DNA from: Pedosphaera sp.
GTDB lineage: Bacteria > Verrucomicrobiota > Verrucomicrobiia > Limisphaerales > JADLHS01
Direction of reading: 5' to 3'
DNA: 64,000 nt
Assembly (NCBI GenBank): GCA_009695195.1
Contig: SIBJ01000004.1
Coordinates: forward strand, 1-64,000
Both the position numbers and the translations under genes were made by a program. Positions 1-64,000 of the stretch are shown here, piece after piece (within the stretch, counting starts at the first letter, position 1; the number at the start of each line of letters is the position of its first letter). Below the pieces are notes generated by a model, which saw only the letters and a program-made list of their open reading frames with translations, was not told the origin of the DNA and searched no databases.

Positions 1-11
1 GAACAATCGGT

Positions 12-50
12 GAAATTTATCCGTGTTAATCCGTGTCATCTGTGGTAATA
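12..50. repeat. Dispersed 'ATCCGTGT' repeat
   Basis: Simple repeat with the core ATCCGTGTTAATCCGTGTC followed by ATCTGTGGT. Related copies, on either strand, lie at 39279-39376, 40083-40155 and 47714-47749. It sits just upstream of rsfS and would produce a spurious N-terminal extension if an earlier start were used. Confidence 0.7.
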
Positions 51-65
51 ATTTTCCCGGCAAAT

Positions 66-431
66 ATGGATTCCAAAAAACTGGCCCTGCTCTGCCGCGA
101 GTTCGCGGACAACAAGAAGGCGGAAAACATTCTCGTGCTGGACGTGCGCAAGCTTTCGAGCGTGACGGATTTTTTCGTGATCGCGTCCGGCACGAGCGAG
201 CCGCACCTGCGCGCGATCTTCGAGGAAATTTTCGCCCGGCTGCGTGACGATCACGACGTGCGTCCGCGCGCGACGGACGGCACGGTACACGGCGCGTGGG
301 TGGTGATGGATTTTTTCGACGTGATCGTCCACGTGATGCGCGCGGACGTGCGCGAGCGTTACGATCTGGAAAGTCTCTGGGGTGATGCGCCGCTGGTGAA
401 GCCGAAGGCCGTCAAGCCGCTCAAACGCTGA
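66..431 (+). CDS. rsfS: Ribosomal silencing factor RsfS (Iojap/DUF143 family)
   Basis: A 121-residue protein with the RsfS pattern: LVLDVRKLSSVTDFFVIASG near residues 23-42, then a stretch around HGAWVVMDFFDVIVHVM and RERYDLESLWGDAP. The family binds ribosomal protein L14 (uL14) on the large subunit and blocks subunit joining during starvation. The ATG at 66 is preferred over an earlier in-frame start at 33 because the intervening codons are repeat-derived and the family starts close to this point. The length is normal for the family. Confidence 0.93.
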   Translation: MDSKKLALLCREFADNKKAENILVLDVRKLSSVTDFFVIASGTSEPHLRAIFEEIFARLRDDHDVRPRATDGTVHGAWVVMDFFDVIVHVMRADVRERYDLESLWGDAPLVKPKAVKPLKR

Positions 432-461
432 TTCGTTTGGGGCAAATTTCGCCCGCCGTGC

Positions 462-746
462 TTACGCCGCCTTCGGAGGAATTTCGTTCGACGCCTTCAC
501 CATCTCGTCGAGCAATTTCTTGAAGTCCTCCAGCCCCGGCGCGGGAATGATGATGGTGTCGCGCCGTCCGCCCACGTCTTCGGTGATCCGCAGGAAACGC
601 CCGCGCGGATTTTCCTTGAGGGTGAACTGAAAGGTTTTGCGCTCGATCTGGACCTTCTCCGACTTGAGCGTGTCTTCGTTGACGTGAGGTTTAGGCGCAC
701 CGAACTGCCGGTGGCCGTAAGGCGATGGCCGTTCATTCGATATCAT
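462..746 (-). CDS. DUF3276 PUR-family DNA/RNA-binding protein
   Basis: About 94 residues. The core reads from VQIERKTFQFTLKENPRGRF to LRITEDVGGRRDTIIIPAPG, which is the PUR-alpha-like single-repeat pattern of DUF3276. Bacterial members bind single-stranded nucleic acid. The ATG at 746 (MISNERPSPYG) is chosen; a longer reading to 815 adds low-complexity sequence. The gene is convergent with rsfS. Which nucleic acid it binds here cannot be told from sequence. Confidence 0.85.
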   Translation of the reverse strand: MISNERPSPYGHRQFGAPKPHVNEDTLKSEKVQIERKTFQFTLKENPRGRFLRITEDVGGRRDTIIIPAPGLEDFKKLLDEMVKASNEIPPKAA

Positions 747-821
747 AACTTTTCCAGTGCGAGACGCACGAAGCGCCGTTCTTGTTGCTGTTTTGACAAG
801 GTTGACGACAATCATTCTTTG

Positions 822-1358
822 TCAACCCCTGAATTTGGCCGACCCGACAAACCGCAATTCGTCCGAGGGATTCGCCGCCCGCCACAGCACCACGGCCACG
901 CCGCCGAGCAGTAAAACATTCACCGCCTGGAACACGCCGTGCCAGACGCGGAAGGATTTTGCCGCCGCCTCGCGCTGCGCGGGCGTGGCGTTCACGAGAA
1001 ACTGGCCGCGCTGTAAATCCCGCAGCTTCGGGCCGAGCCAGAACGAACCCACCACGCTGAACCAGAACAAAACCACCAGCAATCCGGTCCAGTAGCGTTT
1101 CGGCGAGCGGCTCAAATACAATTTTTCCGCCAGCAGATGCGCCAGCGCGATGGCGGCGCAGACAAAATGAAATTGGAAATAGCGTCCCAACAGAATCTGG
1201 CCGACCGCGCCCGAGAAGAAGGGAAAGTTTTTCGGCTGGAGCAACGACTCCATTTCCGGCGAGATCATCGCGGGCGCGGCGCACAGCGTGTAGAAGACCG
1301 CCGCCCCGAACCACACGGCGGCATTGGTCACGCCCACGAATCGCAACAACCGGATCAC
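822..1358 (-). CDS. DUF4149-like four-helix membrane protein
   Basis: About 178 residues with four predicted transmembrane helices: the N-terminal VTNAAVWFGAAVFYTLCAAP segment, a HFVCAAIALAHLLAE segment, WTGLLVVLFWFSVVGSFWL, and a C-terminal VFQAVNVLLLGGVAVVLW. The pattern resembles DUF4149/TMEM205-type proteins of unknown role. A GTG start at 1358 (read MIRLLRFVGV) is preferred to a longer frame to 1442, whose N-terminus is Gly/Arg-rich and overlaps the promoter region of the divergent pirin gene. Confidence 0.72.
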   Translation of the reverse strand: MIRLLRFVGVTNAAVWFGAAVFYTLCAAPAMISPEMESLLQPKNFPFFSGAVGQILLGRYFQFHFVCAAIALAHLLAEKLYLSRSPKRYWTGLLVVLFWFSVVGSFWLGPKLRDLQRGQFLVNATPAQREAAAKSFRVWHGVFQAVNVLLLGGVAVVLWRAANPSDELRFVGSAKFRG

Positions 1359-1465
1359 GAACTCACCGTAGAAGTTTGCCCGATTTCTGCCAAGCCCGGA
1401 TTCTGCACCGGCGCAGACGCCGCGTGCGCCGACCGCGCACATGTGCTAAAGATAGCCCCGTTGCC

Positions 1466-2161
1466 ATGATGACGATTCGACGATCCGACGAACGCGGCCA
1501 CGCCAATCACGGCTGGCTCGACAGCCATTTCACCTTTTCCTTCGCGGACTATCACGACCCGGCGCACATGGGCTTTCGCAGCCTGCGTGTGATCAACGAC
1601 GACAAGGTCGCGCCCGGCGGCGGCTTCGGCATGCATCCCCATCGCGACATGGAGATCATCACTTACATTTTGAGCGGCGCGCTGGAGCACAAAGACTCGA
1701 TGGGCAATGGCCGCATCATCCGCCCCGGCGAAGTGCAATACATGGCCGCGGGCACGGGCGTGCAACACAGCGAATTCAATCCGTCCGAGAAGGAAGCGGT
1801 TCACCTGTTGCAAATCTGGATCGTGCCGGACCACAAAGGCGCGAAGCCGCGCTACGAAGAAAAGTCCATCGCGAAGGCCAAGACCGGCGCGCTGCATCTC
1901 ATCGCGAGCAAAACCGGGCGCGATGGCTCCATCGCCATCAACCAGGACGCGGACTTCTACGTCGGGAAGTTGGCGAGCGGCGACAAGGTCGCGCACGAAC
2001 TCCGGCCGCACCGGCACGCGTGGGTTCACGTCGCGAAAGGCGATGTGACTGTGAACGGTCAGCGATTGCAGAGCGGCGATGCCGCGGCGCTCTCAGATGA
2101 AACCAGTCTGAGCCTCACCGCAAATGCCGACTCGCAAGTGTTGCTGTTTGATCTAAATTGA
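1466..2161 (+). CDS. Pirin family protein (bicupin)
   Basis: A 231-residue protein of the YhhW/pirin type. The N-terminal cupin carries the metal site GFGMHPHRDMEIITYILSG around residues 52-70 and GEVQYMAAGTGVQHSE around 89-104; a second cupin half follows. YhhW-like pirins have quercetin 2,3-dioxygenase activity in vitro, but the physiological substrate is unknown. The first of two adjacent ATGs at 1466 is used. The stop overlaps the next gene by 4 bp, suggesting translational coupling. Confidence 0.92.
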   Translation: MMTIRRSDERGHANHGWLDSHFTFSFADYHDPAHMGFRSLRVINDDKVAPGGGFGMHPHRDMEIITYILSGALEHKDSMGNGRIIRPGEVQYMAAGTGVQHSEFNPSEKEAVHLLQIWIVPDHKGAKPRYEEKSIAKAKTGALHLIASKTGRDGSIAINQDADFYVGKLASGDKVAHELRPHRHAWVHVAKGDVTVNGQRLQSGDAAALSDETSLSLTANADSQVLLFDLN

Positions 2162-2427
2162 ACGCATCCGTGAAGAAAGCACTCCAAGCCGTCGCCTCCT
2201 TGGTCGCCGTGGCAGCCGTGGGAACATGGCTCGCGACCGGCGCACATCGCGGCTGGACGAAAACCAGCGTGCAGAAAATGACCTTGGACGAAGTCACCGG
2301 CATCGAAAGCCCGAGCTACGAAAAGAAGTTCGTCGCCGGCGTTGACTTCCTCGGCGCGGGGCTGCTGGCCGCCGGGGGACTCGCCGGAATTTCCCTTTTC
2401 TTTCGCCACCAAAAAAAGCCAGACTGA
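2158..2427 (+). CDS. Small two-helix membrane protein, unknown
   Basis: An 89-residue protein with hydrophobic segments at about residues 8-27 (LQAVASLVAVAAVGTWLATG) and 62-82 (VDFLGAGLLAAGGLAGISLFF), joined by a charged loop. The start is a TTG inside the TTGA that also ends the pirin gene, so it is probably translated by coupling. No family was recognised. It lies between pirin and YceI on the same strand. Weak point: there is no separate ribosome binding site. Confidence 0.6.
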   Translation: MNASVKKALQAVASLVAVAAVGTWLATGAHRGWTKTSVQKMTLDEVTGIESPSYEKKFVAGVDFLGAGLLAAGGLAGISLFFRHQKKPD

Positions 2428-2461
2428 AAACCGAACACTGAAAACTGAATACTTGAAACGC

Positions 2462-3076
2462 ATGAAAACCAAACTCGTCTCCCTGCTCACCCTCACCGCC
2501 CTCGCCACCTCCGCGCTGGCCGCGCCGCTCACATTCGACTTCAAAGACCCGAAAGGTGTGAACAACGCCGTCTTCAAACTCGACGCCCCGCTCGAAGCCA
2601 TCAGTGGCAGCGCCAACGGCGTCAGCGGCATCGTCACGTTTGATCCCGAAAAACCCGGCGACACCAAGGGCAAGATCACCGTGGACGCGACGACGTTGCA
2701 CGTGCCACATCCGATGATGAAGGACCATCTCCACGGCCCGATGTGGATGGACGTAGCCAGGAACAAAGAGATCACCTTCGAGGCGAAGGCGCTCAAGAAC
2801 GTGAAAACCACCGGTGACAAAACCGCCGCCGACGCGAGCGGCACGTTAACCATCAAAGGCGTGGCGAAGGAAGTCACCGTGCCCGTGACGCTCACCTATC
2901 TCAAAGGCAAGCTCGGCCAGCGCGTGCCCAAAATGGAAGGCGATCTCCTCGTGATCCGCGCGCATTTCACCATCAAGCGCGCCGACTACGGCATCAATCC
3001 CGGCGCGCCCGCAGAGAAAGTTTCGGACGAGATTGAACTGACGCTGGCGATTGCCGGTGCCGCGCCGCAGAAATAA
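2462..3076 (+). CDS. yceI: YceI-family periplasmic lipid-binding protein
   Basis: A 204-residue protein with an N-terminal signal peptide (MKTKLVSLLTLTALATSALA). The YceI pattern follows: SANGVSGIVTFDPEKPGDTKGKI, a motif of the form DxxxLHVPHPMMKDHLHG, TFEAKALKNV, GTLTIKGVAKEVTVPVTL and FTIKRADYGI near the end. YceI proteins are lipocalin-like and bind polyisoprenoids or amphiphiles in the periplasm. The 35 bp before the ATG are stutter repeat (ACTGAAAACTGAATAC), so the upstream coding-looking frame is not real. Confidence 0.93.
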   Translation: MKTKLVSLLTLTALATSALAAPLTFDFKDPKGVNNAVFKLDAPLEAISGSANGVSGIVTFDPEKPGDTKGKITVDATTLHVPHPMMKDHLHGPMWMDVARNKEITFEAKALKNVKTTGDKTAADASGTLTIKGVAKEVTVPVTLTYLKGKLGQRVPKMEGDLLVIRAHFTIKRADYGINPGAPAEKVSDEIELTLAIAGAAPQK

Positions 3077-3169
3077 TCCGCTACCGATTCAATCCACGCG
3101 GAGGGAAATCCCCTCCGCGCATTTTTTGTTGGCGGACGATTCAAAACAAAATATCCGTTGGCCGCGGCA

Positions 3170-3319
3170 GCGTCTTGGAGTGCGGTGGCTGGCGGGGAAC
3201 GGGGCTGACACCGCTTTCGACCGGTGGCGTTTGCGGTTGGACGTTGCAAGGCGGGTCCGCGATTTCCCCATTCCAAAGCGGTGTGTGCCCTCACCCTCGC
3301 CCACCGCACTCCACGACGC
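3170..3319. repeat. Long palindromic element, copy 1
   Basis: The arms at about 3170-3217 and 3275-3319 are inverted copies (TCTTGGAGTGCGGTGG on the left; CCACCGCACTCCACGACG on the right) around a variable core. The same arms recur at 5503-5635. The 344 bp gap between yceI and phoH holds this element and a short GCGGGCTGAAGCCCGC dyad near 3398; I see no gene in it. Confidence 0.85.
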
Positions 3320-3420
3320 TAACGCGCAGAATTCACCCTGCTCCAGCTTTCGCATCAGGCCTTACGTCGGTTGCGTCTGCTCTCTCGAACGATGAAGCGG
3401 GCTGAAGCCCGCGCTCCCCT

Positions 3421-4734
3421 TCAGAGAATATTCGCCGCTAGTTCCGCCAGTTCGGAGCGCTCGCCTTTTTGCAGTTCGATGTGCGCGGCGATGGCTTCGG
3501 TGCGGAAACGGCTCACGACGTAATTGAATCCGTTCGAGGAACCGTCCACGTACGGGTTGTCAATCTGGTACGGGTCGCCGGTGAAAATGATCTTCGTGCC
3601 GTGGCCCACGCGGGTGACAATGGTCTTCACTTCCAGCGGCGTGAGGTTCTGCGCCTCGTCAATGATCATGAACTGGTTCGCGATGCTGCGTCCGCGAATG
3701 TAACTCAGCGCCTCGACCACGATGCTGCCGCTGCGCATCAGGTCGCCACTGCGCCGATGGTCATGGCCCATGTTGAGGTCGCTCAACATCTCGAGCGCGT
3801 CGTGAATCGGCTGCATCCACGGCGCGAGTTTTTCTTCGAGCGAGCCGGGCAGGAAGCCGAGCTCCTTGCCCATGGAAATTGTCGGGCGCGCGACGACGAG
3901 CCGGCGGAATTCGCGATCCAAAACCGTGCGCTTCAAGCCGGCGGCCATTGCCATCAAAGTTTTTCCCGTGCCGGCCTTGCCCATGAGCGTGACGAGCTTC
4001 ACGCGGTCGTCGAGCAGCGCGTCGAAGGCGTAATGTTGCTCGCGATTGCGCGGCTTGATGCCCCACACGCCTTCGCGGCAGTCAATGATCGGGATGAGCT
4101 TCGTGCCGGTGGCGTCCACCTTCGTGAGCGCGGCTTTCTTGGGGTTCACCTCGTCGCTGAGCGTGCAATACTCGTTCGGGAAATATTGTTTGCCGCCGTT
4201 CAACTCCAGTTCGCCGTTCGCGCGGAACGCCGCCATCTTCTCCGCGCTCACCGACATCTCGGTCATGCCGGTGTAGAGGTCCTTGATGTAAACGCGGTCC
4301 GTCTCGTAATCCTCGGCGTCGAGTCCGAGCGCGTCGGCCTTGATGCGGAGGTTGATGTCCTTCGTGACGAGAATGGTGCGGTTCTTCGGCTGCTGTTTCT
4401 GGATCACCTGCGCGAGCGAAAGAATGCGGTTGTCCACCGTGTTGCCGTTGAAGACGGCGTGACCGTTGTGACCGTTGTCGGATTTCTGGAAGGCGATCTT
4501 GAGTTTGCCGCCGGTGGGCAGCTTCACGCCCTCGCTCAAGCTGCCGTCGCCGCGATAGCTGTCGAGCATCCGCGAAACCGTGCGGGCGTTCTGGCCCAGC
4601 TCGGTGCTCTCGCGTTTGAAGCGGTCAATCTCCTCGATGACTTCGATGGGGATGAGGACGTTGTTGACTTCGAACTTGAGGAGCGAGTTGGGATCGTGAA
4701 GGAGGACGTTGGTGTCGAGAATGTAATTTTTCAC
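3421..4734 (-). CDS. phoH: PIN-PhoH family ATPase/ribonuclease
   Basis: About 437 residues. The N-terminal PIN domain has acidic motifs at NYILDTNVLLHDP and IEVIEEIDRFK. The C-terminal PhoH ATPase has Walker A LMGKAGTGKTLMAMAAG, the ARPTISMGKELGFLPGS segment and Walker B FMIIDEAQNLTP. PIN-PhoH proteins such as PhoH2 are ATP-driven RNA unwinding nucleases. A GTG at 4734 is taken as start because it overlaps the TGA of the upstream GST-like gene (GTGA, 4 bp); a longer frame to 4779 would overlap that gene further. Confidence 0.93.
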   Translation of the reverse strand: MKNYILDTNVLLHDPNSLLKFEVNNVLIPIEVIEEIDRFKRESTELGQNARTVSRMLDSYRGDGSLSEGVKLPTGGKLKIAFQKSDNGHNGHAVFNGNTVDNRILSLAQVIQKQQPKNRTILVTKDINLRIKADALGLDAEDYETDRVYIKDLYTGMTEMSVSAEKMAAFRANGELELNGGKQYFPNEYCTLSDEVNPKKAALTKVDATGTKLIPIIDCREGVWGIKPRNREQHYAFDALLDDRVKLVTLMGKAGTGKTLMAMAAGLKRTVLDREFRRLVVARPTISMGKELGFLPGSLEEKLAPWMQPIHDALEMLSDLNMGHDHRRSGDLMRSGSIVVEALSYIRGRSIANQFMIIDEAQNLTPLEVKTIVTRVGHGTKIIFTGDPYQIDNPYVDGSSNGFNYVVSRFRTEAIAAHIELQKGERSELAELAANIL

Positions 4735-5399
4735 GTGTGAAAGTCGGTGTGTTTGATACGGCTCATCCTTCGATGCCATTCGCCGAGGGCCGTGTGCGCT
4801 TTGGGCAGTTGATAGTGCCCGGTGTAAAGAAAATCCCCCAACATCCCGAACAAGTCGAAGTCCACGAACCGAGGCCGATCATCAATCAGGAAGGCGCGAT
4901 ACCGAACCATCTCCTCGAACGGCAGCAATCGCGCTTCGAGTTGCGCGCGCAATTCACCTTCCTGCGCGCGCCATTGATCGAGACAGCCGCGGCCAAACTT
5001 CCGCTCTTTGTGCCGGACGAATCGCAGTTGGTCCGCCTTCGGCACGAGTTCCTTCCAGTGGATGTCGGAAAGCTTGAAGCACGGCCCCTCGATGTCGTTC
5101 TCGATGAAGCGCCAGAGGATGGACTGCACGCCTTCCAGTTCCTTCGGGAACAGGCCGAGGTTGAACTTCCAATCGAGATATTTCGAAATGACCTGCGTGT
5201 CGTCGTTCAACTCGAAGAGCACATTGCGCCCGTCCTTGAGGACCGGTACGCCGTAATAGCGTTCCTTCGTGAGCTTCCAGACGCGTGAGCGGTCGCCGTT
5301 GGGGATGTTGGTGATTTTGAACCGGACGCCGGCGAATTCGAGGATGCGACGCTGGACGATGCAGAAAGGACTCCACGGAAACTGAACCAGTTCAATCAT
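4731..5399 (-). CDS. Glutathione S-transferase-like protein
   Basis: A 222-residue protein. It begins MIELVQFPWSPFCIVQRRIL, a thioredoxin-fold N-terminus with an SPFC motif in place of a classical SNASK-type site. YYGVPVLKDG supplies the cis-proline, and a helical GST C-terminal domain follows, ending GEWHRRMSRIKHTDFH. The substrate is unknown. The stop overlaps the start of phoH by 4 bp, so the two are probably co-translated. Confidence 0.82.
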   Translation of the reverse strand: MIELVQFPWSPFCIVQRRILEFAGVRFKITNIPNGDRSRVWKLTKERYYGVPVLKDGRNVLFELNDDTQVISKYLDWKFNLGLFPKELEGVQSILWRFIENDIEGPCFKLSDIHWKELVPKADQLRFVRHKERKFGRGCLDQWRAQEGELRAQLEARLLPFEEMVRYRAFLIDDRPRFVDFDLFGMLGDFLYTGHYQLPKAHTALGEWHRRMSRIKHTDFHT

Positions 5400-5502
5400 G
5401 TCAAATGCGTCTTCGGTGCGATCAACGCGCGCAATCTAGGACTGAGCGGGCGACGTGACAAGCGGAAATGCCGGCAACATTCGGTTTTCCGAACCGCCGC
5501 CA

Positions 5503-5635
5503 GGTCTTGGAGTGCGGTGGCTGGCGGGGAACGGGGCTGACACCGCTTTTGGGCGAGGGCTGGCATCGGTTGAATTGCACCGTCATCCAAAAGCGGTGTG
5601 TGCCCCCAACCCTCACCCACCGCACTCCAAGACGC
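5503..5635. repeat. Long palindromic element, copy 2
   Basis: Second copy of the element at 3170-3319. Both arms are conserved (left TCTTGGAGTGCGGTGG, right CCACCGCACTCCAAGACG), while the core between them differs in length and sequence. It lies in the 419 bp gap between the GST-like gene and a 58-codon gene. Nothing else was recognised in that gap. Confidence 0.85.
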
Positions 5636-5818
5636 TGTGCGATGAACGGACGCGTTCAGTACCGCTTTGGCGCGGACGGGTTCGAAGCCGCCACGCCGCC
5701 GCATCCATGCTGGACACGCTTCTGCGAGCGGAATAGTCTCGCCGCATGAAGGAATCGGCAGAACCAGTACCCAACCCTTCAGTTAGCAATCAAACACCCA
5801 AACAAAAAGGACATTACC

Positions 5819-5995
5819 ATGGACAAGGTTGCACGATATGATTGGCAAGGGAGCGGCATCATTTTGATTTTGCTCTGCGTCTTGGGAATTACGATTCCGC
5901 TGACGGCCGTCTATTTTATGACACCCTTGCTTCGGATTGAAACGCAGGTTGCCGATGGCGAGAAATTGGCTGAGTCCATGCGGGCGCGAAGTTGA
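5819..5995 (+). CDS. Small single-pass membrane protein (58 aa), unknown
   Basis: ATG at 5819 with an AAAAGG ribosome binding site about 9 bases upstream. The 58 residues start MDKVARYDWQGSG, then have one hydrophobic helix (IILILLCVLGITIPLTAVYFM) and a charged cytoplasmic or periplasmic tail ending AESMRARS. No family was recognised. Support is the good ribosome site, the coherent membrane-protein composition, and placement on the same strand ahead of the aminotransferase. Confidence 0.6.
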   Translation: MDKVARYDWQGSGIILILLCVLGITIPLTAVYFMTPLLRIETQVADGEKLAESMRARS

Positions 5996-6119
5996 ATCTC
6001 TTGGCGAGCTGACGTGTGCGTGAACTTCACTTGCCACTTTCACCGTTGAACATTCCGCGCGGAACGTCCACCATCGTTAGGAACTGGAATTGACCCGAAA
6101 ACGAATCCGCGTTTTGAAA

Positions 6120-7460
6120 ATGAAAACACCCACACTGCCACCATTCGATCATCAACCGAAAAAATACACCGGCCCGTCCGCGGCCGACGTGCTTGCGCAA
6201 CGCAAGCAGTTCATGAATCCCGGCATCTTCCTCTACTACAAGAACCCCATCATGTTCGTCGAGGGCAAGATGCAATACATCTGGGACGACACCGGCAAGC
6301 GTTACCTCGACGGTCTCGGCGGCATCGTGACGATCAGCGTGGGGCATTGCCATCCGCACGTGGTCGCGGCGGCGAACCAACAGAACGAAACGCTCCAGCA
6401 CTCGACGACGATTTATCTGCACCCGAACGTCGGCGCGTTCGCCGAGAAGCTCGCGTCGAAAATGCCGGGCGATCTCAAGGTCTGTTACTTCGTCAACTCC
6501 GGCTCGGAGGCGAACGATCTGGCGTTGCTCATGGCGCGCGCGTCCACGGGCAACTTCGATCTGATCGCGCTGCGCAACGCGTATCACGGCGGCAACGCGT
6601 CCGGCATGGGCGTCACCGCGCACAGCACGTGGAAATACAACGTGCCGCACAGCTTCGGCGTGCATCACGCCATCGCGCCGTATCAATATCGCGGGCCGTA
6701 CGGCTACGACGACGCGGACGCGGGCAAAAAATACGCGGCGGATGTGAAAGAGGTGATTGATTACGCGACGCCCGGCAAGGTGGCGGCGTTCATCGCGGAA
6801 TCCATCCAGGGCGTCGGCGGGTTCGTGGAATTTCCGCAGGGTTATCTCAAGAATGTTTACGAGCACGTCCGCGCCGCGGGCGGCGTGTGCATCGCGGACG
6901 AAGTGCAGACGGGCTTCGGGCGCACGGGCACGCATTTCTGGGGCTTTGAAACGCAGGGCGTGATCCCCGACATCGTCACGATGGCGAAGGGCATCGGCAA
7001 CGGATGTCCGCTCGCGGCCGTCGTCACGACCGCGAAGATCGCGCAATCGCTCGTGGGCAAGGTTCACTTCAACACGTTCGGCGGCAACCCGGTCGTCAGC
7101 GCGATGGGCAAGGCGGTGCTCGAAGTCATCGAGAACGAGAAGTTGCAGGAGAATTCGCTGAAGCAGGGCGCGCGCATCCGCGACGGGCTGGAGAAGTTGA
7201 AGGCGAAGTATCCGATCATCGGCGACGTGCGCGGCAAAGGTTTGATGATCGGCGTCGAGATGGTAAAGGACCACAAGACGAAAGAGCCAGCAAAGGCCGA
7301 GTGCGCCGCGGTGCTCGAATCCGCCCGCGAGATGGGTCTGCTGCTCGGCAAAGGCGGACTGTGGGGCCAGACGATCCGCTTCGCGCCGCCGATGTGCATC
7401 ACGTCCGCGGACGCGGAATTCATCATCGAGGTGTTCGACGCGGCGTTTGGAAAGCTCTAA
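6120..7460 (+). CDS. Class III aminotransferase (AGXT2-like; candidate beta-alanine transaminase)
   Basis: A 446-residue PLP enzyme of fold type I, class III. Visible motifs: YLDGLGGIVTISVGHCHPHV, the phosphate-binding VNSGSEANDLA, IADEVQTGFGRTG with the PLP-contacting Asp, and MAKGIGNGCP with the Schiff-base lysine near residue 290. The closest type is alanine-glyoxylate aminotransferase 2, which also accepts beta-alanine and beta-aminoisobutyrate. That would supply the transaminase step missing from the pyrimidine cluster at 40-47 kb; this role is an inference. The ATG at 6120 is preferred over one 10 codons upstream. Confidence 0.88.
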   Translation: MKTPTLPPFDHQPKKYTGPSAADVLAQRKQFMNPGIFLYYKNPIMFVEGKMQYIWDDTGKRYLDGLGGIVTISVGHCHPHVVAAANQQNETLQHSTTIYLHPNVGAFAEKLASKMPGDLKVCYFVNSGSEANDLALLMARASTGNFDLIALRNAYHGGNASGMGVTAHSTWKYNVPHSFGVHHAIAPYQYRGPYGYDDADAGKKYAADVKEVIDYATPGKVAAFIAESIQGVGGFVEFPQGYLKNVYEHVRAAGGVCIADEVQTGFGRTGTHFWGFETQGVIPDIVTMAKGIGNGCPLAAVVTTAKIAQSLVGKVHFNTFGGNPVVSAMGKAVLEVIENEKLQENSLKQGARIRDGLEKLKAKYPIIGDVRGKGLMIGVEMVKDHKTKEPAKAECAAVLESAREMGLLLGKGGLWGQTIRFAPPMCITSADAEFIIEVFDAAFGKL

Positions 7461-7470
7461 CAGAAAATTC

Positions 7471-7619
7471 CAAGCACCAAGCTCCAACATCCAGAGAAGC
7501 ACCAAATCTCAAGCTCCAAACCAGAAGCTCACGCGACGGCGCAGAGTTTGGTGATTGGAGCTTGGAGTTTCTCTGGAGCTTGGAGTTTCTCTGGAGCTTG
7601 GATGTTGGTGCTTGGAGCT
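7471..7619. repeat. TTGGAG/CTCCAA stutter repeat with internal dyad
   Basis: The left half is rich in AGCTCCAA and ATCCAGAGAAGC; the right half (7551-7619) contains tandem copies of CTTGGAGTTTCTCTGG and ends ATGTTGGTGCTTGGAGC. The halves are roughly inverted. Related copies lie at 8937-9003, 43737-43870 and 44297-44424. Translated readings give WSLELGCWCLEL-like peptides that are not proteins. Confidence 0.8.
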
Positions 7620-7620
7620 T

Positions 7621-8865
7621 TCACTCGGAGATTTCCTCCGTCAACGCAGCCGCAGGGCGCGCAAATTTTCCGGCTTTAATCTCCGGCACGAGCAACGACG
7701 TGCCGATGACGATCAACCCCGCGCAAATCCAGCCGACGTAATGCAACGGCATTCCGGCGATGAGATAGAACGCCACCAGCGGCGCGATCACGCCGCGCAC
7801 GCCGGTGAAGAACGTGTGGACGCTCATGTAATCCGCCACGCGCTCGGGCGGTGCGAACTTCGTCACCCACAAACTCCACGCCACGTCCGCGCCCGCGCTT
7901 GAAATGCCGTTGAGAATCGCCGCGACGACCAGCCAGAAAATATCGCCGCCGACAAAGAACGAGATGGCGCCGAGCGCGAAGCCGGTGTTGAGTGTGATGC
8001 GCAGGATAAAAAAATTCATCCGGTCGAACAGATAGCCCCAGATCGGGCTGAGCACGAGCCGCGCGAGATTCGGGATCACGCCGACGAGCATCGCGATCTG
8101 CGACGGCGTGAGCGGTTGCCCGTGCAACGTGACGCCGTGTTTCGGATTGGCGAGATATTCGATGCGCAGCGGCGACATCATCAACGTGGCGAAGCCAAGA
8201 AACATCCACGAGATGAGCGTGATGCGGAACACGCGGTCCTTGCGCGCGTACTTCAACGCACGAAACGGATGCGTGCCGCCCGACGCCACGAGCGGCCGCG
8301 ACGGGATGCGCGCGAAGCAGAAAGCGGCGAACGCGAACGCCACCGCGAACACGACCAGCAGTCCGCGAAAGTAACCGATGTGCGCCGAGAGCACGCGACC
8401 GGCGAGTCCGCTGAACGCCGCCGCCATGGCGATGCGGATCATGAACGTGCGCGAAAAAAGTTTTCCCCGTTCGCGCGCCGGATAGTTCTCCTGATAAATT
8501 TGCGTCATCAGCGGAATGGCGACGGACGACATGGTCATCGCCACCACCGAACCAATGACAAAGACCGGCTGCCACGGCGCGACCGCCATCGCGAGGAATG
8601 TAATGGCGCCGACCATCGCGAGCCGCGAGGCGGCGAGGGACACGGGCCAGCCGAGCGCCTCGACCTGCGTCACGATCCACGGCGCGAGCATCAGCCCGGC
8701 GCTGCCGCCGGCGGCGACGGCGGATTTGGCGAGCGCGCCGGACTCGTACCAGCGCACGGCGATGAGCAGGAGGAAAGTTGCGCCGGCGGTTTCGAGAATT
8801 CCCGCCGAGAGAGCACGCCAGCGTTCGTAGCGATAAGTGGTGGCGGTGCGCGCGGCTTCGGACAT
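7621..8865 (-). CDS. MFS transporter
   Basis: A 414-residue protein with about 12 hydrophobic segments and a major-facilitator layout, including an ARERGKLFSRTFMIR loop between the second and third pair of helices, a long central loop around RPLVASGGTHPFRALKYARKD and a LVLSPIWGYLFDRMN motif. The substrate is not evident. It ends with EEISE and its stop abuts the stutter repeat at 7471-7619. It is convergent with the aminotransferase gene. Confidence 0.85.
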   Translation of the reverse strand: MSEAARTATTYRYERWRALSAGILETAGATFLLLIAVRWYESGALAKSAVAAGGSAGLMLAPWIVTQVEALGWPVSLAASRLAMVGAITFLAMAVAPWQPVFVIGSVVAMTMSSVAIPLMTQIYQENYPARERGKLFSRTFMIRIAMAAAFSGLAGRVLSAHIGYFRGLLVVFAVAFAFAAFCFARIPSRPLVASGGTHPFRALKYARKDRVFRITLISWMFLGFATLMMSPLRIEYLANPKHGVTLHGQPLTPSQIAMLVGVIPNLARLVLSPIWGYLFDRMNFFILRITLNTGFALGAISFFVGGDIFWLVVAAILNGISSAGADVAWSLWVTKFAPPERVADYMSVHTFFTGVRGVIAPLVAFYLIAGMPLHYVGWICAGLIVIGTSLLVPEIKAGKFARPAAALTEEISE

Positions 8866-8936
8866 CGCGGGAGACTAAGCGGCGGGCGGCAGGCGGGCAA
8901 AAGATTTTGCGGAGGAAGAGGAAACATCGAACACCC

Positions 8937-9003
8937 AACATCCAATCCTTCACCCGGCGCAGATCACTGGTGAATTGGATGTTGGAGGTTGGATGTTGAA
9001 CAA
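8937..9003. repeat. Stutter repeat with internal dyad
   Basis: The left part reads AACACCCAACATCCAATCC and the right part GAATTGGATGTTGGAGG; they form an imperfect dyad between the MFS gene and the downstream end of the kinase gene. It belongs to the same general class as 7471-7619. Confidence 0.7.
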
Positions 9004-9019
9004 TCCCGTTCCAACCCTG

Positions 9020-10294
9020 TCACTTCGCCAGCGGCGCGGCGGGGAGGTAAATCGTAAACGTCGTCCCCTCGCCGACGCGCGTGCGGACGTGCAACGCGCC
9101 GCCGGCTTCCTTGATGAGCCGTTGCACGATGTTCAAGCCGAGGCCCGTGCCCTGGCGCGGGCCTTTCGTCGTGAAGTAAGGCTGGAAAATCTTCGGGAGA
9201 ATTTCCGGCGGGATGCCGGGCCCGGTGTCGCGGACGGAGAGGCGCACGAGCGGAGCGGCGTTGGCGAAATTCTCGACGTTCAGCAGCCGTTCGCCGGGGC
9301 TGTCCTTGAACGCGGTGAGTTCGAGCGGTTCGGGCAGGACTTCGCCGGCAATGTCCACCTGGCAGCCGTGCGGCGAACATTGGAACGCGTTCACGGTCAG
9401 GTTGAGCAAAATCTGGATCAGGTCGGTGCCGTTGATTTTCACGCCGAGGTCGGCGGCAAGCGGGCGGACGTTGTATTGATTCCGGTGCAAGCTCGGATGA
9501 ACGCGCAGCAGATGGTCGAGGTCCGAGAGCAATTGATTGACGCCGACGCGCGGCGCTTCGTCGGATTGGCGGCGGAGGAAGCCGAGGTAGCGGCGCGAAA
9601 TCTCGATGCAGTTGGTGACCTGACGCGTGACGACCTTGAGCCGGTCCTTCATGAACTCGAGGTCTTCCACTTCCATCCGCGCCGCATTGCCGACGCGCTG
9701 ATTGATCAACTGGACGAAACCGGAAACCACGGTGAGCGGGCCGTTGATGTCGTGGATGATGCTGGCGTAGATGTCGCCGCGCGTGTGGGCGATCTGTTCT
9801 TCGATCTTCAAGTCCTGCAATTCTGCGAGCGCCGCCTGAAATTTTTCCGCGTCGCCGTGGATCTCGCTTTCAAGCCGGCGGCGTTGCATGGCGCCCGCGA
9901 CGGCGGCGCGGATGGTGGCGACATCGAACGGTTTGTTGAGGTAATCGCACGCGCGCAGGCGCAACGCCTGGCGGATGGTGTCGGTGGTTTCGAACGCCGT
10001 GATCATCACGACTTCGATGGCGGGGTCCACGTATTTGAGCCGTTCGAGGACTTCGATGCCGGACATACCGCCCATGCGGATGTCGCACACGGCCACGTCC
10101 ACTTTGTTCTTCTGCGCCAACTCAATGGCCGTCGGGCCGTCGGGCGCCAGGAGCAGATCGTACTCGTCCTTGAAAATGACGCGCAACGACAGCCGCGCGC
10201 CTTCCTCGTCGTCCACGACGAGCAACGTGCCCCGACGTCGCGCGGGCGGCGGCGGGACGGCAACTTCGGGGTCGGCTGATGGAGTGGCGGGCAT
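9020..10294 (-). CDS. Receiver-histidine kinase hybrid
   Basis: About 424 residues. An N-terminal receiver (residues ~20-135) has LLVVDDEEGA acidic residues, the phosphoacceptor in VAVCDIRMGG and the LNKPFD lysine. A HisKA-type region has the histidine in SIIHDINGPLTVVSG near residue 177. The HATPase domain has LLNLTVNAFQ (N box), VRDTGPGIPP and GTGLGLNIVQ. The receiver-first arrangement resembles response regulators that act through an attached kinase. The ATG at 10294 is preferred to a TTG two codons upstream. No DNA-binding partner is adjacent; a second kinase lies upstream. Confidence 0.92.
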   Translation of the reverse strand: MPATPSADPEVAVPPPPARRRGTLLVVDDEEGARLSLRVIFKDEYDLLLAPDGPTAIELAQKNKVDVAVCDIRMGGMSGIEVLERLKYVDPAIEVVMITAFETTDTIRQALRLRACDYLNKPFDVATIRAAVAGAMQRRRLESEIHGDAEKFQAALAELQDLKIEEQIAHTRGDIYASIIHDINGPLTVVSGFVQLINQRVGNAARMEVEDLEFMKDRLKVVTRQVTNCIEISRRYLGFLRRQSDEAPRVGVNQLLSDLDHLLRVHPSLHRNQYNVRPLAADLGVKINGTDLIQILLNLTVNAFQCSPHGCQVDIAGEVLPEPLELTAFKDSPGERLLNVENFANAAPLVRLSVRDTGPGIPPEILPKIFQPYFTTKGPRQGTGLGLNIVQRLIKEAGGALHVRTRVGEGTTFTIYLPAAPLAK

Positions 10295-10439
10295 GGTCAA
10301 AGATGTTTCACTCGCGCGAATCGCAGTGAGCTTGAAAATAACTTCCGGCGCACGGTCGCATCGTAATCAAAGGCCGCGTCGCGACAAGGGGAAAGAAGGG
10401 ACTTCAAAAACCAAATTCCAAACACCAAACATCAAAGTT

Positions 10440-10478
10440 CCTCGTCCTCGAAGTCCCCGAAAAAAATCGAGGACGAGG
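10440..10478. repeat. CCTCGTCCTCG palindrome, copy 1
   Basis: Arms CCTCGTCCTCG and CGAGGACGAGG surround an AAAAAAT-containing core. A longer related copy is at 12905-12960. The two copies lie on either side of the kinase gene at 10533-12572. An adjacent stretch (10410-10437) is a CAAACACCAAACATC stutter repeat. Confidence 0.75.
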
Positions 10479-10532
10479 ACGAGAACGAGGAGGAGGACGA
10501 TACCCGTGCGGATACGCGCAACCGGAACGGGT

Positions 10533-12572
10533 TCAGCGCTGCGGAGCTTCCGCTTCGCCGGGCAGCGAGATGCGGATGATCCCGGCGTGACCGGTCTTGG
10601 GCGCGACGATCTCGAGTTTGCCGTGATGCGTCTCGATGATCTTGCGGCTCACCGCCAGGCCCAAACCGAGGCCGACGTTGCGCGTGGTGAAAAACGGCGC
10701 GGAGGCGCGCTGCATGGCTTCGGGTGAGAACCCTTCGCCGTTGTCCTGCACTTCGATCTGGAGGCCGGGGTGTTCTTCGCCGCGTCCGGCCGAATTCAAG
10801 CGCACGCCGATTTTCGGATCGGCCGGGTTGGCTTGCAGCGCGTTGATCATCACTTCGGTAAGGGCGTACTTGAGCGCCGCACGATCGCCGGTGATGAGGA
10901 CGGGTTTGCCGCCAGTGTCGCACTTGAGTTGGGCCGATTTGGCGGGCTGATGCTTGCGCGCTTCCTGAAACGCTTCTTCAATCAACGGCGCGACCGGGAA
11001 AGCTTCCTGCGACGCGAGGGCGTCGCGCGCGAGGAAACGCATCTGGTTCACGAGCCGCGTGACGCGCTTGACGCCGTCGGCGAGCGCGCCGTCGAGCGAG
11101 GCGCGGAATTCAGCGTCGCGATATTTTTCGGAGAGCAACTGCTGATGCGTCGAGAGCGGCACCATGGCGTTGCCGACTTCGTGGGCGAGGCGGTCGGCCA
11201 TCGTTTTGACGAGGCGGAGATTGGAAGCTTCCACCTCGAGCCGGCGGAGTTGTTCCGTCTGCGTCAGGTCGTCGGCGATCAACAACGCGGAGGCGGCCAG
11301 GGTGCCGGGCTGCCGCTGGAACGGGACGATGGAAATGTTGTAAACCGCGCTCTTCGCATTTTCCGATTCGAATTTGAAGGGCGAAACGCCGCTCCCGCTG
11401 CGCAACACGTGATAAATTTTGCTGCCGAGCGCCTGCGGCAGGTCGGCGAATTCCATCTCGCCCGCGTCGCGGCCGGCCTTGCCGAAGAATTTCCGGGCGG
11501 ATTTGTTCGCGTGGAGGATCTTTAGATCGCGGCTGACCACGACGCACGCGCTGCCCAGTTCGCGGAGCACGCCGGTCATCATCTCGTTGTTCGCCGCGAG
11601 CTGGTCGTGCAGCCAGATGTTGCGGATGGCGAGGCTGACCTGCTCGAGCAGGTGGAAAATCAATTCGAGTTCGGCGTTGACCAGCGGCTCGCCCGTGACG
11701 CGGCCATCAAGCACGGCTACGCCGATGAGCGTTTCGCGGTCGAACATCGGCACGGCCACCTGGCCGCCGAGCAACTCGAACTCCTTCTGGATCTCAACGT
11801 CGTTGCGCGCCTCGTCACCGTTCCGGCGCAAAATCCGCCCGAGCCGCAGCAACTGCCCGCCGAGTCCCGAGTCGAGCGACAACTCAAAATGTTCGAGCAG
11901 ATTCGCCGGCACGCCGATGGAGCAGGCCACGTTCAACCGGCGGCTCTCGTTAGGCGAGGCGATGCCGCCGAACTCGGCGTTCGGTTGCCGCAGGAAAATG
12001 GCCGCGCGGTTGAGGCTCACAATCCGGCGCAGAAGCAGGAGAAATTGTTTTAGCAGCGCGCTGCTGTCCAGCGAGTGGGTGAGGATGGAGGAGAAATCGC
12101 GCAACACGTCGGCGGTCTGGAACCCACCCGCGGGCGGCGCGACCAGGAAACGGGTGGTGTCGGTCGAGATTTGCGGAGTGAAGGGAGTGGCGGCAGGCAG
12201 GGCGCGCGGAGCGGGCGCCGCGAACAATCGGTCGAGCAGCGCGGTGATCATCCGCAGCCGCACCGGTTTGGTCAGGACGTGCGTGACGCCCTGGAGGTAG
12301 GCTTGCTCCTCCCATTCCGGTTGCTTGGCGTCGGCGAAGACGACGATGGGACACGCGGCATCGCAGCGGCGGATTTTTTCGAGGACCCAGACGCCTTGCA
12401 CGCCGGTCATCTCCAGGTCCACGATGGTGGCATGAACCAGACCGTGCGCGAGCAGCGGTTCGGCTTCCTCGATGGTGACGCGATGGACGACCCGGTATTG
12501 CTCCGGGTTCAACCCGCTCCGGAAAGTTTCGGCAAATTCCGGATTGGGAGTCAGGACCAAAATGGTTTTCAT
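10533..12572 (-). CDS. Pseudo-receiver/GAF/PAS sensor histidine kinase
   Basis: A 679-residue protein. Residues 1-118 form a receiver-like domain with Asp52 in HATIVDLEM and Lys in VLTKPVR. Its first strand ends ILVLTPN, so the usual acidic pair after strand 1 is missing. A GAF domain covers ~150-315 and a PAS domain ~325-435. The dimerisation region has histidine in RLAHEVGNAM (~462), and the HATPase has VMINALQANP, VQDNGEGFSP and GLGLGLAVSRK. Cytoplasmic: no membrane helices seen. It lies 238 bp upstream of the second kinase on the same strand, so they may act together. Confidence 0.9.
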   Translation of the reverse strand: MKTILVLTPNPEFAETFRSGLNPEQYRVVHRVTIEEAEPLLAHGLVHATIVDLEMTGVQGVWVLEKIRRCDAACPIVVFADAKQPEWEEQAYLQGVTHVLTKPVRLRMITALLDRLFAAPAPRALPAATPFTPQISTDTTRFLVAPPAGGFQTADVLRDFSSILTHSLDSSALLKQFLLLLRRIVSLNRAAIFLRQPNAEFGGIASPNESRRLNVACSIGVPANLLEHFELSLDSGLGGQLLRLGRILRRNGDEARNDVEIQKEFELLGGQVAVPMFDRETLIGVAVLDGRVTGEPLVNAELELIFHLLEQVSLAIRNIWLHDQLAANNEMMTGVLRELGSACVVVSRDLKILHANKSARKFFGKAGRDAGEMEFADLPQALGSKIYHVLRSGSGVSPFKFESENAKSAVYNISIVPFQRQPGTLAASALLIADDLTQTEQLRRLEVEASNLRLVKTMADRLAHEVGNAMVPLSTHQQLLSEKYRDAEFRASLDGALADGVKRVTRLVNQMRFLARDALASQEAFPVAPLIEEAFQEARKHQPAKSAQLKCDTGGKPVLITGDRAALKYALTEVMINALQANPADPKIGVRLNSAGRGEEHPGLQIEVQDNGEGFSPEAMQRASAPFFTTRNVGLGLGLAVSRKIIETHHGKLEIVAPKTGHAGIIRISLPGEAEAPQR

Positions 12573-12904
12573 CGCAGAGCAACTTCCTTTGATTGCCCGT
12601 CAAGTCCGCGCGGGTCGGGTGAGGGTGCGGTCACGTTCCCCCGCCGACTCGGCGCGCGGTTGTTGCTCGGCCTCATGTGCGGTTTCAAAGACGGCGGGAA
12701 AAAATGTGCATTGCTCCCCGCCGTCGCAAATAGATAAGCCATAGCTTCACCCACAGGTCAATCTTCTTGCAGAGATATGTGCCAGAAGGCGCGCCCGACG
12801 GCAAAGGCGGAGACTCCCGACATTCGCGTCGAGTCGTCCCGGGTGTGACCGGGATTTCCCTGAGCGCGGCCAAACGGGACTGTGCGGAAAACTCCTCACC
12901 CCGG

Positions 12905-12960
12905 CTCGTCCTCGTCCTCGTCCTCGATCTTCCAACGAATTTTTCGAGGACGAGGAGGAA
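12905..12960. repeat. CTCGTCCTCGTCCTCG palindrome, copy 2
   Basis: Tandem TCCTCG units face CGAGGACGAGGAGG across a short AT-rich core. The 418 bp gap between the kinase gene and the Y-family polymerase gene (12573-12990) holds this repeat near the polymerase stop; otherwise I see no gene or RNA in it. Confidence 0.75.
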
Positions 12961-12990
12961 CGGTGGCTTGCGGGTTTTCCAACCGGCGGT

Positions 12991-14340
12991 TCAACTCTTG
13001 GTGAAGTGATGGCGGCTCACTTTCGCGAGGCGCTCCTCCCATTCGGTCTTGTGCGCCAGCGGGTCCTCGTCCGTGCCCCAGAGTTTCTTGATCATCTCGC
13101 GTTGCGGGACGAACGGGCATTTCGCCTTCGGCGTTTTGTGGCGGTCGTCGAGCGAGCGGAGCGCGAGTTGCGCGCCGGTCATGAGCGCGGTTTTGCCGAA
13201 GTGTCCGTTGAGTTCGTGCGTGGCGTCGTCGAGCGCGGCCCAACGCTCGGCGTGCGTGCGGCCCCAGAGCGTCGGCTGCGTGTCGAGCGGCTGGAGATTC
13301 CAGAGTGCGACGCGGATCTGGCGCACGGGCCGCGCCTGCGTGCTCATGATCTCGTGGAAAATCCCTTCGAGCACGGCGTTGATGGTCGAATTCAAAAACT
13401 GCGGGATGCGGAAACGATAACCGCCACTGACTTCGGTGAAGTCGTTTAAGCGAATGGTGAGCGCCAGCTCGCGCGCCTGCAATTGCTCGCGGCGCAACTG
13501 CCCGACCAGTCGCGTCATCTCGCTCAACGCGAACGTCAGTGCCGCCTGATAATCCGGCTCGTCGTAGGGCAGCGTCGTGGCGCTGGAGATCGTCGTGCGG
13601 TCCTGGACTTTCAAAATCAACGGCTCGTTCCACAGGCCGTTCGCGAAGAGCCAGAGTTGTTGGCCCCAGATGCCGAATTTTTTCTGGAGCAGATGCGACG
13701 GCAGCTTCGCACAATCGCCGAACGTCCGCGCGCCGAGCACCAGCAGCGAACGCTCGCGGCGTTTCGCGATGCCGGAAAGCTCGCGCACCGGGCGGTCCTT
13801 CAAGAATTCCTTTTCCGTGCCGGGCGGGATTTCGAGGAAGCCGGGTTTGCCCACGTCAGTCGCCAGTTTCGCGAGGCGTGCAGAATTGCCGAGGCCGGCG
13901 GAAACCGGCAGGCCGACTTCGCGCTGCACGCGGTCGCGAAGTTCGGTCACGTATTTTTCCGGCGTGAGGTTGCGCCAGACATGTTGCTCCATCGTGGTGA
14001 AATCGAGGAAGCCCTCGTCAATGGAAGTCGGCACGAGCGTGGGCGAAAACTCCTCCATGATGCGGAACATGCGGCGGGAGAGTTCGCGGTAATCGTCATA
14101 GTGCGGTTTGCACAACACGCCGCGCGGACAAATGCGCGCCGCCTCAAAACATGCCATGCCCGTCGTGACGCCGAATTTTTTCGCGTGCCGGTTCGCCGCG
14201 ATGACGATGCCGTCGCCACGCCGCCCGCCGCCGACCCACACGGCGCGGCCTTCGAGCTTGGGATTGAGCGCGATCTCGCAACTGGCGAAGAAACTGTCGC
14301 CGTCCACGTGCAAAATTCGGATGGGTGCTTTGCTGCTCAC
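12991..14340 (-). CDS. Y-family DNA polymerase (DinB/UmuC-like)
   Basis: A 449-residue protein. The palm domain has the metal site HVDGDSFFASCE at residues ~11-22 and TSIDEGFLDF near residue 105 (the YSIDE motif, with Thr in place of Tyr). GLGNSARLAKLATDVGKP and a helix-hairpin-helix region (RPVRELSGIAKRRERSLLVLG) follow, then a little-finger domain. These enzymes copy past damaged bases with low fidelity. The start is GTG at 14340. Length and C-terminus differ from E. coli Pol IV. No SOS box was identified. Confidence 0.88.
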   Translation of the reverse strand: MSSKAPIRILHVDGDSFFASCEIALNPKLEGRAVWVGGGRRGDGIVIAANRHAKKFGVTTGMACFEAARICPRGVLCKPHYDDYRELSRRMFRIMEEFSPTLVPTSIDEGFLDFTTMEQHVWRNLTPEKYVTELRDRVQREVGLPVSAGLGNSARLAKLATDVGKPGFLEIPPGTEKEFLKDRPVRELSGIAKRRERSLLVLGARTFGDCAKLPSHLLQKKFGIWGQQLWLFANGLWNEPLILKVQDRTTISSATTLPYDEPDYQAALTFALSEMTRLVGQLRREQLQARELALTIRLNDFTEVSGGYRFRIPQFLNSTINAVLEGIFHEIMSTQARPVRQIRVALWNLQPLDTQPTLWGRTHAERWAALDDATHELNGHFGKTALMTGAQLALRSLDDRHKTPKAKCPFVPQREMIKKLWGTDEDPLAHKTEWEERLAKVSRHHFTKS

Positions 14341-14544
14341 AACCGCGATATTGGAACATGACCCGCCGCCACCCGTCTGGCCACGGCGAGTTATTCACAA
14401 AAGCGAATTTGCCCGAAGCGGTCGGACAAAGGCCGTCCGAGCTTGAAAAAAGATTTTGTCTGGGAAGGAAGGTTTGACCGTCAAGCGCGCGTCTGATTAG
14501 CTCTGCCGCAATCCCGCGCGTCTGGCGCGACCGATCCATAACGC

Positions 14545-15927
14545 ATGAACGCAACCGCCGCCCCCGCTTCCGGCCGCATCCAGTATCCGCCGGGCTTCCG
14601 GTCACGCCGCGCGGCCAACTGGATCATCCTCGGCCTCATGTATGCCTCGTTTTACATGTGCCGCTACAATTTCCGCTTCGCGACGCCGGGGATGGTGGAG
14701 GAGTTTCACTTCAACAAATTTCAGATCACCAAGATCCTGGCCTGGTGGTCGGTCGCCTACGGCTTCGGCCAGTTGATCAACGGCCTGCTCACCGATCGCA
14801 TCGGCGGGCGCACGGCGATGCTCATCGGCGCGGCGGGCACGATCACCATCAACCTGATCTACGGTTTCACTTCGGCCGTCGGCACCTTTTCCACCTTCGC
14901 GCTCATCTGGCTGATGAACGGTTATTTTCAATCGTTCGGCGCGCCGGGCATGATCAAGATCAACGCCGCGTGGTTCAACCGCACCGAGCGCGGGACGTTC
15001 GCGGGCATTTTTGGCCTGATGATTCAATCCGGCCAGTTCGCCATCAACAACCTCGCGCCGATCATTCTGGCGGGGTTCACCATCGGCACCTTCGTGGTAG
15101 CCAAGGACGATTGGCGCTGGCTTTTCATCATCCCGCCCATTTTCACCGCGATCATGGCCGTGCTCGTGGCGCTCATCCCCAAGGAATCGCCGGAAGCGGC
15201 GGGCTATCACGGACTCATTCACGATGAAAACAGCACCGGCGACACCGGCACGCGCGCGACCCTCAAGGAATCGTTCGTCACCATCTTCAAGCATCCGCTC
15301 GTGTGGTTTTACGCGGCGGCGTATGCCTGCACCGGAGCGGTGCGCAACAGTTCCGACCAGCTTTCAATTCTCTATTTTGTCGAGCAACTGCACCTCGACA
15401 TGTCAAAAAAACCGGCGGCGGTCTTCTGGACGTTGAACCTGATGCCGATGGTCGCGGTGTTCGGTTCGCTGGCTTCGGGCATCATCTCGGACAAATATTT
15501 CAAAGGCCACCGCTCACCCGTCGCGATGGGACTCTACTTCGGCCAGACGCTGATCATTCTCATCGCCGCTGGCATCATCAACACCGGCATCGTTGGCCCG
15601 ACGCCCATCGGGATTTTCCTGGGCTGCCTTTTCCTCATCCTGATTTCGCTCACCGTCAACTCCACGCACTCGCTCGTCGGCGCGGCGGCGCCGATGGACA
15701 TTGGCGGCCGTCGGATGGCGGGCTTCGCGGCGGGTGTGATTGATTCGTTTCAGTATTTCGGCACCGCCATCGCGCTGCCGGCCATCGGCTGGCTGCTGGA
15801 TAAATATGGCTGGGGCATCTGGTATCCCACGATGGCCGGCTTCGGCGTCCTCGGCGGCATCGCGATGCTGCTGGTGATGCGGAAACAAAAACTTCTCGCA
15901 CATCGCGCGGCGCAGAGACCGGCTTAA
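14545..15927 (+). CDS. GlpT/UhpT-type organophosphate:phosphate antiporter (MFS)
   Basis: A 460-residue, 12-helix MFS protein. YASFYMCRYNFRFATPGM near the N-terminus matches the organophosphate:Pi antiporter pattern, as do NGYFQSFGAPGMIKINAAWF, NRTERGTFAGIFG and GGRRMAGFAAGVIDSFQYFG. It probably exchanges a sugar phosphate or glycerol 3-phosphate for phosphate; the exact substrate is not deducible. It is divergent from the polymerase gene across about 200 bp with no recognised feature, and convergent with ogt, overlapping it by 4 bp. Confidence 0.85.
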   Translation: MNATAAPASGRIQYPPGFRSRRAANWIILGLMYASFYMCRYNFRFATPGMVEEFHFNKFQITKILAWWSVAYGFGQLINGLLTDRIGGRTAMLIGAAGTITINLIYGFTSAVGTFSTFALIWLMNGYFQSFGAPGMIKINAAWFNRTERGTFAGIFGLMIQSGQFAINNLAPIILAGFTIGTFVVAKDDWRWLFIIPPIFTAIMAVLVALIPKESPEAAGYHGLIHDENSTGDTGTRATLKESFVTIFKHPLVWFYAAAYACTGAVRNSSDQLSILYFVEQLHLDMSKKPAAVFWTLNLMPMVAVFGSLASGIISDKYFKGHRSPVAMGLYFGQTLIILIAAGIINTGIVGPTPIGIFLGCLFLILISLTVNSTHSLVGAAAPMDIGGRRMAGFAAGVIDSFQYFGTAIALPAIGWLLDKYGWGIWYPTMAGFGVLGGIAMLLVMRKQKLLAHRAAQRPA

Positions 15928-16415
15928 TCTTTCAACGCGACACCTTCGCGTGAGAGCAACGTCCGCTTCCAATCTAGGCCGCTGGAGAACCCGCCGATCT
16001 TTTGGTTCGCCGCCAGGACGCGGTGACATGGCACGAGCACTGGAATCGGATTCGCCCCGCACGCGCCGCCAACGGCGCGCACGGCTTTCGGATTCCCGAT
16101 GTCGCGAGCGATCTCTCCGTAACTGCGCGTCCGGCCGCAGCGGATTTTCCGCATCGCGGCCCACACGGCACGTTGGAAATCTGTCCCGCCAGACAAATCA
16201 AGGGGCGGAAGTTTTTTCACCGCGCGACCGGCGAGCATTTGTTTGACGGCGGCTGCGGTGAGGCGATGCCAGCGACGGATTTGCGGCGGCGGTGCTTTGC
16301 CTACCGGAGCAGCTTTGCCATTTCGCTTCACGGGAAAATTCAAACTCGCCAACCCATTCGCCGAATAACCCGCTGTGAATTCGCCGTCCGCCGTCGGGAT
16401 GTTCAACTGGATCAT
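15924..16415 (-). CDS. ogt: Methylated-DNA-protein cysteine methyltransferase
   Basis: About 163 residues. The C-terminal domain contains FQRAVWAAMRKIRCGRTRSY, the helix-turn-helix arginine-finger region NPKAVRAVGGACGANPIP and the active-site PCHRV, where the cysteine accepts the methyl group from O6-methylguanine. The ATG at 16415 has an AAGGA ribosome site; a TTG two codons upstream is less likely. The last 4 bp overlap the 3' end of the convergent antiporter gene. Confidence 0.93.
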   Translation of the reverse strand: MIQLNIPTADGEFTAGYSANGLASLNFPVKRNGKAAPVGKAPPPQIRRWHRLTAAAVKQMLAGRAVKKLPPLDLSGGTDFQRAVWAAMRKIRCGRTRSYGEIARDIGNPKAVRAVGGACGANPIPVLVPCHRVLAANQKIGGFSSGLDWKRTLLSREGVALKD

Positions 16416-16437
16416 TGGCAAGCTTCCTTACACCGGC

Positions 16438-16974
16438 TCAGTGCGACCGCATGAACCACCAGCAAAGCCCGAACAACACCAGAAACAACACCGCGGTCAG
16501 CAGCAGAAACCGGTTCCGCGCAATCCGTTTCTCCCGGCGCAACGGTTGCAATCCCTGAATCCCGCCCGCCGCGAGGTAACTCACCAGCCGCGGATTCATC
16601 GTCGTCGGGCCGCGGAACAACTGCTTCATGCGCGCCAGCAGCGCGGTCAGATCGAACTTCCGCGCGCCGAGTTCGTTGAAGTGCTCGGGTGTGGTCAGCG
16701 GCTCGGGTGACGATTTCAAATGGCGCTGCTCGAGGTCCTCGAAGATGGGTTCGTGAGCCGGCTTGACGGTCGCCGGGTGGGTGGTGGCCGCGCCGTGCTC
16801 GTGCGAAATGGTTTCTCCGCGCGGCACCGCCGTCGAACGCAGTCGCGGCTGCGTCGCGTCTTGATGCAACTTCGCATCCAGCTTCTTGATCTGCGCTTCG
16901 AGCGACGCGATCTCGTGATTGAGATCCCGCGCGCGGTCGGAAATCGGGTCCGGTTTTTTCTTCAGCCAGTTCAT
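16438..16974 (-). CDS. Coiled-coil protein with C-terminal membrane helix, unknown
   Basis: About 178 residues. The N-terminus begins MNWLKKKPDPISDRARDL and has a heptad-rich coiled coil (ARDLNHEIASLEAQIKKLDA). A low-complexity middle follows, and the C-terminus has basic residues before one helix (RNRFLLLTAVLFLVLFGLCW). It looks tail-anchored. Third gene of a minus-strand cluster with 17006-17200 and 17208-17888, two of which are also coiled-coil or tail-anchored. No family recognised. Confidence 0.72.
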   Translation of the reverse strand: MNWLKKKPDPISDRARDLNHEIASLEAQIKKLDAKLHQDATQPRLRSTAVPRGETISHEHGAATTHPATVKPAHEPIFEDLEQRHLKSSPEPLTTPEHFNELGARKFDLTALLARMKQLFRGPTTMNPRLVSYLAAGGIQGLQPLRREKRIARNRFLLLTAVLFLVLFGLCWWFMRSH

Positions 16975-17005
16975 GCCGCTACGTTTGAAATCGTTCGCCG
17001 GAAAT

Positions 17006-17200
17006 TTAACGCGGGTTGTCCGGGCGCGTGGCGTTGCGGCGCAACCACACTCCGGTCGCCACCAGCGCAAAACCCCCGAGCACCTCCGCCGCCGTGAGAA
17101 CCTTGCTCCGTGCCTTCACCGCCGTGCTGCCGTCGAGCAGCAACGCCGCGCCCGTCAGCATCAACAACCACCCGAGCGCCAGCCGCGCGACGGCTTTCAT
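17006..17200 (-). CDS. Small two-helix membrane protein, unknown
   Basis: A 64-residue protein with two hydrophobic segments (ALGWLLMLTGAALLLDG and VLGGFALVATGVWL) and a basic C-terminus. It starts 7 bp after the stop of the coiled-coil gene at 17208-17888, and the third gene of the cluster begins 31 bp after its stop, so the three are likely one operon. No family recognised. Confidence 0.65.
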   Translation of the reverse strand: MKAVARLALGWLLMLTGAALLLDGSTAVKARSKVLTAAEVLGGFALVATGVWLRRNATRPDNPR

Positions 17201-17207
17201 GCGCGCC

Positions 17208-17888
17208 TCAGTGCCGGGCGAGCAGCACCGCCACCAACACGCCGAGCGCCAGCAAGGCCACCGCCGCCAGCGGCCACGTCAGCGCCAGCCCCAGCTTGCA
17301 CAACTCGCCAAAACTTTTTTCCGCAAACGGCGACGCGGCCGCCTTGGCGGATTCCGTCGGCGCCGCGGCCTCGCTCTTCACGCCCGACAACACGGTGAAT
17401 TTCAGCCGTGCCGCGTTCCATTCCATCCGCGCGTTCTCGATCGCGGTGAGCGCCCGCGTCAACTCGATGTTGAAATTCTCCTTCGTCCAGGACTCCTCGT
17501 GGACGGCTTCGACCTTCACCAACGCCGCGCGCATATCCACGAGCGACTTCGCCATCTGTTCGGCATCGCGCCGCGCGGTGAACTCCGCCTCCTGCAACAG
17601 CCCGACGCCGCGCGTGAGATTTTGCGCCATCTCCTGCCGGCCATTTTGAAATTCCAACTGGCGGCGGCGCAACTCTTCGAGCGCGGAACGTTCGCGTTCG
17701 AGTTCCTCCTGCGCGCGTTTGAGTTCGCCGAGTTTCTGGTGCGCCTCGGCGACCTTCGTATCCACTTCCTCGCGCGTGGGCGCGCGCTGGAGCGCGCCGG
17801 CGAAGGCGCTCACGGTGGAGGGTTGCGGTGACTTGTGGGCCTGGAAATCCGTGTCCACAAACTCGGTCGCGTCGAATTCGGTTGCCAT
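17208..17888 (-). CDS. Coiled-coil tail-anchored protein, unknown
   Basis: A 226-residue protein. After a short acidic N-terminus (MATEFDATEFVDTDFQAH) there is a long helical coiled coil at about residues 38-100, rich in Glu/Arg/Leu, a second helical region to ~165, an Ala-rich linker and one C-terminal membrane helix (LALTWPLAAVALLALGVLVA). First gene of the three-gene cluster. The topology is that of a cytoplasmic scaffold attached to the membrane. Function unknown. Confidence 0.75.
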   Translation of the reverse strand: MATEFDATEFVDTDFQAHKSPQPSTVSAFAGALQRAPTREEVDTKVAEAHQKLGELKRAQEELERERSALEELRRRQLEFQNGRQEMAQNLTRGVGLLQEAEFTARRDAEQMAKSLVDMRAALVKVEAVHEESWTKENFNIELTRALTAIENARMEWNAARLKFTVLSGVKSEAAAPTESAKAAASPFAEKSFGELCKLGLALTWPLAAVALLALGVLVAVLLARH

Positions 17889-17928
17889 GCGGCGACTTTA
17901 AGCACGGCGCGAAAAAAGTAAAGCGCGG

Positions 17929-19428
17929 TTACGCCAAACGGCGGCGCGAGGTCAGTGTCCTCCCGACCAGATAAACCACGAACGCCACGACGAAACCAAT
18001 GAACCACGCGTAATGATAAAGATCGGCGAGGAATGGCGGGACACTCTCGGTCTTGACCGCTTTGATCTGCACCAGAAATCCTGGCAGGCTGGGCAACGCG
18101 CCCACCACCAGCGCCACCAACGCGACGAAGCTGAATCCATTCGTGAAGCGATATTCGCCGTCCGCTTGGTAGAGCGCCACGAGATCCAGTTTGCGCCGGC
18201 GCCAGACGAAATAGTCGGCGATGAGAATCCCGCCAATCGGCCCGAGGAGCGCGCTGTAAGCGATGAGCCAGGTGAAAATGTAACCGCTCGGATCGGCCAC
18301 GAGTTTCCACGGCATCATCAACACACCGATGACGCCCGTGATGTAACCGCCCACGCGGAAGGAAATTTTCTTCGGCGCGAGGTGCGCGAAATCATTCGCC
18401 GGACTGACGACGTTCGCCGCGATGTTCGTGGCGAGCGTCGCGATGCAGAGCGAAATCATCGCGGTGATCAAGACGCCGGGACTGTTGAAGCGCGTCAGCA
18501 CGTCCACTGGATTCCACAACGTTTTGCCGAAGATGATCGTGGTCGCCGAAGTCACGGCGACGCCGATGAACGAGTAAAGCGCCATCGTCGCCGGCAAGCC
18601 GAGCGCCTGGCCGATGACCTGGTCGCGCTGCGATTTCGCGTAGCGCGAGAAATCAGGGATGTTCAATGACAGCGTCGCCCAGAAGCCGACCATGCCGGTG
18701 AGCGCGGGGAAAAAATAACTCCAGAACTGCCCGGCCCTGGGCTGGCCCGCGTCGAACGCGGATGGCTGCGAGAGCATCGGGCCGAAGCCGCCGGCTTTGC
18801 GCCACGCCCACCACAGCAGCAGCAAGCCAAGCGCGATGAGCAGCGGCGCTTTGATGTTCAGCAGAAAGCGGATCGTATCAATGCCGCGATAGATGACCCA
18901 CATGTTGATGGCCCAGAAAAACAGGAAGCTCACGAATTGCCCGCCGTTGATGCCAAACCAGTTCGTCGCCGGAGCGGGATGCAAACCAAAGATCGTGATG
19001 CCAATTTTGTAAATCGCGTCGCCGCCGATCCACGTCTGTATGCCAAACCAACCGCACGCGACGAGCGCGCGGAGAATCGCCGGCACGTTCGCGCCGAGCG
19101 TGCCGAACGCCGCGCGGCAATACACCGGAAACGGAATTCCGTATTTCGTCCCGGCGTGCGCATTGAGAATCATCGGCACGAGCACGATGAGGTTGCCGAG
19201 AAAAATCGTGAGCACCGCCTGCCACCAGTTCATCCCGCCGCCGATGAGCGACGACGCGAGCATGTAAGTTGGGATGCACGCCGACATGGAAATCCACAGC
19301 GCGGCAAAACTGCCAACGCGCCATTTTCGCCTCGAAGCCGGCACGGGCGCGAGGTCGTCGTTGAAGAGCACACTGGCTTTGAGTTCGGCCTGCTGGCTCT
19401 CCGTAAGGTCGGCTTCGATGGGGCTCAT
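17929..19428 (-). CDS. NCS1 nucleobase:cation symporter
   Basis: About 499 residues with roughly 12 membrane helices. Landmarks of the NCS1 family (Mhp1, PucI, cytosine permease) are visible: SMSACIPTYMLASSLIGGGMNWWQAV near the N-terminus, YGIPFPVYCRAAFGTLGANVPA, CGWFGIQTWIGGDAIY, SLNIPDFSRYAKSQRDQV and NIAANVVSPANDF. Likely imports uracil, hydantoin, allantoin or a similar base, which fits the pyrimidine-degrading enzymes at 40-47 kb, though it is not linked to them. The ATG at 19428 (MSPIEADL) is preferred to an upstream extension lying in repeat-rich DNA. Confidence 0.88.
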   Translation of the reverse strand: MSPIEADLTESQQAELKASVLFNDDLAPVPASRRKWRVGSFAALWISMSACIPTYMLASSLIGGGMNWWQAVLTIFLGNLIVLVPMILNAHAGTKYGIPFPVYCRAAFGTLGANVPAILRALVACGWFGIQTWIGGDAIYKIGITIFGLHPAPATNWFGINGGQFVSFLFFWAINMWVIYRGIDTIRFLLNIKAPLLIALGLLLLWWAWRKAGGFGPMLSQPSAFDAGQPRAGQFWSYFFPALTGMVGFWATLSLNIPDFSRYAKSQRDQVIGQALGLPATMALYSFIGVAVTSATTIIFGKTLWNPVDVLTRFNSPGVLITAMISLCIATLATNIAANVVSPANDFAHLAPKKISFRVGGYITGVIGVLMMPWKLVADPSGYIFTWLIAYSALLGPIGGILIADYFVWRRRKLDLVALYQADGEYRFTNGFSFVALVALVVGALPSLPGFLVQIKAVKTESVPPFLADLYHYAWFIGFVVAFVVYLVGRTLTSRRRLA

Positions 19429-19496
19429 GCGTTGATGCGCGTTGTGGCCATGAGGGGTGACCGTGGCCAGTAAGCACGAAAACCCGGGCGGATGGC

Positions 19497-19798
19497 AAGC
19501 CCTGTCCTTCGTAGCAGCCGGCGTCAGGAGGCTCCAGCCCGCATATTTCACACGTTTTTTCACGCTCAAGCTTGCATCGGAAACGGGCGGGCCGCCAGCA
19601 GCGCCGCAGCTCAGATTTCCAATCTGCTGTATCGCCGACTTCCAGTCGGAAGGGTGTCCGAATAGTGGCGGGCACCCGCAGGTTGGAAACCCGCGACACA
19701 GCAGATTGGAAATCTGCGCTACGCTTCCGCTGGTGCTCGGCCGTGTGAAATTTTCAGGCTAACTGCCTATTTCACATGTTTTCCCGCGCTCAAGTTGG
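19497..19798. repeat. Cluster of nested palindromic repeats between direct repeats
   Basis: The gap between the NCS1 gene and the RTX gene (19429-19835) has no gene. It contains a GTAGCAGCCGGCGTCAGGAG unit (19511-19530), a 19 bp perfect inverted repeat (CAGATTTCCAATCTGCTGT at 19612-19630, its complement at 19698-19716), inner dyads such as GACTTCCAGTC, and a ~30 bp direct repeat (TTTCAC..GTTTT..CGCTCAAG) at about 19544-19573 and 19769-19798 that flanks the palindromes. Confidence 0.75.
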
Positions 19799-19835
19799 CG
19801 GAGGCGGCGGCGGCAGGCCGACAGACAAGTTTGCT

Positions 19836-22800
19836 TCAGGGCGCGACAACGCGGGCGCGGAAGAACAGACAAGGATGCTGCGTCAGGGTTTGCGGGTCGG
19901 CGATGGTAACGATGACGCGGCCGCCGGACGGTGCGCCCAGGGTGATTCCGCCAGTGCCGCTCCAAGCGCCGCTGCCGTTCTTGCTGGCGATTGTCAGCCA
20001 CGGGTCGCTCAGGCCGAGGTCGGTACTGGTCTGGATTTCCAACAGCGCGCCGTTGGGCATCGGCTCGAAGATCGAGAACTGCACCGCGCCGCGCGCGCCG
20101 GTGCCATTGTCCACGATGAGCGGAATGAGCGGTGAGGTCAGCCCGATAACTCCAAAGTCCACAGCTAACGTGTAGCTGGCGTTCGAGATGGTGTTGGCGG
20201 TCGTCAACGTCTCCGGTGAAACGAGGAGGGCGATGAGTTCGTCGGTGGCGATGTCGAGCGCGGCGTTGCCGTTGGAATCGTGGTAGAGCGCGGTGCCGGG
20301 CACGCCACCGATGGGCGACGCGCCGAGGAAGTATTGACCCGCGTTGCCGGCGAGGCGGAGCCGGTCACTTTGCGAAGGCGTGAAGTCCTCGATGAGGGCG
20401 TAGCCGTTGTGACCGGGTGAAATCGGCGAGCCATCATCGTAAAAAACCGTGCTGCCATCGCCGAGGACAAATGTGTCGGTATTGGCGCCGCCGTTGAGCC
20501 GGTCAATTTCGCCAGCGCCACCGCCGCCGTTGAGGATGTCGTTGCCGCCCTCGCCGCGAAGGTAATTGTTACGAGCGTTGCCGGTGATGTTGTTGGAGAC
20601 GCTGTTCCCCGTCCCGTTCAACGCGTCGCCCGTGAGCACGAGATGCTCGACGTTGATGGGCAGGGTGAAATCCACGCCGGCGCGCACGGTGTCGGTGCCT
20701 TCGGAGGCGAGTTCGGTGACGACATCTCCGGGGTCGTCCACGATGAAGGTGTCGTTGCCCGTGTCGCCAAGCATGGTGTCCGCCCCGGGACCGCCATCAA
20801 CCCAGTCGTTTCCAAAGTATCCGTCCACGGTGTCCGCCCCCGGGCCTCCATAAATGAAGTCATTCCCGAACCATCCGTTCAGGTTGTCATTGCCGTCACC
20901 GCCCGAAAGGATGTCGTTGCCGTTCTGGCCACGGAACACGTCGTTTTTGGTGCTGCCGGTGAAATGCACGCGTTCGAAAGCGCCGGGGTTGACCTGGTCC
21001 AGCAGCGCGCCGTTGCTGATGCGGTGACGTTCGGGCACACCGGTGGTGGCATGGCGGATCACGCCGGCGGTGTCCGCGTCCTCGCCGAGAGAGTAGTCGA
21101 GGATGATCAGGTCGTCACCGGTTCCGGGCACCACGGTGTCAATGCCCAGGCCGGGGTTGAGGATGTCGTTGCCGCCGAGCAGGGAGATCTCGTTGTTGAA
21201 CCGGCCGGACAGGATGATCACATCGTTTCCACTCCCGGTGGTCAGGTGGCGGATGCGCTCGAAGTTTCGCAGGTAGGTGCCGTTGGTGAAGACCATGTCA
21301 CTCGGCGCAAGCTGGCTGAAGAGGACCGGCTCGGTGAGGTTGCCCAAGTCCACCGAGAGCACGTCGAAACCCTCGCCCCCGTCGAAGTGGAAGAAGGTCG
21401 TGGCGGTGGCGGAACTTGCGGAACCGCCGGGGGAGTTGAGGTCCGTGACGTCATCATCGCCCGAACCGGCATCCACGAAGTCGCTGAGGTAGGCGCTCAC
21501 GCTATTGTCCGCAAACTCGAAGAGGATGACATCATTGCCCGGCCCGCCGAGCACGGTGTCGTTGCCCGTGCCCGCATCGAGGGTGTCGTTGCCCTCGCCG
21601 CCGTCGAGGTAGTCGTCTGCACTGCGGGATTCGAGGTAGTCGTTGCCGCCTTTGCCAATGAGCCGGTCAACATAGACTTCCCCGTAAAGGCGGTCGGCCG
21701 CCGCGCCGCCGGTGATCTCGAACCGTTCCGTTTCGGGGCCCAGGTAAGAGACCAGAACCTTGGATCCAAGCGTGGTGTAAACCGTGCCGATCGCGAAGCC
21801 TTCATAGCCGTTGACCGCATTGCCCGTCATTGAAATGCCCCGGGCGTTCACTTCGGCCACGGTGGAGAAATCAATCCGCAGCGTATCCACGCCGGCGCGG
21901 GGCTGCACGGTTTCATCCCCGTCGCCTTCCTGCCACTGCGGATAGGGCAACACGTCTATGATGTTCGGGCCGGCGTCGCCCGTCAGGTTGTCGATGAACC
22001 GCGAGCCGATCACGTTCTCGAACCCGCTCATGGTCATGTTCGTGGCGGCGCCGCCGAGGGTGCCGCTGGTGAGGCTCACGGTCACGCTGCCGATGGATTG
22101 CTCGAAGGAGAGGGTGTCGTTGCCGTCGCCGCCGTTCACGCTGTCCGACGTGCGGAGCGAGCTATTGCCTATCTGGTAGGTTCCGCGCCAGTCCGCAAAG
22201 ACCAGGTCGTTGCCGGCACCGGCGTTGATGGTCTTGTTGAAATACGCCGGCTCCTGGGACGCGGCGAGGCGGATGATGTCATTGCCGCTGCCGCTGGTGA
22301 GCGTGCCCAGCGTTTGGATGTTTGTGAACGAATCACCGTCAGGAAACGTCATGCCGTTGTTGGTGCCGACGGTGAAACGGAGCGGGACGGTTTGCTCCGA
22401 GTAGTCGGCGGAAAGGCGGTTGGTGCCGGGGCCGCCGTCGAGGAAGTCGGGGCTGAGGAGATCCGTGGTGAACAAATAATCATTCCCCTCGCCGCCAACG
22501 AGCGTGTCCACCCCATTGCCGCCATCGAGTTCATCGTCGCCCTCGCCGCCATCCAGCATGTCAACGTCATCGCCGCCGTAGAGTTTGTCGTTGTCCGCCT
22601 GGCCGAAGATCGTGTCGTCGCCGGCATCACCGTAAATCGTATCGGCATCGCCGATGGCCAGGTTCGGGCCGGTGGCCTCGGCAAAGTCGCCGTAAATCAC
22701 ATCCGGGCCGCCCGCGCCGTGGATGAGGTCACCGCCGCCCATGCCGTGGATGGTGTTGGCGTTGTCGCTGCCCGTCAGGTTGTCGCCCGTTTCGCCGGCG

Positions 22801-24275
22801 CCGATCAGCACCTCAAAGCCGCTGACGACATCACCGGCTGCGTAGCCGCTGGTGCCGAGGCCGGTGAGCAGGCTGACGGTGATCGGTTCGGAAGCGAAGC
22901 CGGGAATCTTGGCGGCTAGATAGGAAAGCGTGTCCATGCCCTCGCCGCCATCCATTGTATCCGCCCCCGCGCCGCCATTGAGCATGTCATTGCCCGTGCC
23001 GCCCAGCAGCGTGTCGTCTCCGAAATCGCCCTCCAAGAGGTCGTCGCCGCCATGGCCCTGGATGTTGTCATTGCCCGCCAGACCGCGGAGCAACTGGTCA
23101 TGGCCCTCACTGCCGTGCAGAGTATCGTTGAGCGGCGTGCCATTGTAGCGTTCGATCGAAATGAGCGTGTCCAGCGCGGCGTCGCCGGTGAAGATGCCGG
23201 TGCGCAAGTCGAGGGTGATGGCAGACAGGGAGTCCGCCAAGGAGGCCGTGTCATTGCCGGGACCGCCATCGAGCGTGTCCGCGCCGAGGCCGCCGATGAG
23301 TTCATCATTGTCCGCTCCGCCGCGCAGGAGGTCGTCGCCGCCCTGGCCCTTGAGTTTGTCCGGGCCCTCGCCGCCGTTCAATTCATCCGCCCCGCCACCG
23401 CCGGTGAGGACATCGTAGCCATCCCCGCCGGTGAAGAGGACGGGAATGGTCACGTCCGGCTGCACTTCGATGAGATCGCCGCGAGCGCCGGAGTTGGCCT
23501 TGATGAGCGTGAAGGGGTCGGTGAACGTGTTTTCCTCCTCGAACGCGCTGATGACCAATCCACCCAAGCTGTTCGAGATCGCAAACTTCTCGGCGACGTC
23601 GTTGGTCTGACCCACGAGCCGCCGGTGCGCGCGATCGCCGACGTTCAGGACTAGTTCGTTGGGGTTGGCCGAGCCGGGTTCCGCCAGCACGGGCACGTTG
23701 TTGTCCCGCGAGTCGAAGTCAAGGATGACGACGCGCGGGCTTTCAAACTCGAACGAGACGCCGAAGGGCGGCCAGCCGATCTCCAGATAAGCGCGCAGCC
23801 CGGCGGACAGTTGGCCGGCGGCGTAGAAAAGGTCGTCGATGGGAAACGCCGCCAGCGTGCTGCCGCGCACGCGGCCCTGGGCATCGCCTTTCAGGTCGTC
23901 GAGATACATGCCGACCGTGGCGGTGATGTCGCCCTCCACACCGACCGAGGCGATGACGACGTTGGCCTCCACCCCCGCGGTGACGCCGAAAGAAAGTTCA
24001 ATCCCCGTGAGCCGACCGTTGGTTTCATCCAGCGCCATGGCGTAGAAGCCATTGAAGAGCAGGTCTGGATTCACGCCGCCGCCGGCATTGAAATCGAAGA
24101 TGCCCTTGGTATCGTAGCCGAACCCGAACTCCGTTTTCATCCCGATGTGCCCACCGAGCGTGACGCCGATCGGCCCGAGCACGGGGAAAAAGAGCGGCCC
24201 AAGCGTTTCATCGAAACCGATTTCGCCGGAGCGATAGGAGAACAGCATCGCCTCGCGTCCGAGGAGCAGATCCAC
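19836..24275 (-). CDS. C-terminal part of split RTX-type calcium-binding protein
   Basis: Open frame of 1479 codons from a GTG. It begins with a domain containing DLLLGREAMLFSYRS and FGFGYDTKGIFDF, followed by many glycine/aspartate nonapeptides of the GGxGxDxLx type (for example GGDGNDNLNGWFGNDFIYGG), the Ca2+-binding beta-roll of RTX proteins. It ends with a domain containing LEIQTSTDLG and FFRARVVAP, a C-terminal type common in verrucomicrobial exoproteins. It is in the same frame as the gene at 24291-26051, separated only by a TAG and five codons, and the GTG has no ribosome site, so this is one gene cut by a nonsense codon. No type I secretion genes lie nearby. Confidence 0.85.
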   Translation of the reverse strand: MDLLLGREAMLFSYRSGEIGFDETLGPLFFPVLGPIGVTLGGHIGMKTEFGFGYDTKGIFDFNAGGGVNPDLLFNGFYAMALDETNGRLTGIELSFGVTAGVEANVVIASVGVEGDITATVGMYLDDLKGDAQGRVRGSTLAAFPIDDLFYAAGQLSAGLRAYLEIGWPPFGVSFEFESPRVVILDFDSRDNNVPVLAEPGSANPNELVLNVGDRAHRRLVGQTNDVAEKFAISNSLGGLVISAFEEENTFTDPFTLIKANSGARGDLIEVQPDVTIPVLFTGGDGYDVLTGGGGADELNGGEGPDKLKGQGGDDLLRGGADNDELIGGLGADTLDGGPGNDTASLADSLSAITLDLRTGIFTGDAALDTLISIERYNGTPLNDTLHGSEGHDQLLRGLAGNDNIQGHGGDDLLEGDFGDDTLLGGTGNDMLNGGAGADTMDGGEGMDTLSYLAAKIPGFASEPITVSLLTGLGTSGYAAGDVVSGFEVLIGAGETGDNLTGSDNANTIHGMGGGDLIHGAGGPDVIYGDFAEATGPNLAIGDADTIYGDAGDDTIFGQADNDKLYGGDDVDMLDGGEGDDELDGGNGVDTLVGGEGNDYLFTTDLLSPDFLDGGPGTNRLSADYSEQTVPLRFTVGTNNGMTFPDGDSFTNIQTLGTLTSGSGNDIIRLAASQEPAYFNKTINAGAGNDLVFADWRGTYQIGNSSLRTSDSVNGGDGNDTLSFEQSIGSVTVSLTSGTLGGAATNMTMSGFENVIGSRFIDNLTGDAGPNIIDVLPYPQWQEGDGDETVQPRAGVDTLRIDFSTVAEVNARGISMTGNAVNGYEGFAIGTVYTTLGSKVLVSYLGPETERFEITGGAAADRLYGEVYVDRLIGKGGNDYLESRSADDYLDGGEGNDTLDAGTGNDTVLGGPGNDVILFEFADNSVSAYLSDFVDAGSGDDDVTDLNSPGGSASSATATTFFHFDGGEGFDVLSVDLGNLTEPVLFSQLAPSDMVFTNGTYLRNFERIRHLTTGSGNDVIILSGRFNNEISLLGGNDILNPGLGIDTVVPGTGDDLIILDYSLGEDADTAGVIRHATTGVPERHRISNGALLDQVNPGAFERVHFTGSTKNDVFRGQNGNDILSGGDGNDNLNGWFGNDFIYGGPGADTVDGYFGNDWVDGGPGADTMLGDTGNDTFIVDDPGDVVTELASEGTDTVRAGVDFTLPINVEHLVLTGDALNGTGNSVSNNITGNARNNYLRGEGGNDILNGGGGAGEIDRLNGGANTDTFVLGDGSTVFYDDGSPISPGHNGYALIEDFTPSQSDRLRLAGNAGQYFLGASPIGGVPGTALYHDSNGNAALDIATDELIALLVSPETLTTANTISNASYTLAVDFGVIGLTSPLIPLIVDNGTGARGAVQFSIFEPMPNGALLEIQTSTDLGLSDPWLTIASKNGSGAWSGTGGITLGAPSGGRVIVTIADPQTLTQHPCLFFRARVVAP

Positions 24276-24290
24276 GACGACTGACGCGTC

Positions 24291-24293
24291 CTA
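24291..24293 (-). other. In-frame TAG splitting the RTX gene
   Basis: The minus strand reads ...GATTTCCCGATTCTC TAG GACGCGTCAGTC..., i.e. DFPIL-stop-DASVVVDLLLG, with coding continuing in the same frame on both sides. One base change from CAG, GAG, AAG or TGG would give a continuous protein of about 2070 residues. Confidence 0.9.
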
Positions 24294-26051
24294 GAGAATC
24301 GGGAAATCCAAACCCGAAATCTCGTTCGCCAGAGCGAGGAAATCCTCCCAACCATCGTTGAGACCGGGCGGATACGTGCCCGGGATGCGCGACACCGCGC
24401 CGGGGATTTCGTCGAGGGTCTGCACGCGCAGATCGCCGCCCGCCAACGTGAAATCGCCGAGATCCGCGAAGGCGTTCAAGCCGCCAGTGAATGTTGACGC
24501 GTTGGCGAGATTCAGGATCTTCGCCAGGCCACCGATGGCGGCCACGGCCTCTTCCGGGACGTCGAACAGATCGAGGATGGTCACATCGGCGGAACCGAGG
24601 TCGCTGAGCAACGGGATTTCCAGGGTCAGCGCATCAATCACCGGCTGGAGCGGTCCCGTGGTTTCATCAATCTGCCGGAGCGCGCGGTCGGCAAAAACAT
24701 TCACGAAGGAACCCAGGTAGATGCGATTTTTCTTCAGAGTCAGCGAAGGTTGGCTGCCAAAGGTGGCGTTGTTGTCATTCGGATTCACCGGCGCGCCCGC
24801 AAAATTCCAGAGTAGTTCCAAATCCGTGCCCACTTGGGGCATCAAGGCAATTGCCGGTACCGACGAGCGCAGCGCGCCCGACAACCGCGTATTGCCCGTC
24901 ACCGTCGCGTCCAGCAAGTCCGGCGACCCGCCCAGTTCACCCAGCCGCACGCGCCCCCCGTCGTTGCCTGGGTCCTTGAGCGCGATGGCGAAGTTCAGCG
25001 GCACCGTCGTTCGATTGTTCGTGACATCCGTGAGTGTGAAGGGCAATCGGGCAAAGCGCACCGCGGTGCTGAGATTGCTGATCGTGGAGGTGGTGTTGAA
25101 CGTGAACGTGGCGGCGGTTTCAAAATAAAACCCGCTGCCATCCACGCCGGCGGTGAAATTGAATGTGGCGGTCACGCCGACGCGGCAATTGGTCGCGCCC
25201 AACGAATGCAGGTCCAGGTTCGTCAGGCCGAAGTCCGCCGCGATCGGCACATTGGTCGCGAAGGTATCCGTGGTCGTGAAGGCGAGTCGCGCGAAATCGC
25301 CGGGCGTGCTGACAACCACGGCGCTGCCGGCGTTGAAGCCCGCGCTGGTGAGGCGGGTATTGATGGCAGAGGCGACGCTGCCGGTCGAGTAATCCACGCT
25401 GCCGGTCAGATTGCTGAGTCCGCCGACAACCGCCGTGCGCAACGTGGTCAGGTAACGGAACGCGGCGACGTCGTTCGACCAGGCGGCGCGGAAGTTTTTC
25501 CCGACGAGAGGATAATTTTCTGCGAAGACCTCCGCGACCAGATTGTTCTCAATCGCCGCGAGCGTCTGGTCCAGGCCGCTCTCCAAGGCGTCCACTTCCG
25601 CCTGGGTGACGCGACCGTTGAGGCCCGCCGGGGATACCGAACCGCCCCCGCCCGAACGAATCGGGCGCTGGATGCTGTCGGACAAGCTGGGTGCGCGAGG
25701 CGCGACGACGGCACGGGCAGTTTCGGTCGGATTCGCCTCCGGCGGCGGGCGGGCCAAGGCCCTCGCCGTCAGGTCGGGAAATGCGAGATACTCGATCGCG
25801 CTTTCACCCGGCGCCAACTGCTGCAACGTGACGGTAGCGGAAGCATCGCTACGCCCGCTGATTCCGAAATCCACCATCGGCCCGCCAGCGGTTGCCTCGC
25901 TGCCGGATGAATTCGGAAGGACTGTCGCCGGGTTCTTGTCCGTGTTGGCCTGACGGGCTTCACTCCCTGGTGGACTGCGGGAGAATTGTAAATAGGAGCA
26001 GAAGGCGGCCAACACGAATAGCGTGAGGCCAAGCAATAACCGGGGATTCAT
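24291..26051 (-). CDS. N-terminal part of split RTX-type exoprotein
   Basis: A 586-codon frame starting at the ATG at 26051. A hydrophobic signal/anchor (LLLGLTLFVLAAFCSYLQF) is followed by a low-complexity Ser/Pro region, then a beta-rich, Asn/Thr-rich extracellular-looking region. It ends DFPIL just before the TAG. In related giant calcium-binding proteins this region runs straight into the LLLG...FGYDT domain found in the next frame. The IS at 26148-27591 lies only 97 bp upstream, so the native promoter may have been separated or lost. Confidence 0.8.
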   Translation of the reverse strand: MNPRLLLGLTLFVLAAFCSYLQFSRSPPGSEARQANTDKNPATVLPNSSGSEATAGGPMVDFGISGRSDASATVTLQQLAPGESAIEYLAFPDLTARALARPPPEANPTETARAVVAPRAPSLSDSIQRPIRSGGGGSVSPAGLNGRVTQAEVDALESGLDQTLAAIENNLVAEVFAENYPLVGKNFRAAWSNDVAAFRYLTTLRTAVVGGLSNLTGSVDYSTGSVASAINTRLTSAGFNAGSAVVVSTPGDFARLAFTTTDTFATNVPIAADFGLTNLDLHSLGATNCRVGVTATFNFTAGVDGSGFYFETAATFTFNTTSTISNLSTAVRFARLPFTLTDVTNNRTTVPLNFAIALKDPGNDGGRVRLGELGGSPDLLDATVTGNTRLSGALRSSVPAIALMPQVGTDLELLWNFAGAPVNPNDNNATFGSQPSLTLKKNRIYLGSFVNVFADRALRQIDETTGPLQPVIDALTLEIPLLSDLGSADVTILDLFDVPEEAVAAIGGLAKILNLANASTFTGGLNAFADLGDFTLAGGDLRVQTLDEIPGAVSRIPGTYPPGLNDGWEDFLALANEISGLDFPIL

Positions 26052-26147
26052 CGGCGACTAACCTACCCCATCGGAAATCCAAAAAGCCAGCTAAAACTGC
26101 TTGAACTTCCCTGCAAAAACGCCAAGTGAAAGCAGCCAGACGCAAAA

Positions 26148-26172
26148 GGGTGCGACCTGAAGTGGCGGTCAG
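26148..26172. repeat. IS left terminal inverted repeat
   Basis: Reads GGGTGCGACCTGAAGTGG then CGGTCAG. It matches the complement of 27567-27591 except at two adjacent bases. Confidence 0.92.
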
Positions 26173-26226
26173 ATTTGTGCGTGCGCAAGTCATTTAGCCC
26201 TGGCTCCTTGCAAGGGTTTTGTCTAT

Positions 26227-27570
26227 TTGAAGTGGTTCCTGAACGATGAACTACTCAAACAAAATCCGTCCCTCAAGCCGCGCCGCCCGCTGGAACAGCG
26301 GCTGGCGCAGCGGCCGGCAGTGCGCGCACGGCTGCATCAGCTGGCCGCCACGCTGGATGAATCCGTGGGGGACGACCCCACCGCCGATCAAGCCGAGGAG
26401 CGCGTGACCGAGCAAGTGCGCCGACTGGCCCTGGAAGTTCTGGGCCAGTGGGCGCGCGAAGCCAATGCCCACACCCAGGCCCAAGTGATGACCCACCATC
26501 CGGAAGCCAGCCACCACGGCAAGAAAAAAACGCTCAACTGGCAGACCACGTTTGGTTGGGTGTCCGTGGCGGAAGCGCAATGGCGACTGGGGCGGCGCGG
26601 CAAATTACTGCGGCCCTTCTGTGAACGGGCCGGGGTGCGCCCGCGCGGACGTTCGCGTCGGTTGCAACGCGCGCTGGTGGATTTCGGGGCGGAGGAAAGC
26701 TTCGCCCGTGCGACTGCGCGCGTGCAGGAACACGATGGCCTGGACGTAGCCGCCGAAATAGTGCGCCAACAAACGCTCGCCCACGGCGCGCAGGTCAGCG
26801 CCTTGCAGGTGCCGCCACCCCAATCGAGCGCCGCCACGCTGGTCACCCAACTGGACGGCTGCCTCATCCCCATCGTCGTCCCGCCCACGACCGGGGCGGA
26901 TCGGCGGCGGGGCAAACAACTGCTCGGGCGCGAGGCCCGCCTGTGTCTGGCCCGCCCGCAGGATTCGGTCACGCCGCGTTACGGGGCCACGCTGGGCAGC
27001 GTTGCCCTCACCGGCGCGCTCTGGCGGGACACGGCCCTCGCTGCGGGCTTGGGCGAGCGGACCCACGGGCATGGCGTGGGCGACGGGGCCGAGTGGATTC
27101 TCACCCAGTTTCAGGAACAGTTCGGCGACCAAGGCGGGTATCTGGTGGCTTTCTACCACGTCAGCGAATACCTCGCCGCCGCCGCCCTGGTCATCCAATC
27201 CAAAGACCCGCAAGGCTGGCGGCGGCGGCCACAAGGCCGGTTGCTGGAGAACAAGGTAACCGCCGTGCTGCGCGCCCTGACCGCGCACCTGGAACCCGAA
27301 GGGATCTCGCCAGCCCCCGTGCGCGCGGCGCACCGGTATGTGAGCCAACGGCGGCATCACTTGGACTACGCGGGGGCGCGGGCCGCCGAACTCTGCATCG
27401 GTTCCGGGGAAATCGAAAGCGGCCACCGGCATGTGATTCAACAACGCCGCAAACTGGCCGGAAGCTGGGGGCAGGAGCCGAGTGCCGAGGCGATGCTCGG
27501 CTTGCGTGTTGCCCGCGCCAAAAACCTCTGGCACCGCTACTGGTCAGTTACCCAATCCGCCCTCAACTGA
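26227..27570 (+). CDS. ISKra4-family transposase
   Basis: A 447-residue protein. It has the ISKra4/UPF0236-like DDE layout: LVTQLDGCLIPIVV with the first Asp, GVGDGAEWILTQFQ with the second, and GSGEIESGHRHVIQQRRKL with the Glu and the conserved RRK. The N-terminus is helical and basic. The start is a TTG at 26227 (read MKWFLNDELLKQ); no better start is visible between the left terminal repeat and this point. The TGA stop lies inside the right terminal repeat. It appears intact. Confidence 0.9.
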   Translation: MKWFLNDELLKQNPSLKPRRPLEQRLAQRPAVRARLHQLAATLDESVGDDPTADQAEERVTEQVRRLALEVLGQWAREANAHTQAQVMTHHPEASHHGKKKTLNWQTTFGWVSVAEAQWRLGRRGKLLRPFCERAGVRPRGRSRRLQRALVDFGAEESFARATARVQEHDGLDVAAEIVRQQTLAHGAQVSALQVPPPQSSAATLVTQLDGCLIPIVVPPTTGADRRRGKQLLGREARLCLARPQDSVTPRYGATLGSVALTGALWRDTALAAGLGERTHGHGVGDGAEWILTQFQEQFGDQGGYLVAFYHVSEYLAAAALVIQSKDPQGWRRRPQGRLLENKVTAVLRALTAHLEPEGISPAPVRAAHRYVSQRRHHLDYAGARAAELCIGSGEIESGHRHVIQQRRKLAGSWGQEPSAEAMLGLRVARAKNLWHRYWSVTQSALN

Positions 27571-27591
27571 CCGCCACTTCCAGTCGCACCC
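27567..27591. repeat. IS right terminal inverted repeat
   Basis: Reads CTGACCGCCACTTCC then AGTCGCACCC. Complement of the left end with two mismatches; includes the transposase stop codon. Confidence 0.92.
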
Positions 27592-27596
27592 CATAC

Positions 27597-27670
27597 GTAG
27601 CAGCCGACGTAAGGAGGCTCAAACTTCTTCCGATCGGGGTTAGAATGAGCCTCCTTACGTCGGCTGCTAC
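27597..27670. repeat. Perfect 24 bp inverted repeat (AGCAGCCGACGTAAGGAGGC family)
   Basis: The 24 bp arms at 27597-27620 and 27647-27670 are perfect inverted copies around a 26-base loop. A single diverged arm occurs inside the giant gene at 30250-30273 and another near 19511. It lies between the IS and the stop of the giant gene and could also form a transcript-ending hairpin, though it lacks a U-tract. Confidence 0.85.
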
Positions 27671-27688
27671 GCACGTCGAGAAAACGCC

Positions 27689-30600
27689 TCAGACCGCCGC
27701 CGACTCTTGGCGGAGCGCCCGCCCCGCCCAACCAAACGCGCCGAGCACGACCAGCGTCGCAAGCAGAATGAGAATTCTCACCCCCGACGACGCCGCTTGC
27801 ACTGCGCGCGCTTCCAGACCGATGTGCAAATCCGCCTCCTTGTCCACCGCGACGGAGCGTTGGAACGTCAGCACGCGTCCCTGCTGCGGAATGTTCGCGC
27901 GAATCGCGGCGGCGGTGGTCACGGCGGCGTCTTGTTGCTGGATCAACTTCTCCGCGAGACGCATGTAGGCGGTGTTTTCGTCGGCGGAGTTGCGGTCAAT
28001 GATCTGCTTGGCGTCTTGTTGTGTGTAGTTGAGGTCCTTCGCGCCGCGCAGGTCGCGGAAGCGGCCCCCGAGCGCGCCGGTGTCACCGGCGGTGGCGGCC
28101 TGGCGGACGTTCAAGCCGACGAGCGCTTGTTGCAGCTTGAGGTTGTGCAATTGCACGCGGGCGTCTTCGTTGAAGGCGTTGTCGTGCGTGCTCAGGCCAT
28201 AGGCGGATTGGAACGCGCGGCGGGCTTGTTGCGGGTCGCCTTTTTCAAGCCACGAATTGCCCATCGCGAGCATCTCCTCGGCCTCCTTGGTCTTCTCGCG
28301 CTGCAACAGCGATTCGTTTTGCAAATAGCTCTGCACGTCCACGGACGCGGGCCGCGCGACGTGTTGCTCGTCCTGCAATTGCATTGTCCCGCTCGTGTTC
28401 GCCACGCGCCACTTCTCGTTCAGAAACACGCGCCACGAAATATTCTCCAGCGGCAGATCAAACTTGGGCGCGAGCAATTGCAGATCCAGCGAGCGCGCAC
28501 CCGTCTTGCCAATCTTGCTGCTGTAAAAAAACTCGACCGGCACGGGCTTGTCCGTGCGCGACTGCTTTTCGAGCGGAATCAAAATCTTGTCTCCCTCGCG
28601 CCACGGCCACACGCCGTTTTGATTCACGAACGCAAACCAGAACTTCGCGTCCGCCGGCAGCGTGAGATGCAGCAAGCGCTTGTCGCCCGGCTGCATTTCG
28701 AGCCGCACCTGCGTCAACATCACGCCGTCGTCGGAGATCACCGAAGTGAACGTGATGTTCTGCACGCGCGCGGCCAGAAGCTTCGCCGCCTCATGACGGT
28801 CAAGTTTCAGCGGCAGTTCAAATCCCGGTTCGACGAGCCGGTAGGCGAAGTTCGCCGACACCGCCTGCAAGTTTTGCTGCAACGCGCGCGGAATGCTCTG
28901 CCACTCGGTCGGCTGTAACGTCGCGGGCAACGCCTCCACGCGCACCTGCAATCGCCCGCCCGCCTGCACCGTCACGAAGCCGCGTTGCAGATTCACGTCC
29001 GCCGCCTGCACACCGCGCACCGCCGTCTCCGCCGCCTGGTTCGCGATCGGCGTCTGGTAATTCACCTGCAACAAAAACTGGCCGATGACGCGCCGCTGCA
29101 ACTTCACCTCCCACTTCTGCAAATCATTCGTCACCGCGCCGGCGACGGCCTGGAAATCCGAATCCGAAAAATACTGGCCGTTGAACCGCACGCTCTCGGC
29201 GTTCGTCGGCAGCCAGACGCGGAACAATTTCAATCCGGTGTTCTCGATTTGATATTGCAGGTTCGCGGCGATCTTCACTTGCGCTTCGGTCACCGTCGCG
29301 TGTTGCAGGCTCGTGACTTGAATCCACGGATCCACCTGCTCGATCTTGAGCGCGAGATTCCACGGCGTCTGCAAGACGCGAAACGCCAGCACGCCTTTCT
29401 GCCGCACGCCGGAGCGTTGCGGATCGAGTTGCGACAACCCTTCCACCGTGGCCGACTGCAACTGCATCCCCTGCTCCGGCACGACGAGCAACGTGCCCTG
29501 TTGCTTGCCGGCCTCGCGCAACACCAGTTGCGGCACCGTCCACGCGCTGGCCGCTTTCGTGCCCGGACCGGCGAGGCTGATGGCGAACTGTTGCCGGCCC
29601 TCAGTCTTGCCTTTCAAATTCAACGTGATGACGCGGCCCGCGTCGGTCTTCAATTCCGTCCAATGACTCAACGCCGCGCCGCTGATGGACTCGACATCGA
29701 AGCCCGGCGGCAGGACGAAGCTCAACCGGAAAATTCCCGCGCGCGTGATGTCCACCGTCGCGTTCGCGGCGAGCACCGTGCGATCTTCGCCGAGCGAAAG
29801 CGTGTTCTGCAAATCCACGCGCACGTCCGGCTCGACCGGCGACGCTTTCAACGACGCCGTGGCCTTCGCGTCGGAGTAACGAAACGCACGGCGCACGGTC
29901 AGCCCGGGAATTTGCGCCGCGAGCGATTGCGCGACCTCGCCGGGGAAATCTTCGAGATTGATCGGCGAGAAAATCTCTGTGGTAACCGTGTCGAGTTGAA
30001 CCTCGTTGCCCGTGGCCACGCCGAGCACGCCGATCTGATTTGCGGCACCCTCCACCGACAGCAAGCCGACTGATTGCTCGAACGGCAGCATCCCCGTCGC
30101 GACCTGCGAGCGCACGAGCAGCGTGAACGATCGCGATTGCGCCCGGCTGAACGTGACACGGAGTTTGCGCGCGTCCGGATCGAAGCGCCACAGCGAAACC
30201 AGTTGTTCCGACTTCTGACCTCTGACCTCTGACTTCTGCCCTCCAGTTTGAGCCTCCTCACGTCGGCTGCTACTGACGTCGGTGATCGTCGCGCCGCGCG
30301 GCACGTCGAGGATCAGCTCGCTCAGTTCACCCTGCGCCGGGCGGATCGCGACGAGATGTGCGCCCTCGATGACGCCCGCCGACGGCACGTAGAGTTGGGA
30401 AACCTCCACGTAAAACACCGCCTTCTCGTGTTTCACATCGCGGCTGCGCGGCTTCCAGCGAAACCACGCGTCATTCACCGGCGAGAGCACCAGGGCCGCC
30501 ACGGTATTGCTGCCCGCCAACTCTCGCTGGATGGACACCGCGTGCGGCGACAACACGTCCACGTCCTGACCCGCGATGGTGACACTGAGCTGGTTGATGA

Positions 30601-33600
30601 GTCCGCACGTCGTCGGCAAATTCATCACGCTCTCGGTCGGCCACTTCGTCACCTGCAACTGATATTTCAATTCCAGATCGAACGTGCCGTCGCGCTGCGC
30701 GATCAACTGTTGCGTCCGCTTCCCGCCGACGACCGTTTGCACCAGCTTGAGCGCGTTGCTGGAATAATTGAGTTGCGTCATCACCGCCGGCTCGACGAGC
30801 AGCGGCAACGTCTGGCCCTTCACCGCGACCCAACGAATTTTCGCCGTGGCCAGAGCGAATTCTTCCTCGATGCGAATCTGTTGCGTGATGGATTCCGGCA
30901 CCGCTGAAACTTGTAGCGCGGATTTGGAGTCCGCCGCGTCGCGAGTTTTTGATCGGCTGCCCGCGCTAGAACCCGCGACGTTTGGTTCGTTTTGAGCTAG
31001 GAGCAAGACGCGGGGAGCGGCTGGTTCACTATCCCGAAGGGATTGTGTCTTCCAGCCCAGGGTTGCGAGGGACGAGCTACCCTTGGTTGGCGGGTGATTA
31101 CTCTTTTCAACCCCAACGGGGTTGTATCGGGTCGTCGCTGATTCTGATGCAACCCCGTTGGGGTTGAATTCCTTTGCGGACGAATTCCCAGGGTAGCTCG
31201 TTCCTCGCAACCCTAGGCTGAGTGCTGGAATCCCGTTGGGATTCTGAGACGCCGCATGACCTTCGCAGGCCGACCAGAACAAACCCACGAGGAGAATAGA
31301 GGCGACCGCTGGCGTAATTCCGTTTTCCGTCAACGGCTTTCTCGGCACGGACCAGATTCCGCGCAACGCCGGCAGCAAAACATGGAGCAACAAAAACGCC
31401 GCCAACACGCCGAAGAACAATGGCGCGCCGTTCATCGAACGCAGCGCCGCCCAAGCCAGCAACATCCAGCCGGCCACGCGGCAAACGGGCTTGAGCGAGT
31501 CGGCGGCGCCCAGCCAGCCGTAAATCCACAACACCAGCGCGAGCAACACTGGCAACGCAAACCCGCTGACACCCAGTCCCGTCGCCGACTCCGCCACGTT
31601 GGCCACCTCCACTTTTAATTCGCTCCCCGGCTGCTGCACCGGCGCGAGCATCGTCACGTCGCCCGGCGCGAAGCCACTGCCCCGGCCCGCGAGGTTGACG
31701 AGTTGCGCCGACGCAAAGATCGCGACCGTGATCGCCACCAACCCGAGCAGCGTGCCGACGACATGTCGCGCGCTGAAACGGCCCACGCCCTCGACGCCGG
31801 CCCAGCGCCAGACGATCAATCCCGCGAGCAACAACACGAGCGGCATCACGACGGCTCCGACGATGCGGCCCGCATCGTCGCCGGAAAACATCCGCGCCAG
31901 TTGCGCGAAGCCCGACACGTCCGGCACGCCGCCCACGGGCGTCAGTGAACCGGTGAGATAGGCGAGCCGCTGGCCCGCGTCCGGTTCGATCCGCCATTCC
32001 GCGAGCATCACCGGCGCGTCCACTTTGGGCGCGGTGATGGTCACGCGCGTCGCGCTCGCGGATTTCGCGGCGAGTTTCAGATCGAGTTTCAACACCGCGT
32101 TCGGGTCCGCGCGTTGCGGCAATGGAATTAGGTTTGCGCTCCCATCCTTCACCGGCACGACCGACTCGCCGTTCACCGTCGCGGACCAGAGTTCCATTCC
32201 CGCCGGCAAGGTCAGTTTGAAATTTGGATTGCCGCGATTCTTGACGAGATAGCTCGCGTCCATGAGCACCTGCCCCTCCTTCGAGATGCGCGTGACCAGC
32301 GACGCGCGGTCAACGACTTGATCGAGCGATTTGCCCTGCGCGAGCGGACTCAGCGCGAGTTTCAGATTGAAAGGCCGTGACGTGTAGCGATACGCCGCGA
32401 GCAACGGCGCGTCGAAGAACAGCCGGTATTCCGCCGGGACTTCGCCGGTTTCGAGCGGCAGCAGGCTCGGCGAAACGTCCACCGGCTTCACCTGAAATTG
32501 ATACGCGCTGATGACGAGCGTGTGGCCGGATTCGGATTGCGCGTCGAGCGGTCGCGCGCCGGTGAACGCGAGCGTCTCGCCCTGCGACTTGAACGGGCGC
32601 TCGTAAGTCGCGAGCAACGTGAACGCGCCGGCGACCGGCGAGTGCAACTGCACGAGATAACCGTTCGTGGTCTTCTGCCAGTTGCGGATGTCTTTGCCCG
32701 TGAACTCGACGTTGAACGCTTCCTCCGACAACTCGACGCGGAACGCGGCCATCGGCGCGCCGGAGATCAGATAATTCATCACGCTGCTGCCATACGCGAT
32801 GCCTTCGCCGATGGAGAACAGATGAAAGCCATCCGCCGTTACGGTCTGCGGCAGGCGCTCGACGCGCATCGTCGCCGACCAACCCGGTTCGCTCAAACGA
32901 AACGCCGACTGCAAGCCGGTCACTTTGCGCGGGAAAAACGCCGTGGCGATTTCCGTCAACGCCTGCGAACGCTCGGCGCTCAAACGAAAACCCGCGTCCG
33001 CCGACACGCCGACGTTGCCGCGAACGGATTTCGCCTTCACCACCTCGACGCGCGGCAAAGTCCAGTTCGTTTCGCCGAGCGGTTTGTTGCGTTCGAGCCG
33101 GAACTGCACGACCTGCCGGCCCATCACGGGCTGGCCATAGACGATGCGAAGTTCCGCGTCCGCCTCGTCCGCCGGCTCGCGCAGAAAATAGTCGTTCATG
33201 CCCGACGCGTTGAGGCGCGCGATGGCGTAGCCCTTGGGCACGCGCAGCAACAGTTCACGCAGCGGCGCTTCGCGCACGTCGAGTTCGATCTCGCCATCAA
33301 TGACGAGTTCGTTCTGGCCGTGATGATACGCGAGCACTTCGGAAACAGTCAGCTCGGGCTGGATCTGGTCGGCTTGAATCCGCAACGCGTAATCGGCGCT
33401 GGAAAAACGATACGCGAAACGCTGGCCGCCGGTCGCGCGCAGGGCGGACTTCGTGGCGTCACTCTCCGGAAATTGTTCGGGCGAAATCTGCGAGAGACCG
33501 GTCGCCTGCGTGACCTCAAGCCGCACCGCGCCTTCGTTCACGATGCGGAAAAATCCCGCGAAGCGCGTCGCGCCTTCGGGTTGCAATCGGATGGCGTCGG

Positions 33601-34741
33601 TCGTCTGCGGAAACGCGCCAAGCGGAGTCTGGAGTTGAACTTGCAACGCGAAGGAATCTTTCTGCGGCTGGTTGAGTTGAACGACGAGTTGCCGGTCGTT
33701 GGGATTTTTTCCATCTTTCGCCGGCTCGACGTTCCACGCCAGCACCTGGTCGCCCTGCACGCGCGTGACCTCGCCCGCGCCGCGCAGCAGCAGCGTCACG
33801 CGATTGAGTTCGCCCTGCATCACTTTGAAATCCACCAGCGCCACCTGCCGCATCAGGCCGGGGCTGAAGCTGATCTGCGAGAGCATCGTGGCCGCGTAAA
33901 AAAGTTTTCCCTCCTCGGGCTTGCGCGATTCCTTCCACGACAATTTCACCGCGCCGCCCGCCGGGAGAAAACTCGTGAAGTCGCCGCCCTTGCGCTCGGG
34001 CCGCGCCGCGCCGGCGAATTCAAACTGCGTGTCTTCGGCGAGGCCGCGCAACACGACGGGCTGCACCGCGGCGGACGCCACGCGAAAATCCACGCCGCTC
34101 CAACCGCCGCCCTGTTTCACGGCGACATTGAACTTGAGCGAGATGGGATACTTGCCGGCGCGATCAAACACCGCCACGTAACGTCCCGACTCCGCGCGCA
34201 ATTCCCATTTCGGATGCGGCCCGACTTCCGTGAGCGCGAGCGTGCCGGAAAGTAATTCAAGCGGGCCACTCTTCGGACTTTCCACGTTCGCAGTCGCCGT
34301 GAGTGTAAAACTCGCACGGTCGCCGTTCAAATTGCCGATGAGTTTGAAATCCTGGAGCGTGATGACGGGCGGCGGTGGGTTTGTCAGCGGCGGAGGTTCC
34401 TTGGCGACGAGCGTGCAGACCATGAACACGGCGGCGAAAACGCACGCCGCAATGTTGCGGGTCCGCCGTGCGCCTGAAAGATGGTGTGAACGCTCGCCCT
34501 CACCCCGGCCCTCTCCCCCGAGGAGAGGGAGGGCCATTCGGCGTCGCTGGAAAACTCGTCGGCCTCTCTCACCATCTCCGCTGCCTTGGTCTTCGGATGA
34601 AAAACGCGGCGAATAACCAGCGCCTTCGCATCGCCCAAAGCCGGCGAACAATTCTCCCTCTCCCCGGGGGAGAGGGCCGGGGTGAGGGCGAGCGTATCCA
34701 CTAACTCTCGTTCCAGTCGGCAGTTTGATTTGTGTTCTCAT
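27689..34741 (-). CDS. Giant (2350-aa) envelope protein with in-frame repeat insertions
   Basis: ATG at 34741 starts 1 bp after the stop of the upstream vWA gene. After repeat-derived residues ~16-83 there is a signal-like helix (NIAACVFAAVFMVCTLVA). A long beta-rich region extends to ~960, a bundle of about five or six membrane helices lies at ~965-1155 (for example VVMPLVLLLAGLIVWRW), and a second beta-rich region reaches ~2320, ending in one C-terminal helix (ILILLATLVVLGAFGWAG). Repeats are in frame at residues ~16-83, ~1165-1237, ~1256-1277 and ~1489-1510. No catalytic motif or family was recognised. Context suggests a partner of the vWA/anti-sigma-like protein. Confidence 0.82.
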   Translation of the reverse strand: MRTQIKLPTGTRVSGYARPHPGPLPRGEGELFAGFGRCEGAGYSPRFSSEDQGSGDGERGRRVFQRRRMALPLLGGEGRGEGERSHHLSGARRTRNIAACVFAAVFMVCTLVAKEPPPLTNPPPPVITLQDFKLIGNLNGDRASFTLTATANVESPKSGPLELLSGTLALTEVGPHPKWELRAESGRYVAVFDRAGKYPISLKFNVAVKQGGGWSGVDFRVASAAVQPVVLRGLAEDTQFEFAGAARPERKGGDFTSFLPAGGAVKLSWKESRKPEEGKLFYAATMLSQISFSPGLMRQVALVDFKVMQGELNRVTLLLRGAGEVTRVQGDQVLAWNVEPAKDGKNPNDRQLVVQLNQPQKDSFALQVQLQTPLGAFPQTTDAIRLQPEGATRFAGFFRIVNEGAVRLEVTQATGLSQISPEQFPESDATKSALRATGGQRFAYRFSSADYALRIQADQIQPELTVSEVLAYHHGQNELVIDGEIELDVREAPLRELLLRVPKGYAIARLNASGMNDYFLREPADEADAELRIVYGQPVMGRQVVQFRLERNKPLGETNWTLPRVEVVKAKSVRGNVGVSADAGFRLSAERSQALTEIATAFFPRKVTGLQSAFRLSEPGWSATMRVERLPQTVTADGFHLFSIGEGIAYGSSVMNYLISGAPMAAFRVELSEEAFNVEFTGKDIRNWQKTTNGYLVQLHSPVAGAFTLLATYERPFKSQGETLAFTGARPLDAQSESGHTLVISAYQFQVKPVDVSPSLLPLETGEVPAEYRLFFDAPLLAAYRYTSRPFNLKLALSPLAQGKSLDQVVDRASLVTRISKEGQVLMDASYLVKNRGNPNFKLTLPAGMELWSATVNGESVVPVKDGSANLIPLPQRADPNAVLKLDLKLAAKSASATRVTITAPKVDAPVMLAEWRIEPDAGQRLAYLTGSLTPVGGVPDVSGFAQLARMFSGDDAGRIVGAVVMPLVLLLAGLIVWRWAGVEGVGRFSARHVVGTLLGLVAITVAIFASAQLVNLAGRGSGFAPGDVTMLAPVQQPGSELKVEVANVAESATGLGVSGFALPVLLALVLWIYGWLGAADSLKPVCRVAGWMLLAWAALRSMNGAPLFFGVLAAFLLLHVLLPALRGIWSVPRKPLTENGITPAVASILLVGLFWSACEGHAASQNPNGIPALSLGLRGTSYPGNSSAKEFNPNGVASESATTRYNPVGVEKSNHPPTKGSSSLATLGWKTQSLRDSEPAAPRVLLLAQNEPNVAGSSAGSRSKTRDAADSKSALQVSAVPESITQQIRIEEEFALATAKIRWVAVKGQTLPLLVEPAVMTQLNYSSNALKLVQTVVGGKRTQQLIAQRDGTFDLELKYQLQVTKWPTESVMNLPTTCGLINQLSVTIAGQDVDVLSPHAVSIQRELAGSNTVAALVLSPVNDAWFRWKPRSRDVKHEKAVFYVEVSQLYVPSAGVIEGAHLVAIRPAQGELSELILDVPRGATITDVSSSRREEAQTGGQKSEVRGQKSEQLVSLWRFDPDARKLRVTFSRAQSRSFTLLVRSQVATGMLPFEQSVGLLSVEGAANQIGVLGVATGNEVQLDTVTTEIFSPINLEDFPGEVAQSLAAQIPGLTVRRAFRYSDAKATASLKASPVEPDVRVDLQNTLSLGEDRTVLAANATVDITRAGIFRLSFVLPPGFDVESISGAALSHWTELKTDAGRVITLNLKGKTEGRQQFAISLAGPGTKAASAWTVPQLVLREAGKQQGTLLVVPEQGMQLQSATVEGLSQLDPQRSGVRQKGVLAFRVLQTPWNLALKIEQVDPWIQVTSLQHATVTEAQVKIAANLQYQIENTGLKLFRVWLPTNAESVRFNGQYFSDSDFQAVAGAVTNDLQKWEVKLQRRVIGQFLLQVNYQTPIANQAAETAVRGVQAADVNLQRGFVTVQAGGRLQVRVEALPATLQPTEWQSIPRALQQNLQAVSANFAYRLVEPGFELPLKLDRHEAAKLLAARVQNITFTSVISDDGVMLTQVRLEMQPGDKRLLHLTLPADAKFWFAFVNQNGVWPWREGDKILIPLEKQSRTDKPVPVEFFYSSKIGKTGARSLDLQLLAPKFDLPLENISWRVFLNEKWRVANTSGTMQLQDEQHVARPASVDVQSYLQNESLLQREKTKEAEEMLAMGNSWLEKGDPQQARRAFQSAYGLSTHDNAFNEDARVQLHNLKLQQALVGLNVRQAATAGDTGALGGRFRDLRGAKDLNYTQQDAKQIIDRNSADENTAYMRLAEKLIQQQDAAVTTAAAIRANIPQQGRVLTFQRSVAVDKEADLHIGLEARAVQAASSGVRILILLATLVVLGAFGWAGRALRQESAAV
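30210..30273. repeat. Two repeat units in frame inside the giant gene
   Basis: 30210-30238 is a stutter of TCTGACCTCTGACTTCTG type, encoding QKSEVRGQKSE. 30250-30273 is one arm of the family at 27597-27670 with one change, encoding SSRREEAQ. Together they replace what would otherwise be a short loop after GATITDV. Confidence 0.85.
30911..30972. repeat. Repeat in frame inside the giant gene (GCGGATTTGGAGTCCGC type)
   Basis: Contains GCGCGGATTTGGAGTCCGCC and a GC-rich right part; it encodes SKTRDAADSKSALQ. Only one copy is seen in this window. It is assigned as a repeat from its dyad character and from similarity to units known to be scattered in verrucomicrobial genomes. Confidence 0.6.
31029..31247. 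repeat. Nested palindromic element in frame inside the giant gene
   Basis: The outer arms (GGGTTGCGAGGGACGAGCTACCC and the complement near 31187-31215) enclose inner arms TTCAACCCCAACGGGGTTG (31107-31125) and CAACCCCGTTGGGGTTGAA (31150-31168). The minus strand reads through without a stop and encodes peptides such as FNPNGVASES and LGLRGTSYPG between the membrane bundle and the second beta-rich half. Confidence 0.85.
34491..34694. repeat. Palindromic element with 41 bp inverted arms at the 5' end of the giant gene
   Basis: The arms at 34491-34531 and 34654-34694 match in 40 of 41 positions (outer end CGCTCGCCCTCACCCCGGCC). The minus strand encodes the well-known spurious-looking peptides RPHPGPLPRGEGE and GGEGRGEGE. 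It lies between the start codon and the signal-like helix of the giant protein. Confidence 0.92.
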
Positions 34742-34742
34742 A

Positions 34743-37700
34743 TTATTTCCCTTCAATGCTCTTCGCCTGGCGGATCATCCATTCGAGTTTCTTCGGGCGC
34801 GCATCGGCGCCGTAGATTTCCGGCACGCCGCTCAAGTGACCGAGCACGCGATCCAGCGTGACTTCACCGGCGAACGGACTCGCCGCCAGCCATTCGGAAA
34901 ACGCGCTCGCGCTCGCGGCGAGCCGCATTGCGTGGCTGGATTGTTCGAGCGACATGGCATTGCCAGTGAACGGCACGTCCCACGACTGCTCGCGATAATC
35001 CGTTGTGCCGGGAATTTTGTAGCGCACGCGCACGGTGCCGAGCGGGCCTTCGCCGGCGGGATTGACTTCCACGGTGTAAAGCGCGTTACCGGCTTCCTGC
35101 GCGGCGATCTCGGCGGCGTCCACGGTGTTGTCGCGGAATTGTTCCTTGGTGAGCTGATGCTTCGCGTAACCGATCTGGCGATACGACGTCACGCGCTTGG
35201 GATTGAATTCCACCTGAACCTTCACGTCCGATGCGGCGACCTTGAGCGCACCCGCGAGTTGCCCGGCAAAATCTGTGGCCGCTTCCTCCGGCGAATTGAT
35301 GAAACCGTAACGGCCATCTCCATTGCGCGAGAGGACTTCGAGAAGATCGTCGTTGAACCCTTCCCAGCCGATGCCGAAACAATCCAGCGCGATGCCCTGC
35401 TTGCGCTGCGCCTCGACCTTTTGCTTGAGCGATTCCGGCTCGACGTTGCCGAGATTCGCCGCGCCGTCGGTGAGCAACACGACGCGATTGATGCCGTTCG
35501 CGAGGTAATGACGCGCCGCCGTCTGATACGCGAGGTTCATCGCGTCTTCGAGATTCGTGCCGCCTTGCGGCGTGAGACCGCTCACTTGCTCCGCCACCTC
35601 ACCGGCCTTGTCGCCCGAGATTCCATCCGCGAACAGTCGCGGCGTGCGCGCGAACGTGATGACACTGAGTTTATCCTGCGGTTGCAACTGCGACGCGAGC
35701 ACACGCAACGCCCCGCGAATGATTTGCACGCGATCCGCCCGCTCCATCGAGCCGGAATTGTCGAGCAGCAGCACGATGTTCAACGCCCGCCCCGCCTGCC
35801 GGCCCGCCGCCGCCGTCTTGAGCGAGAAACGCAGCAGGTCGCGATTGTGCGCGAACGGATACCGCGCCCGCTCCCACGCGAAGGCGATCGGCATTCCCGC
35901 CGGCGCTTCCGGATCGCGATAGTCAAACGCGTTGATGAACTCCTCGCTGCGCACCGAAGCCGCGTCCGGCATCTGCCCCTTCTCCAAACTCGCCGCCGCG
36001 AGCTTGAACGACACATCGCTGACGTTGAGCGAGAAGGTGGAGAAATTATTCTCGCTCGTCTGGATTTCGGGCTGGGGAATCGGCGCGTTCGTCGAAGCTT
36101 TGCGAACCGGCGGCGCGTCAGGCTCGACTGCGGGAATGTTGAGAGGTGGAGCAGTACCGGTAGCGTCGGAATCGGAGATTTTCAATTCCGCGCGCAACCG
36201 GCCCACTTCTTTTTGCGCAGCAGTGATTTTTGCCTGTTGCTCCTTGAAGCGGCCCTCAATCGCTCTGATTCCGCCGCCCAATAATCTGAGCCGCTCTGAC
36301 TGACGGTGATCTTTGTAGGCCGTAGTGACGGCGTTGGCGATTTTGGCCGCCTCGTCAGCATCGGCACTCTTGGCGCGAACCTCGACAAGGCTCGTGTTTT
36401 TTACGGGCTGCAATTCCAGCCTGCTCTTCAGTTGGCTGATTGCCTCAGTTTTCTTGAGCTTCTGGCCGGGCTTCGCCGCCCACGCCTCATCCAACTTTAG
36501 ATCATCCACCACCTTGCCGAGCACGGCGTCGGATTTAAGGGCCTCAAACTCGGTTTGAATGAAGAACGGATCGAAGCCGTGAGTGGTCCGACTCCCGGCC
36601 ATCCCCTCGATGTCGGTGGCGTCCCGCTCGACTTTGACGCGAGCCGTGCTCGCAAACGCACCGCCAACTGGGGCACCCAATCTCCGCCAGAAACCGGTTT
36701 TCTCTTTCGCTGGCACGGCATTGTCCATGACCTCAACCATCGTCGTCTTCGGCAACGAGAGATCGATCTTCTCGGCGGCAAGTTTGTTGTTGAGGATTCG
36801 GCCAAAGAAGACCAACTCCTCCAACTCGCGCTTCTTCTCGAAGTAGGGCTTGCTCTTCGTAGCGGTTTCACCGTCCAGTTCGAGTGCGATTACATCGCTT
36901 ACGGTTCGGCCGGCTTGCAACACGTCCGTCTGCGTCGGGCCGGCGGGCTTTCCGGCCGATACGTAGAGTTTCGTGCGCTGCTCTTGCGCTTCTTGCTGAA
37001 CACTGGCGATCTTCTTTTGGAGAGTTTCGCTTTCCCCGGCCCTTTCGATAGCGGGCAGGCGCAAGGATCGCGACGGCACGGTTGCGAGCTTGGGTTCCTT
37101 CGCGTCCGCAGGCGACCCGCTATCTTGCGGCGCCGCAGGAAGAACAATCTTCCCGAAATTCTCAACCGACTTGGCCGGGCCTGCTGCGCTACCCGCAACG
37201 TCAACTCTGGGAATGTTGCCCTGCTTTTGCTGCGGGCTGTCAGCCGAAGCCAGAGGGCTGCTTTCCCCAAGACGCTCCTTGGCTTCGGGAGTAATGCGCA
37301 AGCCGCCCGTGATGAGTTGGTCCTCGGACAGACTCTTGTTCTGCTCAGGTTGTGGCAGTGCCAAAGCGGTGTTGCCGCCAACGACGGTTATTCCATCGCC
37401 AAGGTTGTTGGCTCCCGTAACCGTCAGCGCGTCCGCGCCGCGCTCTTCGCGCGAGGTCTCACCTCGGGAGTCAGTTCCCAATTGCGTGAGTTGACGGGAT
37501 CGGGTCGCTCGATCGTATGAGCGCTGTCCGCTGCTTTCGGTTTCAGAGGTCCTGGACTCAGACCGGAAGAGCTTCCCGGCCGAAGGCAAGTCGCCGAGGA
37601 CGGGCACCTTCGCGGCGTTCACTTGGAGCGCGCCCTCAGCTTCCAGTTTAATCCCGGCAACTTCTGCTGGCCGCCGCGTCTCATCCAGCACAAGCAAACC

Positions 37701-39224
37701 CGGATGGGTGACCGGTGCGGTTGTGGAAGCAACCACTCCTGGAAGCTCGAGCCTGCGGGTAATGGCGGTTACGCCTTCGGCGCCAGCCAAGCGTGACTCC
37801 ACAAAGCCTGACTCCACCGCCAGCGGCAAACCAGTGGACGGATCAATGGCGGGTGTGTTGGGAACGACCGAAAACGAGTCAAGTTTCTCAGTGTTTTCGC
37901 CCGGAGCCGCCGGCGTGAAGACCGCCCCGGCGGTGGCGTAAGAGTTGGCGCTCGTGAAGAAGCGAAGACTGCCCGCGCCGCCCCCGCCGCTGCCGCCGGC
38001 GCCCCGGTTTCCCCCAGCGACATTGATTCCGCCGCTATAGTTGCCTGCCGAAAAAGAATTTGTGACCGTCGCGCGCCCGATTGGCTCGAAGTTCGATTCG
38101 CCCAAACTGATGGACTTTGACCATCCCCTCGACGGAGCCGGCATGATGCGACTGGCGTCAGGCTTGGCAGGCGACAGCTTGTCCGATTCCTGCTCTTTGG
38201 ATTTCTCATCGGTCGGCGGCTGGAGAGCAAACGTGTTGTTGGACGCGATGAAAGCATATCGAGAGGTGAACCCGTTTTGCGAAACGGGCAACTCTGCCGT
38301 GCTGGTCGCGTCGCGGCCATTTCTCCTTAACACTCCAACGAAGTCCGGATCACCCACAAAGGGTGAGGCCGAGGCAACCCCCCCATTCTCCCGGAGCGTT
38401 TCGTCCGTGGCCTTGCCGTCGGCGGCTTCCACCAACGATGGCAGGACGATTTGGGAGCGCTGTCGGGCGAGCAGAACTGGAGTAGTGGGGGTGACTGTCG
38501 CGACGCTGGCTTCGGGAGGTGGCGGTGACGGTGGAGTCCCATCAAGTTTTGCGGTAACACGCGGGAGTAGGAGTTCGGCGGAGGTTGATGGCTTCGGGAC
38601 GGGTGTGACACTACCGGCGGACCCGAGTGTGACGCGCTGCCCGCTGGCAATCGGCACGTTGTAGTAGCCGACTACGTTGAGTGAATGGACGTTGCTTGGG
38701 CCAGAACCCGGAGCGGCGTGCGTTTGATCCAAAGCTTGCGCGAGCGCTCGTTGTGAGGCTGCATCCGCAGCCAATCGGGCGACCGCCTGATCCGTCGCTG
38801 TGTACACCTGTCCCTTGTCCCTTCGCGAAACACTCAAAAACGTGACCGATACCGCGGTGACCACCGCAATGATCGCCAACCCGGCCGCCCATTCGACCAG
38901 TCCGAGTCGAAATAACGGCTTCGGTTTGCGATCGCTTTCCTTCAGCGGAGGAATGGCGAAGTGCGTGAGCAGTTTCTTGCGCCGTTCGTCGGAAAGATGG
39001 AGTTGCGCCGTTTGTTCGGTCGTCGGCACGCTCGCCTTCGTCGTGGCTTGGCGGACGAGGTGGATGGTTTGATTCAGGTCATCGTGTAGCCTGGTCAGTT
39101 CCGGGTCTTTGGCGATGGCCGCGCGCACGGCGGCGGCTTCGGCGGCGGACAACTCGCCGAGCAACAGCGCGGTCAGGCGCAGTTCCATTTCTTCGCGTGG
39201 ATTTTTTGGCAGCTCGGGGTTCAT
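34743..39224 (-). CDS. Anti-sigma-like / Wzz-like / vWA fusion membrane protein
   Basis: About 1493 residues. The N-terminus (LTALLLGELSAAEAAAVRAAIAKDPEL) resembles the cytoplasmic part of anti-sigma proteins and is followed by one membrane helix at ~110-130 (VEWAAGLAIIAVVTAVSVTFL). A long low-complexity region leads to a segment at ~870-985 (DPFFIQTEFEALKSDAVLGK, then NTSLVEVRAKSADADEAAKIANA) like the Wzz/GumC polysaccharide co-polymerase family. The C-terminal ~430 residues are a YfbK-like vWA unit with MIDAS motif LLLDNSGSME, GGTNLEDAM and LLTDGAANLG, plus the DUF3520-type tail. The ATG at 39224 (MNPELPKNP) is used. Downstream of the ECF sigma gene. Confidence 0.85.
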   Translation of the reverse strand: MNPELPKNPREEMELRLTALLLGELSAAEAAAVRAAIAKDPELTRLHDDLNQTIHLVRQATTKASVPTTEQTAQLHLSDERRKKLLTHFAIPPLKESDRKPKPLFRLGLVEWAAGLAIIAVVTAVSVTFLSVSRRDKGQVYTATDQAVARLAADAASQRALAQALDQTHAAPGSGPSNVHSLNVVGYYNVPIASGQRVTLGSAGSVTPVPKPSTSAELLLPRVTAKLDGTPPSPPPPEASVATVTPTTPVLLARQRSQIVLPSLVEAADGKATDETLRENGGVASASPFVGDPDFVGVLRRNGRDATSTAELPVSQNGFTSRYAFIASNNTFALQPPTDEKSKEQESDKLSPAKPDASRIMPAPSRGWSKSISLGESNFEPIGRATVTNSFSAGNYSGGINVAGGNRGAGGSGGGGAGSLRFFTSANSYATAGAVFTPAAPGENTEKLDSFSVVPNTPAIDPSTGLPLAVESGFVESRLAGAEGVTAITRRLELPGVVASTTAPVTHPGLLVLDETRRPAEVAGIKLEAEGALQVNAAKVPVLGDLPSAGKLFRSESRTSETESSGQRSYDRATRSRQLTQLGTDSRGETSREERGADALTVTGANNLGDGITVVGGNTALALPQPEQNKSLSEDQLITGGLRITPEAKERLGESSPLASADSPQQKQGNIPRVDVAGSAAGPAKSVENFGKIVLPAAPQDSGSPADAKEPKLATVPSRSLRLPAIERAGESETLQKKIASVQQEAQEQRTKLYVSAGKPAGPTQTDVLQAGRTVSDVIALELDGETATKSKPYFEKKRELEELVFFGRILNNKLAAEKIDLSLPKTTMVEVMDNAVPAKEKTGFWRRLGAPVGGAFASTARVKVERDATDIEGMAGSRTTHGFDPFFIQTEFEALKSDAVLGKVVDDLKLDEAWAAKPGQKLKKTEAISQLKSRLELQPVKNTSLVEVRAKSADADEAAKIANAVTTAYKDHRQSERLRLLGGGIRAIEGRFKEQQAKITAAQKEVGRLRAELKISDSDATGTAPPLNIPAVEPDAPPVRKASTNAPIPQPEIQTSENNFSTFSLNVSDVSFKLAAASLEKGQMPDAASVRSEEFINAFDYRDPEAPAGMPIAFAWERARYPFAHNRDLLRFSLKTAAAGRQAGRALNIVLLLDNSGSMERADRVQIIRGALRVLASQLQPQDKLSVITFARTPRLFADGISGDKAGEVAEQVSGLTPQGGTNLEDAMNLAYQTAARHYLANGINRVVLLTDGAANLGNVEPESLKQKVEAQRKQGIALDCFGIGWEGFNDDLLEVLSRNGDGRYGFINSPEEAATDFAGQLAGALKVAASDVKVQVEFNPKRVTSYRQIGYAKHQLTKEQFRDNTVDAAEIAAQEAGNALYTVEVNPAGEGPLGTVRVRYKIPGTTDYREQSWDVPFTGNAMSLEQSSHAMRLAASASAFSEWLAASPFAGEVTLDRVLGHLSGVPEIYGADARPKKLEWMIRQAKSIEGK

Positions 39225-39278
39225 AATGTTTGCAACACAACAGCCGAACCACCGCCGGGGGAAAAACAAACCGAACTA

Positions 39279-39376
39279 TTTAACCACGGATGGACACAGA
39301 TGAACACGGATGCGGGAAACATGCCGGCTTCGACTTCAGTCTTATCCGTGTCCAGCTGTGTCCATCCGTGGTTGAA
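39279..39376. repeat. Inverted pair of 'CACGGAT' repeats
   Basis: The left half TTAACCACGGATGGACACAG and right half CCATCCGTGGTTGAAA are inverted copies of the ATCCGTGT family, in the 160 bp gap between the sigma factor and vWA genes. Confidence 0.8.
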
Positions 39377-39384
39377 AAAGTTTT

Positions 39385-39969
39385 TCATGGCACGACTCCC
39401 GTTTTGGCCAGTTCCGCGGCGATGGTTTTGAGCGCGTGATGCAACAGGTAACCGACGTGGCCGGTTTTCAGTCCGGTGCGTGCGCTAATCTCCGCGTAGG
39501 AAAGGTCTTCGTTGAATTTCAGCCGGATCAATTCGCGGCTGCGTTCGTCCAGCGCGGCGAGACACAAGCGCACGAGGCCGATGCCTTCGATGCGGGCGAT
39601 CTGTTCATCGGGGAGCGGAGACTCATCCGTCGCATCCGTCGCATGGGACTCATGGGACTCAGATGGGGCGGATGGGATCAATGAAACCATCTTCGCGGAA
39701 TCGCGCCGATGATTGAGCGCCAGATTATGCACGGTGCGGTAGAGCCACCTTCGCGGCTCGCGCACTTCGGCAAATTGTCCGTGCAGTTTCATGAACGCTT
39801 CCTGGACCAGGTCCTCCGCGACTTCGCGTCCGCCGCTCAGGCGCAGCGCGTAACAGAGCAGCGGCGATTCGAGGGCAGCAAACAACTCCTCAATCGTTTC
39901 GGGCGATTGCGCGCTCGGTTCTTTTGGTCGGCCTAAAGCCATGCCTTGCTGATGATCGTCTCGCGTCAC
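39385..39969 (-). CDS. ECF-type RNA polymerase sigma factor
   Basis: About 194 residues. Region 2: LLCYALRLSGGREVAEDLVQEAFMKLH and RRWLYRTVHNLALNHRR. Region 4: LAALDERSRELIRLKFNEDLSYAEISARTG then a recognition helix (LKTGHVGYLLHHALKTI). The linker between them (ESHESHATDATDES) is encoded by short tandem repeats at 39624-39665. The start may be the GTG at 39969 or an ATG at 39942 with a GCAAGG site. It heads the operon with the vWA fusion, whose N-terminus is a candidate anti-sigma domain. Confidence 0.92.
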   Translation of the reverse strand: MTRDDHQQGMALGRPKEPSAQSPETIEELFAALESPLLCYALRLSGGREVAEDLVQEAFMKLHGQFAEVREPRRWLYRTVHNLALNHRRDSAKMVSLIPSAPSESHESHATDATDESPLPDEQIARIEGIGLVRLCLAALDERSRELIRLKFNEDLSYAEISARTGLKTGHVGYLLHHALKTIAAELAKTGVVP

Positions 39970-40082
39970 CCGCCGCGCGCCGCCCGGTTTTCGTCACCGG
40001 CAGTCGCTGGTTTCAAGGGATAGACACGCGAGTCCGCAGTTTCTTAGACGGTTTCGACGGGAATGTGCTCACGGGGAAAAAG

Positions 40083-40155
40083 AGACACGGATTGCACGGA
40101 TTCATTCCAGCTTCCGCAACCGCTGCAATTCGTGATAATCCGTGAAATTCGTGTC
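40083..40155. repeat. Inverted 'ACACGGATT' repeat ending at the hydA stop
   Basis: The left half GACACGGATTGCACGGATT and right half AATCCGTGAAATTCGTGTC are imperfect inverted copies. The TAG stop of dihydropyrimidinase overlaps the outer end, so the gene's last codon is set by the repeat. Confidence 0.75.
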
Positions 40156-41537
40156 TAAAAATGACTCGGCTTGCGCTGGAGAAATTTTCCGTGGCCAAGC
40201 TTGCCAACAAATTTCCCATCGCGCACGGCGACCTGCCCGCGCACGGTGACGACGCTGGGGCGGCCTTCGATCTTCCAGCCTTCAAACGCGCTGTAGTCCA
40301 CGTTCATGTGCTGCGTCTTCACGGAAATTTTCCCACGATAATCCGGGTCGAACACGACGAGGTCGGCGTCCGCGCCGGGTTGGATTGTGCCTTTGCGCGG
40401 GAACAGGTCGAAGGTCTTTGCGACCTGCGTGCTGGCGACGTTCACGAACGTGTGCAAGTCAATCTTCCCCGCCTTCACGCCGTAGGTGTAGAGCAGGTTG
40501 ATGCGCTCTTCGAGTGACGGAATGCCGTTGGGAATTTTTGTGAAATCATTTTTGCCCATCTCCTTCTGTTTGCGGAAATCAAACGGTGCGTGGTCGGTGG
40601 CGACGGTTTGCACGAGCCCGTCGCGCAGGCCGTTCCAGAGAATTTCCTGATTCCGCTTGTCGCGCAGCGGCGGCGACATGACGAACTTCGCGCCTTCAAA
40701 CTTCGGCAACTCCGCGTAACTCTTGTCGAGCGTGAGATATTGGATCAACGTCTCGACGGTTACGCGCACACCACGTTGGCGCGCGGCGATAGCCTGGTCG
40801 AGCGCCTCCTTGCAACTCAAGTGGACGATGTAAGTCGCCGCCCCGGTGAGTTCGGCAAAGGTCATCAAATGATGCACGCCCTCGGCTTCGACGGCGGGCG
40901 GGCGGCTCTCGTGATGCTGGCCGGGGTCGGTCTTGCCAGCGACGAGCAATTCCTTGCAACGTTCGCTGACGAGCGTTTCGTTCTCGCAATGCGCGGTGAC
41001 GATGACGCCGAGTTCCTTCGCGAGCTTGAGCGTGCGATAAAGTTCCGTGTCATCCACGCCGAATGCACCCTTATAGGCGAGGAAAATTTTGAACGAGCTG
41101 ATGCCGCGCTTCACGATTTCGCGCAACTGCTTCTCGGATTTGTCGTCGAACTTCGTCACGCCCATGTGAAACGTGAAATCACACGCAGATTTTCCCACAG
41201 CCTGGCTCATCCAAAGCTCGAAGCTCTTCAAGGCGTCATCCGAACGTGCCGGACAACACATCTCGATGAGCGTGGTCGTGCCGCCCACGAGCGCGGCCTG
41301 GCTGCCGGTCACATAATTGTCCTTCGAGAACGTGCCCATGAACGGCAGGTAAATGTGAACGTGCGGATCAATAAAGCCGGGGAAGACGAATTTCCCATTC
41401 GCGTCAATGACCTCTGCGCCGCGTGGCGGTTTGATGCCGCGGTCAATGCGCGTAATGGTTTCGTTTTCGCAAAGGATGTCCGCCACGTAGCGTTCGCTCG
41501 CCGTGACAATCTCACCGTTTTTGATAAGGAGGCTCAT
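40155..41537 (-). CDS. hydA: Dihydropyrimidinase (D-hydantoinase)
   Basis: A 460-residue cyclic amidohydrolase. PGFIDPHVHIYLPFMGTF gives the first metal-binding HxH, SSFKIFLAYKGAFG carries the lysine that is carbamylated in the family (~152), VIVTAHCENE and YIVHLSCKEAL give further histidines, and VQTVATDHAPF gives the catalytic Asp. It opens dihydrouracil or dihydrothymine to the N-carbamoyl-beta-amino acid. The ATG at 41537 is chosen. It belongs with preA, the semialdehyde dehydrogenase and the hydrolase at 45645. Confidence 0.93.
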   Translation of the reverse strand: MSLLIKNGEIVTASERYVADILCENETITRIDRGIKPPRGAEVIDANGKFVFPGFIDPHVHIYLPFMGTFSKDNYVTGSQAALVGGTTTLIEMCCPARSDDALKSFELWMSQAVGKSACDFTFHMGVTKFDDKSEKQLREIVKRGISSFKIFLAYKGAFGVDDTELYRTLKLAKELGVIVTAHCENETLVSERCKELLVAGKTDPGQHHESRPPAVEAEGVHHLMTFAELTGAATYIVHLSCKEALDQAIAARQRGVRVTVETLIQYLTLDKSYAELPKFEGAKFVMSPPLRDKRNQEILWNGLRDGLVQTVATDHAPFDFRKQKEMGKNDFTKIPNGIPSLEERINLLYTYGVKAGKIDLHTFVNVASTQVAKTFDLFPRKGTIQPGADADLVVFDPDYRGKISVKTQHMNVDYSAFEGWKIEGRPSVVTVRGQVAVRDGKFVGKLGHGKFLQRKPSHF

Positions 41538-41554
41538 AATTTCTCTGGCTGAGA

Positions 41555-41956
41555 TTACTTCTGCCAATCTTCCATCACGAGTCCGCGCACGCGGGAGAAT
41601 TCCGCCGTGTTGTGCGTGACCAAAGTGTGATTGTTGGCAAGAGCGATGGCCGCGATCATCAGATCGTTCGGGCCGATGACGTTTCCAGCGACTTCCAATT
41701 CGTGGCGCATCTGGCCGTACTGCGCAGCGGCAGAATCATCGAAAGGGAGTGAGACGTAGGGAGTAAACAATTCGCGAAGAATCGCGAGCCGCCGCTCGCG
41801 GTTGCCATACTTCTCCGCCCCATGAAGCAACTCGGCCTTGACGACCGAGCAAAGAATCACGTCGGCGGGTTGCAGTGCTTGAAGGCGGGCGCGGATCGGA
41901 GACTGCGGGGTCTTTAGGTAAACAATCCAGGCGTTGGTGTCGAGCAGCCAGGCCAT
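41555..41956 (-). CDS. vapC: PIN-domain ribonuclease toxin (VapC-like)
   Basis: A 133-residue PIN domain with LLDTNAWIVYLK, SVVKAELLHGAEK, GPNDLMIAAIA and LVTHNTAEFSRV, giving the acidic quartet of VapC toxins that cut tRNA or rRNA. The ATG at 41956 overlaps the TGA of the antitoxin gene (TGATG). Its stop is 18 bp from the hydA start, so the toxin-antitoxin pair sits inside the pyrimidine cluster. Confidence 0.92.
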   Translation of the reverse strand: MAWLLDTNAWIVYLKTPQSPIRARLQALQPADVILCSVVKAELLHGAEKYGNRERRLAILRELFTPYVSLPFDDSAAAQYGQMRHELEVAGNVIGPNDLMIAAIALANNHTLVTHNTAEFSRVRGLVMEDWQK

Positions 41957-42192
41957 CACCACTCCTCGCGTTTTTCAAACGGCAGTTGGGGCGGACGCTC
42001 GAACGGCTCACCCGCAAACGCGCCCGCCGTTCGCTCGAAGTATTTTTCCGGCCAAGCGGACGCTTGCGGCTTTGCGCCATTGCCGTTGTGAAATTCCGGC
42101 CCGACGAGCGAATCGAGATAATGCCGCACCTCCTGCAGCACCGGCTCCGGTTGCTTCATCAATTCCTGAATCAGCGCATCTCGCGTACTCAT
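41956..42192 (-). CDS. DUF2281-like antitoxin
   Basis: A 78-residue protein. The N-terminal helix pattern RDALIQELMKQPEPVLQEVRHYLDSL resembles DUF2281/VapB-type antitoxins. The C-terminal tail is Pro/Glu-rich (EPFERPPQLPFEKREEW), suited to wrapping a toxin. Its stop overlaps the VapC-like start by one base. Confidence 0.8.
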   Translation of the reverse strand: MSTRDALIQELMKQPEPVLQEVRHYLDSLVGPEFHNGNGAKPQASAWPEKYFERTAGAFAGEPFERPPQLPFEKREEW

Positions 42193-42232
42193 AACCAGTG
42201 AATTTTAACTCCGGTTCGCACAATTTCGAGAC

Positions 42233-43729
42233 TTATTTCTTCGCTTCAGTGTGCCAGATGTCTCCCTCGCCGTAGCTGAACCAGCGGCTCGTCGTCACTT
42301 TTTGTTGCGTGAAAAATTGCACGCCTTCCTTGCCTTGCATGTGCAGGTCGCCGAAGAATGAATCGTTCCAGCCGTTGAACGGAAACCACGCCATCGAAGC
42401 CGGCACGCCGATGTTGATGCCGACCATGCCGCACTGGACGCGATGCTTGAACTCGCGCGCCGCTTTACCGGAGCGCGTGAAGATGGACGCGCCATTGCCG
42501 TAGGCGGATTTGTTGGCGAGTTCGATGGCTTTGTCCAAATCTTCCATGTGCATCACGTTGAGTACCGGGCCGAAAATCTCCTCCTTCGCCACGGTCATGC
42601 CGCGTTCAACGTGATCCAAAATCGTCGCGCCAACGTAAAAACCATTTGGCGCTTCGCTAACTTTCACGCCACGTCCGTCGGCGGGAATCTTCGCGCCCTC
42701 CTTCACGCCGGCTTCGATCAATTGCAGAACGCGGTCGCGATGCTGGCGCGTGATGACAGCTCCCATGTCCGGTTGCTTCTCTCGGTCCGTCGGGCCGACT
42801 TTGATTTTACGCGTGGCTTCGATGAGCGTGGGCAAAACGGTTTTGTCCGCGTTCCCGACGACGACGGCGGTGGAGCCAGCCATGCAGCGTTCGCCCGCGC
42901 AACCGAACGCGGCTTCGATGACCCCGCGTGTGGAATTTTCCACATCCGCGTCCGGCATGAGGATGACGTAATTTTTCGCCCCGCCGTTCGACTGGACGCG
43001 CTTGCCGTGTTTCGTGCCGGTCTCGTAGATGTAGCGCGCAATCGGCGTCGAGCCGACGAACGAAATCGCCTTCACCTTGGGATGCGTGAGCAATGCGTCC
43101 ACCACTTCGCGTCCGCCGTGGACGATGTTCAGCACGCCTTTCGGCAGCCCAGCTTTCTCCAACAGCTTTGCAATCTTGATGGCGGTGAGCGGAACTTTTT
43201 CGCTCGGCTTGAGGACGAACGTGTTGCCGCACGCGATGGCGATGGGATACATCCACAGCGGCACCATCGCCGGAAAGTTGAACGGCGTGATGCCGACGCA
43301 GACGCCGAGCGGCTGGCGGATGGCTTCGCAATCAATGCCGCGCGCGATGTTTTCCAACACGTCGCCCATCAGCAACGACGGCACGCCGAGCGCGAACTCG
43401 ACGACTTCCATGCCGCGCTTCACGTCGCCGCGCGATTCGACTAGTGTCTTGCCATGCTCGCGCGTGTTGCTGCGCACGATGTCCTCGAAGTTTTCCTCCA
43501 TCAGCATCTTGAACTTGCCGAGAATCCGCGCGCGTTCGACGGGCGGCGTTTCCATCCACGCCGGGAACGCGGCGTGCGCCGCTTCCACTGCTGCGTTCAC
43601 GTCCGCAACCGTGCCGATGGGGCATTCGGCGATCGTGTCGCCAGTAGAAGGATTGAAGACGGGCGTGCCGGCATGCTTGGGTTGAAGCCATTCGCCGCCG
43701 ATGAAGAAAGGACAGGATTCGAGTGTCAT
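42233..43729 (-). CDS. mmsA: CoA-acylating (methyl)malonate-semialdehyde dehydrogenase
   Basis: A 498-residue aldehyde dehydrogenase. It has GVCVGITPFNFPAMVPLWM, FVLKPSEKVPL, ISFVGSTPIARYIYETG and the catalytic cysteine in FGCAGERCMAGS (~282), with the MmsA/IolA-type PFNGWNDSFFGDLH near the end. These enzymes form acetyl- or propionyl-CoA from malonate- or methylmalonate-semialdehyde, the last step after beta-alanine transamination. The ATG at 43729 is used; the apparent upstream extension (WSLDVGAWSF) is repeat. Confidence 0.93.
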   Translation of the reverse strand: MTLESCPFFIGGEWLQPKHAGTPVFNPSTGDTIAECPIGTVADVNAAVEAAHAAFPAWMETPPVERARILGKFKMLMEENFEDIVRSNTREHGKTLVESRGDVKRGMEVVEFALGVPSLLMGDVLENIARGIDCEAIRQPLGVCVGITPFNFPAMVPLWMYPIAIACGNTFVLKPSEKVPLTAIKIAKLLEKAGLPKGVLNIVHGGREVVDALLTHPKVKAISFVGSTPIARYIYETGTKHGKRVQSNGGAKNYVILMPDADVENSTRGVIEAAFGCAGERCMAGSTAVVVGNADKTVLPTLIEATRKIKVGPTDREKQPDMGAVITRQHRDRVLQLIEAGVKEGAKIPADGRGVKVSEAPNGFYVGATILDHVERGMTVAKEEIFGPVLNVMHMEDLDKAIELANKSAYGNGASIFTRSGKAAREFKHRVQCGMVGINIGVPASMAWFPFNGWNDSFFGDLHMQGKEGVQFFTQQKVTTSRWFSYGEGDIWHTEAKK

Positions 43730-43736
43730 AATTAAA

Positions 43737-43870
43737 AAGCTCCAAGCACCAACATCCAAGCTCCAGAGAAGCTCCAAACTTCAACATCCAATCCACATCG
43801 TGCGCCGCTCGGTTTGCAGCTTGGTAATTGAAGTTTCTCTGGATGTTGGAGCATGGTGCTTGGATGTTTC
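43737..43870. repeat. TTGGAG/CTCCAA stutter repeat with internal dyad
   Basis: The left half (AGCTCCAAGCACCAACATCC) and right half (TCTCTGGATGTTGGAGC) are inverted around a non-repeat core. Lies between mmsA and the four-helix-bundle gene; a sister copy is on the other side of that gene. Confidence 0.8.
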
Positions 43871-43879
43871 ATTGTTGTT

Positions 43880-44290
43880 TCATTTTCTGTAAATACTGGC
43901 GAAGATCAGATGCAATTCCTTCGCCTCACGGTAAAGTTCGCGGGCATCGTCTGCGAGTTGTGGTTCTGATGCGGCAACCATGCGGAGAAAGAATTTTGTT
44001 TCCTTCGCCTCCTTCACACAACGCCCGATGGTGTTCTTGAAATCTTTTTTCGAGACGCCTTCGTTCGCTTCGCAATAATTCGCGCCAACACTCGTGCTAC
44101 AACCGACCAGTTGATCTATCAAACGATTGTTGTCTGGCCCGCGCGGAATCTTTTTGCAGAAACGAATAATCGCCTCACCGAACTTTGCTGTCCGCTCTTC
44201 AAGATCAAAAGCATGGCGTTGTGGTGTGCCCGCACCGGTGGGTGCGTCACTCAGTTGCCAAGTGCTAGGTTTATGTTCGGGATACTTCAC
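43880..44290 (-). CDS. Four-helix-bundle protein (S23/IVS family)
   Basis: A 136-residue protein with the family signature: DLEERTAKFGEAIIRFCKKI, QLVGCSTSVGANYCEANEG, SKKDFKNTIGRCVKEAKETKFFLRMV and ELHLIFASIYRK. Members occur inside 23S rRNA intervening sequences or as free genes; their function is unknown. No rRNA lies nearby. Stutter repeats sit on both sides, within 10 bp of the stop and within about 10 bp of the start. Confidence 0.9.
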   Translation of the reverse strand: MKYPEHKPSTWQLSDAPTGAGTPQRHAFDLEERTAKFGEAIIRFCKKIPRGPDNNRLIDQLVGCSTSVGANYCEANEGVSKKDFKNTIGRCVKEAKETKFFLRMVAASEPQLADDARELYREAKELHLIFASIYRK

Positions 44291-44296
44291 TTAAAG

Positions 44297-44424
44297 TTCC
44301 AAATTCCAGGCTCCAACATCCAGAGAAGCGCCAAGCATTAACATCCAATGGACGTTTGAGGTCGTGTTTGAAGCTTGGTGCTTGAACATTCTCTGGAGCT
44401 TGGATGTTGGTGCTTGGAGCTTTT
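44297..44424. repeat. TTGGAG/CTCCAA stutter repeat with internal dyad
   Basis: The left half has GGCTCCAACATCCAGAGAAG; the right half has TTCTCTGGAGCTTGGATGTT and GCTTGGAGC. Sister copy of 43737-43870. It ends 3 bp before the preA stop codon. Confidence 0.8.
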
Positions 44425-44426
44425 CC

Positions 44427-45563
44427 CTACCGCGCGAGATCGTTCGATTGTTTCACGAAGTCGTCGCCGGTCCATTCACCGTCGGCTTGGACCATCTTCT
44501 TCGCGGGCGCGGCGGCTGCGGCAGCTTTTTGGGCGGCTTTGCGTTCGGTCTGGCGTTTTACGAGATCGGCGTGCGTGGTGAAATACGGGAGCGCCTTGCC
44601 CTTGAAATCGGCGAGCGTCTCGAACTTGTGTTTCTCCATGAACGCGAGCAGTTCGTCGCACATGGGCTTGACCATTTCGTAGCCGAACTTCATCACGCCG
44701 GTGCAGACTTGCACGGTATCGCCGCCGAGGAGGATGAACTCCGCCGCGTCGCGACCGTTCTCGACGCCGCCGATGGCGGACAGCGAGCGGTCAGGGAATT
44801 CCTTTTGAATCAACGTCGCAACTTCCATGACCATGCGCAACGCGATGGGTTTCACCGCCCGCGACGAGTAGCCGCCCGGCGTGGTGTAACCTTCAACGCT
44901 CGGCTCGGGCCGGAGCGTGTCCAGATTCACACCGATGACGCTGCGAATGGTATTAATGGCGGCGATACCAGTCGCGCCACCCCGCAGGGCCGCGCGGCTC
45001 GGGTCTTCGATGTGCGTGATGTTCGGGGTCATTTTCGCCCAGAATGGAATTTTCGACGCGCCTTTCACCCAGCCGCAAACTTCTTCGAGGATGTCCGGGT
45101 CCTGGCCCATCGCCGCGCCCATTTTGCGTTCGGGCAAACCGTGCGGGCAGGAAAAATTTAATTCAAATGCATCCACGCCGCACGCCTGCGAGCGCTCGAC
45201 GAGTTCCACCCAGCGGCTTTGTTCGTATTCCTCCATGATGGACGCGATGAGCACGCCGTCGGGGAACATGTCCTTGCACTTCTTAAACTCGTCTTCCCAA
45301 ATCTTGAACGGGCGGTCGCTGATGAGTTCGATATTCTCCCAGCCGATGACTTCCTTGCCATCGCCGGCCATCAACTTCCCGTAACGCGGCGTTACATTAA
45401 CGACCTTGGAGGCGTCGAGGCTCACGGTCTTGGCGATGACGGCACCCCAGCCCTCCTTGAAAGCCTTGGCGATGACGTTAAGGTTCGTGCCGGGCGGGCC
45501 GGAGCCGATGACGAAGGGATTCGGAAGTTTGAGACCGTCAACTGTGGTTGCGAGTGTGGCCAT
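44427..45563 (-). CDS. preA: Dihydropyrimidine dehydrogenase, PreA-type subunit lacking the ferredoxin domain
   Basis: A 378-residue FMN-binding TIM-barrel protein with LPNPFVIGSGPPGTN, AVIAKTVSLDASKV, AFELNFSCPHGLPERKMG with the catalytic cysteine, VEGYTTPGGYSSRAVKPIAL and SAIGGVENGRDAAEFILLG. It reduces uracil or thymine. E. coli PreA (~411 residues) ends with two 4Fe-4S motifs; here no CxxCxxC is present and the tail is an Ala/Lys-rich linker ending FVKQSNDLAR. No PreT flavoprotein gene is seen. Divergent from the hydrolase at 45645 across ~80 bp, which may hold a shared control region. Confidence 0.9.
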   Translation of the reverse strand: MATLATTVDGLKLPNPFVIGSGPPGTNLNVIAKAFKEGWGAVIAKTVSLDASKVVNVTPRYGKLMAGDGKEVIGWENIELISDRPFKIWEDEFKKCKDMFPDGVLIASIMEEYEQSRWVELVERSQACGVDAFELNFSCPHGLPERKMGAAMGQDPDILEEVCGWVKGASKIPFWAKMTPNITHIEDPSRAALRGGATGIAAINTIRSVIGVNLDTLRPEPSVEGYTTPGGYSSRAVKPIALRMVMEVATLIQKEFPDRSLSAIGGVENGRDAAEFILLGGDTVQVCTGVMKFGYEMVKPMCDELLAFMEKHKFETLADFKGKALPYFTTHADLVKRQTERKAAQKAAAAAAPAKKMVQADGEWTGDDFVKQSNDLAR

Positions 45564-45644
45564 AGGTTTACCTTTCCATTTTCAGTTTACTCACGCAGCA
45601 TAAGCTCATGGTAAGCGGGTTTGCCACAAGAAAATTCCAACCGC

Positions 45645-46892
45645 ATGAGCACTTCTCTGAACCCCAAACGCACCGTCGCTGAACTCAAGGAACTCCGCGC
45701 GCTCACCGGCGATGAGAACGGCGCGCAACGCGTCGCCTTCACGCCGATGTGGGTGAGGACGCGCGAATGGTTGAAGAAAAAACTGGAGGGTCTGCCGGTC
45801 GAAACACATGTGGACGCGGCGGGAAATCTTTGGAGCACCCTGCGCGGCGAATCGGAAAAGTGTTTGCTCATCGGCGGCCACATGGATTCCGTGCCGAACG
45901 GCGGTTGGCTTGATGGTTGCCTCAACGTGATGGCGGGCGTGGAAATCCTTCGTCGCATCAACGCGCAATACAACGGCAAACCGCCCGTCACCGTGCGCCT
46001 TGTTGATTGGGCCGACGAAGAAGGCGCGCGGTTCGGCAAAAGTTTGTTCGGCTCGTCCGCCTGCTCCGGCAATCTCGACATGAACGAAGCGCGCGGCCTT
46101 GTGGACAAGCAAGGCATCAAATTGCCCGACGCGCTCAAGAACGTCGGCATTGATTTCGAGCGCGTGAAGGACAGCGGCAAGGAACTCAAGAACGCCGCCG
46201 CGTATCTGGAATTGCACATCGAGCAAGGCCCGGTGTTGCTCGATCTTGATCTGCCACTCGGCGCGGTGCTCGGCACGTTCGGCGTGGAGCGGCACGCCAT
46301 CACGTTTCACGGTCAGGCCGCGCACTCTGGCAGCACGCCGATGAATCGCCGCAAAGACGCCTTCCTCGCCGCCGCGAAGATGAGTTCGGAGATTTACAGA
46401 ATCGCCGAGCGCAGCGGCAACGGCGTTTGCACCATCGGCTCCTGCACGACCAAGCCCGGCATCGTCACCAGCGTCGTCGAGGAATGTCGCATCACGCTCG
46501 ACCAGCGGCATCTCGACGGCCCGGCGCTCGCCCGCATGTTTCAGGAAGCCAAAGCCGCCAGTGAAAAATTCGCAAAGGAAGGCAATGTGAAAGTGAGTTG
46601 GGAACGCCTCTGGCAGATTGACCCGCGCCCGTTCAACGACGAACTCATCGCGCTGTGCGACGAATCCATCCGCGAAACCTGCGACCAATCGCATCGCCTG
46701 CCGAGCGGCCCGTTGCACGACGCTGCCGAAGTCGCGCGCGCCGGCGTGCCGACCGTGATGATGTTCGTCCAAAGCCTGCACGGCATCAGCCACAACAAAA
46801 TCGAGGACACAAAGGAAGAACACCTCGAACTCTGCGTGACCGCGTTCGACAAGCTGGCGGAGAAGGTGATGGGGTGGGTCAAGGCACATTGA
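45645..46892 (+). CDS. N-carbamoyl-amino-acid hydrolase (beta-ureidopropionase-like, M20 family)
   Basis: A 415-residue di-metal amidohydrolase. It has LIGGHMDSVPNGGWLDGCLNV, DWADEEGARFGKSLFGS, LHIEQGPVL, the dimer-interface AHSGSTPMNRRKDAF and HGISHNKIEDTKEEHLELC. The family includes allantoate amidohydrolase and bacterial beta-ureidopropionase; the neighbours favour N-carbamoyl-beta-alanine. The ATG at 45645 is preferred to a TTG at 45621. Its last ~145 bp are repeated at 47551-47715. Confidence 0.88.
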   Translation: MSTSLNPKRTVAELKELRALTGDENGAQRVAFTPMWVRTREWLKKKLEGLPVETHVDAAGNLWSTLRGESEKCLLIGGHMDSVPNGGWLDGCLNVMAGVEILRRINAQYNGKPPVTVRLVDWADEEGARFGKSLFGSSACSGNLDMNEARGLVDKQGIKLPDALKNVGIDFERVKDSGKELKNAAAYLELHIEQGPVLLDLDLPLGAVLGTFGVERHAITFHGQAAHSGSTPMNRRKDAFLAAAKMSSEIYRIAERSGNGVCTIGSCTTKPGIVTSVVEECRITLDQRHLDGPALARMFQEAKAASEKFAKEGNVKVSWERLWQIDPRPFNDELIALCDESIRETCDQSHRLPSGPLHDAAEVARAGVPTVMMFVQSLHGISHNKIEDTKEEHLELCVTAFDKLAEKVMGWVKAH

Positions 46893-46902
46893 GGGACAAA
46901 CA

Positions 46903-47343
46903 ATGAAGCCATTGCCGGAATTCAACGCGCAGGGCGATCTGCCCGAAGGCATCCATGCCGGATCACTCGAACTTGTTCTGGTGTATTTCGGCAACACTCC
47001 ACATCGGGCGGTCGTAGCCCGACGATTGGAAAGAATTTTCACGTTGGCCAGTTCGACCGGTCATCTGGCTCGATTCATAGTCTTTGGCTCATTCATCACG
47101 GCAAAGGCCGAGCCTAACGACGTTGACATTTTTCTGCTGATGGAGGATTCCTTTGACGTGAGCAAGGTTTCAACTGAAGCGCGTCTGGTGTTCGATCATT
47201 CCGCGGCGCAGAATCTTCTCGGCGCAAGCGTGTTTTGGATTCGCCGCGCTGCCGTGCTCGGCGGTGAAGCGGCGACGATCGCCCACTGGCAAATCAAGCG
47301 CGACGGCGGTAAACGCTGTATCGTGGAGGTGACAAAAATATGA
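46903..47343 (+). CDS. Nucleotidyltransferase-fold protein (DUF6932-like), possible toxin
   Basis: A 146-residue protein. LARFIVFGSFITAKAEPNDVDIFLLM matches the GS-x-DxD core of minimal nucleotidyltransferases (GSF, then DVD). It overlaps the next small gene by 4 bp (ATGA). A GAGGGAC ribosome site precedes the ATG. A pair of an MNT-like protein and a small helical partner is typical of toxin-antitoxin loci, but which one is toxic is not shown by sequence. Confidence 0.78.
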   Translation: MKPLPEFNAQGDLPEGIHAGSLELVLVYFGNTPHRAVVARRLERIFTLASSTGHLARFIVFGSFITAKAEPNDVDIFLLMEDSFDVSKVSTEARLVFDHSAAQNLLGASVFWIRRAAVLGGEAATIAHWQIKRDGGKRCIVEVTKI

Positions 47344-47549
47344 TTAGCAACGATCGTGAATTGGAAGTCACGCAGACGCGCATCCGCCAGTTCGAGCAAC
47401 AAGTCGCGCAGATTCGCAAGACGGCCGCCGACAACGAGAGCTACCGCCTGTCCGCCGCTGGATTCCTCGCGGAAATAGACCGGATGAATTTGGAAATCCG
47501 CGAATATCTTTGGTCTGATCCCGCCAAACATCCCCTCGCTGCCGCCTGA
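47340..47549 (+). CDS. Small helical partner protein (possible antitoxin)
   Basis: A 69-residue, mostly helical protein (VTQTRIRQFEQQVAQIRKTA, then FLAEIDRMNLEIREYLWS). Translationally coupled to the nucleotidyltransferase-fold gene by ATGA. No family recognised. It is followed at once by a duplicated fragment of the hydrolase gene. Confidence 0.72.
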   Translation: MISNDRELEVTQTRIRQFEQQVAQIRKTAADNESYRLSAAGFLAEIDRMNLEIREYLWSDPAKHPLAAA

Positions 47550-47550
47550 T

Positions 47551-47715
47551 ATGCCGCGCGCGGGCGTGCCGACCGTGATGATGTTCGTCCAAAGCCTGTA
47601 CGGCATCAGCCACAACAAAATCGAGGACACGAAGGAAGACCACCTCGAACTCTGCGTGACCGCGTTCGACAAGCTGGCGAAGAAGGTGATGGGGTGGATT
47701 CAGAAAAAAAATTAA
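47551..47715 (+). pseudogene. Duplicated 3' end of the hydrolase gene
   Basis: 54 codons from ATG to TAA that repeat residues GVPTVMMFVQSL and HNKIEDTKE..HLELC of the gene at 45645-46892 (its 46740-46885). There are only a few base changes, and the last residues differ (IQKKN instead of VKAH). It lacks the catalytic part, so it is a fragment. It marks the far side of the inserted nucleotidyltransferase module. Confidence 0.88.
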
Positions 47716-47749
47716 CCGCGGATAGACACGGATGAACACGGATTCGGAA
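47714..47749. repeat. 'GATAGACACGGATGAACACGG' type repeat supplying a start codon
   Basis: Copy of the ATCCGTGT family in reverse orientation. The ATG of the RidA-like gene (47732) lies inside it. Confidence 0.75.
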
Positions 47750-49039
47750 AGAATAAAAATAATTCTTCAAGTCGGAGTCGCCGCTGCCATCCTCATCAGT
47801 CATTCGTGGCTTGCAGCGGCAGAACCGTCAAACGGCTTGGTGAAATCATTCGCGCCTGACTCAACCACCGGCGGCGCGACGGCGACGGGCGTGGAGGAAA
47901 GCGCGGCGCTGGCGCACACGGCGCAGGTGTTTCCGATGGATCGCGGAGGCCGGGTGGTGGCGACGAACGCCGAAAGCCAGGCGGGTCTGGTTTTGGAAAA
48001 CCTGGACGCGTTGCTCAAGTCCGCACGTTCAGGACTGGCGCAGGCGGTGAAGTTGAACGTCTATCTCGCGCGTGAGGACGCGTTGCCGCGCGTTCGTGCA
48101 ACCATCGCGGCCCGTTTCAACGGCGAGATCAAACCCGCCGTGAGTTACGTCGTGGGTGATCTGGCTGAACCCGGCGCGCTCGTGGCGATGGACGCGGTGG
48201 CGGTGGGTTTTGCCGAAACAAAGCTGGTGAAACTTTTTCGCGCGGATGGAATCGCATCGGTCGGCGTGTTGCCAGCCGGGCCGAAACTTTACGTCTCCGG
48301 CATGGCGGACACGAACAGTTTGATTCCGGCGACGCGCAAGACGTTGGAGAAACTTGTCGCCGCCATCGGCCAGCTCGGTTCGCAGCGTGAGGACATCGCG
48401 CAACTCAAAGTTTTTTTCCAGCCGATGAGCGAGGTCGCCGCCGTGCGGAAGGAAGTCGCGGACTACTTCGGCGGGAAGGCACCGCCAACGGTTTTCGTGG
48501 AGTGGATCAGCGCGCCGCCCAATCCGCCGGTGGAGATCGAACTCATTGCCGCGGCGCGCGGCCGGTCCCCGGTCGCAGCACCCGCGAACGTGGAAGACCG
48601 TGGTAACCTCCAACCCATCCGGCCTGTCGGACCCGCTGCGGGCGGGGACCGCCCGCGCTCCGACACCGATTCCGTCAACTTCCTCACGCCGCCAGGGACG
48701 ACGAGCACGAAAGTTTACAGCCGCGTCGCGCGCGTCAATCACGGCAAAATGATTTACGTCTCCGGTTTGTTCGGAATGAAATCGTCCGACGCCGCCGGGC
48801 AGGTGCGCGAAATTTTCGGTTCGCTCGGCGAGGTTCTGAAAAAGGCCGGCGGCGATTTCGAGCATCTCGTGAAGGCGACGTATTACGTGACGGACAACGA
48901 CGCGAGCAACGCGCTCAACGATCTGCGCCCGGAGTTCTACAACCCGCTGCGCCAGCCCGCCGCGTCCAAAGCGAAAGTCAAAGGAGTGGGACTCCCGGGA
49001 AAAACGGTGACGCTGGACATGATCGCCGTGGCGAAGTGA
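47732..49039 (+). CDS. Secreted triple-RidA-domain protein
   Basis: A 435-residue protein with a signal peptide (IILQVGVAAAILISHSWLAAA). Three YjgF/RidA-like units follow at about 53-157, 165-275 and 320-435. Each has the sequence pattern VYLAREDALP / FFQPMSEVAA / YYVTDNDASN followed by a V-E/D or V-T-L-D strand. Single RidA proteins deaminate enamine/imine intermediates; a secreted tandem form has no assigned role. The linker between units 2 and 3 contains a 13-residue insertion encoded by a palindrome (48626-48664). The start codon lies in a dispersed repeat. Confidence 0.85.
   Translation: MNTDSERIKIILQVGVAAAILISHSWLAAAEPSNGLVKSFAPDSTTGGATATGVEESAALAHTAQVFPMDRGGRVVATNAESQAGLVLENLDALLKSARSGLAQAVKLNVYLAREDALPRVRATIAARFNGEIKPAVSYVVGDLAEPGALVAMDAVAVGFAETKLVKLFRADGIASVGVLPAGPKLYVSGMADTNSLIPATRKTLEKLVAAIGQLGSQREDIAQLKVFFQPMSEVAAVRKEVADYFGGKAPPTVFVEWISAPPNPPVEIELIAAARGRSPVAAPANVEDRGNLQPIRPVGPAAGGDRPRSDTDSVNFLTPPGTTSTKVYSRVARVNHGKMIYVSGLFGMKSSDAAGQVREIFGSLGEVLKKAGGDFEHLVKATYYVTDNDASNALNDLRPEFYNPLRQPAASKAKVKGVGLPGKTVTLDMIAVAK
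48626..48664. repeat. 39 bp palindrome in frame in the RidA-like gene
   Basis: Outer GTCGGA/TCCGAC and inner GCGGGCGG/CCGCCCGC arms. Its length of 39 bp is exactly 13 codons (VGPAAGGDRPRSD), so it adds residues to a linker without changing frame. Confidence 0.75.
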
Positions 49040-49068
49040 GCCATTCCCTGTGACGAAGCGCGCCAGCG

Positions 49069-50640
49069 CTACTGCGCCGCCATGTTCGCGCGACGGCCGC
49101 GCAGGACATACTTTTGAATTTTTCCCGTCGCGGTCTTGGGCAACTCGTTCAGGAAGGTGAAACCCTGCGGCACTTTGAAATGGGCGAGGTGTTCGCGGGC
49201 GAACTGGCGTAACTCCGCTTCGCTCACCGTTGCGCCCGACAACACCACGACGAAGGCGTGCGGCGACTCGCCCCACTTCTCGTGCGGCAATCCCACCACC
49301 GCGACTTCCTGCACCGCGGGATGCCTCAGCAACGCGGATTCAACTTCGATGGACGAAATATTTTCGCCGCCGCTGATGATGACGTCTTTGAGCCGGTCGC
49401 GAATCTCCAGGTAACCGTCAGGATGCACGACCGCTACGTCGCCGCTGTGAAACCAACCGCCGCGCATGGCCTCGGCGGTGCCTTCCGGGTCGTTGTAATA
49501 ACCGCCCATCACGCAGTTGCCGCGCACCGTGATCTCGCCGAGCGTCGCGCCGTCGTGCGGGACTTCGTTGCCGTCGTCGCCCAGCACGCGCACTTCGCCC
49601 GCCGTCAGAAATTCGACGCCTTGTCGCGCCTTCATCCGCGCCCGCGCTCCGGGTTCGAGTGCAACGTGCTGCGGGCGCGGCTCGCAGATCGTCATGAACG
49701 GCGAGGTTTCCGTCAGCCCGTAAACGTGCGTGAGGTGCCAGCCAAGTTCGCCTTCCACGCGTTCAATGGTCGCCGCGGCGGGCGGCGCGCCAGCGGTCAT
49801 CACGCGCAGATTGCGCGGCGCGAGTTGGCGCAATGCCGCCGGCGCGTTGGCGATGCTGATGAGCACGGTCGGCGCGGCGCAGAGAAACGTGGCGGATTCT
49901 TTCGCCGCCATTTCGAACACCGCTTTGGGGTCAACCTTCCGCAGGCAAAGATGCGCGCCGCCGACGGCGGTCATCAACCACACGAACGTCCAGCCGTTGC
50001 AGTGAAACATCGGCAGCGTCCAGAGATAACGGTCCGCGCACGAGAACGGCAGATGCGCGAGCGTGCCGAGAACATTCAACGCCGCGTTGCGATGGGTATT
50101 CATCACGCCTTTGGGCCGGGCCGTCGTGCCGCTGGTGTAATTGATCGCGAGTAGATCGGTTTCGCGGATAGACGGGCGCTCAAAGGTCGGCGACGCCGAA
50201 GCGAGAGTGGCTTCGTAATCCAGCCAGCCGGGGCGTGCTCCTTCCAGCGCGACGAAGTGCGTGACGTGCGGCAACTGCGCCCGCACTTTGTCCACGGTTT
50301 CAAAATAATCCGGGTGCGCGCAGACCACGCGCGCGCCGCTGTGATTGATGATGTAGGCGAAGTCGTCCGCCGTGAGGCGATAATTGATCGGCACGATGAC
50401 GCCGCCCATCTGCGGCACGGCATAATAACCTTCTAGATGCGCGTGCGTATTCGGCGCGATGTAGGCGACGCGGTCACCCGGCCGCACGCCGAGCGATAAC
50501 AATGCAGCGGACCAACGATCGCAGCGCTCGAAGAACTGCCGGTAGGTCAATCGAACCGCGCCATCCACGACGGCTTCACGATCCGGGTAAAGGCGGCGGG
50601 CGCGGCGGGCAAACTCTAGGGGCGTCAGTGGTGTTTCCAT
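49069..50640 (-). CDS. Acyl-CoA synthetase (AMP-forming)
   Basis: A 523-residue ANL-superfamily enzyme. It has the P-loop-like YTSGTTARPKGVMNTHRN, VYGLTETSPFMT, GGWFHSGDVAVVHPDGY, the hinge LKDVIISGGENISSIEVE and the C-terminal catalytic lysine in LPKTATGKIQKYVL. It is like medium/long-chain fatty-acid CoA ligases; substrate not determined. It ends 30 bp from the RidA-like gene (convergent). Confidence 0.92.
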   Translation of the reverse strand: METPLTPLEFARRARRLYPDREAVVDGAVRLTYRQFFERCDRWSAALLSLGVRPGDRVAYIAPNTHAHLEGYYAVPQMGGVIVPINYRLTADDFAYIINHSGARVVCAHPDYFETVDKVRAQLPHVTHFVALEGARPGWLDYEATLASASPTFERPSIRETDLLAINYTSGTTARPKGVMNTHRNAALNVLGTLAHLPFSCADRYLWTLPMFHCNGWTFVWLMTAVGGAHLCLRKVDPKAVFEMAAKESATFLCAAPTVLISIANAPAALRQLAPRNLRVMTAGAPPAAATIERVEGELGWHLTHVYGLTETSPFMTICEPRPQHVALEPGARARMKARQGVEFLTAGEVRVLGDDGNEVPHDGATLGEITVRGNCVMGGYYNDPEGTAEAMRGGWFHSGDVAVVHPDGYLEIRDRLKDVIISGGENISSIEVESALLRHPAVQEVAVVGLPHEKWGESPHAFVVVLSGATVSEAELRQFAREHLAHFKVPQGFTFLNELPKTATGKIQKYVLRGRRANMAAQ

Positions 50641-50750
50641 GTTGGCGTCAGTGGTGTTGCCGCCAAACTTATTCCACCGGCGGGCGGGCAGGCGAGCGCG
50701 AAAATCATTCTTGGCCGGGTCAAATCACCGGCGCGGCGGCGAAGAGACCG

Positions 50751-51569
50751 TCACTGTGGTTTCATCAGGCCGAACTCCTCCGCCATTTCCCGCGCGGCGC
50801 GGACCATTTCGATCTGCGCGTTGAGATGGCTCATCTCGGCTTCGATGTTGATGTAGGGAATTCCCTTTTTGCCAAAGTAAACGGACAACGAGCCGTCATC
50901 AGGAACGCTGGCGTTGTCCTGCAACGTCACGTTAAAATCCTTCCGCTGGAGGTAATCAAAAAATCGCCGGTCGGTGACGTAAAAAAAATCATCGCGGCTG
51001 CGGCTAGGCGCGACGTGGACGGCCGCGGACGTGGCGGCGTGGGCCGCGCCGGGGCGATAGCTCTCGATGGTCAGCGCGCCTTCGGTGTTGTTGTGCAGCG
51101 CGATGACGAGCGGCTCGCGTTCGAGCGCGAACCGTTCGAGATATTGCGCGGCGAAGCGTTTGACGGCGTGGTGCGCGGCCTCGGACCACTGGCCATGCGC
51201 CGCGAGCGTGTGGCGGATTCCAACCTCGGAAAAAATCCGGTTCGGGTCGAAGGCATGGCGTTCGCCATTGAGTGTGAAACGGACGTTGCGTTGACCGCCG
51301 TGGGAAAACTCGATCAAGCGTCCGCCGGTTTGTTCGATGACCGTCTTGCCCGCGGCGACGGACGTGTTCTCATCGTCGTGAACGTTGAGGAACGTCGGCG
51401 ACGGCTGGCCGTGCTGGAAAACCTCGGCGGTCACAACGGTGTTTCCAATTTTGAATGGCACTTTCATGGTGTCAGTGTGCGACGGCGACCGGGTCAAAGG
51501 CTGTCCGGGCCGCGAAGCGGTGCAACCCACGGCGCAAGCAGTGGCGAAAACGAGGACAACGGTTCTCAT
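50751..51569 (-). CDS. Lipoprotein with M14-carboxypeptidase-like motifs
   Basis: About 272 residues. The N-terminus MRTVVLVFATACAVGCTASRP is a lipoprotein signal with a lipobox ending at Cys. Motifs in order: LNVHDDENTSVAAG (an HxxE pair), HAFDPNRIFSEVG (compare the DLNRNF motif of M14 peptidases), LVIALHNNTEG (a third histidine) and INIEAEMSH (a late glutamate). This order matches the zinc ligands and catalytic residues of M14 metallocarboxypeptidases, but overall similarity is low, so this is inference. The ATG at 51569 is used; the longer upstream frame is Arg/Ser-rich noise. Confidence 0.7.
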   Translation of the reverse strand: MRTVVLVFATACAVGCTASRPGQPLTRSPSHTDTMKVPFKIGNTVVTAEVFQHGQPSPTFLNVHDDENTSVAAGKTVIEQTGGRLIEFSHGGQRNVRFTLNGERHAFDPNRIFSEVGIRHTLAAHGQWSEAAHHAVKRFAAQYLERFALEREPLVIALHNNTEGALTIESYRPGAAHAATSAAVHVAPSRSRDDFFYVTDRRFFDYLQRKDFNVTLQDNASVPDDGSLSVYFGKKGIPYINIEAEMSHLNAQIEMVRAAREMAEEFGLMKPQ

Positions 51570-51648
51570 TCGATTTGGGAACCGAACCTGATTGAGAATT
51601 CCCGGCGCGCAGTGAGGCTGCTGAATTTTTCCGCCACGGGCCCTCCTT

Positions 51649-52056
51649 TCATTTCCCCGCGGCGTCTTCCTTCGGCTTCTGCTTCGCCTCCCATTCCCTG
51701 GTGGCTTTCGCGACGTCGTGGCCGTTGGCGTTGAGGTGGGCGTTGATCTGGTCTTTGAACTTTTGGAAAATCGCCGATTTTTCGTCCGCGCTGCCGCCGT
51801 CAATCGCCTCTTCGCGCGCGCGCAGCGAGCGGTATTGCGCGACGAGGGCGTCGTGGACGCGCGTGGTTTTGTTCGTGTCCGTGAGGGAGAGTTGTTTCAA
51901 AATGTTCGCCGTGCGGTTCTCGATGGAGGTCGAGTAAACCAGCTCACGGTCGGCGGCGGTGAAGGGAGCGGATTTCTCCACATTCTCCTCGGCGGCGGCG
52001 GAGATCGCGAATGCGGCGCCGGCGGCAACGACCGGCAAAAGAAATTTTGGAATCAT
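51649..52056 (-). CDS. DUF3826-like secreted protein
   Basis: A 135-residue protein with signal peptide (MIPKFLLPVVAAGAAFAISA). The mature part has TSIENRTANILKQLSLTDTNKTTRVHDALVAQYRSLR, like DUF3826, a family found next to polysaccharide-degradation genes in Bacteroidota and Verrucomicrobiota. Role unknown. Lies 61 bp downstream of the GH2 gene on the same strand, which fits that association. Confidence 0.72.
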   Translation of the reverse strand: MIPKFLLPVVAAGAAFAISAAAEENVEKSAPFTAADRELVYSTSIENRTANILKQLSLTDTNKTTRVHDALVAQYRSLRAREEAIDGGSADEKSAIFQKFKDQINAHLNANGHDVAKATREWEAKQKPKEDAAGK

Positions 52057-52117
52057 GATGCCAGCAAGGTAGCACAAACCGGCGCGCAGCGTACATCAGA
52101 AAGCCGCCCGCTTTCAT

Positions 52118-54940
52118 TCAATTTGTGCCCGGCAACGGACCGAAGAAAAAACTGATCGCGCCGGAATACTCGCCCGCCGGCAGGTTCGACTGGCTTTGCG
52201 GGCCGCCGAGGTGCGCGTCCTTGAACTTTGAGCCAATGGGCGGGATGCCGTGCAGAAAACCCAGCCCGCACTGCGGCAGGTTCACCTTCGTCTTCGCCAC
52301 AAGCTCGTCCGGCGGTTGCGCGGGCGTGAGGACTTGCACGAACGGAATGTTCTCGGGCACGACCGTGATCAAGCCCTCGCCCGTCTCCAGTTGCAGCCAG
52401 CGCACGTTGGCGAAACAGCCTTTGAACTCCGGATAAACCCAACCGCGATGTCCGGTGATCGTGTCGTTGTAGTCATTCTCCCAAACGCTCTGGCCGACAC
52501 CGCGCAGGCGATTCTTCCAGACGCGGAACGGGCCGTCGCCGAGCCAGCGTTTCTTTTTCACCTGCGCCTCGGGATAGTTGAACACGACGCCGAAGAAATC
52601 CTGCGTGCCGCCCGCCGCGAGCTTGTAATCGCAGCGCACCCAGCCGTTGCTGCGCGCGCGCCAGGTCACGGATTTCAACTCGCCGTCGTACGTCGCCGAC
52701 ACGACATGGCCATCGGCTTCCGGTTTGTGTTCAATCTTCAACAAAGCCACCCCCTCGCCCGGCGGGCGCGGGCCAGTGGCCAGCGAAAAAATCTGTTCGC
52801 CGCGCATGACTTTGTAGAGCAAGCCGGTGTCCTTGCTGATCGTCACGGCGAGAGCGCCAACCTTTATCTCGACAGTGCGCTCGGTCTCCGTGGCGGCAAG
52901 CGGTTGCTGAACAGAAACGCCCTCCGGGATGCGCAGAACTTTTTTCGCACCCGACATCGGCCAACTCCACGTCCACAACTCGCGACCACTCGGATCGTTC
53001 ACACGGATCGCCAGCGCGTCGGCACTGGGCCAGTTGGTCGGCAGCGCGAAGTTCAGCGGGCCGCGACCGCCCGGCGGAATGGACGCCACCTTCGCCTCGG
53101 CCTCCGCGATGACGCTGAAGCCCGCTTTCATTTCGGCGGGCGCGGGAAATTTTCGCAGTTGCCAGGTGAAACGGCACTGGTTCGCGTCGGTGAAGCTGTA
53201 ATGGTTCTCGACGAGCAAAGCGCCTTTCGCATCCGGCGCGACCGCGATGGGCGACCAGATTTCTTTGATCGCGTAAAAACTTCCCTCGCGCTCGCGGTAC
53301 GGACCGACGATCCCGTCCGACGCTTGATTCCCACTGGTGTCAATCAGCCCGGTGTCCGGCCGCTTCACGCCGCCGTCGGTGAACGTCCAGATGAAACCGC
53401 CGGCGCACAGCGGACTGCCCATCATCATGCGCCAGTAATCCTCCAACCCCGCGCCCGCGCCGCCGTCGTAAAGCCCGTGCATGAATTCCGTCGGCAAATA
53501 AACATAGCGGACGGGATTGTTCGTCTCGGCGATCTCCGCGCCGTCCTTGTAATAGGTCGCGATGCCCGTGCCCGCGATCTGCGCCTTGTCGAACGCGAGA
53601 TAATGCGCCGTGCCCACGCCGTTGAAAGGCGCCCACGGGTGCAGCACGCGGCGCTGCTGGGGATCAAAGTTGTAAAAGGTATAATCGAGATTTGTGTTGA
53701 AGCCGCCTTCGTTGCCGTTGTCCCAAAACAAAATGCTGGGATGATTCACATCGCGCGTGACCATTTCCTCGACGAGCTTTTTGCCGACCTCGGTGTCGTA
53801 GTGATTGTGCCAGCCCGCGAGTTCGTCGAGCACGTAAAGGCCCAGCTCATCGCACAGGTCGAGGAACTCCGCGTCCGGCGGATAGTGCGACATGCGCACC
53901 GCGTTCATGTTCATGTCCTTCATCGTTTCGATGTCGAGCCGATGAACTTTCTCGCTCAAGCACCGCCCCGAGTCCGGCCAGAACGAATGGCGGTTCACGC
54001 CTTTCAAAATGATTTTCTGTCCGTTCACGAACAGCCCTTCGCCATCGCGCACCTCCATCGTGCGGAAGCCGAATCGCTGTTTCACCTGATGGAGAACATT
54101 ACTGCCGCGCTTGAGGCGCACTTCAACGAAGTAAAGATTCGGCGTCTCGGCGGTCCATTGCTTCGGGGCCGCAACGCTTGTTCGGAGTTCCGCCTTCAGG
54201 CGGCCCGGACCGGCTGAAGCCGGAACTCCAAACGTTTCGCCGACCGGCTTGCCGTCCAGCGTCGTGATCTGCGCCTCCACCGCATCCGCATCCTTCACAC
54301 CGCTGAGAAATGCCTCCAGCTTGAACGCGCCGTTGTGCCGCGCATCAATCGCCACGCGCTCGATGAATTCCGCGGGCACGGCTTCGAGATACACCGGCCG
54401 GAAGATTCCGCCGAACACCCAGTAATCCGCCAGCCGCTCGGCCTTGTTCACAGATTCATTCGCGGAATGTTTGGCGACCTCGACTTTGAGTTTGTTCGGC
54501 CCGTCGAACTTCACCAGCGGCGTCACATCGTATTTGAAGCGATAGAAACTTCCTTGATGCGTCGGGCCGGCCGATTCGCCGTTGAGCTTCGCGCTCGTGT
54601 CCGTCATCGCACCTTCGAACACGAGAAACACGCGCCGGCTTATCCATGCTTTCGGCAGCGTGAACGTGCTTTCGTAAAGTCCGCGCTCCGTCCACGCGTT
54701 GGTGGAATCTTTCTTGTAATTCAAATTCCCAAAGCCGCGCAGTTCCCAGTTCGAAGGCACCGGCAGGTTCGTCCAAAAACCCGAGAGAGCGCCGGTCGTG
54801 CAGAAGAATTTCCACGGCACCGCGTCATCTTTGCCGTGGCCGGAGAGATATTGACGCTCGGTGTCCGGCGCGGCGGCGCAACTCATCGTCGCGCCTCCGA
54901 ACAGCAACGCGCAAACGAAGCCGGAAAAGAATTTGGTCAT
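52118..54940 (-). CDS. Glycoside hydrolase family 2 protein (beta-galactosidase/glucuronidase type)
   Basis: A 940-residue protein with signal peptide (FFSGFVCALLFGGATMSCAA). It has a jelly-roll sugar-binding domain (to ~210), an immunoglobulin-like domain, and a TIM barrel with LKGVNRHSFWPDSGR, NAVRMSHYPPDAEFLDLCDELG, the acid/base glutamate in FWDNGNEGGFNTN and a probable nucleophile in YLPTEFMHGLYDGG. C-terminal beta domains follow. Probably an extracytoplasmic exo-glycosidase; the sugar is not known. A palindromic repeat in frame encodes GVPASAGPGRLKAELRT in the Ig-like region. Confidence 0.9.
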   Translation of the reverse strand: MTKFFSGFVCALLFGGATMSCAAAPDTERQYLSGHGKDDAVPWKFFCTTGALSGFWTNLPVPSNWELRGFGNLNYKKDSTNAWTERGLYESTFTLPKAWISRRVFLVFEGAMTDTSAKLNGESAGPTHQGSFYRFKYDVTPLVKFDGPNKLKVEVAKHSANESVNKAERLADYWVFGGIFRPVYLEAVPAEFIERVAIDARHNGAFKLEAFLSGVKDADAVEAQITTLDGKPVGETFGVPASAGPGRLKAELRTSVAAPKQWTAETPNLYFVEVRLKRGSNVLHQVKQRFGFRTMEVRDGEGLFVNGQKIILKGVNRHSFWPDSGRCLSEKVHRLDIETMKDMNMNAVRMSHYPPDAEFLDLCDELGLYVLDELAGWHNHYDTEVGKKLVEEMVTRDVNHPSILFWDNGNEGGFNTNLDYTFYNFDPQQRRVLHPWAPFNGVGTAHYLAFDKAQIAGTGIATYYKDGAEIAETNNPVRYVYLPTEFMHGLYDGGAGAGLEDYWRMMMGSPLCAGGFIWTFTDGGVKRPDTGLIDTSGNQASDGIVGPYREREGSFYAIKEIWSPIAVAPDAKGALLVENHYSFTDANQCRFTWQLRKFPAPAEMKAGFSVIAEAEAKVASIPPGGRGPLNFALPTNWPSADALAIRVNDPSGRELWTWSWPMSGAKKVLRIPEGVSVQQPLAATETERTVEIKVGALAVTISKDTGLLYKVMRGEQIFSLATGPRPPGEGVALLKIEHKPEADGHVVSATYDGELKSVTWRARSNGWVRCDYKLAAGGTQDFFGVVFNYPEAQVKKKRWLGDGPFRVWKNRLRGVGQSVWENDYNDTITGHRGWVYPEFKGCFANVRWLQLETGEGLITVVPENIPFVQVLTPAQPPDELVAKTKVNLPQCGLGFLHGIPPIGSKFKDAHLGGPQSQSNLPAGEYSGAISFFFGPLPGTN
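54184..54229. repeat. GGAGTTCCG..CTTCAG palindrome in frame in the GH2 gene
   Basis: The arms GGAGTTCCGCCTTCAGGCGG and CCGGCTGAAGCCGGAACTCC are imperfect inverted copies with their own inner dyads. It resembles the GCGGGCTGAAGCCCGC unit near 3398. Confidence 0.8.
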
Positions 54941-55034
54941 GTGCCGCCGAGGCTACGCCAGAACGGGCACGGCACAAATCAGTTTTTCAATTGTGACGCG
55001 GCTTCGTTAAACCATACGATGTCGCCGACGCAGC

Positions 55035-56234
55035 ATGGAACGTATTTTCGCCACCTACCGCATCGAGACGTCGCTGGCCGTGGAACCGGCCGCGGCGGCG
55101 CTCGCGGGCGAGCAATCCTCCGGCACTTTCGTCGCCGTGCCCGGCGAGACGGCGGAGTTGAAACAACGCTTCGCCGCGCGCGTCGAGAAGATCACCCCAC
55201 TCGAAACCGTGAGCGAACCCAGCCTGCCGGGCTGTCGCAGCGGAACGGGAAAATTCCAGCGCGCGGAAATCGTCGTGTCGTGGTCGGTCGAAAACATGGG
55301 CTGCAACTTGCCCACGCTCGTTTCCACGATTCAGGGAAATCTCTACGAGCTATCGCAATTCTCCGGGCTGAAGTTGATGGATGTGGAGTTGCCGCCGTCC
55401 TTCGCGAAACATTTTCGCGGGCCGCGTTTCGGTATCACGGGTTGTCGCGAACTCACGAAGGTCAACGACCGCCCGCTCATCGGCACGATCATCAAGCCGA
55501 GCATCGGCCTGTCGCCGCAGCAAACCGCCGAACTGGTGAAGACGCTCGCCGAGGCGGGAATTGATTTCGTGAAGGACGACGAGTTGATGGCCGACCCGCC
55601 GCACTCGCCGTTCGATGAACGGGTGGACGCCATCATGCGCGTCGTCAACGCCCACGCCGACCGCACGGGCAAGAAGGTGATGTACGCCTTTAACGTCAGC
55701 GACGAACTCGACGCGATGCAACGTCATTACGAGAAGATCGTCCAGGCCGGCGGCACGTGCGCAATGATTTCGCTCAACAGCGTCGGCCTCGCGGGCGCAA
55801 AAAAGATTTGCGACCTCGGCGCGGTGGTCGCAGGCGTGATTTACCACTGGCTGACGGTGCGTCTGCCGAAACTGGATTCGTGGATGCCGGCGGCTTCGAT
55901 GTTCGGCATCGTCTATTTCACGCTGGTGACGACGGCGGCGGGGAGGGACAACCTCGTGAAGATCGGCGGACTGTTGTTTCTCGCGGCGGCGTTGCACAAC
56001 GCCGCCGGTTATTTTTTCGGCTACTGGTTGAGTCGCGCGTGCCGGCTGGACAAAAACTCGGCGCGCTCCATCGCATTCGAGGTCGGCTTGCAGAACGGCG
56101 GAATGGCGTCGGGACTCGCGGGCAAAATGGGAATGTTGGGCACGCTCGGCCTCGCGGCGGCGACCTTCAGTCCGTGGATGAACGTGAGCGGTTCGATCCT
56201 CGCGAATTACTGGCGCAAGCGTCCGGTGAAATGA
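55035..56234 (+). CDS. Chimera: RuBisCO-like protein N-terminus joined to a BASS-family transporter C-terminus
   Basis: A 399-residue protein. Residues 1 to ~255 are RuBisCO-like (form IV type): GTIIKPSIGLSPQQTAEL, DFVKDDELMADPPHSPF with the metal-binding KDDE, and ISLNSVGLAG. At ~256 (near base 55800) the sequence switches to the last four or five helices of a bile-acid:sodium symporter-like protein (RDNLVKIGGLLFLAAALHNAAGYFFG, ARSIAFEVGLQNGGMASGLA, NVSGSILANYWRKR). The second half of the RuBisCO barrel and the first half of the transporter are absent. It is in frame but very unlikely to work as either protein. It looks like a deletion scar or an assembly join. Confidence 0.85.
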   Translation: MERIFATYRIETSLAVEPAAAALAGEQSSGTFVAVPGETAELKQRFAARVEKITPLETVSEPSLPGCRSGTGKFQRAEIVVSWSVENMGCNLPTLVSTIQGNLYELSQFSGLKLMDVELPPSFAKHFRGPRFGITGCRELTKVNDRPLIGTIIKPSIGLSPQQTAELVKTLAEAGIDFVKDDELMADPPHSPFDERVDAIMRVVNAHADRTGKKVMYAFNVSDELDAMQRHYEKIVQAGGTCAMISLNSVGLAGAKKICDLGAVVAGVIYHWLTVRLPKLDSWMPAASMFGIVYFTLVTTAAGRDNLVKIGGLLFLAAALHNAAGYFFGYWLSRACRLDKNSARSIAFEVGLQNGGMASGLAGKMGMLGTLGLAAATFSPWMNVSGSILANYWRKRPVK

Positions 56235-56261
56235 AAAACCAAACACCAAACACCAACGCCG

Positions 56262-57143
56262 TCAGCGCGCGCAGATTCCTTTGAGATAGGCGAAGATCAA
56301 TTCCGGCAGATCGTTGCTGTATCCGCCTTCGAGCAGGCTGAACATCGGCGCGCCGATTTTTTTCAACTCCACGCCGAGCCAGTGAAAGTCTTCCGCTTCG
56401 AGCGCGCCTTGCGCCAGCGGATCGCGCGCGTAGCCGTCGAAGCCGGCGGAGACGGCGATGAGGTCGGGAGAAAACTTTTTCAAATCCGCCAGCGCCCGCG
56501 CGAGGGTCGCCCGATATTCCTCGCGCGTGACGTGCGGCGGAACGGTGTAGTTGAAACAATTGTCGCCGACGTTCTCCGCGCCGGTGCCGGGGTAGCACGG
56601 GAATTGGTGGATGGAAAAGAACGCGATGCCCGGTTGGTTGAGCAGGATGGCCTCGGTGCCGTTGCCGTGGTGAACGTCGAAGTCAAAGACTGCGACCCGT
56701 TTCATTCCCGTGGCGCGCGCGTGCAGCGCGGTGATGGCGACGGAATTCAGAAAACAAAATCCCATGGCCTGGTCGCGCGTGGTGTGGTGACCGGGCGGGC
56801 GCATGAGACTGAAGGAGATTTCGCCGCCGCGCGCGAAGTCCAGCGCCGCCAGCGCGCCGCCGGCAGAACGGCGGGCATGATCTTCGATGCCTTCGTAGAA
56901 CGGCGTGTCGCCGTCGAAATCGTTCGGGATGCGCAGACGCGCGATGTGTTCGGGCGAATGGGCGCGCAGAATTGCTTCATCCGTCGCGGGCACCGGTTTG
57001 ATCCATTCGAGGGGAAGTTCGTTTTGGTTTTGCAATCGCTCGACAGTTTTCGCCACGCGCGCGGGCCGTTCGGGATGGCCGCGCGAACTGTAACCGGTGC
57101 AGCGCTCGTCAGTGATGATTTTCACGCGGCGGAAATTAACCAC
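56262..57143 (-). CDS. Histone-deacetylase-family amidohydrolase (AcuC/acetylpolyamine type)
   Basis: A 293-residue protein with the zinc-deacetylase pattern: HPERPARVAKTVE, LMRPPGHHTTRDQAMGFCFLNS, AVFDFDVHHGNGTEAI with ligand Asp and His, SIHQFPCYPGTG, SAGFDGYARDPLA and SLLEGGYS. Bacterial members deacetylate acetoin-utilisation proteins, polyamines or other acetylamines. The start is a GTG at 57143 with a GGAG site; another GTG at 57125 is possible. Confidence 0.9.
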   Translation of the reverse strand: MVNFRRVKIITDERCTGYSSRGHPERPARVAKTVERLQNQNELPLEWIKPVPATDEAILRAHSPEHIARLRIPNDFDGDTPFYEGIEDHARRSAGGALAALDFARGGEISFSLMRPPGHHTTRDQAMGFCFLNSVAITALHARATGMKRVAVFDFDVHHGNGTEAILLNQPGIAFFSIHQFPCYPGTGAENVGDNCFNYTVPPHVTREEYRATLARALADLKKFSPDLIAVSAGFDGYARDPLAQGALEAEDFHWLGVELKKIGAPMFSLLEGGYSNDLPELIFAYLKGICAR

Positions 57144-57255
57144 GAACTCCGATGAATCGCGAGCGAATGAACAAGAATTTATGATGGCCCGGCTGAATTC
57201 CGGTTTTGCTTTTCGAGTCCAGTTCTCTAATGTCTGGCAACTGAATCAAAGCCTT

Positions 57256-58311
57256 ATGAAAAAAATCCTCGCCTCCACAATGCTTTCACTGCTGCTGACC
57301 ACCGCCGCGCGCGCGTGGGATTACGAAGGCCATCGTACCGTGAATCAGCTCGCGCTCGCCGCGTTGCCGAAGGATTTTCCCGCCTTCGCCCTGACGCCCG
57401 ACGCGAAGGAGCGCATCGCATTTCTCGCCGGGGAAGCCGACCGCTGGCGCAATCAGGGCGACGGACGCAAACCCACCGATGACATCGTGCTGTCACACTT
57501 CAATGGCCCGGACCATTACATTGACCTCGAACAACTCGAAGACTACGGCCTCACGCCGGAAGCGGTGCCGATTTTCCGGCACGAATTCACGGCGAAACTA
57601 GCGCTCGCCCGCGCGGCGCATCCCGACAAGTTCGAACCGATTGAACCGGCGAAGAACAAGGACCACACGCGCGAACTGGTCGGCTTCGCGCCGTGGGCCA
57701 TCACCGAATACTGCGGCAAGCTGCGCTCCGGTTTTTCCTATCTCAAGGCCTTTCAGAACCACGGCGGCACGCCGGCGGAAATCGCCAACGCGCAGCAAAA
57801 CATTCTTTACGTCATGGGCGTGATGGGCCATTACGTCGGCGACTGTGCGCAACCGTTGCACGCCACGAAGCATCATCACGGCTGGGTGGGCGCGAACCCG
57901 AACGGCTACCCGACCAACAGCAGTTTCCACGGCTGGATTGACGGCGGCTTTTTCAAAAAGTCCGGCGGGATCCACGTTGACGCCCTCTCGGCCAAAATCC
58001 GCCCGGCGAAAATTGTCGGCGACCCGACCAAACCCGAAGACTTGTTCCGGCAGGTGATGGCCTACGTCGTCGGGACGCAAAAACTCGTCGAGCCGCTTTA
58101 CAAATTGGAAAAGGAAAAAAAACTATCGCCGGAAAGTGCCGACGTGAAAGCGGGTCGCGATTTTCTGAACACGCAACTGGTGCGCGGCGGCCAGATGCTC
58201 GGCGACCTGTGGTTCTCGGCGTGGCAGCAGGCGACGGAAGACGCGTATCTCACCCGCGCGTTGAATGAACGGAACACGCCGAAGGGAGAAAAGAACCGGG
58301 GCAAGAAATGA
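57256..58311 (+). CDS. Secreted S1/P1-nuclease-like or zinc phospholipase C-like protein
   Basis: A 351-residue protein with signal peptide (KKILASTMLSLLLTTAARA), then a mature N-terminus WDYEGHRTVNQLAL. In this superfamily the N-terminal Trp and following His bind the tri-zinc cluster; GPDHYIDLEQLED, LYVMGVMGHYVGDCAQPLHA and HGWIDGGFF supply further ligands. Likely acts outside the cytoplasm on nucleic acid or phospholipid. The ATG at 57256 places the signal peptide directly at the start. Confidence 0.85.
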   Translation: MKKILASTMLSLLLTTAARAWDYEGHRTVNQLALAALPKDFPAFALTPDAKERIAFLAGEADRWRNQGDGRKPTDDIVLSHFNGPDHYIDLEQLEDYGLTPEAVPIFRHEFTAKLALARAAHPDKFEPIEPAKNKDHTRELVGFAPWAITEYCGKLRSGFSYLKAFQNHGGTPAEIANAQQNILYVMGVMGHYVGDCAQPLHATKHHHGWVGANPNGYPTNSSFHGWIDGGFFKKSGGIHVDALSAKIRPAKIVGDPTKPEDLFRQVMAYVVGTQKLVEPLYKLEKEKKLSPESADVKAGRDFLNTQLVRGGQMLGDLWFSAWQQATEDAYLTRALNERNTPKGEKNRGKK

Positions 58312-58324
58312 GGCCGCCTTCGCC

Positions 58325-58690
58325 ATGACAAACGTTTTGGCGCTCCGCCTTGCGGCGTTGATGGGATTCCTCGCGGTGGCATTGGGCGCGTTCGGCGCGC
58401 ACGGGCTGAAGGAAACCCTGGCCACAAACCAAACCGCCGCGATCTGGGAGAAGGCGGTGTTTTACCATTTCATTCACGCGGTGATGTTGTTCGCGCTCGC
58501 GCAACGACAGTCGTGGCGCCGCGGGCCGTGGCTCTGCTTTCTGATCGGCATCGTGCTATTTTCCGGTTCGCTCTACGTGCTCGCGGTGACGAACATCAAG
58601 TGGCTCGGGGCCATCACGCCTTTCGGCGGCGTGAGTTTGCTCGCCGGCTGGTTGTGGCTGCTGCTGCGGGCGGGAAAAACGGAGTCTTGA
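58325..58690 (+). CDS. DUF423 membrane protein
   Basis: A 121-residue protein with four helices. RLAALMGFLAVALGAFGAHGL near the N-terminus, YHFIHAVMLFALA, GIVLFSGSLYVLA and AITPFGGVSLLAGWLWLLL are the DUF423 (YgdD) pattern. Function unknown. Starts 13 bp after the S1/P1-like gene, so likely co-transcribed. Confidence 0.9.
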   Translation: MTNVLALRLAALMGFLAVALGAFGAHGLKETLATNQTAAIWEKAVFYHFIHAVMLFALAQRQSWRRGPWLCFLIGIVLFSGSLYVLAVTNIKWLGAITPFGGVSLLAGWLWLLLRAGKTES

Positions 58691-58748
58691 ATTGCGAAAC
58701 TGTTTGTGGCCGCGGCGGAGATTGCGGCCCGCCAACACGCCTTCATGG

Positions 58749-59354
58749 CTAAACCCAGGTCGCCGACGGCCACTGGCCGGGCGGCTGGGGACCATCCAGC
58801 GCACTCAGCGCATTGAGCGTGCGCGCAAAAATATTTTCCGGCTCGCCTTCGGCATGGATCGTCACCAACTGGCTGCGCTGGAGGTAGAAGTCAATCAGCG
58901 GCTTCGTGTTCCGCTCGTAAGCCTCCATCCGCACGCAGACCGCCGTGTCGCACATGCCCACCGGACAGGTGACCGTCTGCGCTTCGACCGCCGATTTCTC
59001 GCAAAGTTTCTCCTGCACCCGCAAACACGCGGCGCACGAACGGCTCTTTTGCGCCAGCAACGCGCAAAACTCATTCTCCCCGCGCTGGCCGTGATGCGGC
59101 AACTGCCAGTTCTCGACCGGCTTCAACGCCACTGGCAACCCGGTGGTGTCCATGAACGCGCGCTCGTATTCCTGATAAACCTTCGAGTTCACGATGGCAT
59201 CAATCAACGCGCGATTGGCCTGGCCGTTGCCATTGCCGTGACCGTTCGTGCCGGTGTGACCGTTTTGCGGGCGCGCGAGCACGACAGTTTCGGTGCGGGT
59301 ATTGGCAACCGGTGGTTGGTTTCTGATATTTGATTTCACAATCAATGTTTGCAT
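58749..59354 (-). CDS. Chimera: PocR-type sensor N-terminus joined to adenylate kinase C-terminus
   Basis: A 201-residue protein. Residues ~45-140 follow a PocR-like ligand-binding domain (YERAFMDTTGLPVALKPVENW, ENEFCALLAQKSRSCAACL, TCPVGMCDTAVCVR). From ~141 it becomes the last ~40 residues of adenylate kinase (MEAYERNTKPLIDFYLQRSQ, then IHAEGEPENIFARTLNAL). The rest of the PocR domain and all the adenylate-kinase catalytic core (P-loop, lid) are missing. The join is near base 58935. Either a deletion fusion or an assembly join; not a working adenylate kinase. Confidence 0.82.
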   Translation of the reverse strand: MQTLIVKSNIRNQPPVANTRTETVVLARPQNGHTGTNGHGNGNGQANRALIDAIVNSKVYQEYERAFMDTTGLPVALKPVENWQLPHHGQRGENEFCALLAQKSRSCAACLRVQEKLCEKSAVEAQTVTCPVGMCDTAVCVRMEAYERNTKPLIDFYLQRSQLVTIHAEGEPENIFARTLNALSALDGPQPPGQWPSATWV

Positions 59355-59476
59355 GACGCCAATTTATGCAAAGGCGCGCCGGCAAACAATTGGGGCACAG
59401 CCTGATTGAAACCTGCGGGTGAAGATTACGGCGGCTAGGGGAATCCCTTATCCTGCCAGGCGAAAAAGAAGAACGC

Positions 59477-59540
59477 TGGTGGGCCCAACTGGATTTGAAC
59501 CAGTGACCAACCCCGAATGCATTCGGGGCTGCTCTATCCG
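59477..59540 (-). pseudogene. tRNA remnant, 3' part (Ile2-like)
   Basis: On the minus strand: part of a D-arm (GGATAGAGCAG), then a perfect palindrome CCCCGAATGCATTCGGGG where the anticodon arm should be, TTGGTC, a good T-arm (ACTGGTTCAAATCCAGT) and an acceptor 3' strand GGGCCCA followed by CCA. The 5' acceptor strand is missing. The arm is three bases too long and has no proper anticodon loop. Confidence 0.72.
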
Positions 59541-59794
59541 TTTGTTTCAGCTTTGCGCTTTTCCAACAGAAACAATGCAAGCTTGGGGTTCTTCTTCCGC
59601 TTCAACTCCCGTTCAAATGTGCGCGCCACATTCAAGTCCGTCATCTCCACGCTCGCGACCAAAGTCAAGTCTCCCATGCGCTTGGTGGAATGCGTGTGGT
59701 CGTTATGATGTTGATCAATCCGGCGATCCAAATCCGTTGTCGAGCCGATGTAATGTCGGCCTGTGGAACCACGAAGCATGTAAACCCAAGCCAT
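59534..59794 (-). CDS. Small GIY-YIG endonuclease-domain protein
   Basis: An 86-residue protein: WVYMLRGSTGRHYIGSTTDL carries the GIY-YIG core, followed by the RRIDQHHNDH arginine/histidine strand and an RTFERELKRKKNP helix with the catalytic-type Glu. Stand-alone members are of unknown function. It lies between tRNA-Ile2 and a tRNA remnant, all on one strand; its last codons touch the remnant. Confidence 0.85.
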   Translation of the reverse strand: MAWVYMLRGSTGRHYIGSTTDLDRRIDQHHNDHTHSTKRMGDLTLVASVEMTDLNVARTFERELKRKKNPKLALFLLEKRKAETNG

Positions 59795-59806
59795 GGACTG
59801 AAATAG

Positions 59807-59879
59807 TGGGCCTGCTCGGATTTGAACCGAGGACCAAGCGATTATGAGTCGCCTGCTCTAACCGCTGAGCTACAGGCCC
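59807..59879 (-). tRNA. tRNA-Ile2 (anticodon CAT)
   Basis: 73 bases fold into a full cloverleaf. The 7 bp acceptor GGGCCTG pairs with CAGGCCC; D-arm GCTC..GAGC; anticodon arm GGCGA-CTCATAA-TCGCT with CAT; T-arm CTCGGTTCAAATCCGAG. The body matches tRNA-Ile2 (CAGGCGACTCATAATCGC), whose C34 is changed to lysidine to read AUA, rather than tRNA-Met. CCA is not encoded. Confidence 0.9.
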
Positions 59880-59969
59880 GTCTTGAAGCATTTCATGATT
59901 ATCCGAATCTCACTCGAAAGACAAATTGAATGGCTAACGCCATGATCCATACGCATCGGGCAAAAGGTT

Positions 59970-60026
59970 CCAGTTGACCAACCCCGAATTCGTTCGGGGC
60001 TGCTCTAACCGCTGAGCTATGGGCCC
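59970..60026 (-). pseudogene. tRNA remnant, 5' part (Ile2-like)
   Basis: The minus strand begins GGGCCCATAGCTCAGCGG with an intact D-arm, then a palindromic arm CCCCGAACGAATTCGGGG, TTGGTC and the beginning of the T-arm (AACTGG), after which similarity stops. It would pair with the acceptor strand of the remnant at 59477-59540. The two share a ~37 bp direct repeat (59500-59536 and 59970-60007). Confidence 0.72.
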
Positions 60027-60139
60027 GATCAGCGCGGGGGGAATCTTGCGCCGAAACGAGGTGACAGCAAGTCATTTTGCCGACGCGCGCGAACCAAATC
60101 CCGATTGCCCGGCTCGCCGGCTTGCGTTATAGCAGCGGA

Positions 60140-60742
60140 GTGAATTCCTACCATCGCCCGCCACTTCGCGCGGGTTTCTCCATGCTCGAACTCTTCCTCG
60201 TCATGGTGCTGATGGTGATTCTGTTCACGATGTATTGGAGTTTTGTCGCGAAAGGCCGCGGGCCCTCGAAGCTGAAAGGCTGCCAATCCAACCAGTTGAA
60301 GATTTACATCGCGCTGGACATCTACGCCAACGACCACGCCGGCAGATTTCCGACCGCGACAAACGCAACGACCCCGGCGGAGGCGCTCGCCGTGCTCACG
60401 CCGCAGTACACGGTGGACACGACCGTCTTCACTTGCCCCGGCAGTAAGGATTCCCCGCTGCCGTCCGGCGAGTCGTTCGCCCAAAAGAAAATCAGCTACG
60501 CCTACTTCATGGGCCGCAGCCGGCGCGACGCGGCGGAGGTTTTGTTGTGCGATCAACTCGTGGACGCCTTGCCCAAGGCCGCGGGGCAGGCAGCGTTTTC
60601 CGTGACGGGCAAATCGCCCGGCAACAATCACGAAAAGTCCGGCGGAAATTTTTTATATGGCGACGGGCACGTGGAAGCCACGCCCGCCACGGTGCCGTTT
60701 TCACTCGTCATTCCGCCGGGCGTTGTGCTACTGAATCCATGA
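60140..60742 (+). CDS. Type IV pilin-like/pseudopilin protein with H-X9-DG motif
   Basis: About 200 residues. The prepilin signal LRAGFSMLELFLVMVLMVIL has the G|F cleavage point, Glu5 and a hydrophobic helix. The C-terminal globular part has NNHEKSGGNFLYGDGHVEA, the H-X9-DG motif of pseudopilin-like proteins common in Planctomycetes and Verrucomicrobia. The GTG at 60140 with an adjacent GGAG is chosen; an upstream ATG at 60077 is possible. Encoded 12 bp before the zinc-ribbon protein. Confidence 0.85.
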   Translation: MNSYHRPPLRAGFSMLELFLVMVLMVILFTMYWSFVAKGRGPSKLKGCQSNQLKIYIALDIYANDHAGRFPTATNATTPAEALAVLTPQYTVDTTVFTCPGSKDSPLPSGESFAQKKISYAYFMGRSRRDAAEVLLCDQLVDALPKAAGQAAFSVTGKSPGNNHEKSGGNFLYGDGHVEATPATVPFSLVIPPGVVLLNP

Positions 60743-60754
60743 CGGAACGTAGTC

Positions 60755-63316
60755 ATGAAAATCCAGTGCGCATGTGGTGCAAAATACGCCTTCGAGGTCA
60801 CGCCGGAGCAGGCGCACCAGCGGGTCCAATTCGTCTGCCCCGCCTGCGGCCTCGATTCGTCCGACTACCTCACCGATCTCGTCCGGCAGCAGTTCGGCAT
60901 CGGTGCGCCGGGGCCGGGCGCCGCGCCGGCCGTTGAGATCGCCGCGCCGCCCAGCCACGCGCCGGCGCCCGCCGATTCGTTCGCGACCACGGTGACGCCT
61001 CGACCACCGGTTCCTGTCGCCGCGCCCGAACCGGTGACTCCGCCGCCGCCCCCGCCCGTCCGCGTCGTGGCGCCACAATCCGTCGCGCCGCCACCGGCGC
61101 CAGTGCCGACGGTGCGATTGCATCGCGGCGGACAAAAAGCCACGGAGGCCGAGGCGGAGGTGAAAGACACGCGCTTCTGCGCGAAACATCCCGGCGTGCG
61201 CACAACGGAAACCTGCTGCGTCTGTCAGAAACCGATTTGCCCGAAGTGCATGGAGTTGTCCGGCTACGTCTGTTCGCCACTGTGCAAACAGAAAGCCGAG
61301 CTGCGCGGCATTGACGTACCGGTTTTTGAAGGACAAAAAGCGCTCGTCGAGCGGCGGCGTTCGCGCAAGCTCGGTTGGGTCTTCGCCACTTCCGGCACGA
61401 CGGTCGCGGCGGTGCTCGGGCTTTGGATCTGGTGGACGTGGATCGGCCAGACGCCGCGCGTGGCGTTCGCCGTGCGTTTCGAGACGCCGGCGTACAGCGG
61501 TTCATCGGTTTTGTGCGCGCCGGAGCAAATTGTTTTTCTCCACGGCGCCACGCTCGCGCGCCACGACGTGAAGGCGAGCAAAGAAATCTGGTCCCGCTCG
61601 CTGATTGACAAGGCGAAGATCGCCGCCGACGTGGAGCGGGAACTCAAACGACTGCGCACGTTGCAGGAAAAGTTGAACAGCGATTTCCCGGACGCGGACC
61701 CGATCAAAATCCCCGCGCCGGAAAAACTCGCGCGGCAATTCGAGCGCGCCACCGCGGAGTCGCTCGAACTGCGCATCGTTGGCCAGAACATCTGGGTCCA
61801 GTGGCCGGACAAACTGGTGCGTTACGATTGGGACACGGGCGCGCCGGCGAAGGAGCTCGCGGTCGAGGGCGGCGGGTTTCGCGGCTTCATCGCTCGCGGC
61901 GACGAGTTGCTGATGCTCGACGAGCAACCCGGCAGACACATCATCACGCACATCAACCTCGCCAGCGCGACGACCCGCACTGAAGAAATCATTGATCCCG
62001 AAAAACCCGCCGCAGCGGTCGTCGCCAAATCAGAAACACTCTCGGCGACAAACAAGCCCGCTGCCGGAGCCGTCGCCACGCGCGGCGCGAAAAAAACTTC
62101 CGGCGGCGCGGGCTTGCCCATCGGCAAACCGGGAGCGGACGGCGGCAAGCCATTGGACCCCGCGAAAGTCGAGGAACAGGCGGCGCACATGACGCTCGCG
62201 GGCCGGATCGCCTCGCCCGCCGTGCTGGCGGCGAATCGCAATCAGGAGCGCACGCTCGCGGCGATGAATGACTCGGGCAAACCCCGTCCAACCGGCGACG
62301 AGCCGGCACCGGAACCGACCGAAACTTTTTCGCTGATGCCGGCGAAGGATGGCTACGTGGAATTTTCCACGCGCCTGATCGAACAGCGCCTGGTGGCGCG
62401 CAAGGCGATGAAGGAAGCGCCGAAGAAATCCGCGCTCGACGGGCCGGTGAGCGTGGGCGCCTCGATGGAAACCGCGAACCAGCTCCTGAACGAGATGCAA
62501 CGCGAGCGCGGGGGCGACACGGTGATGGAAGACGAGAGCCGTTACTCGGTGACCTTGCGCCGCGCCGACGCCAAGGACACGGCCAAGTGGACCGGCGAAG
62601 TGATCGGGCATCCCTCGATCTTCCCGCTCCAGTCCGTCAACGTCATCACCGGCAACCGCTCGATCATCGTGCTCGACAAGGACAATAAAAAAATGTGGTC
62701 GGGCGAACTTTCCTACAACGTCGAACGCGGCGGTTCGCTGGAGGTGAACGAAAAGACCGGCCAGGGGCCGTGCGTCGAGCGCGGCGACACGCTGTTTGTT
62801 TTCGACGAAGGCGTGCTGACGGCATTTGATTTGAAGAAGGGCACCGTCCGTTGGCGTCTGCCGTCGGTCGGGATTTCCGGTTTGTTCTTCGATGAACAGG
62901 GCAAACTTTACGTCAACTCCACGACCGCGAGTCCGGACAGCATCAAGTATTCGCGGCAGATTGACATCACGCGCGGGACGAGCGGGCTGTTGATGAAAGT
63001 CGAGCCGGCGACGGGAAAAACTTTATGGACCCGCGAAATCAACGGCACGCTCGCCTACGTTTCCGGCAAATATATTTTCACGCTCCAATCCTACGCGCCG
63101 CCCGGCTACGATTCGGAGGAAGAAAATCCGTATCAGGCCGCGCCGATCATGCAGACCGACCCGTTCGTTCGCATCCGGCGGATCAATCCCGCCAACGGCA
63201 AGGACCTGTGGGCGCATTTCCAATTGCGCTGCCCCATGGACGTGCGCTTCGACCGCAACAAAATCCATCTCGTGTTCAAACGAGAAGTGCAGGTGCTGAA
63301 GTTCCTGACGCTGTGA
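60755..63316 (+). CDS. Zinc-ribbon/B-box membrane protein with a PQQ-like beta-propeller
   Basis: An 853-residue protein. The N-terminus has a zinc ribbon (KIQCACGAKYAFEV...FVCPACGLD), a Pro/Ala-rich linker and a B-box-like zinc site (FCAKHPGVRTTETCCVCQKPICPKC). One membrane helix follows at ~210-230 (GWVFATSGTTVAAVLGLWIWW). The rest has repeated beta-blade motifs (VFDEGVLTAFDLKKGTVRW, MKVEPATGKTLWTREI) of a PQQ-like propeller. The cytoplasmic zinc part and extracytoplasmic propeller suggest a membrane-spanning scaffold or sensor. Function unknown. Likely co-transcribed with the pseudopilin gene. Confidence 0.8.
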   Translation: MKIQCACGAKYAFEVTPEQAHQRVQFVCPACGLDSSDYLTDLVRQQFGIGAPGPGAAPAVEIAAPPSHAPAPADSFATTVTPRPPVPVAAPEPVTPPPPPPVRVVAPQSVAPPPAPVPTVRLHRGGQKATEAEAEVKDTRFCAKHPGVRTTETCCVCQKPICPKCMELSGYVCSPLCKQKAELRGIDVPVFEGQKALVERRRSRKLGWVFATSGTTVAAVLGLWIWWTWIGQTPRVAFAVRFETPAYSGSSVLCAPEQIVFLHGATLARHDVKASKEIWSRSLIDKAKIAADVERELKRLRTLQEKLNSDFPDADPIKIPAPEKLARQFERATAESLELRIVGQNIWVQWPDKLVRYDWDTGAPAKELAVEGGGFRGFIARGDELLMLDEQPGRHIITHINLASATTRTEEIIDPEKPAAAVVAKSETLSATNKPAAGAVATRGAKKTSGGAGLPIGKPGADGGKPLDPAKVEEQAAHMTLAGRIASPAVLAANRNQERTLAAMNDSGKPRPTGDEPAPEPTETFSLMPAKDGYVEFSTRLIEQRLVARKAMKEAPKKSALDGPVSVGASMETANQLLNEMQRERGGDTVMEDESRYSVTLRRADAKDTAKWTGEVIGHPSIFPLQSVNVITGNRSIIVLDKDNKKMWSGELSYNVERGGSLEVNEKTGQGPCVERGDTLFVFDEGVLTAFDLKKGTVRWRLPSVGISGLFFDEQGKLYVNSTTASPDSIKYSRQIDITRGTSGLLMKVEPATGKTLWTREINGTLAYVSGKYIFTLQSYAPPGYDSEEENPYQAAPIMQTDPFVRIRRINPANGKDLWAHFQLRCPMDVRFDRNKIHLVFKREVQVLKFLTL

Positions 63317-63325
63317 GGCGCGCCC

Positions 63326-64000
63326 TCAGCGCGCCGTCAATTCCTTCAACTTCTCCGCCGCGCGCCCGTCATCAATCACCGTCGCGGCCAGTTCCCAGCC
63401 GTCCGCTATGGATTTCGATTTCCCGGCCACGAGCAACGCGGCGCCGGCGTTCAACAACACCGCGTCGCGCTTCGGCCCGCGCTCGTCGCCGCTGAGGATC
63501 GCGCGGATGATTTGCGCGTTTGCGCTCCGGTCCCCGCCGCGCAAGTCCGCGAGCGTCGCGGGTTGCAGCGGGAACTGATTCGCATCGAGCGTCGAAGCCG
63601 TGAACCCACGCTCCTGGTAAAACTCCGCGACGGTGTTGCTGCCGAGCGTCGAAAGCTCGTCGAGGTATGATTTGGGCGATGGCGATAGTTTGACCATTGA
63701 CGATTGGCTATGGGCTATCGCCCCGCCGCCGCTGGCAACTTTGGACTTTGGGCTTTGAACTTCCGACTCGATTTCCCCGCAGACGACCATCCCGCGCCGC
63801 ACGCCGAGCGATTGCAGCACGTGCGCGATCGGCTCGCACAATTCCGCGCGTGGCACGCCGACGAGCTGCGCCGTGGGCCGCGCCGGATTGAGCAGCGGCC
63901 CGAGAAAATTAAAGATCGTCCGCTGCCCGCGTTCCGCGCACAGCTTGCGCGCCGGGGCGATGTGCTTGAACGCCGGGTGAAAATTCGGCGCGAAGAAAAA
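63326..64000 (-). CDS. trpD: Anthranilate phosphoribosyltransferase, 5' end outside the window
   Basis: The frame is open to the window edge. Motifs seen: FFFAPNFHPAFKHIAPAR, TIFNFLGPLLNPARPTAQ, VGVPRAELCEPIAHVLQSLG, LDELSTLG, and NAGAALLVAGKSKSIADGW near the C-terminus. The enzyme joins anthranilate to phosphoribosyl pyrophosphate in tryptophan synthesis. About 35 extra residues (SEVQSPKSKVASGGGAIAHS...) encoded by simple repeats interrupt the protein between VVCGEIE and the conserved LDELS loop near the active site. Confidence 0.92.
   Translation of the reverse strand, partial: FFFAPNFHPAFKHIAPARKLCAERGQRTIFNFLGPLLNPARPTAQLVGVPRAELCEPIAHVLQSLGVRRGMVVCGEIESEVQSPKSKVASGGGAIAHSQSSMVKLSPSPKSYLDELSTLGSNTVAEFYQERGFTASTLDANQFPLQPATLADLRGGDRSANAQIIRAILSGDERGPKRDAVLLNAGAALLVAGKSKSIADGWELAATVIDDGRAAEKLKELTAR
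63681..63764. repeat. Stutter repeat in frame in trpD
   Basis: Two simple motifs: GATAGTTTGACCATTGACGA / TTGGCTATGGGCTATCGCC and TTTGGACTTTGGGCTTTG, separated by a GC-rich CCGCCGCCG stretch. The class resembles the other stutter repeats in the window. Confidence 0.8.

Follow-up and report, generated by a model that had tools for sequence, protein, structure and literature searches.

REP- and MITE-like palindromes lie in frame at a few apparently tolerant sites of a long Limisphaerales envelope protein gene

A gene that stays open through several palindromic repeats raises the question of whether the repeats are kept for the peptide they encode or are mobile DNA that the protein tolerates. The window analyzed here, the first 64,000 nucleotides of contig SIBJ01000004.1 of a Pedosphaera sp. 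draft genome (G000), contains such a gene. A sequence-only reading of this DNA had counted five repeats from different families in it and proposed that they were selected to stay open in one frame. We conclude, with a probability of roughly 0.85, that they are RAYT-type REP and MITE insertions which purifying selection has left in place at tolerant sites. The features discussed are as follows, in window coordinates:

27689..34741, minus strand: host gene for an envelope protein of about 2350 residues, open over 2350 codons
34476..34709, minus strand: E1, inverted dimer of the CCCTCACCCC..CTCTCCCC family, 234 bp, about 78 residues before the signal helix
33161..33163, minus strand: residue 532 site, empty here, with an in-frame E1 monomer (+19 aa) in genomes G002 and G003
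31262..31912, minus strand: membrane-helix bundle, residues ~949-1165, preceding the linker (secondary structure of the AlphaFold model)
30914..31267, minus strand: inter-domain linker, residues 1164-1281, holding E2 and E3; an insertion hotspot in orthologues
31026..31247, minus strand: E2, GTAG-tagged REP dimer with inner CAACCCC/GGGGTTG palindrome, 222 bp, of a family that flanks an intact RAYT
~30913..30967, minus strand: E3, weak GGATTTGGAGTCCGC / GCGGACTCCAAATCCGCGCTAC unit, probably a decayed GTAG-type REP
30200..30268, minus strand: loop ~1497-1519, holding E4/E5, with palindromic inserts also in G028 and G154
30245..30274, minus strand: E4, single arm of the GTAG-tagged REP GTAGCAGCCGACGTNAGGAGGCTC, matching genomic E4 copies
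30210..30240, minus strand: E5, 7-bp stutter (GTCAGAG)n, the spacer type inside an E4 dimer elsewhere in the genome
27597..27670, strand not assigned: complete E4 dimer (GTAG..CTAC hairpin), outside the ORF

An intact gene with disordered insert segments

The minus-strand ORF at 27689-34756 is free of stops and keeps a single reading frame across all of the inserts, as had been read from the sequence. Its likely start is the ATG at 34741, which adjoins the stop of the upstream gene, and the protein runs from an N-terminal hydrophobic signal helix through a beta-rich half, the membrane-helix bundle and the linker to a second beta-rich half. A Pfam search found no family for it. Orthologues are present in many Limisphaerales and related Verrucomicrobiota, among them Chthoniobacter flavus Ellin428 (L317), and the terminal branch leading to G000 in the gene tree (0.162) is not longer than those of its relatives; the host gene is thus not visibly decaying and appears to be still under constraint.

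An AlphaFold2 model, run with 57 sequences, has high confidence for the membrane helices and the beta domains. The pLDDT drops below 50 over residues 1164-1281 (E2 to E3), exactly the stretch that separates the last helix from the following strand, and it is 55-65 in the E4/E5 loop; low values in the linker and at the N-terminus are partly expected from the scarcity or absence of aligned sequences there. In the N-terminal model, site 532 falls within a loop that separates two strands. Judged from the model, the insert segments are probably floppy, unstructured protein. A Foldseek search with model residues 930-1640 returned ribophorin I of oligosaccharyltransferase and M1 aminopeptidase beta domains as the best matches, both with low TM-scores, and a functional assignment from them was dropped for that reason.

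The genome is a metagenome-assembled draft (4.46 Mb, 162 contigs) in which repeats can misjoin contigs, which could in principle have produced the gene as an assembly artefact. However, both halves of the gene are collinear as one ORF in dozens of independent assemblies, similar inserts occupy the same sites in other genomes, and a misjoin would not keep the frame four times, so we regard an artefact of this kind as scarcely credible.

Two neighboring ORFs of the window may be recorded here. One (26227-27570, plus strand, 447 aa) is IS transposase-like by eye and has no Pfam match at E<=0.01; the complete E4 dimer lies between its stop and that of the host gene. The other (19836-24275, minus strand, 1479 aa) contains 11 stretches matching RTX calcium-binding nonapeptide repeats.

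The inserts appear to belong to three or four families

Copies of each insert were counted across G000 from BLAST matches, with a simple codon-usage test of the flanks to identify copies in frame. E1 occurs at about 41 places in the draft. It had been described as a palindrome with 41-bp arms, and a strong palindrome it is, although the arms measure 75 nt (34476-34550 and 34635-34709) and are 79% complementary overall; its RNA fold of -158.8 kcal/mol (z -12.4) was equaled by 0 of 200 shuffles. The arms begin CGCTCGCCCTCACCCC and carry no GTAG tag. No transposase was found beside E1 in G000, nor was an E1 target-site duplication identified. By its sequence we regard E1 as a separate MITE-like family, distinct from the GTAG-tagged REPs; like bacterial MITEs and BIMEs it is short, multi-copy and inverted-repeat, and has no gene of its own.

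As E1 sits between the stop of the upstream gene and the signal helix, and REPs at annotated N-termini are often non-coding (PMC3733652), it might lie upstream of the true start and be untranslated, leaving the gene with internal inserts only. The available starts speak against this: an in-frame ATG, GTG or TTG before the hydrophobic helix occurs only at residues 1, 6, 36 and 74, the ATG at residue 6 comes straight after the upstream stop, and residue 74 is within the 3' arm of E1, so that every start before the helix encodes some E1. We think an untranslated E1 unlikely but worth keeping in mind, and it is compatible with our preferred explanation of E2 to E5.

E2, which begins with the GTAG tag (GTAGCTCGTTCCTCGCAACCC), has 61-nt arms and the nested CAACCCC..GGGGTTG palindrome noted in the sequence-only reading, and its RNA folds at -125.2 kcal/mol (z -11.5). 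It is found at about 12 places in G000. Copies lie on both sides of an intact RAYT ORF (153 aa, Y1_Tnp domain) at G000:C36, and a broken RAYT at G000:C37 is adjoined by E2 as well.

E4 also begins with a GTAG tag (GTAGCAGCCGACGT). It occurs at no fewer than 30 places in G000, mostly as GTAG..CTAC dimers; the host gene holds one arm only, in a segment (E4/E5) that does not fold significantly, and this arm is recognizable because complete E4 dimers in the genome are near-perfect hairpins. One such dimer (fold z -11) fills the intergenic gap right after the host-gene stop. E4 was not found in the six RAYT-match loci searched in the draft, which is 91% complete, and no RAYT adjoining E1, E3 or E4 was found in draft G000. 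The E5 stutter occurs at about ten places. At G000:C2:71735-71870 it forms the spacer within an E4 dimer that starts with nearly the same bases as the copy in the host gene, and a single compound element made up of E4 and E5 is therefore the best reading. Treating E5 as separate from E4 in the host gene is disfavored on the same ground, though lone E5 heptamer hairpins do occur.

E3 has a GTAGC end and is single-copy in G000, where BLAST found no second strong copy, and its hairpin is not significant (fold z +0.6). Of the loci retrieved, the corresponding linker of genome G005 is the only other one to contain this 22-bp core exactly. E3 was therefore rejected as an independent multi-copy family for G000. 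E1, E2 and E4 are multi-copy, and the five different families are reduced, as E2 and E4 share the GTAG tag and E4 and E5 occur as one element. From these sequence relations the host gene would hold about three or four families, not five.

Several further elements came to light in G000. Two more RAYT genes have their own flanking repeats (L155 on G000:C12, GTAGCCCACGGCGCCAGCCGTGGG; L158 on G000:C35, GACCGCGACCGGTCCCCGGTCGCAGCG), and there are at least three REP/RAYT pairs in the one genome. Four ORFs (L346, L347, L348 and L351) contain in-frame hairpins (SEVRGQKSE..TSDLRPPTSDLR) built from 7-bp stutters of the E5 type; the first of these ORFs looks PriA helicase-like, judging from its LLHGVTGSGKTEVYLQAI motif. 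Within the window, at 19510-19661, an E4 arm lies close to a match with the linker-element family of genome G100.

Orthologues lack the inserts or hold other ones

If the segments were inserted, orthologues should lack them, and this was examined in an alignment of 76 orthologues together with a second set for linker and loop lengths. The alignment with close orthologues (76-50% identity) covers residues ~126-1163 and ~1284-2350 and leaves the E1 region and most of the linker (E2/E3) unmatched. In-frame insertion into a gene whose orthologues lack the segment is accordingly observed for E1 and E2 in the 76-orthologue alignment, where the corresponding segments are far shorter; the linker span (residues 1150-1300) has 151 aa here versus usually 38-67 aa. 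The E4/E5 loop has 36 aa versus 15-39 aa in orthologues, a range which indicates that the insert sits in an already variable loop. Orthologues without the repeat reach 35 aa there, so that loops of nearly equal length, which had been named as evidence that would weigh against insertion, do exist at E4/E5. The N-terminal tail, linker and loop are border positions, as had been proposed. Other orthologues carry different insertions: one (L169, G089) has a LysM-like segment (VVRAGDTLSGIARNNQFSVHELQIANNL) after residue ~190 of its N-terminal half, which is the insertion of a domain and not of a repeat, and another (L231, G250) has stutter-like low-complexity inserts (PNTKHQTPNTRE.., GSGFRVQGSG..) at residues ~352, ~989 and ~1633, apparently of another simple-repeat type.

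Across the 76 orthologues, significantly palindromic in-frame inserts occupy only three internal slots, besides a borderline insert in G250 at residue ~1633 (z -2.7) that is simple-repeat-like. The linker after the last membrane helix contains palindromic elements in five lineages (G000, G005, G044, G100 and G154). The insert in G044 is a GTAGGGCGAAGGCTCCCGCC palindrome, those in G100 and G005 are E3-like elements, and G154 has an E1 dimer with flank twice over in nearly identical form, apparently through tandem duplication. Three lineages have loop 1497 filled: G000, where the arm is recognized by family and not by folding; G028, with a complete E4 dimer whose codon position is that of the G000 insert; and G154, with another palindrome. 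The third slot, at residue 532, is filled in G002 and G003. N-terminal tails with elements are found in G002 (E1, in another frame), G113 (an E2 monomer) and G028 (another palindrome). The elements concerned are abundant in their own genomes: that of the G044 linker occurs at least 40 times in G044 and was not found in the nine others of ten genomes searched, that of the G100 linker has ~43 copies in G100, and that of the G028 loop has at least 40 in G028. By a rough estimate, about eight events over ~2225 residues, five of them in one short linker, are far from uniform.

The inserts at loop 532 of G002 and G003 share 93% DNA identity, while their flanks share about 75%. Simple vertical descent of this insert is doubtful, as the gene tree separates G002 from G003, and local recombination at the site was not evident from sliding identity; the gene tree is partly discordant with taxonomy, and the relevant support is weak or discordant. 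Common descent or exchange may lie behind the inserts shared at 1497 (G000 and G028) and at 532 (G002 and G003), and likewise behind the E3-like cores of G000 and G005.

Judged from the aligned loci, the new point is that the same landing sites have been used repeatedly by unrelated families across lineages. We tentatively suggest, as a possibility of broader reach, that certain inter-domain linkers of long bacterial envelope proteins are recurrent landing pads, which take up one unrelated REP/MITE family after another in frame as earlier ones are lost, and that mobile palindromes so serve as a continuing source of new disordered linkers in Limisphaerales proteins.

Random insertion and purging account for the frames

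From about 22 in-frame elements in 4.46 Mb, some 0.04 would be expected per 7-kb gene, and the four in the host gene are far beyond chance by this rough estimate. Other in-frame hosts in G000 include genes with UvrA, UvrD, AIR-synthase/PurL, FtsX, DEAD-helicase, methylase and GatB domains. Just outside the window, a long ORF with DUF7133, HEAT_2 and cytochrome c domains (L113:2517-8000, minus strand; G000:C142:66517-72000) holds two in-frame E1 elements (C142:69198-69356 and 70456-70514).

A genome-wide count of in-frame copies, which the earlier reading had proposed as a check, gives 8 of 41 for E1, counting the host gene, and about 7 for E4 out of 27 tested. Bacterial genomes being mostly coding, so low a fraction for E1 is expected if harmful insertions are purged. 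The in-frame copies of E1 use all three sense frames (PHPGPLP, LTPALSP and PSPRPSP), with no single one favored, and E1 has 2.39 open frames of 6 versus 2.55 in dinucleotide shuffles. These results speak against the element having been selected for a single frame, and the pattern fits, as far as the sequences go, random insertion followed by purging of events that break the frame or the fold.

The opposite proposal, that the elements are selected as coding modules, open in one frame and adding useful loops, gains something from E4, whose open frames are slightly above those of shuffles (3.00 vs 2.56 of 6), and from the 532 inserts of G002 and G003, which are more alike than their flanks. Beyond the E1 frames, however, the insert sequences at the same site are unrelated between lineages and the linker is modeled as disordered, and we hold selection as coding modules to be very improbable. 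Use of the added loops by the proteins is likewise unsupported, the inserts being lineage-specific, swapped for unrelated families and modeled as disordered.

An RNA-level role is also conceivable, in which the E1 hairpin near the start codon and E2 between the halves would tune translation or folding of a long membrane protein. Both elements fold very strongly, and G002, G028 and G113 have N-terminal elements as well. Most orthologues, however, are without such a hairpin at these places, and the E4/E5 and E3 segments are not significantly folded; a role of this kind is quite unlikely.

Under the preferred reading of insertion and purifying selection, RAYT (HUH/Y1) transposases would copy GTAG-tagged REP palindromes into single-stranded DNA, and another enzyme, not assigned to the RAYTs, would do likewise for E1, so that elements would have entered the host gene one after another. 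Insertions that broke the frame or a folded domain would have been lost. As the comparison of orthologues shows, insertions do persist in the N-terminal tail, the post-bundle linker and two loops, sites at which other lineages hold other families. The added residues would be translated, and the added peptide would be disordered and near neutral.

Relation to known systems

Intragenic copies of the GTAG-tagged REP superfamily are richest in Opitutus terrae (Verrucomicrobia), where the hosts include uvrA, UvrD-type helicase and RNA helicase genes, sometimes with two insertions per ORF (PMC3733652). The elements described here share with those REPs the GTAG tag, head-head inverted dimers, spacers of 20-100 bp and, for E2, association with a RAYT, and their in-frame hosts are much like the Opitutus terrae list (PMC3733652). 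They differ in that one ORF has several families, that E1 lacks the GTAG tag, and that the linker and loops of orthologues are filled by unrelated families in several lineages. In the literature found, in-frame REPs number one or two per gene. Intragenic GTAG REPs are unusually dense in the host gene, which also holds a GTAG-less, MITE-like family.

The likeness drawn earlier to the palindromic elements (RPEs) of Rickettsia is apt, in that palindromic repeats lie in frame in functional protein genes and add peptide. Rickettsia genomes are AT-rich. Unlike the RPEs, E1 here favors no single frame. The mode would thus work like RPE insertion in Rickettsia, by analogy, and membership of an RPE family is not claimed.

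With its refilled sites, the set of 76 orthologues makes a comparative experiment of the tolerance of proteins for selfish DNA: insertion-tolerant sites can be mapped from it, a minimum of independent events can be counted, and the question of neutrality versus later use can be put directly. Peptides from mobile DNA, such as LTPALSPGERE, SSRREEAQ and SEVRGQKSE, are present among the predicted genes and the protein families of this group.

Follow-up and report, generated by a model that had tools for sequence, protein, structure and literature searches.

How does a tRNA gene come to lie in two halves, with an intact tRNA of the same type and a small nuclease gene between them? A tRNA-Ile2 locus in a 64,000-nt stretch of a Pedosphaera sp. 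contig (the window) raises this question. The initial annotation had described two tRNA halves, a direct repeat, a complete tRNA-Ile2 and a GIY-YIG gene, all on one strand, and we found each of them at the position given (Table 1). We propose that the locus carries a small selfish element which lives in tRNA genes, belongs to the free-standing homing type and keeps one tRNA intact. We put the probability of this reading at roughly 60%.

Table 1. Features of the split tRNA-Ile2 locus in the window.
Feature	Position	Strand	Remarks
tRNA-Ile2 (split), 5' half	60000..60026	-	tRNA positions 1-27; 25/27 identical to inner tRNA
Palindrome 1	59982..59999	-	CCCCGAACGAATTCGGGG; 7-bp stem and 4-nt loop in place of the anticodon arm
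Direct repeat, right copy	59975..60011	-	37 nt
Variable-loop/T-stem remnant	59970..59981	-	Short (TTGGTC-AACTGG), followed by non-tRNA sequence
tRNA-Ile2, intact	59806..59879	-	Anticodon CAT; ARAGORN; Rfam tRNA 72.9 bits
GIY-YIG nuclease gene	59534..59794	-	86 aa; UPF0213-like minimal domain, catalytic residues in place
D-arm remnant	59529..59540	-	CGGATAGAGCAG; source of the nuclease stop codon
Palindrome 2	59511..59528	-	CCCCGAATGCATTCGGGG; perfect 18-nt palindrome in place of the anticodon arm
Direct repeat, left copy	59504..59540	-	37 nt; palindrome and tRNA flanks
tRNA-Ile2 (split), 3' half	59477..59510	-	tRNA position 43 onward, with discriminator and CCA

The nuclease gene follows the intact tRNA directly and reads in the same direction, and the pair is flanked by the same-type tRNA halves. 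In both halves a palindrome has replaced the anticodon arm, as first described. The two copies of the direct repeat are 92% identical and 434 bp apart, and the TAG stop codon of the nuclease ORF falls within the D-arm remnant of the 3' unit. ARAGORN called the intact CAT tRNA Met. In E. coli, the sequences most similar to it (86.7%, full length) carry the annotation tRNA-Ile, and we therefore assigned it to Ile2, which agrees with the first description of a complete tRNA-Ile2.

The halves had been taken for parts of the same tRNA type. This was borne out by the acceptor strands of the outer 5' and outer 3' halves, which form 7/7 Watson-Crick pairs. Cross-pairing with the inner tRNA was poorer: the outer 5' strand pairs with the inner 3' strand at only 5/7 positions, and the inner 5' strand reaches 7/7 with the outer 3' strand only with two G-U pairs. 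The inner tRNA differs from the outer halves at 2/27 positions on the 5' side and at 8/32 on the 3' side. It is without an encoded CCA, which is present in the outer 3' half and in the intact CAT tRNAs of relatives. From these sequence comparisons, we think it probable that a single tRNA gene supplied both outer halves and that the inner tRNA represents a different allele.

In most relatives the inner tRNA matches the outer halves exactly or almost exactly, and the window locus, with its 8/32 differences, is probably the better witness for two distinct alleles. The initial annotation had proposed an imported replacement tRNA; as an invariable step this is not supported, since duplication or gene conversion would fit the near-identical halves equally well. 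The underlying idea of a cassette inside a tRNA gene stood, as a nuclease gene and an intact tRNA copy do lie in a split tRNA gene, and they do so repeatedly across genomes and isotypes. The proposed modes of entry were not supported. A mobile intron was rejected because the Rfam search of the window matched tRNA only and no intron family, group I included. An integrase-type island was not upheld either, since the 86-aa ORF and the intact tRNA are the only recognised genes between the halves, an integrase is absent and the nuclease is the sole protein.

The tRNA halves also give rise to spurious ORFs and mis-called tRNAs in annotation. On the plus strand of the window, a 142-aa ORF (59419-59847) with GFEP motifs runs across the complement of the tRNA parts, and it is a likely source of spurious annotated proteins. 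Elsewhere in the window, the ORF at 55035-56234 starts RuBisCO-like (Pfam to residue 257) and ends, as judged by eye, like a membrane transporter. It is either a gene fusion or an assembly misjoin.

The assignment of the gene between the halves was confirmed by Pfam (ORF 59534-59794, PF01541, E=4.9e-13). In 27 diverse nuclease sequences, Y5, Y15, G17, R25, H29, E61 and K65 are invariant, and the tyrosines, the arginine and the glutamate among them we take to be those expected of GIY-YIG enzymes. The structure model of the window nuclease had a mean pLDDT of 91.6. Its best PDB matches, most of them with a weak E-value, were UPF0213, Slx1, I-TevI and UvrC. The window protein found no match in viral contigs, plasmids and 50,697 phage records, and a phage or plasmid origin was rejected on this basis.

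We looked for the same arrangement in related genomes and found it at many loci and isotypes. The same genome holds further loci with the same parts at tRNA-Lys and tRNA-Asn, and relatives of the nuclease protein are present in 68/387 Verrucomicrobiota genomes, the other 319 being without a match. Because there are two further loci in this genome and many in the phylum, a chance arrangement can be excluded. We examined 113 GIY-YIG loci from searches of the genome itself, its family and the phylum, with the four weakest phylum matches left out. An intact same-strand tRNA ends within 500 bp upstream of the gene at 71/113 loci. When either side was considered, 75/113 had an intact same-strand tRNA within 500 bp, and an opposite-strand tRNA was present at 1/113. 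Fourteen tRNA isotypes are represented, with CAT counted once although it covers both Ile2 and initiator Met. Such recurrence at many isotypes in one phylum suggests a family of selfish elements that has so far gone undescribed.

At the remaining 38/113 loci, no intact tRNA lies on the same strand within 500 bp in either direction. Five of them carry a tmRNA gene upstream of a small GIY-YIG gene on the same strand (L059, L074, L098, L107, L125), three carry degenerate or cut-off tRNAs (L081, L082, L113) and five carry tRNA fragments with a palindrome, recognised by eye (L015, L024, L051, L068, L086). Thus tmRNA and tRNA fragments explain 13/38, and the other 25 may be ordinary GIY-YIG genes.

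A second scan, in which named genome contigs were searched with the close-group alignment, gave 28 loci, of which L215, L216, L218 and possibly a few more duplicate earlier ones. All were titled Verrucomicrobiota except one Alphaproteobacteria MAG. An intact tRNA lies just upstream in 27/28 (20 CAT, 7 Lys), a matching 3' half downstream in 24/28 and a 5' half upstream in 14/28.

Some loci hold tandem units. Three units of GIY-YIG gene, palindrome and 3' half follow one another in L047, and three units of 5' half and palindrome in L016; L050 is likewise a tandem-unit locus. From their sequence organisation, such units would be as expected of break repair. A clean empty site was not found in a close relative: the orthologous, partly syntenic tRNA-Ile2 locus of genome G008 (L135) is itself rearranged. 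The G008 tRNA-Ile2 (L135 1501-1577) resembles a chimera of two Ile2 alleles fused in the anticodon loop; the sequence downstream of it is island-like.

Next, we considered where the palindromes interrupt the tRNA genes, using 31 palindromes with both flanks matching the neighbouring intact tRNA. The Ile2/Lys junction is 27|43. Here 15 nt (tRNA positions 28-42) are replaced by 16-18 nt, and the event is not a simple insertion. Junctions are fixed by tRNA type, at 26|44 in Thr, 29|43 in Arg, 28|44 in Pro, 23|34 or 37|46 in Asn and 39|48 in fMet, where 8 nt are replaced. Two fMet loci (L076, L120) have the palindrome in the T-loop (55|60), and a tRNA-Leu locus (L095) is interrupted at 34|35. The palindromes in tRNA genes are about 14-18 bp long and their stems vary by clade (CCCCGA, TCCCGA, TCCCGC, TTCCGG, TTCGCC) with complementarity retained. 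The hairpins were selected for complementarity, and position is therefore the only independent result. The palindrome is more likely an overwritten, protected site than the target of the nuclease.

The initial annotation had regarded relatives with such tRNA-like halves and no nuclease as evidence against its cassette reading. We searched 387 genomes for the exact Ile2/Lys tRNA-palindrome junction and found 12 copies in 7 genomes, all seven nuclease-positive. All 12 lie within about 400 bp of a GIY-YIG gene, and the 319 nuclease-negative genomes have none (Fisher p=4e-6 by genome; the accompanying chance rate assumes 50 tRNAs per 4 Mb). The apparent exception is a tRNA-Lys 5' half without a nuclease gene on G007:C14 (L187), which resembles the end of a locus that an integrase island has disrupted. 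The other end may be on G007:C264 (L015), where a tRNA without its 5' end is adjoined by an integrase-like ORF, recognised by eye, while C14 carries the second tRNA-Lys with the 5' half. Because of its missing tRNA 5' end, L015 had also been a candidate for a cassette transposed to a non-tRNA site; we rejected this, since a split by an integrase island fits better. L015 and L187 were counted neither as a transposition nor as a nuclease-free counterexample.

To see how tRNA type is distributed over the nucleases, we built a tree of 126 sequences, excluding proteins of <60 aa; its 91 columns are few and limit the resolution. The tRNA type changes 52 times on this tree compared with 78.1 times when shuffled, and 0/200 shuffles were as low. 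Nuclease clades thus track tRNA isotype across bacterial families. Clustering was clearest for Asn, Leu-GAG, Gln, Thr and initiator Met, and was not significant for the Ser, Ala, Asp, Gly and tmRNA groups on the 126-sequence tree. The window nuclease, which is associated with Ile2, branches among the Lys nucleases of its family, in a group of four with support 100/90. tRNA-Ile2 and tRNA-Lys have the flanks GAGCAG and TTGGT in common, and the window lineage likely underwent a switch of target from Lys to Ile2. Since the junctions are fixed, the target of each nuclease clade is predictable, and the specificity of a minimal GIY-YIG enzyme can be read from genomes.

Some traits of the homing type are present, namely a GIY-YIG domain with its catalytic residues, a gene positioned at its presumed target and a target specific to the clade. 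In the proposed mechanism, the nuclease would cut a tRNA gene inside the stretch that is overwritten by the palindrome in element-bearing alleles (positions 28-42 for Ile2 and Lys). Repair would use an element-bearing copy as template, with the tRNA halves serving as homology arms. The nuclease gene would be installed together with one uninterrupted tRNA, as the event would otherwise be lethal. The palindrome in the leftover halves would remove the cleavage site and prevent the remnants from acting as tRNAs, and the repeated tRNA halves would then permit tandem amplification and loss. The cutting and transfer steps we infer from what is established for GIY-YIG homing enzymes. In the element-bearing allele the halves are altered by the palindrome and the inner tRNA is unaltered. 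The nuclease should cut its own intact inner tRNA gene unless this is protected, unlike in a classical homing allele.

The palindromes are not confined to tRNA loci. Among the family's genomes, we counted 14, 16, at least 31 and 9 copies of CCCCGA-N3-6-TCGGGG in the four with the nuclease and 0-5 in the eight without it (exact Mann-Whitney p=0.002). Phylum-wide, at least 10 copies of one or the other of two palindrome patterns were present in 15/68 positive and 3/319 negative genomes, and the reversed control gave 2/68 and 3/319; counts of at least 8 and at least 10 were taken by eye from tables. Genome G129, which is nuclease-positive, has 115 copies of the reversed-control pattern GGGGCT-N3-6-AGCCCC, which may form a palindrome family of its own. 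Palindromes away from the tRNA locus share the stem subtype of those at it: palindromes of the GAA...TTC subtype and of the other subtype numbered 17 vs 0 in G000 and G024 and 0 vs 24 in G110 and G300, with palindromes of neither subtype omitted (3/11, 3/12, 4/16, 3/15) and the first 15 listed used for G300. The genomes are not independent in this comparison, G110 and G300 being of one family.

Many palindrome copies in the window's family are in frame in likely protein genes. Compared with relatives, the palindrome adds four residues to an ISNCY-type transposase and three to an IS4-type one, with a few residues replaced. The G008 ortholog (L203) of the window gene at 60755-63316, beside the element, has three in-frame palindromes and the window gene has zero. 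Clean insertion sites were not found in this pair, whose flanks are too diverged, and the transposase comparisons are cleaner. In the pooled flanks of 43 sites, the sequence read outward is Y-T-G-G, with the four letters seen in 80, 52, 47 and 40 of 86 cases, respectively; the left-right orientation was fitted, and the pooled count is independent of it. Genome G300 has 72 palindrome copies, and at loci L243-L257 they are embedded in a longer intergenic repeat.

This wide distribution allows a second explanation, in which the palindromes are an independent dispersed repeat, comparable to REPs or the palindromic elements of Rickettsia, that also entered duplicated tRNA genes, while the GIY-YIG gene merely occupies the same tRNA hot spot and is inactive on the tRNA gene. 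The 11 copies outside tRNA loci in the window's own genome, some palindromes being in frame in protein genes, and the larger intergenic repeats that hold the palindromes in G300 and G110 would fit it. We nevertheless consider it unlikely, since palindromes are more abundant where the nuclease is present, in the family as in the phylum, the tRNA junction always occurs with a nuclease gene across the 387 genomes and the junctions vary by nuclease clade. The homing reading can be extended to these copies. The nuclease and the palindrome might form one mobile system, in which the enzyme would cut between inverted YTGG half-sites and a hairpin would heal the break and overwrite the spacer. This extension is tentative, and we lean against it; the examined G300 palindromes are part of a longer repeat, which weakens the claim that an 18-bp unit moves freely.

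A toxin-antitoxin-like module would also account for the tight same-strand linkage to tRNA and for the isotype specificity. Here the GIY-YIG protein would be an anticodon nuclease acting on the tRNA, and the palindrome-bearing halves would be decoy or antitoxin RNAs, with a stable hairpin standing in for the arm that such a nuclease would bind. We find this improbable: the halves are incomplete and many loci carry a 3' half alone, both fold and family place the protein with DNA nucleases (UPF0213, the UvrC N-domain, Slx1, I-TevI), and the palindromes dispersed in protein genes are left unexplained. Debris of integrative islands, in which tyrosine-integrase elements would have duplicated tRNA 3' ends and decayed to leave a passenger nuclease gene, is very improbable: tRNA genes are common integration sites and islands seem to occupy tRNAs in G007 and G008, but the unit of roughly 450 bp has no integrase, includes 5' as well as 3' halves and recurs in the same compact form at many isotypes in many families.

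We therefore retain the homing element as the preferred reading. Few targets open to a selfish gene are as essential and as conserved as tRNA genes. An element that splits a tRNA gene and keeps a working copy accounts for the recurrent pattern in Verrucomicrobiota, where it has reached fourteen isotypes and tmRNA. If the nuclease does spread the palindromes, hairpins would move into tRNA and tmRNA genes and, with the frame kept, into protein genes. The entry of short palindromic elements into protein and RNA genes, a long-standing puzzle, would then become testable.

We searched the literature on GIY-YIG enzymes with tRNA genes, Verrucomicrobiota, UPF0213/YhbQ, palindromes and REP/RAYT, with thin coverage of subscription papers and preprints, and found no description of the element. 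Several known systems come close to it in part. REP sequences are short palindromes with a linked RAYT gene that may spread them, and RAYTs are HUH-type, IS200-like proteins. The element described here also combines short palindromes with a linked gene, which in contrast is GIY-YIG by both Pfam and fold. The nearest solved relatives by sequence and fold are UPF0213 proteins (1zg2, 1ywl), which have the minimal GIY-YIG domain in common with the window nuclease. Their gammaproteobacterial relatives (two with annotation) adjoin a DUF480 gene and not a tRNA.

The palindromic elements of Rickettsia are 105-146 bp long with long stem-loops, and occur in frame in protein genes as well as in tmRNA and M1 RNA (PMC2229807). 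The palindromes described here are likewise found in RNA genes and, in frame, in protein genes, and are much shorter at about 14-18 bp. The Rickettsia elements are not known to have an assigned mobiliser, whereas here palindrome abundance follows the nuclease gene. Spread of palindromes by the nuclease, if true, would provide Rickettsia-type palindromic elements with a first candidate mechanism.

The closest parallel is SegB of T-even phages, a tRNA-linked GIY-YIG nuclease for which recombination amplifies a tRNA-Tyr segment (PMC13096335). Like the free-standing GIY-YIG enzymes described there, the nucleases of our loci are outside introns and co-located with tRNA genes. The amplification of a tRNA-nuclease segment by a break and homologous recombination resembles the tandem units of L047, L016 and L050. 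Unlike SegB, the nuclease described here is chromosomal in Verrucomicrobiota, about 80-100 aa long and without a separate DNA-binding domain. A further difference from SegB is its location within individual tRNA genes that are split into halves, bear palindrome scars and are accompanied by a retained intact copy.
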